A stretch of DNA of 34,700 nt. Source: Helicobacteraceae bacterium (GTDB lineage Bacteria > Campylobacterota > Campylobacteria > Campylobacterales > Sulfurimonadaceae). The stretch is taken from NCBI GenBank assembly GCA_027068615.1, contig JAMOQV010000073.1:1-34700 (forward strand). The letters run 5' to 3'. A program made the position numbers and the translations under genes. Positions 1 through 34,700 of the stretch are shown in pieces (the stretch's first letter is position 1; each line of letters begins with the position of its first letter). The notes under the pieces were generated by a model. It made no database searches. It saw only the letters and a list, made by a program, of their open reading frames with translations, and was not told the origin of the DNA.

Positions 1-43
1 ATTTTGGTATGGTAGCATTCTAAAACTTTAGTCCCTCTTACTT

Positions 44-67
44 AAAAAGCTTTAGAAAAAGCTTTTT
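44..67 (-). terminator. Hairpin at the 3' end of the AsmA-like gene
   Basis: AAAAAGCTTT-AGAA-AAAGCTTTTT, perfect 10-bp stem overlapping the stop codon. Confidence 0.55.
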
Positions 68-2088
68 AGTATATTTCCAACATCTCCACCTAGTTTATCG
101 CCAAATTTTTTCTCTATCTCTTTTGCTATAGCTTTTTTTGCTTTTGCTTTTACAAGCTCGCTAGCATCTACTTTTACTTTTGGTTTTGTGGTATCTCCTG
201 ATAACTTAACTATAATCTCATTGCCATTAGCATCTATGTTTATAGTAGATTTTATCTGGTTTGTTTTTGTATTTAGTTTTGTATTTTGTGTTTTTATAGA
301 TGATGTTCTACTTTGTAAATCTAAAGAAGCAATTATATGTTCTTTGTTTATATCTGCTTTTACATCACCTTTAAAACCTTCTCTATACATATTGATTTTA
401 GCATACTCTTTTGCTAGATCAAATGCTATATTTTGAGTAAATTTACCATTGTTTAATTTACCATTCATATGACCTTTATTTTTAGCTAAATCATAATTAA
501 CTTTTGCATCTAATGAAGCTGAAAAAATTTCAGGATATATAAGTTTATGTAAAAGCTCTATAGTTTTAATATCTTTTAAGTCTATGTTTATATTGTCATT
601 ATGTAGTTTTGCTTCAAGTTTACCACCAACAATATCACTATATGCAATAAAATCCAAATCTTTTGCTTTTTTTAGTTCCCCATCTATCTTTATACCACCT
701 AGTATATGTTTTTCAGTTACAAAAAACAGTTTTTCAAGTTTAGCAATATTTAGAGAATAATCACTTTTTAAAGATATGTCATCTAGGTTGAAGTGTGCTT
801 TTTTTACATATAAATCAGCTAAAGTTGAGTTAAATGTGATTTTTGAATTTATCATATTTTTATCTAGTTTAGTTGATATTTTTGCTTTGAAAAGTGTTTT
901 TGGCATCTTATGTTTAAACTTATACTCTTTAGTTATAAACTTGGTATCAACTTTACCTTGTTTTATATTTGTTAGTATATTTCCAGCTAGTTGTCCCATT
1001 TTTGCATCTGATATATCTATATTTACATCAACCAAAGCATCTGCATAATGGGGTTGTTTTACCATATATAAAAGTTTTTGTACTTTTAAGTTTTGTATTT
1101 TTGCTGTTATACTTTTTGATTGAAACTCTTTTAAAATAGTTTTAAATGATGTTTTTGATGAAGCTATGTCTGTATATCCTAAGATAACCATATTTTCTTT
1201 TGTACCTTTAACTGTACCATTTAGTTTTAATGCACCACGGATATCTGCACTAGTTATAGGTTTAAGAACTGCTAACTCTTTTACATCAAGATTATATTTT
1301 ATATCTGTTTGTAATGGTTGAGGTATAACTCTACCTAAAGAGTTGAAATTTGCAAGGTTTGATTTTAGTTTGTACTTATAATCTATATTTTTACCTGATA
1401 ATTTTGCATAAAGATTCATGGCAAAAGCTGTTTTTGGTATAGTTATATTGAAGTCATCTTTCATCACTTGTGTATTTAATCTACCATCTTTAGTTATAAC
1501 TTTTATATCTCCATCCAATTTATTTGGGTCTATATTTTTAAAGTTTATATCTACATTTAATTTAGCTTGAGCATACTTTTTTTGTCCACTTATATATAGT
1601 AGTTGTGCTAAATCTGCTTTTTTTACTTTAGCTATGATTGAGGTTGGATTAAAATCAGTTAGTTCTATATGATAAGATGTATTACTAGAAGCTACATTAC
1701 TAATACCATCAACTGTTATAAATTTAGTATCTCCATTTATACGACCAGTTGTATGAAAAACACCCCTTATATCTTTAGAATTTGTAAGTGGTTGTAGATT
1801 TTCTAGTTTATCTAGTCTAAGTTTATAAGCAACATTAAACTTTTTACTAAATATAGAGTAATTACCACTTATATATATAGTATTTCTACTATCTAAATCT
1901 AGTATGATGTTAAAATTATCACTGCTTAATGAAAATTCACTTAATTTAGCATCTAGTTTTGTTACTTTTTGTAACTCATTTTCTACTATTGGTTTTACCA
2001 ATGAATTACCAAACCCTGTAAAGGCTAAAACATATATACTTATAACCAAAGTGAGTATTAACCCACTTATCCACCCTAAAAACTTCAT
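52..2088 (-). CDS. AsmA/TamB-like inner-membrane-anchored repeat protein (DUF748/AsmA-like)
   Basis: 678-aa ORF with an N-terminal TM anchor (MKFLGWISGLILTLVISIYVLAFTGFG), beta-rich repetitive body and amphipathic C-terminus; RBS AGGAG just upstream of the ATG. Confidence 0.7.
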   Translation of the reverse strand: MKFLGWISGLILTLVISIYVLAFTGFGNSLVKPIVENELQKVTKLDAKLSEFSLSSDNFNIILDLDSRNTIYISGNYSIFSKKFNVAYKLRLDKLENLQPLTNSKDIRGVFHTTGRINGDTKFITVDGISNVASSNTSYHIELTDFNPTSIIAKVKKADLAQLLYISGQKKYAQAKLNVDINFKNIDPNKLDGDIKVITKDGRLNTQVMKDDFNITIPKTAFAMNLYAKLSGKNIDYKYKLKSNLANFNSLGRVIPQPLQTDIKYNLDVKELAVLKPITSADIRGALKLNGTVKGTKENMVILGYTDIASSKTSFKTILKEFQSKSITAKIQNLKVQKLLYMVKQPHYADALVDVNIDISDAKMGQLAGNILTNIKQGKVDTKFITKEYKFKHKMPKTLFKAKISTKLDKNMINSKITFNSTLADLYVKKAHFNLDDISLKSDYSLNIAKLEKLFFVTEKHILGGIKIDGELKKAKDLDFIAYSDIVGGKLEAKLHNDNINIDLKDIKTIELLHKLIYPEIFSASLDAKVNYDLAKNKGHMNGKLNNGKFTQNIAFDLAKEYAKINMYREGFKGDVKADINKEHIIASLDLQSRTSSIKTQNTKLNTKTNQIKSTINIDANGNEIIVKLSGDTTKPKVKVDASELVKAKAKKAIAKEIEKKFGDKLGGDVGNILKSFF

Positions 2089-2192
2089 ATATCGCTCCTA
2101 AATATTTAATATAGATTATACAAAAATTATTATTTACATAAAGTTGATACAAATAGACTAAAGTTAATTAAGCAAAAATATTTAATTACTAC

Positions 2193-2221
2193 TTGACATT
2201 GTTACACTCAATCTGTATAAT
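2193..2221 (+). promoter_or_regulatory. Consensus sigma70 promoter for grpE
   Basis: TTGACA (2193-2198), 17-nt spacer, TATAAT (2216-2221). Confidence 0.8.
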
Positions 2222-2260
2222 AACGGTAACTTTTTAAAAAAAGGAGTGATTTTAACTATT

Positions 2261-2824
2261 ATGAATGAAAACAAAATAGATAAAGATATAAATGAAGAAC
2301 AACAAAATGAGGAAAATAACTCTGAAGTAACAGCAGAAGATGCAAAAGCAGATGCTGAAGCTGTTGAAAATGAGTTTGATTTGCTTCAAAATGAACTATC
2401 TGAACTAAAAGATAAGTATGCTCGTGTTCATGCTGATTTTGATAATATCAAAAAAAGATTAGAAAGAGAAAAATATACAGCAGTTGAGTATGCAAATGAA
2501 AAGTTTGCTAAAGATATGATTCCTGTGTTAGATGCACTTGATGGTGCTATGAAGTCTATTCAAGAGGGAGCTGATAAAGCAGAACTTTTTGATAAACTAA
2601 AAGAGGGGATTGAATTAACACATAAGCAATTTTTAACTCAACTTGAAAAGCATGGTGTAACAAAAGTTTCACATGAAGAACCATATGATCCAAATATCCA
2701 TAATGCTGTTCAAAGTGTAGATAGTGAAGATGTTGAAAGTGGACAAATTGTTCAAACTTTCCAAACAGGATACAAATACAAAAGTCGCCCACTTCGTGAA
2801 GCGATGGTAGTTGTAGCTAATTAG
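2261..2824 (+). CDS. grpE: Nucleotide exchange factor GrpE
   Basis: GrpE motifs (ELKDKYARVHADFDNIKKRLEREK; GYKYKSRPLREAMVVVAN). Supplied ORF starts at a GTG (2246) inside the RBS AAGGAG; ATG 2261 preferred. Confidence 0.95.
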   Translation: MNENKIDKDINEEQQNEENNSEVTAEDAKADAEAVENEFDLLQNELSELKDKYARVHADFDNIKKRLEREKYTAVEYANEKFAKDMIPVLDALDGAMKSIQEGADKAELFDKLKEGIELTHKQFLTQLEKHGVTKVSHEEPYDPNIHNAVQSVDSEDVESGQIVQTFQTGYKYKSRPLREAMVVVAN

Positions 2825-2868
2825 TCTTAACGATAATTTAAACAGGTGCTACTTAGGTGGCAGAACTT

Positions 2869-2906
2869 ATTTTTAAAATGGTGTATAATTTCTCCGTTTT
2901 AAAAAT
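2869..2906 (+). promoter_or_regulatory. Putative dnaK promoter with an inverted repeat flanking the -10
   Basis: ATTTTTAAAATGG (2869-2881) / CCGTTTTAAAAAT (2894-2906), 12/13 match, enclosing TATAAT at 2884-2889. Confidence 0.45.
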
Positions 2907-2928
2907 TAATAAATATAAAAAATATCTA

Positions 2929-3034
2929 ATGCGAAAGCATCAAGCTTTAGTGCCTTAGTGGCCAGCGAAGTAAAAGGGACTTATTCCTTTTATAGATAAA
3001 TGAAGGATTTCCTTCATTTCATTTTTTATGAAAT
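2929..3034 (+). promoter_or_regulatory. Structured dnaK 5' leader (several hairpins)
   Basis: ATGC-GAAA-GCAT (2929-2940); TAAAAGG..CCTTTTA (2971-2992); AAATGAAGGA-TT-TCCTTCATTT (2998-3019); ATTTCAT..ATGAAAT (3016-3034). Confidence 0.5.
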
Positions 3035-3056
3035 AAAATAAAATTAAGGATATAAT

Positions 3057-4949
3057 ATGAGCAAAGTAATAGGTATAGATTTAGGAACAACAAATTCATG
3101 TGTAGCAGTTTATGAAGGTGGTGAAGCGAAAATCATCCCAAATGCAGAGGGTAAAAATACAACTCCATCAGTTGTAGCATTTACAGATAAAGGTGAAACT
3201 TTAGTTGGTGATCCAGCAAAAAGACAAGCTATAACAAACCCTGAAAAAACAATCTCTTCTATCAAAAGAATTATGGGTCTTATGATGAATGAGGAAAATG
3301 CTAAAGCAGCACACGATAAAGTAACTTACAAAATCGTAGATAAAGATGGTGCAGCTTGTGTTGATGTAGCTGGTACAATTTACACTCCACAAGAGATTTC
3401 AGCTAAAATTCTTAGCAAACTAAAAGAAGATGCTGAAGCTTACTTAGGTGAAAAAGTAACTGATGCTGTTATTACAGTTCCAGCATACTTTAACGATAGT
3501 CAAAGAAAAGCAACAAAAGATGCTGGTACTATTGCAGGTCTTAATGTACTAAGAATTATCAATGAGCCAACAGCATCTGCACTAGCTTATGGTCTTGATA
3601 GTAAAAGTGAAGAGAATGTACTTGTTTATGACCTTGGTGGTGGTACATTTGATGTTACAACTCTTGAAATTTCTGATGGAACATTTGAAGTTCTTTCAAC
3701 TGATGGTAATGCATTTTTAGGTGGTGATGACTTTGATAACAAAATCGTAGATATGTTAAATGATGAGTTTAAAGCATCTCACGGTATTGAGCTTAAAAAC
3801 GATAAAATGGCTCTTCAAAGATTAAAAGATGCAGCTGAAAATGCTAAAAAAGAGTTAAGTTCAGCTCAAGAAACTGAGATTAACTTACCATTTATAACTA
3901 TGACAGAAGCTGGACCACAACACTTAGTTGTAAAACTTACTCGTGCTAAATTTGAGGGTATGATTTCTGGTCTTATTGATGAGACTATTGACCATATCAA
4001 AACAGCTATGAATGAAGCTGATTTAGATAATAATGATATCAAAGAGATTATTATGGTTGGTGGTTCTACTCGTGTTCCAGCAGCTCAGGAAGCAGTTTCT
4101 AAATTCTTTGGTGGAAAAGATTTAAATAAAGGTGTAAACCCTGATGAAGTTGTTGCAGCTGGTGCAGCTATTCAAGGTGGTGTTTTAAGAGGAGATGTTA
4201 AAGATGTTCTTTTACTTGATGTTACTCCACTTTCATTAGGTATTGAGACTTTAGGTGGTGTTGCTACTAAAATCATTGAAAAAGGTACAACTATACCAGT
4301 TAAAAAATCTCAAATTTTCTCAACAGCAGAAGATAACCAACCAGCTGTTAGTATCTCAGTTGTTCAAGGTGAGAGAGAGTTTGCTAAAGATAATAAATCT
4401 TTAGGTCTATTTGAGTTAAGTGATATCCCACCAGCTCCAAGAGGTGTACCTCAAATTGAAGTAACTTTTGATATCGATGCAAATGGTATCTTAACTGTTA
4501 GTGCTATGGATAAAGGTACAGGTAAAGAGCAAAAAATCACTATCTCTGGTTCATCAGGACTAAGTGAAGAAGAGATTAATAAAATGGTTCAAGATGCAGA
4601 GGAAAACAAAGCAAAAGATGCTGAAAGAAAAGCTCTTGTTGATTTAAGAAATCAAGCAGATGCACTTGTTATTCAAGTTGAAAAAACTGTATCTGATATG
4701 GGTGATAAAATCGATGCAGAAGAAAAAGCTAAAATTGAAACAGCTATAAATGATTTAAAAGATACTCTAAAAGATGAAAACTCTACAAAAGAGCAAATCG
4801 AAGAGAAAGTAAAAACTCTTACAGAAGCTTCTCATAAAGTAACTGAAGAGATGTATAAGCAACAAGCTGGTGGTGAGCAACCACAAGGTCAAGCTGATAC
4901 TAAAAAGAAAAAAGATGACGATGATGTTATCGACGCTGAGATAGAGTAA
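3057..4949 (+). CDS. dnaK: Molecular chaperone DnaK (Hsp70)
   Basis: [15 protein letters not shown]-terminus, [27 protein letters not shown]-terminal [11 protein letters not shown]. Confidence 0.99.
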
Positions 4950-4968
4950 GTTTTACTCTATCTTTTTA

Positions 4969-5008
4969 AAAACCTCACATACATTTGTTTGTATGTGAGG
5001 TTTTTTTT
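4969..5008 (+). terminator. Rho-independent terminator after dnaK
   Basis: AAAACCTCACATACA / TGTATGTGAGGTTTT, 15-bp stem, 6-nt loop, followed by a T run. Confidence 0.9.
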
Positions 5009-5020
5009 GCTTTTTTTTAG

Positions 5021-5560
5021 TTACTTAGTTAGATTTGTATCAACCATATTTGAATAAACTTTCATTGTGAAAGATGAACTGATAAGGTCATCTTCTTTTT
5101 TAAATCTTATTGGAAAATTTACACTTATAATCCATTCTGTTTTATTTATAGCATCTAAAAAATTATAAAAAGTTTTAGGAGAGTTTATTTTTGATGTAGC
5201 TTTTACAGAATAAACACTAAATCCATCTTGCTCACCCTCTTTAGGTTCTTTTAAAATTTCTAGTTCAGAAAAATAACCATCGTGCAATTTTTTAAATCTT
5301 TTTGGATCAAAACTGTTTGCAAAAGCTGATATAATGTTTTTGTTTTCACTTCTTAGTGATTTTAATGTTGTTTTTGTCTTATCGTTGTATTTTTGTTCCT
5401 CTTTTAACTCTTTTTCTTCCTTTTTTATCTGTACTCTTTCTTTTCTATACTGCTTTCCGTGTGGAATAAGAACAAAAAAAGAAAAAATAAGAACAAACAA
5501 CAGAAGCAGAAAAGATAATATTAAAAGATATAAATTCTGTCTTGAAATTTCCATTTTCAT
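5021..5560 (-). CDS. PilO-like bitopic membrane protein
   Basis: N-terminal TM, coiled coil, small C-terminal alpha/beta domain; third gene of a PilM/N/O-like triplet. Confidence 0.5.
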   Translation of the reverse strand: MKMEISRQNLYLLILSFLLLLFVLIFSFFVLIPHGKQYRKERVQIKKEEKELKEEQKYNDKTKTTLKSLRSENKNIISAFANSFDPKRFKKLHDGYFSELEILKEPKEGEQDGFSVYSVKATSKINSPKTFYNFLDAINKTEWIISVNFPIRFKKEDDLISSSFTMKVYSNMVDTNLTK

Positions 5561-5562
5561 AA

Positions 5563-6093
5563 TTAATCATCCTCTTTTAGAGTTGTTTCATCTTCATCTA
5601 TATAGTTTTTTGATACGAAGTATAACCAACCATTTTCTGCAGGATAAAAACTACTATAAGTATTGTGAAATATAGATCTTAGAGGTGCTTGAAGCATAAA
5701 GTTATATACATCTTTATTTGGAGTTATTCCATAAAGTATAAGTCCATTTTCTAGTAGTTTTGCTTCTGATAGTGTTATTCTTTCTGGAACTAAATCAAAC
5801 ATATTTGCTATAGAATCTTTTAACACTGTATTTTGTGTAAAAATCTTTTTTGATACAGAGATTTGTTTTTCTATAAATTTTATATCCTCATTCATTTTAT
5901 GTAAACTAATATTCAAATCACGTTTTGTATTTTGTATCTCTAGATGTTCCTGTTTGAAAGAGTAACTTTTAAAAACTAGAAACATATAAGTTAGTAAAAG
6001 CATAATTATAGTTATAAAGAAAAATATAAAAAGTAGTTTTAATTCACTTGTAACAAAGCTCTTTTTTCTTGGTTTTATATAACTATATGTCAT
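5563..6093 (-). CDS. PilN-like bitopic membrane protein
   Basis: N-terminal TM, coiled coil, then MFDLVPERITLSEAKLLENGLILYGITPNKDVYNFMLQ, a PilN-like pattern. Confidence 0.55.
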   Translation of the reverse strand: MTYSYIKPRKKSFVTSELKLLFIFFFITIIMLLLTYMFLVFKSYSFKQEHLEIQNTKRDLNISLHKMNEDIKFIEKQISVSKKIFTQNTVLKDSIANMFDLVPERITLSEAKLLENGLILYGITPNKDVYNFMLQAPLRSIFHNTYSSFYPAENGWLYFVSKNYIDEDETTLKEDD

Positions 6094-7121
6094 TTTAACT
6101 CCGATTGTGCTAGTTCAGATATCTCTACACCTAGATTTATTTGTCTTACATATACATTTAAAAACATCTCTTCTTCTAGGTAGTTTTTCAAATCACCATT
6201 TATACCTATGCTATCTGCGATATATATATTTTCTACAAATTTACTGTTGTATTTTTCATCTTCATAAAATGTTTTTATTGAAGCTTGTATTAGGCTAAAC
6301 ATCTGAAAATCTTCATCAAATAATTCCCCACTTTCAGACATTGTATTTTTATGAGATGATTGATTTAGAGATGTGCTTTCCTCTTCTAAATCCTCTTCGA
6401 TATCAGTAAATTCATCTATCTCTTCTATAGAATCTAAATCTTCAATATCTCCAAAAACATCTAAATCATCATCAATATCTATACTATCTAAATCAATACT
6501 ATCTTCAGATACATCTTCTAAAGTTATCTCATCAGAATCATCTGAGTCTATACTAAATTCATCTGTTGTTTCAAATTCATCTTTTAGACATATGTATTGT
6601 GCATACAATAATTCTGAAGTATCAAATATGCTAAGTGATATAGAATCTTTTTGTATCAATACAAATATAGCTAAATGTGATTCTATCTTATCTTTAAAAA
6701 AATTAGCAAGAATTATAAATGGTGAAAAAACAAAGTCTAGACCAAGGTCACTAAAATCATTTTCTATCTCATCTAAGTCAAATTTAGATGTATAATATGA
6801 CCATTTGTTATTGTAGCAACCATATTTACATAATGCTTTATCGTAGAATTTACTTATCTCGATATGTTCACATGTTGGTGCTGCACCTTGAGATGTTGAA
6901 GAGTCTAAAAACGATATATAAAAGTAAGGTGTATCTTTTGTGAAAAAGTTTATATACTTTTTCATCTCATCGTTTATAGTATCGGTATCAAATACTTTTT
7001 CTTCAGATTCAACTAAACCTTTTGTGTTTTTTCTTTCTATATATACAATAAGCTCTTTATCTCCTGCATGTATATTTATAAATATAGTATGATATAAAAA
7101 TTTACCTATTTTTTCTAACAT
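6090..7121 (-). CDS. PilM/GspL-like protein with an Asp/Glu-rich insertion
   Basis: Position upstream of PilN/PilO-like genes with a 4-bp overlap. Supplied start (7139) is a TTG; ATG 7121 with upstream GGAG preferred. Confidence 0.4.
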   Translation of the reverse strand: MLEKIGKFLYHTIFINIHAGDKELIVYIERKNTKGLVESEEKVFDTDTINDEMKKYINFFTKDTPYFYISFLDSSTSQGAAPTCEHIEISKFYDKALCKYGCYNNKWSYYTSKFDLDEIENDFSDLGLDFVFSPFIILANFFKDKIESHLAIFVLIQKDSISLSIFDTSELLYAQYICLKDEFETTDEFSIDSDDSDEITLEDVSEDSIDLDSIDIDDDLDVFGDIEDLDSIEEIDEFTDIEEDLEEESTSLNQSSHKNTMSESGELFDEDFQMFSLIQASIKTFYEDEKYNSKFVENIYIADSIGINGDLKNYLEEEMFLNVYVRQINLGVEISELAQSELK

Positions 7122-7123
7122 TT

Positions 7124-7957
7124 TTATTTTACTCCACAAAGTGGATGTGCTTTATTATAGTTTTGTTGTTTCAATGCACTACCTAATTTTGTATATATTT
7201 GTGTTGTTGCCATTGATGAATGACCCAACAGTTCACTAACATCAGCAATAGGAGCAGATTCATTTAATAATGAAGTTGCATAAGAGTGTCTAAGCTGATG
7301 AGGTGTAACTTTTATACCTATACGTTTAAATACTTTAGTTACTTTGTATCTTAAGATATTTTCGCTTAATTTTTCATCATTCTTTTCAAAAAGGTATTTT
7401 TTTACATTGTGAGTGGATAAATATTCATCCAATAACTTTTTTGTTGATTCTATAAGTGGTATATCCCTTTGTTTATTACCTTTTCCTATAACTCTAATCC
7501 ATTCGTTTGATATATCTTCAATTTTTAAATTTAACAGTTCTGAAATCCTTAGCCCAAGAGTATAAAATAAAATTACAATAAGTCTTTCATCACTATCTGC
7601 ATACTTTAATGCTTCTATAATATTTTTATGAGATATTGGTTTTGGTAATGTTTTTGCTACTTTTATAGTATCATCAGCTTTTAAAATATTTTTAAAACCA
7701 TTATCATTTAGATAACTACAAAACCCTCTAATGGCACTTAGTTTTTTACTTATAGTTTTTGGATTTAGATTTTTGATTTTTAATCGATAGGGCATAATAT
7801 TAAAGATATTTATCCCTTTATCTTCATATATCTCAATCTCTGTTAAAGCCTCTATTAAAGTTTCATTATAACTCTTTAGTGTCAAATCAGAGTAACCTCT
7901 AACATCTTTTAGATAGTCTAGGAATTCTATCCGTTTTTTATTTAGTAACTTTTTCAA
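7124..7957 (-). CDS. Tyrosine recombinase, XerC/XerD-like
   Basis: Catalytic signatures LGLRISELLNLKIEDI, HQLRHSYATSLL, LLGHSSMATTQIYTKL. Confidence 0.93.
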   Translation of the reverse strand: MKKLLNKKRIEFLDYLKDVRGYSDLTLKSYNETLIEALTEIEIYEDKGINIFNIMPYRLKIKNLNPKTISKKLSAIRGFCSYLNDNGFKNILKADDTIKVAKTLPKPISHKNIIEALKYADSDERLIVILFYTLGLRISELLNLKIEDISNEWIRVIGKGNKQRDIPLIESTKKLLDEYLSTHNVKKYLFEKNDEKLSENILRYKVTKVFKRIGIKVTPHQLRHSYATSLLNESAPIADVSELLGHSSMATTQIYTKLGSALKQQNYNKAHPLCGVK

Positions 7958-8393
7958 AAAGACCCTTAAATTGTTTATTGTATAATGTAGCTTTATCTAT
8001 AAGTTTTTTATCAGTTATTACACTTGGAGACAATTTTTTATATGTACCTATCATAATTTCACATATAGTTTTTATCTTTGCTTTATCTGCTGTTGTTATA
8101 AAATCATGTGTTGCTATCTCATTTATAGTTTTCATGTATTTATTTGCCATATCTATATAATCTACATATTTTAGTGATACTTTTGATTGTGCCATTATTG
8201 TTGAAGCCATACGGTTATATATATCTAGTTCAAAAGCTTCTTTTGCTAGTTTGTAAGCTTCTTTATAATCACTTGTTTCATAGTAATACTTGGCTTCTAA
8301 GGAGAGTTTATAAGATGGATTTGCTAAAAAAAATAGGCTCATAACTATTAGAAGTATTCCAGCAATAGATGGAAACATTATTTTATAACTCAT
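7938..8393 (-). CDS. Membrane-anchored TPR-like conserved hypothetical protein
   Basis: N-terminal TM; helical repeats (YYYETSDYKEAYKLAKEAFELDIYNRMASTIMAQSK); overlaps both neighbours. Confidence 0.6.
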   Translation of the reverse strand: MSYKIMFPSIAGILLIVMSLFFLANPSYKLSLEAKYYYETSDYKEAYKLAKEAFELDIYNRMASTIMAQSKVSLKYVDYIDMANKYMKTINEIATHDFITTADKAKIKTICEIMIGTYKKLSPSVITDKKLIDKATLYNKQFKGLFEKVTK

Positions 8394-9015
8394 TTTTTAA
8401 CAATCCATTTTTTATAGTATCTTTAGCATCTTCTAAACTCATATCAGATACATCGATAAAATCACTTATATAGTAGTGAATTTCACCAAATGGTTTGGGT
8501 ATGATAAACTTATCCCAAGATGGTATCTGCCAATATAAAGTTGGTTTTATCTCAACCAATACAATTCTTACTTTTGCTTTTTGAGCCATAACAACGATGC
8601 CATCGTGAACTATATGTCTAGGGCCTTTTGGACCATCAGGAGTGATGCCCAAATCATAGCCATCTTTTAAAGATTTTATAGATTCTATAAGAGCTTTTAC
8701 CCCTCCACGAGTGCTTGAGCCTCTTATTGTCTCAAAACCAAACTTGTTTAGCGTTTTTGTGATAAGATTTCCATCAAAATGTTCAGATATAACAAGTTTT
8801 ACTTTTGGAGTTTTTTTGTAGTGGGTATAAGCATAAGGTATCATCAAAAGCTCACCATGCCAACAAGCCATGATAAAGTTTTCATCCCCTAGAGTATCTG
8901 GAGCATGAAAAACTTTTTTATTTGTTAGATATAAAAGTCGAATAAGCAGTGAGCCTAAAGATGGCACTATGATTAAAGCTAAAAACCGTGAAGTTTTTTT
9001 TAAAAGCTTTTTCAA
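8383..9015 (-). CDS. Lysophospholipid acyltransferase-family protein (DUF374)
   Basis: FIMACWHGELLMIPYAY, IRGSSTRGGVKAL, LGITPDGPKGPRH. Confidence 0.85.
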   Translation of the reverse strand: MKKLLKKTSRFLALIIVPSLGSLLIRLLYLTNKKVFHAPDTLGDENFIMACWHGELLMIPYAYTHYKKTPKVKLVISEHFDGNLITKTLNKFGFETIRGSSTRGGVKALIESIKSLKDGYDLGITPDGPKGPRHIVHDGIVVMAQKAKVRIVLVEIKPTLYWQIPSWDKFIIPKPFGEIHYYISDFIDVSDMSLEDAKDTIKNGLLKNEL

Positions 9016-9019
9016 CTCT

Positions 9020-10321
9020 TTACTCTACAATCTCACCAGTTAAGATAGTTCTACCTATAGCTGTTATCTTAACATCTCTAAATTGACCTAAAAGCTCATC
9101 TGAGCCTTTTACTTTTACTACAAAGTTGTTATCAGTTCTACCACTTACATACATATCTTGGTTTAAATCTTCAAAGTAAACTTTGTAAATTTTTCCCATT
9201 TGAGATGCATTTATCTCATCTAGTATCTCAGTATGAAGGCTTTGAAGAGTAGTTAGTCTTTGTGAAGCTACATCAGCATCTACTACATTTGTATAGTGTT
9301 GAGCTTCTGTTTCTGGGCGAGGGGAGTATTTAAAAGAGAAGATTTGTTCAAACCTTACTTTTCTCATCACATCCAAAGTTTCTTCAAAATCCTCATCACT
9401 TTCCCCTGGAAATGCAACAATTATATCTGTAGATATACTAACCTCTGGACACATTGATTTTAGTTTTTCAACACGATTTAAGAACCACTCTTTTGAGTAA
9501 CCTCTTTTCATATCTCTTAAAACTTTACTTGAGCCACTTTGAAGTGGCATATGCATAGATTTACATATCTTAGGGTTGTTTGCAAACTCTTCTATAAACT
9601 CATCATCCATATGAAAAGGGTGAGGTGATGTAAAACGGATACGCTCAAGATTATCTATCTTACTTAACTCTCTTAAAAGATAAGTAAAGTTTACTTTTTT
9701 ATGGTCATCATTTGAAAATCTTCTTCCGTAGTTATTTACATTTTGACCAAGTAAAAATATCTCTTTTGCACCATTATCTACACTTCTTTGAGCTTCATTT
9801 ACTATAAGATTTAGTGGGATTGATACCTCTTCCCCACGAGTTTTTGGAACGATGCAGTAAGTACAAGATTTATCGCATCCCATAGAGATATTTATGTAAG
9901 CTTTAAAAGGTGATGATCGAAAATCTTTAAAAGCAAATTCACTCTCATCATAGTTTATATCTATCTCAACAGCTTTATCTTTATGTAAAACTTCACTTAT
10001 CTTAGATACATTTCTAGCACCTAGTACAAAGTTTACATAAGGAGCTCTTTTGATTATCTCTTTTCCAAGATGTGATGCAGTACAACCACAAACACCTATC
10101 TTTGCATCTTCTTTTTTCTTTTTGTTAAAAACACCCAACTCTGAGAAAAGTTTAGATACTGGTTTTTCCCTAACTGAGCAGGTATTTATCAAGATAAGGT
10201 CGGCTTCTTCAAGTTTTGTAGTAGTCTCATAATCATCTTTTTCACGAAGTTCAGCTATCATATGTTCGCTGTCTCGTGAGTTCATAGCACAACCTAGTGT
10301 CTCGATAAATAACTTTTTCAT
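9020..10321 (-). CDS. miaB: tRNA-2-methylthio-N6-dimethylallyladenosine synthase MiaB
   Basis: [14 protein letters not shown]-terminus, radical-SAM [20 protein letters not shown] domain at the C-terminus. Confidence 0.95.
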
Positions 10322-10334
10322 TTTATATTTCTTT

Positions 10335-10580
10335 TTAGTTCATTATATGTACTTGGTACATATACTCGTTGTCTGAAAGACCGAATTTTACTTCACTCAT
10401 ATAAAAACTTTTACCTTTTGCTTCAAAATAGTCTTGAAGTTCTAGTAAATCTTTGTGAGAATTTTCTCTATCAAAGTAAAATATAACACTATCTTCTTTC
10501 TCAACACTAGCTTCTATCTTAGAAAGCTCTGCTTTTTTAGGCTTTTTATCAATATCTGTTCTTGCAAATAATAATTCCAT
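10335..10580 (-). CDS. HP0268-family small protein (Smr-like nuclease family in H. pylori)
   Basis: 81 aa; [34 protein letters not shown] resembles HP0268; position between miaB and nusA is conserved in Campylobacterota. Confidence 0.8.
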
Positions 10581-10659
10581 CTCTTAATGCTCCTAGTTTT
10601 TTATAAAGTTTTGCATTATAGTTAATTTCTACTAAAGAACTGATTAAAAAGAATTTTGG

Positions 10660-10665
10660 TATAAT
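10660..10665 (+). promoter_or_regulatory. Putative -10 box for nusA
   Basis: TTTTGGTATAATTTC upstream of nusA, no strong -35. Confidence 0.45.
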
Positions 10666-10740
10666 TTCATACTTCATAAGAAATCCCCCAATTATTACAT
10701 TATTATTTTTTGTGAAACAGATTAAGATTAGGATATTACT

Positions 10741-11874
10741 ATGGAAAAAATTTTAGATATTGTTGATGCTATCGCACATGAAAAGGGTCTTGCACCCCAA
10801 AAAGTAAAAGAAGCACTAAAAATTGCTTTTATTCAAACTGCAAAAAGAGTTATAGGAAATAACCTTGCTTTTGAAGCTGTTATAAACGAAGAAACAAAAA
10901 CTATCGACATCATTCAGACTATAACAGTTGTAGCTGATGATGATGAAAAACTACAAGATGAAGAGATAGCACCTGCTTACATCTCTATAACTGAAGCTAG
11001 AGAGTATGATGATCAAGTTGAGTTAGGTGATCAACTTCAAATTGATCATGATTTAGAAGAGTATGGAAGAACTGGAGCTTCTCAACTTCATCGTGAGATA
11101 GAGTACCATATACAAAGACTTATAGAGGATGAAGTTTTTAATAAGTATAAAAGTAAGATAGGAACTTTAGCATCTGGTCAGGTTATAAGAGTTGATTCTA
11201 AAAACAACACTTATATAGAAGTTGATGAGATTCGTGCTATATTACCTATGAAAAGTCGTATAAAAGGTGAAATTTTTAAAGTTGGGGATCATATAAAAGC
11301 AGTAGTTCGCCGTGTAAATATGGATAAGATAAATGGTATCCAGATAGAGTTATCTCGTACAAGTCCTAAGTTTTTAGAAACACTTTTAGAACTTCAAGTT
11401 CCAGAGATTGCAGATGGTTCAGTTATCATAGAAAAATCGGCTCGTATCCCTGGGCAAAGAGCAAAAGTAGCACTTATATCAACTCATCCACAAGTTGATG
11501 CAGTTGGTTCAACAGTTGGTGTAAAAGGTGTTCGTATAAATGCAGTAAGTAAAGAGCTAAATGGTGAAAATATAGACTGTATAGAGTACACAAATATACC
11601 TGAACTTTTTGTATCTCGTATAATGAGTCCAGCTATTATATCTCATGTAGAGATAGTTAAAAATGAAGAGGGTGAAGATGAAAAAATCATCATCACACTT
11701 CCAGCTGATCAAAAATCAAAAGCTATTGGTAAAAGTGGTATCAATATCCGTTTGGCTTCTATGCTAACAGGAGTAGATATAGAACTTGTTGAAAATGACC
11801 AAGTTACATCAGAAAGTGGAGAGATAGAAGAAGCCAAAGATGGTGTTGATGCACTTGAAGCACTGTTTAACTAA
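10741..11874 (+). CDS. nusA: Transcription termination/antitermination factor NusA
   Basis: S1 and KH regions (GVRINAVSKELNGENIDCIEY; AIGKSGINIRLASMLTGVDIELV). Confidence 0.97.
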   Translation: MEKILDIVDAIAHEKGLAPQKVKEALKIAFIQTAKRVIGNNLAFEAVINEETKTIDIIQTITVVADDDEKLQDEEIAPAYISITEAREYDDQVELGDQLQIDHDLEEYGRTGASQLHREIEYHIQRLIEDEVFNKYKSKIGTLASGQVIRVDSKNNTYIEVDEIRAILPMKSRIKGEIFKVGDHIKAVVRRVNMDKINGIQIELSRTSPKFLETLLELQVPEIADGSVIIEKSARIPGQRAKVALISTHPQVDAVGSTVGVKGVRINAVSKELNGENIDCIEYTNIPELFVSRIMSPAIISHVEIVKNEEGEDEKIIITLPADQKSKAIGKSGINIRLASMLTGVDIELVENDQVTSESGEIEEAKDGVDALEALFN

Positions 11875-11883
11875 TCTAAATTA

Positions 11884-12663
11884 TTAAAGATTGAGAAAGA
11901 TTTTTTCTCTATCTTTATAGACTACACACTTTTTATAACCTATCTCTTTTGCAAGTGATACAATCTCATCTGAAAAAAGTCCAACTTGTTCTGGTGAGTG
12001 AGCATCTGAGCCAAAAGTTATAGGGATATTTAGTTTAAAAGCCTCTTTTAAAAGTGCTTTTGATGGGTATGCTTCTTTTATAGGCTTTCTATATCCTGCC
12101 ATATTTATCTCTAGTGTCATATCTGCATTTTTTATAGCCAAAAGAGCCTCTTTTGCAATTTCAACTATATCTTTGTTTGGCATAAATTTAAAAACTTTTA
12201 TAAGGTCTAAATGTCCAACTATATCAAAAAGATTAGTTTGTGCCATCTCTTTTATGCTATCAAAATATTTTTGCCATATCTCATCTATATTTTGAGTTTC
12301 ATATTTGCCTATAAATTCAGGGTTATCAAAACCCCAACCATCTATAAAATGGACACTTCCTATAAGATAATCAACTTTTGCATTTAAAACTCTATCGTCC
12401 ATATATCCTAAAAGGTAATCAACTTCATAACCTAGTAAAATCTCTATATCTTCTTTATATATTTTTTTAGCTTCTAAGATATCTTTTTCATATCCTTTCA
12501 TCTGTTCAAAGCTCATACGGTATTTTTTATCAAAATTCATTGGTGCATGGTCTGAGAAACCAAAATATTTTGTACCGTTTTTTATAGCATTTTCTATATA
12601 TTGAGATATTTTACCTTCAGCGTGGTTACATAGTGTGGTATGATTATGTAAATCAACTATCAT
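11884..12663 (-). CDS. PHP-family histidinol-phosphatase
   Basis: MIVDLHNHTTLCNHAEG, FGFSDHAPM, ITFGSDAHSPEQVG. Confidence 0.88.
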   Translation of the reverse strand: MIVDLHNHTTLCNHAEGKISQYIENAIKNGTKYFGFSDHAPMNFDKKYRMSFEQMKGYEKDILEAKKIYKEDIEILLGYEVDYLLGYMDDRVLNAKVDYLIGSVHFIDGWGFDNPEFIGKYETQNIDEIWQKYFDSIKEMAQTNLFDIVGHLDLIKVFKFMPNKDIVEIAKEALLAIKNADMTLEINMAGYRKPIKEAYPSKALLKEAFKLNIPITFGSDAHSPEQVGLFSDEIVSLAKEIGYKKCVVYKDREKIFLNL

Positions 12664-12749
12664 ATTTTCTCTTTTTTCTTTATTTGTAGTAATTTTATGA
12701 TATTATAGTGTCAAAAAATTAATTTTACCAATTAATAATGGAGATATTT

Positions 12750-13427
12750 ATGACTCAAGATGAACTTGATGCTTTGATGGGTGGTGATGTAGATACTATC
12801 GATGAAGAGATGGCTGAAGTTGAAGAAAAAGAGGATAAAAAAGAACCTGTAGAAGATAAAAAAATTATAGAAAACCATGTACAGGAGGGTCAATTGCCAT
12901 TTCCAGCAACAAATGAAAACAAGATGGTACATCAACTAGATGATGTAACAAGAGAGAGCGAAGAGAAAGCTGGTGAGATTTTTGATATTATTGAAAATAT
13001 TTCTAACGAGCTTATGGAAAAAGAGGATAATCTTAATACTATTTTAGAGATTGTTGAATCAAATATTACACTTTTTACAACTTTAAGTACTAAATTTCCA
13101 GAGGTTGAAGCTTTTAAAACTCAACTAGAAAAAAATGAGACAGCAAAAGAGGAAGTAAATACTGTTTTAGAGATGTTGCAAAATAGTGGTGATGATATAA
13201 TGAATGTTATGGATATAATGCAATTTCAAGATATTCATCGTCAAAAGATAGAGAGAGTTATAAATGCTATGAGAGCATTGTCTAAATATATGTCAACACT
13301 ATTTGAAGGTCAGATTGATGATGATAAAAGGGTTGCTTCAGCTCAACACTTACACGGTGATGACAATGATGACTTGGCTTCTGAAGATGAGATGGAAGCA
13401 TTACTAGCTCAGTTTGCGAAAAAATAG
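12750..13427 (+). CDS. cheZ: CheZ-like chemotaxis phosphatase
   Basis: MDIMQFQDIHRQKIERVINAM (CheZ-type helix with QD motif); gene order cheZ-U32-purE as in Campylobacter. Supplied start 12738 lies in the RBS region; ATG 12750 preferred. Confidence 0.82.
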   Translation: MTQDELDALMGGDVDTIDEEMAEVEEKEDKKEPVEDKKIIENHVQEGQLPFPATNENKMVHQLDDVTRESEEKAGEIFDIIENISNELMEKEDNLNTILEIVESNITLFTTLSTKFPEVEAFKTQLEKNETAKEEVNTVLEMLQNSGDDIMNVMDIMQFQDIHRQKIERVINAMRALSKYMSTLFEGQIDDDKRVASAQHLHGDDNDDLASEDEMEALLAQFAKK

Positions 13428-13430
13428 TTT

Positions 13431-14723
13431 ATGAAAAAAGTAGAATTATTATCTCCTGCGGGGACACTTGAAAAATTAAAAATTGCATTTGACTTTGGTG
13501 CAGATGCTGTTTATGGTGGGGTTAGCCATTTCTCTCTTCGCATCCGAAGTGGGAAAGAGTTTAGTATGGAAGAGTTTAAAGAGGGTATAGAGTATGCTCA
13601 TGAAAGGGGTAAAAAGGTTTATGCTACTATAAATGGTTTTCCTTTTAACTCACAATTAAACTTACTAAAAAAACATATACTTGCTATGGCAGAGTTAAAA
13701 CCAGATGCATTTATCGTTGCAACTCCTGGTGTTTTAAAACTTTGTAAAGATTTAGTACCAGATATGCCACTTCATCTCTCAACACAAGCAAATGTTATGA
13801 ATGTTTTAGATGCTAAAATATACTATGATATGGGTGCAACTAGGATTATAACTGCTCGTGAAATCTCTTTAAAAGATTTAAAAGAGATAAAAAAAGAGTT
13901 ACCAGAGCTTGAACTTGAAGTTTTTGTCCATGGTAGTATGTGTTTTGCATATAGTGGAAGATGCCTTATCTCAACACTTCAAAGTGGTAGAGTTCCAAAC
14001 CGTGGAAGTTGTGCTAATGATTGCCGTTTCTCTTATGAGATATATGCAGCTAATCCAGATACAGGAACTCTTTTTAAGCTTGAAGAGGAAGAGGGTGTTG
14101 GAACTTATATAATGAATGCAAAAGATTTAAATCTTGCTTCACATATACAAGAGATACTAGATAGTGGTGTAGTAGATAGTATCAAGATAGAGGGTCGTAC
14201 AAAAACAGCTTACTATGCAGCTGTTACTGCAAAAGCTTATAGAATGGCTATAGATGATTATTATGCAGGTAAATTAGATAGTGATAAATATCAGTATGAG
14301 TTAAACTCTTTACAAAATCGTGGATATACAGATGCTTACTTAGTTTCAAGACCATTTGAAAAGCACGATACTCAAAGTTTGGATTTTACTATGCAACTAG
14401 GAACTCATCAAGTAAGTGGACAAGTAACTAAAAATGGTGAGTACTTTTTATGTAAGTATAAAACTCTACCAAATGATGAACTTGAGATTGTAGCACCTCT
14501 TGGAAGTGATATAGCGATAGTCGATAATGAGATAGGCTCAACTTATGAAAGAGATGGTAAACTTTATATGAAGTTGAAAAAACTTGTAGCTGAAAATAAA
14601 AAAGTATGGGATGAGGTACATAGTGGAAATATAAATCCTATAACTCTTCCAACTAAATTACCAGCATATACATTTTTAAGAATACCTGCTCATCTTGATA
14701 TGGGGACATATCCAAAAAATTAA
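13431..14723 (+). CDS. Peptidase U32-family protein (TrhP/YegQ-like)
   Basis: ELLSPAGTLEKLKIAFDFGADAVYGG, VFVHGSMCFAYSGRCLIS, RGSCANDCRF. Confidence 0.93.
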   Translation: MKKVELLSPAGTLEKLKIAFDFGADAVYGGVSHFSLRIRSGKEFSMEEFKEGIEYAHERGKKVYATINGFPFNSQLNLLKKHILAMAELKPDAFIVATPGVLKLCKDLVPDMPLHLSTQANVMNVLDAKIYYDMGATRIITAREISLKDLKEIKKELPELELEVFVHGSMCFAYSGRCLISTLQSGRVPNRGSCANDCRFSYEIYAANPDTGTLFKLEEEEGVGTYIMNAKDLNLASHIQEILDSGVVDSIKIEGRTKTAYYAAVTAKAYRMAIDDYYAGKLDSDKYQYELNSLQNRGYTDAYLVSRPFEKHDTQSLDFTMQLGTHQVSGQVTKNGEYFLCKYKTLPNDELEIVAPLGSDIAIVDNEIGSTYERDGKLYMKLKKLVAENKKVWDEVHSGNINPITLPTKLPAYTFLRIPAHLDMGTYPKN

Positions 14724-14755
14724 TGTTATAATTGCAAAAAAATAAAAGGCAATAG

Positions 14756-15253
14756 ATGAAATTTGTATCAATCGTTATGGGTTCAAAAAGTGATTATGAG
14801 GTTATGAAGTCGTGTTCAGATACACTAGAGGCATTTGGTGTTAACTATGAGATGATTATATCTTCTGCTCACCGTTCACCTGAAAGAACTGCTGAGTATA
14901 TAAAACAAGCTGAAGAAAAAGGGGCTCAAGTATTTATTGCGGCTGCTGGTATGGCTGCACACTTAGCTGGTGTACTTTCTTCAAAAACTGTTAAACCTAT
15001 CATTGGTGTTCCTATGTCTGCATCTGCACTTAGTGGTATAGATGCACTACTTTCAACTGTTCAGATGCCAGCTGGTATGCCAGTTGCAACTGTTGCTATT
15101 GGAAAAGCTGGAGCTATAAACTCTGCATTTTTAGCTATGCAAATGTTAGCACTTGAAAATGAAGAATTATCAGTAAAACTAAAAGAAGATAGAATCGCAA
15201 AAGCTAAAAAAGTTGAGATGGATTCTTTAGAGATAGAAACTATTATAGACTAA
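14756..15253 (+). CDS. purE: 5-(carboxyamino)imidazole ribonucleotide mutase PurE
   Basis: VSIVMGSKSDYEVM, SAHRSPERTAEY, AAAGMAAHLAGVLSSKTVKPIIGVP. Confidence 0.97.
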   Translation: MKFVSIVMGSKSDYEVMKSCSDTLEAFGVNYEMIISSAHRSPERTAEYIKQAEEKGAQVFIAAAGMAAHLAGVLSSKTVKPIIGVPMSASALSGIDALLSTVQMPAGMPVATVAIGKAGAINSAFLAMQMLALENEELSVKLKEDRIAKAKKVEMDSLEIETIID

Positions 15254-15260
15254 AACAAAC

Positions 15261-15276
15261 GGTACACTTCTTGCTT
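15261..15276 (+). promoter_or_regulatory. Putative sigma54 (RpoN) -24/-12 promoter
   Basis: GGTACACTTCTTGCTT: GG (15261-62) and GC (15273-74) with exact 10-nt spacing; RBS and start codon follow. Confidence 0.6.
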
Positions 15277-15308
15277 AAATATTTAATAAGTCTAATTAAG
15301 GAAGTATA

Positions 15309-15779
15309 ATGAAGTGGATGAGTGATTCAGAGTATAGTGAGCTAACAGGTTTAGAACTATCAGCAATAGAAGATTTGATAGAACGGGGGAAGCTTACTAC
15401 TAAAAATGAAAATGGAACACGGCTTATAGACCCATCTAAGGGTGCAGGTTCTGTTGTTCCAGCTCAACTAAAAGAGTTATCTTCACGCAATACAAAAGAG
15501 ATGGTGGTTCAGCCTGAATTTGTTGAAAAAACAATAGGCACTATCATCAATCTTCATGAAAAAGTTCTTGATTCTAAAGATGAAACGATAGAATCTATAA
15601 AAAGTGAAAATACACTTCTAAAAGAGGCTTTACACTCTTTACAAGAGCTTTATGAAGAAGATAGAAAGACAATACACACTTTACAAGAACAGTTAAAACT
15701 TTCACAACAAGAGGTTGAGTTTATGAGAAGAAAATATAAACTTATGTGGAATAAAACTATAGAAGAGCATACAAGTTAA
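15309..15779 (+). CDS. DUF3972-like conserved Campylobacterota protein, C-terminal coiled coil
   Basis: N-terminal MerR-like helix pattern, long coiled coil; directly downstream of purE. Confidence 0.65.
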   Translation: MKWMSDSEYSELTGLELSAIEDLIERGKLTTKNENGTRLIDPSKGAGSVVPAQLKELSSRNTKEMVVQPEFVEKTIGTIINLHEKVLDSKDETIESIKSENTLLKEALHSLQELYEEDRKTIHTLQEQLKLSQQEVEFMRRKYKLMWNKTIEEHTS

Positions 15780-16636
15780 TGAATATAGAATTAGCTTGTG
15801 TTGAATGCATAATCAATCAAAGTACAAAAGTAGCAAAAGCTATAGAAGCATCTGATTGTTTAGAAGATAAACTTGCATCAACTGTAAAAGATATGAGTAA
15901 AGATTTTTCATTTTCAAACAATCCACCTGAAGTAGCTTCTGATGTTTATGAAAAGATGGCAGAGATAGCTAATAAAGAAGATTTGTATGATGAGGTAAAA
16001 GAACTATCAACAAAAAAAGCACAAAGTTTTATACCAGTGTTAGAAAAAAAATTAAAATCAACTTCTAATAAGCTTTTAACAGCTACAAAAATAGCTGTTG
16101 CTGGAAATGTGATAGATTTAGCTGCTGAGGTTGAGTTTGATTTGGATGAAGAGTTAGAAAAAATTTTCGAGACAGATTTTTCATATAACGATTTTGATAA
16201 ATTTCAAGATGAGTTAAACAAATCTAAAAAAGTTGTTTATTTGGGTGATAATGTTGGGGAGCATATATTTGATTATATGTTTATAGAAGTTTTAAAAGAG
16301 TTGTATCCTAATTTAGAGATATATTATTTTGTAAGAGGTAATCCAATCATAAATGATGTAACTATAAAAGAAGCTAAAGAGGCTGGATTTGATAAACTTT
16401 GTTATCTTGTAGATAGTGGGGTAAATACACCTGGTTTTGCCTATAATAGAGCAAATGGTGATGCTAAAAAGCTTTTTGATAATGCTGATTTGGTTATATC
16501 AAAGGGGATGGGAAATTATGAGTGTTTAAGTCCAACTCATAGAGATAATATATGTTTTTTACTAAAAGTAAAGTGTGGAGTTGTTGCTAATTCTTTAGGT
16601 AGAGATATTGGAGATATAGTTTGTAAAATGATTTAG
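15779..16636 (+). CDS. DUF89/ARMT1-like damage-control phosphatase family protein
   Basis: CVECIINQ N-terminus, VVYLGDNVGEHIFD, ADLVISKGMGNYECL; TAATG overlap with the upstream gene. Confidence 0.85.
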   Translation: MNIELACVECIINQSTKVAKAIEASDCLEDKLASTVKDMSKDFSFSNNPPEVASDVYEKMAEIANKEDLYDEVKELSTKKAQSFIPVLEKKLKSTSNKLLTATKIAVAGNVIDLAAEVEFDLDEELEKIFETDFSYNDFDKFQDELNKSKKVVYLGDNVGEHIFDYMFIEVLKELYPNLEIYYFVRGNPIINDVTIKEAKEAGFDKLCYLVDSGVNTPGFAYNRANGDAKKLFDNADLVISKGMGNYECLSPTHRDNICFLLKVKCGVVANSLGRDIGDIVCKMI

Positions 16637-16662
16637 AACTTAAAGTTCTAAATCATTTTTTT
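16625..16662. terminator. Bidirectional terminator with a perfect 16-bp stem
   Basis: AAAATGATTTAGAACT-TAA-AGTTCTAAATCATTTT + TTT; contains both flanking stop codons. Confidence 0.8.
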
Positions 16663-17120
16663 GGCATTTTTATAACAAAATAATCACCATCTATACTGTG
16701 TGTTATTTTTGTTTCATCTACATTTTTTGGTATAGTATATTGTTCAAAAAAAGATTTTGAGCTATAAAAGTACTCACCATTTTCATCTCTTGTTGTTTTT
16801 ATATTCATATCTATGCTAACCATATGATGCTTTATCATAAAGTTTATATTTTTGGCTTCTGCACCATTTAATTTTATGCGGTATATGTAAGCATCTTTAG
16901 TTTCTTCATAAAGTGGTTTTTCTTCATATAGCTTAGGATTTTTTGCTTTTAAACTTTTTAGATAATCATTTCTTTTTTGTAGTTGAGAAATCCTTTTTTG
17001 ATACTCTTTTATGATGCTGTCATTATGTTTTAATTCATAATTTAAACTCGGTACAAAATTACTAAAAGAAAATAAACTACTACTAACTAATACTGAACTT
17101 AGAACTATATTTTTAAACAT
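16653..17120 (-). CDS. Exported small-heat-shock (Hsp20/alpha-crystallin-like) protein
   Basis: Signal peptide MFKNIVLSSVLVSSSLFSFS; C-terminal half resembles Hsp20 (RDENGEYFYSSKSFFEQYTIPKNVDETKITHSIDGDYFVIKMPKK). Confidence 0.65.
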   Translation of the reverse strand: MFKNIVLSSVLVSSSLFSFSNFVPSLNYELKHNDSIIKEYQKRISQLQKRNDYLKSLKAKNPKLYEEKPLYEETKDAYIYRIKLNGAEAKNINFMIKHHMVSIDMNIKTTRDENGEYFYSSKSFFEQYTIPKNVDETKITHSIDGDYFVIKMPKK

Positions 17121-17205
17121 TGTTTATCCTTTATATTTTATTTATATTAAAAAAATTTTATAACAAAAAAATAAATAATTTATAAATAAAATGCTATGAT
17201 TTGGT

Positions 17206-19197
17206 ATGAAATTTTTTTATAACATCTTTATTTTATTGAGTTTAATTGTTAGTCTTGCTTGTGCTTCAAATAAGCTTTGTAATGAAACATCACCATATTT
17301 GCTACAACATAAAAATAATCCTGTTAATTGGTATCCATGGGGAGAGGAAGCTTTAATTAAAGCCAAAAAAGAGAATAAACTTATATTTTTATCTATAGGT
17401 TATAGCACTTGTCATTGGTGTCATGTTATGGCCGAAGAGAGTTTTGAAGATAAAAAGGTAGCAAAACTTTTAAATGATAATTTTATATCTATAAAAGTAG
17501 ATAGAGAACAGTACCCATACATAGATAAGTATTATCAAAAAGTTTATAAGATTTTAAATAATAAAAGTGGAGGTTGGCCATTAACTATACTTTTAACATC
17601 AGATATGGAACCATTTTTTGCAGGTACTTATGTCCCTAAACATTCTGGTTATGGTTCAATCGGTCTTATAAATCTTATAAATTCAACAAAACTAGTTTCT
17701 TATAAAAGATTAAAAAGTATAGGTAAAGATGTTTTGCAAAAAATAAAAAATTATGATGAATTTATAGCACCAAAGACTAAGATAGATTTAACTCTTATGG
17801 ATAAAACAGTAAAAGAGTTTAGTTCATATTATGATTTTAAAAATAATGGTTTTACAAAAAGACCAAAGTTTCCACAAGCTTCAAGTATAGATTTGTTACT
17901 AAAAATCTATAAAATAACAAAAAATAAAAAAGCATATATAATGGCAATAAATGCATTGGATACTATGGCAAAAGGTGGTATATACGATCAGATAGAGGGT
18001 GCTTTTTATAGATATACAGTAGATGAAAAGTATGAAATTCCACATTTTGAAAAGATGTTATATACAAATGCAGAGCTTATACAGACCTATACTCTAGCAT
18101 ATAGTATCACAAAAAAACCATTATATAAAAAAATCATAAAAGAGAGTATATCTCAAATAGACAAAAGATTTAAAACAGATAATCTTTATATGAGTGCAAG
18201 TAATGCAGACAGTGAAAACTTTGTTGGTGATAAAGAAGAGGGGTTTTATTTTTTATATGATTATGACGACACTGTTGAGTATCTTCAAAATCATGGTGTA
18301 GATAAAAATATTATAGATAAAATACTTGCCTATATAGGTATAACACAAGATGGTAATTTTGATTCTGATTTTAGTAATCCTCATATTGCTGATTTTAAGA
18401 CACCAAAAGGATATAAAAAAGTAAAAAAATTGCTAATAGATATGAGAAAAAATAAAATTTACCCTTTTATGGACAATAAGATAAATACAGCTTGGAATGC
18501 TCTTTATATAAGAGCAAAATTCAAAGCTAGTATTGTAAATAAAGATTATATAAAAGAAGCAGAAGATTCTTTAAATACCTTATTGGAGAATTTATATATT
18601 GATGGTAAATTATACCATCAAACTATAAGCAATCATAAGCCAACTCAAAAAGCTTTACTTGAGGATTATGCTTTTTTGTCTAGTTGTTTATTTGAAGCTT
18701 ATCAAGTAACATTAAATGATAATTACTTGAAGCTATATGAAGAGTTGATAAAAAATAGTATGAAACTTTTTTATAAAAATGGAAAATGGCGAGATTCAAC
18801 TGATAGTTTTGTAACTTATGCAGATATCTCTGAGAGTGCATATGAAAATCCACTTGCTCAAAATATTATCAATATGTTGCAATACTCTACTATTTCATCT
18901 GATTTTAAAACTTATACGATAGCAAAAAAAACACTTTCAAATTTAGCTTATTCTATAATGAAGCATCCATCTTATTATCCAACAGCCACTTTAGCATCTA
19001 TTATGTTAAAAATAGAACCAGTCTTTATAAAGTCAAATTTAAAAAATCTAAAAAGTATAGATATATCTACTATAAACTATCCTTTTGTATATAGGTACAA
19101 GCTAGACTCAACAAAGTATCTAGCTTGTAAGATAGGAAGTTGTTTTGCTTATGATTTAGATTTTTCTGTTGTTCGTGATGTTATTGAAAATTTTTAA
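17206..19197 (+). CDS. Exported DUF255/YyaL (spermatogenesis-associated protein 20-like) thioredoxin-domain protein
   Basis: Signal peptide, then [72 protein letters not shown]. Confidence 0.93.
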
Positions 19198-20579
19198 TTT
19201 AACCCCATTTTAGCAGGATTTAGTATGTTATTAGGGTCAAATGCCATCTTTATAGATTTAAAAAGATTCATCTCCTCTTCTGTAAATGCCATTCTCATAT
19301 ATGGAGCTTTTGCAAGTCCGATGCCGTGTTCACCACTTAGAGTTCCACCCAAATCAACAGTAGCTTGAAAAACTTCTTCTATAGCTTTGTAAGCGATTTT
19401 AACTTGTTCTTCATCGCTACCATCTACCATAACATTTGTATGAACATTACCATCTCCAGTATGTCCAAAACATGGGATATTTACATTGTATTTATTTGCT
19501 ATTGCATAGAATTTTTCTAAAAGTTCAGGTAAAACTGCACGAGGTACTGTTACATCTTCATTTAGTTTTTTACTACCATAAACACTTAAAGCAGGAGATG
19601 CATTTCTTCTAGCAAACCATATATCACTTGCTTCTTTTTCATCTTTTGCGATTTTAAACTCACTACAACCATTTTCAAAGAAAACTTTTTCTATTTGTGA
19701 TAGTTGGTAAGCCAAATCATCATCTAAGTTTCCATCAACATCAGTTACAAGCAATGCTCCAGCATCTACTGGTAAGCCTTTGTTAAAAGTTTGCTCAACT
19801 GCTCTTATAGTTAAGTTATCTAAAAATTCCATAGCAACTGGTACTATACCACTTGCCATTGTTTTATAAACTGCATTCATAGCATCGTTTACTGTTGGAA
19901 AAATCCCCATAGCTGTACGAGTTAGCTTAGGTTTTGGGATAAGTCTTAGAGTTATCTCAGTTAAAACGGCTAATGTTCCCTCAGATGCTACTAAGATACC
20001 ACTTATGTTATATCCAGCAACATCTTTTATGGTTCTTTTACCAGCTTTTATAATGTCGCCATTTGGTAAAACTGCTCTTGTTGCCATCACATAATCTTTT
20101 GTGATGCCGTACTTTGCAGCTCTCATACCACCTGCATTTTCACTAACATTTCCGCCTAAAGTTGAGTACTCTTGACTTGCTGGGTCTGGTGGATAAAAAA
20201 GACCTATCTCTTCTACGGCTCTTTGTAAGTCCATATTTATCACACCAGGTTGTACTACTGCTACCATATTTTTAACATCAATCTCTAAGATTTTATTCAT
20301 ATGTTTTTCCATAGCTAGTATGATGCCACCACTACTTGGTAATGCCCCACCAGTAAAACCACTACCAGCTCCACGAGGAACTATAACTATTTTATGCTCA
20401 TTACAGTACTTTAAGATAGCACTTATATCATCTTCATTTCTTGGAAATATAACGGCATCTGGTTCAAACTTATTTCTTGTAGCATCATAAGAATATGCTA
20501 AAAGATGTGCTTTGTCACTATAAATATTTTCTTCACCTACTATTGAAGTAAAGTGTTTTATATGTTGTTTATCTATCAT
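19194..20579 (-). CDS. glcD: FAD-linked oxidase, glycolate oxidase subunit GlcD-like
   Basis: [56 protein letters not shown]. Start MIDKQ (20579) preferred over 20591. Confidence 0.9.
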
Positions 20580-21330
20580 TTTCCATCTCACTTCTTAATT
20601 GTTTATTATTTGGATTGTATTTTAAAAGTAAAGAGTAATAGTAAAGATTGTAATCTTTAACTTCATCAGTACCTTCTCCAAAGTCCCACCAACTATTTGT
20701 CATCTCTTTTACTCTTGTATAAAAAGGTAATTTAACAGAGTTTTGTTTAAGTGGAGCTTTTGAAATAGCTAGTATTTTTAAACTTTTAGCATCAACTGTA
20801 TATAGTTTTTCTTTTATAAAAAAGTATATTAGACCAACAGAAGTATCATTACTCATATCTAAAAAATCATCTTTTATTGGTGCTAAGTGACCTTTTAAAG
20901 ATAATAATGTTGTAAATATATCAGAATGTATCCATTGAACTTTTATAGCCTTTGTGATGCGATGATAGATCTCTTCATTAGGTGCTATAAGTAAAGCTCT
21001 TGAATAACCAAAAGCAAGTACAACTTTATCTCCATTTTTAACATGATAATTTATAGAAGGTAATGCATTGTTTACAAGAGCATCAAAATCATTCATTTTA
21101 AGGATTGCTGTATGTGTAGCATTATCAAATGAATTTACAGTTATGTTTTTTAAAATAATACTGTGGGACTCATCAATTTTATGTATGATAAAACCACTTA
21201 TTCCAACATCTATTCTGTCTATTTTTATTGTTGCTATATTGTTTGGTTCATCTACAGTTTCTATTGTAGATGTAACAACAGATGCAAATATTTGTGAAAT
21301 TAATAATAAAAATAATATTATTTGTTTCAT
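20569..21330 (-). CDS. Conserved exported/plasminogen-binding-type hypothetical protein upstream of glcD
   Basis: Signal peptide MKQIILFLLLISQIFAS; overlaps glcD start; corresponds in position to Campylobacter Cj1214c. Confidence 0.6.
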   Translation of the reverse strand: MKQIILFLLLISQIFASVVTSTIETVDEPNNIATIKIDRIDVGISGFIIHKIDESHSIILKNITVNSFDNATHTAILKMNDFDALVNNALPSINYHVKNGDKVVLAFGYSRALLIAPNEEIYHRITKAIKVQWIHSDIFTTLLSLKGHLAPIKDDFLDMSNDTSVGLIYFFIKEKLYTVDAKSLKILAISKAPLKQNSVKLPFYTRVKEMTNSWWDFGEGTDEVKDYNLYYYSLLLKYNPNNKQLRSEMENDR

Positions 21331-21435
21331 ATTTCTCTCTTTGTTTTAAATTTTACCCGTTATTATAACAAACAAATCTCATACTAAGCAAAATTTAGTT
21401 AGAGTTTGCCAATTATTTATTTTCGGAACTATTCA

Positions 21436-22620
21436 ATGATACAAATTTTTCTAATTTTACTGTTACCACTTAGCATTTTTGCATCTAAAGTTGATACTTA
21501 TCGTGTTGAAAAAGGGCAGACATATCTTACTTTTTTGCAAAAACAAAAACTACCTATTAAAAAACTTTATTATGATCTAGATAATGAAGATCAAATCTTG
21601 ACTCAAGAGATAAAAGCAGGTGTTCATTATCAAATACTTCATGGTAAGAACAATAAAATAGAACAGGTTTTACTTCCTATAAATGAAGAACTACAAATTC
21701 ATATTTATAGAGATGATAAAGGTGCTTACAAATTTGAAATTATACCAATCATATATGAGACTAAAAAGAAAGTTTTAACACTTAAGATAAGTAGATCTCC
21801 ACATTATGATATATATAAAATGACAGGTTCTACTAAACTTGCTTCTGTTTTTGTGTCTGCTTTTAATAGGTCTTTAAATTTTAAAAGAGATTTAAGAGTT
21901 GGTGATGATTTGGTAATGATTTATGAGCAAAAATATCGCCTTGGAAAACCATTTTCTATGCCTATACTAAAAGCAGCTATGATAGAAATGAGAAATAAAA
22001 AACATTATATTTATCTAAATAAAGATGATAAATACTATAATGAAAAAGGTCATAGAGTTGAAAGATTTTTACTTATAAGACCTATAAGAGGTGGGAGAAT
22101 ATCTTCTTATTTTTCAAAAAGAAGGTTCCATCCTATCTTAAAAAAATGGAAAGCTCATTTTGGAATTGATTATGCAGCTAGAAGAGGAACTCCTATAAGG
22201 GCAGCTGGTAGTGGTAGAATCTCTTGGGCTGCTAGAATGGGTTCTTATGGTAATTTAGTAAAAATTCAGCATGAGAATGGATATGAAACAAGATATGCAC
22301 ATATGAAAGGGTTTAGAAAGGGGATAAGAAGAGGTAAAAGGGTTAAAAAAGGTGATATCATTGGTTATGTTGGAACAACAGGTCGTTCAACTGGACCACA
22401 TTTACACTTTGAACTTAGAAAAAAAGGGCGACCTATTAACCCTCTTCGAGTTGTTCAAGTAACAACTAAGAAATTAAAAGGTAAAAAAAGAAAAGAGTTT
22501 TTAAGCTTAAAAAAGATGTATGATAAAGAGATATCTTCAGCACTTACAAATTATAAACCTTTTATAAGATTACCAAAAATGATAGATGAATGTTACTTTT
22601 GTAAAATTAAGAAGTTATAA
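21436..22620 (+). CDS. Exported M23-family (LytM) peptidoglycan endopeptidase
   Basis: HFGIDYAARRGTPIRAAGSGRI, YETRYAHM, STGPHLHFELRKKGRPINP; signal-peptide start at 21436 preferred over 21406. Confidence 0.92.
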   Translation: MIQIFLILLLPLSIFASKVDTYRVEKGQTYLTFLQKQKLPIKKLYYDLDNEDQILTQEIKAGVHYQILHGKNNKIEQVLLPINEELQIHIYRDDKGAYKFEIIPIIYETKKKVLTLKISRSPHYDIYKMTGSTKLASVFVSAFNRSLNFKRDLRVGDDLVMIYEQKYRLGKPFSMPILKAAMIEMRNKKHYIYLNKDDKYYNEKGHRVERFLLIRPIRGGRISSYFSKRRFHPILKKWKAHFGIDYAARRGTPIRAAGSGRISWAARMGSYGNLVKIQHENGYETRYAHMKGFRKGIRRGKRVKKGDIIGYVGTTGRSTGPHLHFELRKKGRPINPLRVVQVTTKKLKGKKRKEFLSLKKMYDKEISSALTNYKPFIRLPKMIDECYFCKIKKL

Positions 22621-23662
22621 AAAGTGCTATTTCATCAGATAGAAGATAATTAGGATTGTAAAATCTTTTATCTTCTTTGTAGAGTTTATTTTCTTTTACG
22701 AGTATATCTACTCTTTTTAATTCATCTTTAGTTAGTATGTTTTCTTCTATGCCAACAGATGAACGAAGACCTAAGAAAATTTGTTCTATTTTTTTATCCT
22801 CTTTTGTTAAGTTTTCAATATCTATATCCAATGGATTTTTTATATAGTTTTCAACAGATGTGGCTGTATAAAATCTTTGTAACTCAAGTTTTCCAATAGC
22901 TCCACTTCCTAATCCTATGTAATCTTTATATTTCCAATAACCAAGATTATGTAAACTTTTATAAGTTCCAAAGTTACTTATCTCGTATTGTTTGAAACCA
23001 TACTCTTTAATACTATCAAATATAAAGTTTGTTAATTCTAGCTTTTCATCAGACATTTGTGGTTTATGTTCAAATGGTGTATTTTCTTCTATCGTAAGAG
23101 CATAGGCACTTATATGATTGATAGGTAAAGTAAAAGCTGTTTTTATATCATTTTTTAGAAGTTTTTTTGTATCTCCAAGTGTTGCATAAATGATATCTAA
23201 AGATATATTTTTAAATCCAATTTCGTAAGCATTTGTTACAGCTTTTATAGCTTGTTTTGAATTATGAGAACGATTTAGTAGTTTTAATTTTTTATCATCA
23301 AAACTTTGCACACCAAAACTTATGCGGTTTATTCCAAGTTCTTTCATACCTTTTAGCCATTCTTTAGTAGCACTGTTTGGATTTGCTTCTGATGTTATTT
23401 CTATATCTTTTTTTAAATATGGTTTTAACATTTTAAATAATGGTTTATAAAGTTCAGGAGATACAGTTGATGGAGTTCCTCCACCTATAAAAACAGTTTC
23501 TATAGATTGGTTAGTTACTTTAAATCTTATTAATTCATATTTTAGTTGAACAAGTAGTGATTGCATATATGTTTCTTTTAGATGAAACTTATCAACATAG
23601 GAGTTAAAAGCACAATATGAGCATTTTGAATCACAAAACGGTATATGTATATATAGTAACAT
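22607..23662 (-). CDS. hemW: Radical SAM HemW-like (coproporphyrinogen III oxidase-like)
   Basis: LYIHIPFCDSKCSYCAFNSY, FIGGGTPSTVSPE, GINRISFGVQSFDDKKLKLLNRSHN. Confidence 0.9.
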   Translation of the reverse strand: MLLYIHIPFCDSKCSYCAFNSYVDKFHLKETYMQSLLVQLKYELIRFKVTNQSIETVFIGGGTPSTVSPELYKPLFKMLKPYLKKDIEITSEANPNSATKEWLKGMKELGINRISFGVQSFDDKKLKLLNRSHNSKQAIKAVTNAYEIGFKNISLDIIYATLGDTKKLLKNDIKTAFTLPINHISAYALTIEENTPFEHKPQMSDEKLELTNFIFDSIKEYGFKQYEISNFGTYKSLHNLGYWKYKDYIGLGSGAIGKLELQRFYTATSVENYIKNPLDIDIENLTKEDKKIEQIFLGLRSSVGIEENILTKDELKRVDILVKENKLYKEDKRFYNPNYLLSDEIALFITS

Positions 23663-23770
23663 AGTGGTTAATTTTCTTTATCTATTTTGTGTTGTGTTTT
23701 TTGCATTTTTTAAGCTCCATATTTTTATACCTAATTATAGTATATTATTTAATTTTAATCACTATTTTTG

Positions 23771-23776
23771 TATAAT
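23771..23776 (+). promoter_or_regulatory. Putative -10 box for rppH-lysC-hobA-holB
   Basis: TTTTTGTATAATCACG upstream of rppH. Confidence 0.5.
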
Positions 23777-23803
23777 CACGATAATTAAATATAGGTATCT
23801 AGT

Positions 23804-24274
23804 ATGAATAAAGAAAAATTATATCGACCTAATGTAGCGGCTATAATTGTCTCAAGTAACTATCCTAAAGTAAAAGAGATTTTTATAGCACAAAGAAATG
23901 ACTTAGAGGGTGTTTGGCAGTTTCCTCAAGGTGGTATAGATGAGGGTGAAGAGGTAAGAGAAGCACTTTTTCGCGAATTAGAAGAGGAGATAGGAACTAA
24001 CTCTGTTGAAATTATTTCTGAATATCCTCAATGGTTGAGTTATGATTTTCCATCAAAGATAGCTAAAAATATGCAACCGTGGATAGGTCAAAGACAAAAA
24101 TATTTTCTTGTAAAACTTAAAAAAGATGCTAAAATAGATATAAATACTAAGCATCCTGAATTTAACGATTATAAATTTGTAAAAGTTGATGATGTTTTAG
24201 AACTTAGTGCTTCATTTAAGCAGGATGTATATGAAAAAGTTATTGATTATTTTAAAAAAGAGGATTTTTTATAA
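23804..24274 (+). CDS. rppH: RNA pyrophosphohydrolase RppH (Nudix)
   Basis: YRPNVAAIIVSSNYP, Nudix box GGIDEGEEVREALFRELEEEIG. Confidence 0.93.
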   Translation: MNKEKLYRPNVAAIIVSSNYPKVKEIFIAQRNDLEGVWQFPQGGIDEGEEVREALFRELEEEIGTNSVEIISEYPQWLSYDFPSKIAKNMQPWIGQRQKYFLVKLKKDAKIDINTKHPEFNDYKFVKVDDVLELSASFKQDVYEKVIDYFKKEDFL

Positions 24275-25486
24275 ATGTTAGTTGTTCAAAAATTTGGCGG
24301 AACAAGTGTTGGTGATTTGGAGAGAATCCAAAATGTAGCAAATCGTGTAAGTGAAACAAAAAAAGCTGGTCATGATGTAGTGGTTGTAGTTTCGGCTATG
24401 AGTGGAGAAACTAACAAACTTGTTGGTTATGCTGAACATTTTTCATCTAACCCTGCAAGAGCTGAGATGGATATGCTTTTAAGTTCTGGTGAGAGAGTTA
24501 CAGCATCACTTCTTTCTATAGCCCTACAAGAGATGGGTTATAGTGCAGTTGCTATGACTGGTAGAAAAGCAGGTATCGTTACAGATATGCATCATACAAA
24601 AGCAAGGATTGAAGAGATAAATCCAAAAGCTATGAAAGATGCCATAAAAGAGGGTAAAATCGTAGTTGTAGCTGGTTTTCAAGGGGTAAATGAAGATGGA
24701 GATATTACAACTCTTGGTCGTGGTGGAAGTGATTTGAGTGCTGTTGCTATCGCTGGAGCTATAAAAGCAGACCTTTGTGAAATATATACAGATGTTAGTG
24801 GTATCTACACAACAGACCCTCGCATCGAACCTAAAGCTAGAAAGTTAGATAAAATCTCTTATGAAGAGATGCTAGAACTTGCAAGTTTAGGTGCAAAAGT
24901 TTTACAAAACCGTTCAGTAGAGTTAGCAAAAAAACTAAATGTAAACCTAGTAACAAGAACAAGCTTCTCAAACGAAGAGGGGACATTAATAACTAAGGAA
25001 GAAAATATTATGGAAAAACCATTAGTAAGTGGAATTGCATTAGATAGAGGTCAAGCTCGTATATCTTTAATAGGTGTTAGCGATAGACCGGGAGTTGCAT
25101 CTGAGATATTTAACAAACTAGCAGAAGCTGAAGTAAATGTTGATATGATTATACAAAATCGTGCTCATGCTGGTATGACAAATATAGACTTTACAGTTCC
25201 TAAGGGTGATTTGATAGATGCTAAAAGTGTTGTAGCAGACTTCTTAAAAGATGGTGATTTGGAAGATGATGTTTATAATGAAAACATTTGTAAAGTTTCA
25301 GTTGTTGGTGTAGGTATGAAATCTCATGCTGGTGTAGCTGCAAAAGCTTTTTCAACTATGGCTGAAAACAATATAAACATAAATATGATATCAACTTCAG
25401 AGATAAAAGTTTCTATGGTTATAGATGAAAGATATGCAGAGTTAGCAGTTCGTTCTCTTCATGAAGCTTATGAGTTAGATAAGTAA
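24275..25486 (+). CDS. lysC: Aspartate kinase
   Basis: VVQKFGGTSVGDLERIQNVA, GRGGSDLSAVAIAGA, two ACT regions. Confidence 0.97.
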   Translation: MLVVQKFGGTSVGDLERIQNVANRVSETKKAGHDVVVVVSAMSGETNKLVGYAEHFSSNPARAEMDMLLSSGERVTASLLSIALQEMGYSAVAMTGRKAGIVTDMHHTKARIEEINPKAMKDAIKEGKIVVVAGFQGVNEDGDITTLGRGGSDLSAVAIAGAIKADLCEIYTDVSGIYTTDPRIEPKARKLDKISYEEMLELASLGAKVLQNRSVELAKKLNVNLVTRTSFSNEEGTLITKEENIMEKPLVSGIALDRGQARISLIGVSDRPGVASEIFNKLAEAEVNVDMIIQNRAHAGMTNIDFTVPKGDLIDAKSVVADFLKDGDLEDDVYNENICKVSVVGVGMKSHAGVAAKAFSTMAENNININMISTSEIKVSMVIDERYAELAVRSLHEAYELDK

Positions 25487-25493
25487 ATACCTT

Positions 25494-26045
25494 ATGTCTG
25501 CTGAATTTGCTCAATGGAGTTTAGATGCTATAAGAGATGAGGGAGCTATATTAAGTTGGTTAGAAGAGCAACGCTTTGACTGGACTACAACTCTCTCTTT
25601 AGCTCTTGAACAGATCTTAAATGGTAAAACAATCATCCTTATAACAGATGAGAAGAGAAAGTGGTTTGAGAAGTATATATTAACCTCTTTAAATGCAGAA
25701 CTTGCAGATAGACCACTTTTACCTATAGTAAGTATTGATGCAATTTATAGTCATTTCAATAATGTAAGTGGTGGTGAGATGATAGATATCGTTGAAGATA
25801 TGATTTCACTCTCTTATAAAGATGATTATTTCTTTTGGTATATTGGTATTGGTGATGATAGACGAGCAGATATAGCTAAAAGAAGATCAAATAGTTATTT
25901 TTGGGTTTTTGATGAGGATTTGCAGAATGCATTTTCATTAAAATCTTATGATAAACGCTTAGATATAAAACTTATACAACTTTATCAACTTTTTAACTCA
26001 TCTTTAAATGCAGCTATGTTTGGTGAGGTTGATGTTAGTAGCTAA
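25494..26045 (+). CDS. hobA: HobA, DnaA-interacting initiation regulator
   Basis: HobA-like sequence and invariant position between lysC and holB as in H. pylori (HP1229-HP1231). Confidence 0.85.
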   Translation: MSAEFAQWSLDAIRDEGAILSWLEEQRFDWTTTLSLALEQILNGKTIILITDEKRKWFEKYILTSLNAELADRPLLPIVSIDAIYSHFNNVSGGEMIDIVEDMISLSYKDDYFFWYIGIGDDRRADIAKRRSNSYFWVFDEDLQNAFSLKSYDKRLDIKLIQLYQLFNSSLNAAMFGEVDVSS

Positions 26046-26640
26046 AAAGTCTCAGATTATCCTTTCTACAGAATTTGAATCTGAGTTAAAGATACTACAA
26101 GATGAGTTAAAACCACATAGAGTTGTAGGTTTTTTAGAAGATAGTTTTAAACTAGAACATGCAAAAGCTGTGGTTTCTGAAGCATATATAAGTGAGAGTG
26201 AAGTTAAGTATATAGTTTTAGCTGGTAACTCTTTTACTATAGAAGCTCAAAACTCTCTTTTGAAAGTTTTAGAAGAACCACCTAAAAATATAGAGTTTAT
26301 AATCATATCTCCAACAAAATCAAATCTATTACCTACTATTCGTTCTAGATTGCCGATAACAAAAGGGCAAAGAGTTTCACAAAGAGTAATTTGTGAGTTA
26401 GATATATCAAAACTAGACTATAATGATGTGTTTTTATTTTTAAAAGAAAATGCAAGAATAAAAAAAGATGATGCAAAAAGATTACTTGAAGCGTTGTATT
26501 TTAGAGCTATAACTGTAGATAAGTTGATATTAAATGAGGAACAATTAGATAATTTTGATAAAGCATATAGATTGTTAGATCTAAACTCAAGACCTCAAAG
26601 TGTACTTGCTATGGTGCTTATGGGATTTGTTATAAAGTAA
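26032..26640 (+). CDS. holB: DNA polymerase III subunit delta'
   Basis: YIVLAGNSFTIEAQNSLLKVLEEPPKNIEFIIISPTKSNLLPTIRSR; start at 26032 preferred over 26008. Confidence 0.85.
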   Translation: MLVAKKSQIILSTEFESELKILQDELKPHRVVGFLEDSFKLEHAKAVVSEAYISESEVKYIVLAGNSFTIEAQNSLLKVLEEPPKNIEFIIISPTKSNLLPTIRSRLPITKGQRVSQRVICELDISKLDYNDVFLFLKENARIKKDDAKRLLEALYFRAITVDKLILNEEQLDNFDKAYRLLDLNSRPQSVLAMVLMGFVIK

Positions 26641-26659
26641 AAGGGTATTAAACCTTTTA
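26638..26659. terminator. Convergent-gene hairpin containing both stop codons
   Basis: TAAAAGG-GTATTAAA-CCTTTTA. Confidence 0.5.
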
Positions 26660-26863
26660 TATTATAACTTCTATAATAACATCTGCTACTTCAATAGTAT
26701 CACCTGCTATTATCTTTGCTCTTTTTCTAGTTTCTATCTCTGAGTTTCTTTTTACATATCCCTCAGCTATAATCATTTTTGCTTGAGCTCCACTATCTAC
26801 CAAATCTAAAACTTTTAAAAGTTTAAAAAGTTCTATATAATCATCTTTTAATTCATATTTCAT
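26657..26863 (-). CDS. Small S4-domain RNA-binding protein (YbcJ-like)
   Basis: LKVLDLVDSGAQAKMIIAEGYVKRNSEIETRKRAKIIAGDTIEV. Confidence 0.85.
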   Translation of the reverse strand: MKYELKDDYIELFKLLKVLDLVDSGAQAKMIIAEGYVKRNSEIETRKRAKIIAGDTIEVADVIIEVII

Positions 26864-26864
26864 A

Positions 26865-27422
26865 TTATGCCTCTACATTTAGTACAGAAAAACCTTGTTC
26901 TGCCATATATTTATCTACTGTTTCTAATGCTTTTTTCATAGTCTCTTGAGATATCTCTGGTAACTCTGAACCCCAAGCTTCTTTTGCATCTTCATAACCT
27001 TTAAGCATACCTTCTCTACCTGCTTTAAGCATATCTTCATCACCATTTGCTCCATTTATAACAAAATCAGATATTCTTTTAGCTGTTTGATCAACTCCAA
27101 AGAATCCATTATCACTAACTAACTCTTTTGCTTCATCTTGAGAAAGTTCAGCTATTGGCTTACCATCATAACCTATATCTTTTAAAAAGTTTTGAAACTC
27201 TTCATAATCTTGCTGAAACTTATCTTTATCTTCACCAATAATGATAGATAAATCAGATTGTAAAGATATAGATTGAAGTAAAACCTCTTTAGATTGTTCC
27301 TCCATCTGATTTTTTATATCTTTTACTTCATCTGCTGATATTTTATCTGTAAAATTACTTTTTATCTCTTTTTTTGTGTTTACATTTGTATTCATACTAA
27401 TTATATTTGATGAAATTTCCAT
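26865..27422 (-). CDS. Conserved hypothetical protein (DUF5610-like; often named 'hydrogenase-4 component G')
   Basis: C-terminal GREGMLKGYEDAKEAWGSELPEISQETMKKALETVDKYM; AAGGAG RBS. Confidence 0.5.
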   Translation of the reverse strand: MEISSNIISMNTNVNTKKEIKSNFTDKISADEVKDIKNQMEEQSKEVLLQSISLQSDLSIIIGEDKDKFQQDYEEFQNFLKDIGYDGKPIAELSQDEAKELVSDNGFFGVDQTAKRISDFVINGANGDEDMLKAGREGMLKGYEDAKEAWGSELPEISQETMKKALETVDKYMAEQGFSVLNVEA

Positions 27423-27500
27423 TTTAACTCCTTAAAAGTTACATTTTAATGCATATTATGCACATATTATCGACAAATTTCAATATTTCTTAATAAAAGG

Positions 27501-27528
27501 TTGCAATTAAGAAATATTAGGCTATACT
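27501..27528 (+). promoter_or_regulatory. sigma70-like promoter for csp
   Basis: TTGCAA - 16 nt - TATACT. Confidence 0.55.
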
Positions 27529-27539
27529 TGTGTCTATGA

Positions 27540-27564
27540 AAAGATGAGGCTCGAGTTCATCTTT
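27540..27564 (+). promoter_or_regulatory. Hairpin at the start of the csp 5' leader
   Basis: AAAGATGA-(GGCTCGAGT)-TCATCTTT, 8-bp stem about 80 nt upstream of the start codon. Confidence 0.5.
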
Positions 27565-27643
27565 AGCGTTATAGTATGTTTTATCCATCCAATACCCCTA
27601 AAGACTCTCCACACTTTCAAAATTTTAATACAAGGTATTTGCA

Positions 27644-27862
27644 ATGGCAGAATTACTAGATGGTACAGTTAAATGGTTCAATGATGAAAAAGGTTATGGT
27701 TTTATCCAACAAGACAATGGTGGGAAAGATGTATTCGTACATTTCCGTCAGGTTAACAACAACACGGGTGGTCGTGTTTCTTTAGCTGAAAACCAAAAAG
27801 TTACTTTTGAAATCGGTGAAGGTCAAAAAGGACCTCAAGCTGAGAATGTAACTCCACTTTAA
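27644..27862 (+). CDS. Cold-shock domain protein (CspA family)
   Basis: [28 protein letters not shown]. Confidence 0.97.
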
Positions 27863-27872
27863 TCAGTGTTTA

Positions 27873-27900
27873 TTAGATATAGGTTTTAGCCTATATCTAA
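27873..27900. terminator. Bidirectional hairpin between csp and the convergent small ORF
   Basis: TTAGATATAGG-TTTTAG-CCTATATCTAA, perfect 11-bp stem. Confidence 0.55.
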
Positions 27901-28154
27901 ACTTCTCCATCCCTATAAGCTTCAACAGCTTCAGATAAATCTTTAAACCCACTTACTCTTCCAACAAGATAATTTTCATCCAATATATAACAAGATATAA
28001 AACCACCCATCTCTAACAAAAATAATGCAGTTTCATTTGGAGACTCTTCTATTTTTGAGATAACTCTCATCCCATCTATTGTATCACTAAGCTCCACAAC
28101 AACATCATACTCAACATCGAGTAATTTTTTACCATCACTTATATAATCAGCCAT
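27897..28154 (-). CDS. Small acidic conserved hypothetical protein
   Basis: 85-aa ORF, RBS GGAGG (AGGAGGATAAAATG). Confidence 0.6.
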   Translation of the reverse strand: MADYISDGKKLLDVEYDVVVELSDTIDGMRVISKIEESPNETALFLLEMGGFISCYILDENYLVGRVSGFKDLSEAVEAYRDGEV

Positions 28155-28299
28155 TTTATCCTCCTAGTTATTCTTAAGCATTTTTAATACCTACTTTCTT
28201 TAGGAATAGTTTTTGCTAAAGATGCCAATGAAACAATAGATTATACCAAACCCTATTAAAAACTAAACATTTAAATAAAAGATAAGCTATTAGCTATGA

Positions 28300-28440
28300 G
28301 GCAAACTATTGCAGGAGCTATCAGTAGCTTCAAGAGTTACTTATTACTTTGATGAGAGTGGATTTAATCTAAACCTTTTAATGAAGTTATTTATGCCCTT
28401 TTACTTATCTTTTCTTACTTTAGATATACTTATCATTTAA
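28300..28440 (+). pseudogene. Possible IS630-family transposase remnant
   Basis: 46-codon startless open frame ..KLLQELSVASRVTYYFDESGFNLNLL.. containing an IS630-like YYFDESGF motif in otherwise non-coding DNA. Confidence 0.25.
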
Positions 28441-28462
28441 ATTAAAGTAAAAAGGCTTTTTT

Positions 28463-29059
28463 ATGTTTAAAGTTACAAAAGAGTTTGGTTATCTTGCATT
28501 GACATTTTTAACATTGGTTGCAGGGTATGCTTATCTAAGATATGCATATAAGGTTACGGATTCTACTCCGTTTACTCAAGAGATAGTTCTTATTATACTA
28601 GGCACTATAGCTACGGTATTTATAACTGCTTTGCTATTAAATAAACAATCATCCGTTGAGATAGAAAAAGAACAAAGTATAAAATTTTTGGACTTAAAAG
28701 CTCAAACTTACGAAAAACTTCTTGACCTTATGGAAGATATGGTTAGTCAAAATAGTATTTCAGAATTAGATATTACAAAGTTACAGTTTATAACACATAG
28801 ATTAGCTATCTTTGCATCTCCTGATGTTTTAAATGAATATACAGGTTTTTTAGATTTTATAAAAACTGTATCAAAAGATGGAAACCTTTCTAAGGATGCT
28901 GATGTTATCTCTCAAGCACTTGGAAAACTGACTATACAAATTCGTTTTGATCTACTTGGTGAAAATAAAGAACAAAAAGTTTATTCTATAGAACAGGTTA
29001 AAAAGATGATTCGTAAAAATTCAGATAACTCGTTACATCTAAATATAGAACATCGCTAA
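28463..29059 (+). CDS. Two-TM membrane protein with cytoplasmic helical domain, unknown function
   Basis: Two hydrophobic helices (aa ~8-27 and ~41-61), then a helical domain EIEKEQSIKFLDLKAQTYEKLLDLMEDMV. Confidence 0.7.
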   Translation: MFKVTKEFGYLALTFLTLVAGYAYLRYAYKVTDSTPFTQEIVLIILGTIATVFITALLLNKQSSVEIEKEQSIKFLDLKAQTYEKLLDLMEDMVSQNSISELDITKLQFITHRLAIFASPDVLNEYTGFLDFIKTVSKDGNLSKDADVISQALGKLTIQIRFDLLGENKEQKVYSIEQVKKMIRKNSDNSLHLNIEHR

Positions 29060-29120
29060 GTTATAATAATCAATACAAATATAATCTAAAATATGTTATT
29101 CTTTCATAATTTTACAATTT

Positions 29121-30041
29121 ATGGATAAAAAAATGGTTGCATCAGATATTCAAGATTTTTCGGAAAGTCGTACTAAGGCTAGGGCGTATTTTTGTTACTT
29201 ATTTTCAAAAAATATCCCAAATAGACTACCATCTATAACACAAGAGATGATTATACCTCGTCTAGTTAAGATTAAAGCAGACTTGGCCTCTTGTGAAGGT
29301 GTTTACCTTTTAGATGAAAAGGGTGTGCAGATATCACCTACTTATACTCAAACTGAAAAGATTGAGGATGATATAGGTAAGATAAGAGCTCACCGTGCTT
29401 ATTATTATCGTGCTGTAAGAGAAGGCAGATGTACTATAACAGACCCTTATCCATCACTTATAACTGGTGGGGATTTAACAGTAACTGCATCTCAACCTAT
29501 TTTTTGTGAGAGTGGTGAATTAAAATATGTAGCTTGTGTAGATATGCCACTGAGTGAAGTTTTACAGATAGGTCATCTAAACACTTTCGATACTTTTTTC
29601 TCAAAACTTTTTAAATACTCTTATGGTGTTTTTGCATTTGCACTTATAGCTATAGCACTTTTACTTTTTATACAAGGTGGTATGAGCTTTTTTACACATA
29701 AGATTTCTATATCAAACTTTGATATAAAGTATGTTTTTGAAGCTACTATCTTGCTTACTCTCTCCTTGGCTATTTTTGATTTGGCAAAAACACTCATAGA
29801 AGAAGAGATTATGGGTCGGCATAAAGAACATAATATCTCCGAACCACATAAAACAATGGTAAAGTTTATAGGTTCTATCATCATTGCATTATCTATCGAA
29901 GCATTAATGCTTGTGTTTAAGTTTGCTATAACTGATCCAGATAAACTTATGTATGCGATATATATAATAGGTGGAGTGTCTGTACTACTGCTTAGTTTAG
30001 CAATTTATATAAAATTTACAAAAGTGAGCATTAGCGAATGA
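29121..30041 (+). CDS. PDC/Cache sensor-domain protein with C-terminal multi-TM region
   Basis: N-terminal Cache-like segment (GVYLLDEKGVQISP; AYYYRAVREGRCTITDPYPSLITGGDLTVTASQPIF) followed by about 4 TM helices. Confidence 0.75.
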   Translation: MDKKMVASDIQDFSESRTKARAYFCYLFSKNIPNRLPSITQEMIIPRLVKIKADLASCEGVYLLDEKGVQISPTYTQTEKIEDDIGKIRAHRAYYYRAVREGRCTITDPYPSLITGGDLTVTASQPIFCESGELKYVACVDMPLSEVLQIGHLNTFDTFFSKLFKYSYGVFAFALIAIALLLFIQGGMSFFTHKISISNFDIKYVFEATILLTLSLAIFDLAKTLIEEEIMGRHKEHNISEPHKTMVKFIGSIIIALSIEALMLVFKFAITDPDKLMYAIYIIGGVSVLLLSLAIYIKFTKVSISE

Positions 30042-30649
30042 TAGCGATAGTTGATTACAATATGGGAAATTTAGCAAGTGTTAAAAATGCTTTTGCTAAG
30101 TTAGGAAAAGATACAGTAGTTGAGAGTGACCCAGATAAGTTTAAAAACTACGATAAGATAATATTACCAGGGGTTGGTGCTTATGCAGATGCTATGGAAC
30201 ATCTAAAAGAGAGAGATATGGTTGAGGCTTTGCAAGAGTATGCAAAGAGTGGAAACTATATGTTTGGTATCTGTTTAGGGATGCAACTTCTTTTTGAAAG
30301 TAGTGAAGAGTTTGGCAAAAATGATGGACTTGGACTTATAAAGGGTAGAGTAAAAGCTTTTGATACATCAAAATTTAGCGAGAGTTTAAAAGTTCCACAT
30401 ATGGGTTGGAATAGGATGTTTACAAAAGAACATCCACTTTTTGATGGTTTGGATGAAAATCATTACTTATACTTTGTTCACTCTTTTCATGCGGTTTGTG
30501 AAGATGAAAAAGATAGCATTGGTAAAACAAACTATGGCTATGAGTTTGATTCTTGTGTAGCTTGTGATAATGTGTTTGGGATACAGCCACACCCTGAAAA
30601 AAGCCATAAAAATGGTTTAAAAATATTAGAAAACTTTATAAATTTATAG
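30038..30649 (+). CDS. hisH: Imidazole glycerol phosphate synthase subunit HisH
   Basis: IVDYNMGNLASVKNAF, FGICLGMQLLFESSEE, GIQPHPEKSHKNGLKI. Confidence 0.97.
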   Translation: MIAIVDYNMGNLASVKNAFAKLGKDTVVESDPDKFKNYDKIILPGVGAYADAMEHLKERDMVEALQEYAKSGNYMFGICLGMQLLFESSEEFGKNDGLGLIKGRVKAFDTSKFSESLKVPHMGWNRMFTKEHPLFDGLDENHYLYFVHSFHAVCEDEKDSIGKTNYGYEFDSCVACDNVFGIQPHPEKSHKNGLKILENFINL

Positions 30650-30661
30650 GAGAGATAGTAG

Positions 30662-31369
30662 ATGACTTTATACCCAGCGATAGACTTAAAAGATGGAAAA
30701 GCGGTAAGACTTACAAAAGGGCTTATGGATAGTGCAAAGATATACTCAAATGAACCGTATGAACTTGTAAAAAAGTTTGAAGATATGGGTGCTAAGTGGG
30801 TGCATCTTGTTGATTTAAACGGTGCATTTGCAGGTGAGCCTAAAAATCTTGAGCAGATTATAAAAATTAGACAAAACTGTAATGTTAAGCTTGAACTTGG
30901 TGGTGGTATCAGAGATGAAGATACTATCAAAAAGATGCTTGAAATTGGGATAGATAGAATTATACTTGGCTCTATCGCTGTTAAAGACCCACAGTTTGTA
31001 AAAGATATGGCTTCAAAATATCCCATAGCAGTTGGTATAGATGCCATAGATGGTTATGTTGCAGTTGAGGGTTGGGGTGAAGTTAGTTCTATGAAAGCGA
31101 CCGATTTAGCTCGTGAATTTGCAAATGCTGGAGTTGAAGCTATAATCTGTACAGATGTTGGAAGAGATGGAACTCTTAGTGGTGTAAATGTTGATTTTAC
31201 TGTTGATATAGCACAGGCAAGTGGTGTTAGTACCATAGCTAGTGGTGGTGTAAAAGATGAAGAAGATATAAAAGCACTTATAAAAACCAATAAAGTTGAT
31301 GGTGTAATTATAGGTAAAGCATACTATGAGGGAACACTAGATTTAGAAAAAATGTTCAAATTAGTATAA
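30662..31369 (+). CDS. hisA: HisA, ProFAR isomerase
   Basis: [49 protein letters not shown]. Confidence 0.97.
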
Positions 31370-31445
31370 TTAATAGAAAAAAAAACAAAATTTAGATAAA
31401 ATAACCAATAAATTTTACAAATTATAGTAAAAAAAAGGATTTCAA

Positions 31446-31820
31446 TTGAAACTACTTGTTGTTGATGATAGCTCTACAATGCGTCGTATTATAAAAAACA
31501 CTTTGGCTCGTTTAGGATACAAGGATGTACTTGAAGGTGCCGATGGTGTTGAGGGTTGGGCTCAAATGGATGCAAATCCAGATATCGATATGTTAATTAC
31601 TGACTGGAATATGCCAGAGATGAATGGTCTTGAACTTGTTAAAAAAGTTCGTGCTGATGAGAGATTTAAAGATACTCCTATTATTATGGTTACAACAGAG
31701 GGTGGTAAAGCAGAGGTTATTACTGCACTTAAAGCTGGTGTAAATAACTATATTGTAAAACCGTTTACTCCTGCTGTACTAAAAGAGAAACTTGGTGCTG
31801 TAATGGGTGTTGCTGAGTAA
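31446..31820 (+). CDS. cheY: Chemotaxis response regulator CheY
   Basis: LLVVDDSSTMRRIIKNTLARLGY, LITDWNMPEMNGLELVKKVR; TTG start codon. Confidence 0.95.
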   Translation: MKLLVVDDSSTMRRIIKNTLARLGYKDVLEGADGVEGWAQMDANPDIDMLITDWNMPEMNGLELVKKVRADERFKDTPIIMVTTEGGKAEVITALKAGVNNYIVKPFTPAVLKEKLGAVMGVAE

Positions 31821-32650
31821 TGCAAGAGTACTACTATGAATTAGTAGTTAAAGTTTCATCTCATCATGAGTTATTTGCTGATTTTTTAGCAGATACTGTA
31901 CCTGTTGGTTTTGAAGAGGTAGATGATGGTTTTATCATCAGAAGTGAAGATGAACTCGATACTATTGCTTGGGCTCTTGAACAGTTTAATGAAGCTCTTC
32001 AAAAAGCTTTAAAAGAAAATATTGAATTAGAAACTAAACAAAGTAAATTAAAGAATGATGATTGGGTTAAATCTTATCAAGATAGTGTAAAACCACTTCA
32101 AATAGATAAGTTTTATATCCATCCAACATGGGATAAACCAAATCCAGATCTCTTAAATATTGCTATTGATCCAGCATTAGCATTTGGTACTGGACATCAT
32201 CCAACGACATCCTCTTCACTCCGTGCAATTAGTAAGTATGTTAAGAGTGGGGATGATGTTTTAGATGTTGGTTGTGGTAGTGGTATATTAGGTATAGGGG
32301 CTATGAAGCTCGGTGCTATCGTTGATGCCTGTGATACTGATCCTGTTTCTGTTGAAAATTCTATTCATAATGCAGAATTAAATGGTTTAAAATTTAACAG
32401 TATTTGGGAAGGTTCATGTACAAATATAGATAAAAAGTATAATATAGTGGTAGCAAATATTGTTGCTGATGTTTTAACATTTATATCTAAAGATTTGAAA
32501 AATGCTTTAAAAGATGATGGTATATTGATACTTTCTGGAATACTAGATAAGTATGAGAAAAAAGTTCTAAATTTTTATAAAGATTGTGACTTAATTCAAA
32601 GAATAGCCCAAGATGAATGGGTAACATTAATTTTAAAAAAAGCTGATTAA
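31820..32650 (+). CDS. prmA: Ribosomal protein L11 methyltransferase
   Basis: PALAFGTGHHPTTSSSLRAI, DVLDVGCGSGILGIGAMKLGA; TAATG overlap with cheY. Confidence 0.95.
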   Translation: MQEYYYELVVKVSSHHELFADFLADTVPVGFEEVDDGFIIRSEDELDTIAWALEQFNEALQKALKENIELETKQSKLKNDDWVKSYQDSVKPLQIDKFYIHPTWDKPNPDLLNIAIDPALAFGTGHHPTTSSSLRAISKYVKSGDDVLDVGCGSGILGIGAMKLGAIVDACDTDPVSVENSIHNAELNGLKFNSIWEGSCTNIDKKYNIVVANIVADVLTFISKDLKNALKDDGILILSGILDKYEKKVLNFYKDCDLIQRIAQDEWVTLILKKAD

Positions 32651-32658
32651 GAGAGAAT

Positions 32659-34602
32659 ATGCAAAATCAAGATAATAACAATAATTTTTTCAACCAAAAT
32701 CCACTTATAACTTTTGCTATTTTTTCAGTTGTAGTAATTTTGCTTTTTAAAGTTTTAGTTGGTGAAGATAGCAATAATATTGTATCAAACACACAAATGA
32801 AACACACTCAAAAAGTAAGTTACTCTGAACTGAAACATTTAGTTGAAACAAAAAATGTTTCAAAGGTAGATATTGGTCAAAGTTATATAAGAGCAGTTTC
32901 TGCAGATGGTACAACTATCTATACAACTAGAATTGTAAGAGGTGATACTAAACTTATAGAAGAGTTAGATAAGCAAGGTATTGAGTATTCTGGTTTTAGT
33001 GAGACTAATTGGTTTACAGAGATGTTTGGCTGGATGCTTCCTTTTCTGATTATTATGTCACTTTGGATGTTTTTTGCAGGTAGGATGCAAAAAAGTATGG
33101 GAAGTGGTCTTTTAGGGGTGGGTAGTTCTAAAAAGATGGTAAGTTCAGAAAAACCAAAAACAAAGTTTGATGATGTTGCTGGTGTAGAAGAAGCAAAAGA
33201 GGAAGTTCAAGAGATAGTTGACTTTTTAAAATTCCCAGAGAGATATGTTGAGATTGGTGCTAAAATACCAAAAGGTGTACTTCTTGTTGGTAGTCCAGGT
33301 ACTGGTAAAACACTTTTAGCTAAAGCAGTTGCAGGGGAAGCTGATGTTCCATTTTACTCTGTAAGTGGTTCTAGTTTTATAGAGATGTTTGTTGGTGTTG
33401 GAGCTGCAAGAGTTAGAGACCTTTTTGAACAAGCTAAAAAAGATGCTCCTAGTATAATCTTTATAGATGAGATAGATGCTATAGGAAAAAGTCGTAATGC
33501 TGGTGCAAATATGGGTGGAAATGATGAAAGAGAACAAACTCTAAATCAACTTTTAGCAGAGATGGATGGATTTGGTACAGACACTCCAGTTATTATATTA
33601 GCAGCAACAAATAGACCTGAGATATTAGATAGTGCATTAATGAGACCTGGTCGTTTTGATAGACAGGTTTTAGTAGATAAGCCAGATTTTGAGGGTCGTA
33701 TAAAAATCTTAAAAGTTCATGTTAAAGATGTTAAAATCGATGATGATGTAGAGCTTGAAGAGGTCGCAAGACTAACAGCTGGATTAGCTGGTGCAGATTT
33801 AGCAAATGTTGTAAATGAAGCGGCACTTTTAGCTGGTAGAAAAAGTCAAAAAACTGTAAAACAAAAAGATCTATTTGAAGCTGTTGAGAGAGCTTTAGCT
33901 GGACTTGCTAAAAAATCTCGTAGAATAAACCCTAAAGAGAAAAAGATAGTTGCTTACCATGAAAGTGGTCATGCACTTTTAGCTGAGATAACAAAAGGTG
34001 CTAAAAAAGTTTCAAAAGTATCTATCGTTCCTCGTGGATTAGCAGCACTTGGATATACTCTAAATAAACCAGAAGAAGATAAGTTTATGATGCAGCAGCA
34101 CGAATTATGGGCAGAAGTTGATGTGCTTCTAGGTGGTCGTGCAGCTGAAGAGGTATTTATAAAAGAGATATCTACAGGTGCAGGAAATGACCTTGAACGT
34201 GCAACTGATATCATAAAATCAATGGTGCAAACTTATGGTATGAGTGATGTAGCTGGGCTTATGGTACTAGAAAAAAGCAGACAGTCATTTTTAGGTGGCG
34301 GTATGGGTAGTGCAAGAGAATATAGTGACAAGATAGCTCAAGATATGGATGAGTTTATTAAAAAATCACTTGATGAAAGATATAAGGCTGTTATCGCTTC
34401 TTTACAAGAGTATAACGGTGCTATTGAAGAAATGGTTAAACTTCTTTATAAGAAAGAAAATATCACAGGTAATGAAGTAAGAGATATCATTATGGAGTTT
34501 GAAAAAGCCAATGGTATGGAATCAAGAGTAGAAGACCATTCTCATGATATAGAAGAAGAGTTAAAAGCTGATGCTAAAATGTCAGATGAGACTAAAGAGT
34601 AA
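32659..34602 (+). CDS. ftsH: ATP-dependent zinc metalloprotease FtsH
   Basis: [54 protein letters not shown]. Confidence 0.98.
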
Positions 34603-34620
34603 GATATAAAATCTTACTCT
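34596..34620. terminator. Hairpin at the ftsH 3' end
   Basis: AGAGTAAGAT-ATAAA-ATCTTACTCT, 10-bp stem, no clear T run. Confidence 0.4.
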
Positions 34621-34624
34621 AATC

Positions 34625-34700
34625 TTAGTTCTTAGAGTTATGTTCCTTTTCAAATAACAATTTTCCCAAGTTTATATCAAAGTTAAAGTATTCAGATTTA
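34625..34700 (-). CDS. C-terminal end of a CDS continuing beyond the window
   Basis: Open minus frame ending ..KSEYFNFDINLGKLLFEKEHNSKN*; convergent with ftsH. Confidence 0.35.
   Translation of the reverse strand, partial: KSEYFNFDINLGKLLFEKEHNSKN

Follow-up and report, generated by a model that had tools for sequence, protein, structure and literature searches.

Three consecutive minus-strand genes in a Campylobacterota genome, lying within the 34,700-nt stretch of DNA analysed here (the window), are in all probability orthologous to fcpM, fcpN and fcpO, which encode the flagellar cage proteins of Campylobacterota. The triplet resembles the platform genes of type IV pili because it descends from them, and in its distribution it co-occurs with flagellar genes, not with secretins. 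An earlier, sequence-only reading of the locus had recognized a PilM/PilN/PilO-type triplet on the minus strand, 2 nt after a tyrosine recombinase gene, which open reading frames and orthologs confirm. It had also proposed an under-described system; this view is not supported, the family being already known from the literature (PMC11870540) as FcpMNO, the flagellar cage. Family, role, gene context, link with miaB and fused forms are all on record, and the window provides one more ortholog.

Gene layout and protein folds

The source assembly is fragmented (1.75 Mb in 273 contigs, 89% complete). Past a divergent nusA, the minus strand carries a block opening with an HP0268 family protein gene (10335-10580; PF18618, 8.2e-33), followed by miaB (9020-10321), the conserved gene upstream of the fcpMNO operon, recognized by sequence and phylum-wide synteny. 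Two conserved neighbours come next, encoding a DUF374 protein (8383-9015; PF04028, 8.4e-29, and synteny) and a small TPR-like membrane protein (7938-8393; open reading frame and synteny). The XerC/XerD-like tyrosine recombinase gene (7124-7957) precedes the open reading frames of fcpM (6090-7121), fcpN (5563-6093) and fcpO (5021-5560). The recombinase matches Pfam Phage_integrase at 2.9e-32 and the NCBIfam XerC model at 1.3e-57, yet under the cut-off of that model; it belongs to the same putative operon and stands outside the cage module. Gaps of 2 nt separate the recombinase gene from fcpM and fcpN from fcpO, and fcpM and fcpN overlap by 4 nt. These two-base gaps and the four-base overlap suggest that the triplet and its upstream genes are carried on a single transcript. 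No open reading frame for PilP, PilQ, an assembly ATPase or a pilin was seen within the window, in agreement with the earlier reading, whose proposal of an inner-membrane module devoid of its own secretin is thus borne out.

Several other open reading frames of the window deserve mention. A second motility gene of the window appears to lie at 12738-13427 (plus strand): it looks like an epsilon-type CheZ whose start reads TQDELDALMGG. After it come a U32 peptidase gene and purE, in an order which we take to be that of C. jejuni Cj0700-Cj0702. A 185-aa protein (26865-27422, minus strand) has a polar N-terminus recalling the Campylobacterota proteins misnamed 'hydrogenase-4 component G'. The AsmA-like protein encoded at 52-2088 (minus strand), 678 aa long and equipped with an N-terminal membrane helix, gave no Pfam or NCBIfam match that passed the cut-off.

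FcpM (343 aa from its ATG, a TTG at 7139 being a possible alternative start) is predicted by its structural model to be a cytoplasmic actin-like protein with the PilM fold, the two parts of which are connected by a linker spanning residues 184-267 (window 6335-6572). This linker is highly acidic and disordered, 36 of its 84 residues being D or E and a single one K or R. The AlphaFold2 model has a mean pLDDT of 67, with values of 70-90 over most of the folded part and disorder in the linker. It matches Pseudomonas aeruginosa PilM (5eou, 5eq6) and the PilM of a type IV pilus machine (3jc8, Myxococcus pilus model) with E-values around 1e-7, as well as FtsA and further actin-like ATPases. A PilM_2 profile search of the organism's own genome retrieved FtsA and not FcpM. 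Flagellated species with an unfused FcpM share the acidic linker; fused forms seem to lack it or to have a shorter one.

FcpN (176 aa) carries YSxIKPRxK in a short cytoplasmic N-terminus, followed by a transmembrane helix, a long helix and a ferredoxin-like periplasmic domain, while FcpO (179 aa) displays an N-terminal transmembrane helix, a coiled coil and a small periplasmic domain; in both, the coiled coil and the small C-terminal domain lie behind the N-terminal helix. The one transmembrane segment per protein expected from the sequence-only reading is found at the N-terminus of FcpN and FcpO and is missing from FcpM, the best 19-residue Kyte-Doolittle mean of the latter reaching 1.38 versus 2.76 and 3.21 for the other two. 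The FcpN AlphaFold2 model follows the topology helix, two strands, helix, two strands. Foldseek aligned it over the whole target length with GspL periplasmic domains (TMt 0.61-0.63, probability 0.97-0.99) at an E-value of only about 0.1, which is below usual significance. H-NOX domains occupied the top ranks for the same model (E 0.03-0.06) with low TM-scores and were rejected as spurious, whereas the GspL domains are covered entirely. The fold check proposed with the earlier reading supports a PilM structure for FcpM and suggests a GspL-like domain for FcpN.

Direct searches of the window's own three copies against PDB, Pfam and NCBIfam yielded chance or coiled-coil matches only, and the Pfam PilN family (PF05137) was matched by 4 of 30 FcpN orthologs (best 3.3e-5). 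Profile comparisons went further: FcpN aligned with the type IV PilMN of Campylobacterota at E 4e-6, FcpO with the PilO of Campylobacterota type IV loci at E=4e-5 (hhalign, probability 70), and FcpM with type IV PilMN weakly, at E 0.0016 (probability 16). We consider the PilM/PilN/PilO assignment good for FcpM and FcpN and moderate for FcpO.

Orthologs and distribution in Campylobacterota

All three genes have orthologs at the C. jejuni locus L068 (tblastn: FcpM, 24.7% identity, 7.7e-14; FcpN, 33.5%, 1.1e-22; FcpO, 29%, 5e-10), where the order HP0268-miaB-DUF374-FcpM-FcpN-FcpO is the same and neither the TPR nor the Xer gene is present. The order HP0268-miaB-DUF374-(TPR-Xer)-M-N-O is maintained across the phylum and, with orthologs so arranged, the triplet is far from a chance assembly. 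The co-conservation anticipated by the sequence-only reading is thereby established, FcpN being found in 134 of the 150 Campylobacterota genomes of our sample, one of which (G102) encodes an FcpN 99% identical to that of C. jejuni. The TPR and Xer genes occur in the window's own family and in some others, and are absent in Campylobacter and Helicobacter; at the loci of family f2, such as L039, the triplet is placed after DUF374. The operon stands on its own, with miaB upstream and no pilus genes beside it; in C. jejuni 81-176, fcpMNO was likewise described as an operon with a conserved upstream miaB (PMC11870540).

Gene fusions account for part of the variation. Family f8 encodes a fused FcpMN, the counterpart of which has been published for Nitratiruptor (PMC11870540). 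Seven genomes that carry the flagellar export gene flhA and gave no FcpN match all belong to one family; the four that were examined encode, after DUF374 at the miaB locus, a fused FcpMNO protein of 524-571 aa matching FcpM in all four cases and FcpO in two. A fused FcpMNO has already been reported in Arcobacter (PMC11870540).

The 150 genomes were scored for two markers only, flhA, which 140 of them possess and 10 lack, and a secretin, present in 131. FcpN was found in 133 of the 140 genomes with flhA versus none of the 10 without it (Fisher p ~1e-11, ignoring shared ancestry), after one match of 52 residues within a 409-aa frame (genome G058) had been scored as chance and dropped. Secretins show no such association: FcpN occurs in 116 of 131 secretin-positive and 18 of 19 secretin-negative genomes (p 0.69, again ignoring shared ancestry), and is lacking in all nine genomes that possess a secretin and no flhA. 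FcpN has been lost at least three times, in family f4, in genus g19 and in genome G086; genome G148, devoid of flhA, secretin, FcpN and also miaB, was left out as an independent co-loss. This distribution following flagella and not secretins constitutes an independent check, on a genome set larger than the published one.

The flagellar cage and competing explanations

In C. jejuni, 34 FcpMNO and PflD units surround 17 stators, the cage proteins pull each other down, and the triple deletion abolishes the cage and leaves stators in approximately 10% of motors (PMC11870540, preprint). The H. pylori homologs, designated PilM, PilN and PilO, build a cage that surrounds MotAB, and early biofilm formation is reduced when PilO is lost (PMC11237671). 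By analogy, the cage in the motor of the present organism would be the same as in C. jejuni. FcpN and FcpO would each insert one helix in the inner membrane, their coiled coils and small periplasmic domains holding the two together, and FcpM would bind FcpN at its cytoplasmic N-terminus, in the way PilM binds PilN. Together with PflD, which resembles a PilP/PilQ stub, these FcpMNO units would build an outer cage enclosing the stators and keeping them engaged, with high torque as the expected outcome.

The window's own genome carries flhA (contig C170) and a PflD homolog located directly 3' of rpsA (C161:12781-13095, 9e-6), a placement with respect to rpsA that is shared with C. jejuni. The C. 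jejuni query, presumably PflD, was chosen for its length, its N-terminal helix and its location, with rpsA on one side and serA on the other, as we take to be the case for Cj0892c.

The likeness to C. jejuni FcpMNO thus extends to the homology of all three proteins, the order after miaB, the separation from pilus genes, the co-occurrence with flagella and the PflD partner encoded in the genome. The differences are the TPR-like and Xer genes inserted here between DUF374 and fcpM, and an identity of 25-34%, which is low for FcpM (25%) and FcpO (29%). The H. pylori proteins (HPG27_252 being PilO; cited in PMC11237671) belong to the same family by position and fold and likewise form their cage around MotAB; they differ by the lack of an adjacent Xer gene, and their mutants are affected in early biofilm formation. 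With the type IVa PilM/PilN/PilO of P. aeruginosa and M. xanthus the triplet shares the actin-like PilM fold of FcpM and the PilN-type motif, and with GspL/GspM the GspL-like periplasmic domain of FcpN. It departs from both systems in that its cluster lacks pilP, pilQ, ATPase and pilin genes, its distribution tracks flagella, and the same genome has separate PilMN/PilO and GspL/GspM genes. The combination of pilP/pilQ or gspC/gspD with an ATPase and pilins that marks a type IV or type II platform was not found in the triplet's cluster.

These comparisons bear on two further explanations of the locus. The sequence-only reading considered a displaced part of a DNA-uptake or pseudopilus machine. 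The triplet would then be the inner-membrane platform of such a machine, or of a type IV pilus, the remainder of which is encoded elsewhere; the PilM/N/O-like folds and the presence of secretins elsewhere in this genome speak for it. The genome search that had been suggested for remote secretin machinery did find two such systems, each with its own platform. One is a complete MSHA/type IV-like cluster (C144; L058:6220-14057) encoding a fused PilMN, PilO, PilP, PilQ, an ExeA-like ATPase, a TPR protein and PilB. The other (C166; L059:2097-10907) is a type II secretion-like cluster with GspK, L, M, N-like, C, D and E and pseudopilins. Since both machines own their platform genes, neither needs the triplet, which is moreover kept in genomes deprived of secretins and missing from genomes with secretins and no flhA, and we regard the platform explanation as very improbable. 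As to the type II-like cluster itself, it is broken by a phosphofructokinase-like gene and adjoins a long secreted protein. A partnership with the neighbouring Xer recombinase, in which the triplet would for instance anchor chromosome-dimer resolution to the membrane or form a mobile module, seems more improbable still. A joint function would fit the two-base gap and common strand, and in most relatives from the window's own family, as well as in some others, triplet and recombinase gene lie side by side. Against it, miaB and Xer occur without the triplet in four flagella-less genomes (L092, L093, L097 and L101), the triplet occurs without Xer in C. jejuni, other Campylobacter and Helicobacter, and the phylum-wide syntenic position is at odds with a mobile module. 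Because each occurs without the other, a functional link is unsupported; the association is incidental, and the caution of the earlier reading, which had called it merely suggestive, was well placed.

A lone FcpM in a genus without flagella

The cage assignment leaves room for an additional, flagellum-independent role of FcpM, a prospect which we hold possible and on balance rather unlikely. It is raised by genus g19, where flhA is present in none of the 14 genomes (L105-L118) and all 14 carry an FcpM-like gene that is intact, encodes 243-260 aa and has neither FcpN nor FcpO beside it. This gene has stayed at the ancestral position, flanked by DUF374 and a tilS-like gene (for example L105:1501-2259, plus strand). 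Its dN/dS is about 0.09 and 0.19 in close pairs (that is, ~0.09-0.2) and 0.21 in a more distant pair, low values indicating that it is under selection. Opposed to a second role are the shortening of the g19 protein and its lack of the acidic linker, features of what could be a re-purposed derivative, and the lack of any sign of such a role where the cage is still present. The g19 FcpM may be a re-used remnant or the sign of a second FcpM role. That FcpM can persist without a flagellum, and may have, or have gained, a second cell partner, is a tentative proposal to which we give somewhat less than an even chance; conceivable partners include a protein of the cell pole or of division and the PilN-type component of the type IV machine. 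The lone g19 FcpM is apparently unreported; it was not found in PMC11237671 or in PMC11870540, the supplementary tables of the latter aside.

As cage genes, the triplet clearly exemplifies how parts of a pilus were recruited into the flagellar motor. The lone FcpM opens the way to asking what function the actin-like subunit serves when its membrane partners are gone. Where PilMNO-like genes of Campylobacterota come without a secretin, they should be interpreted as belonging to the flagellar cage and not as orphan secretion platforms.
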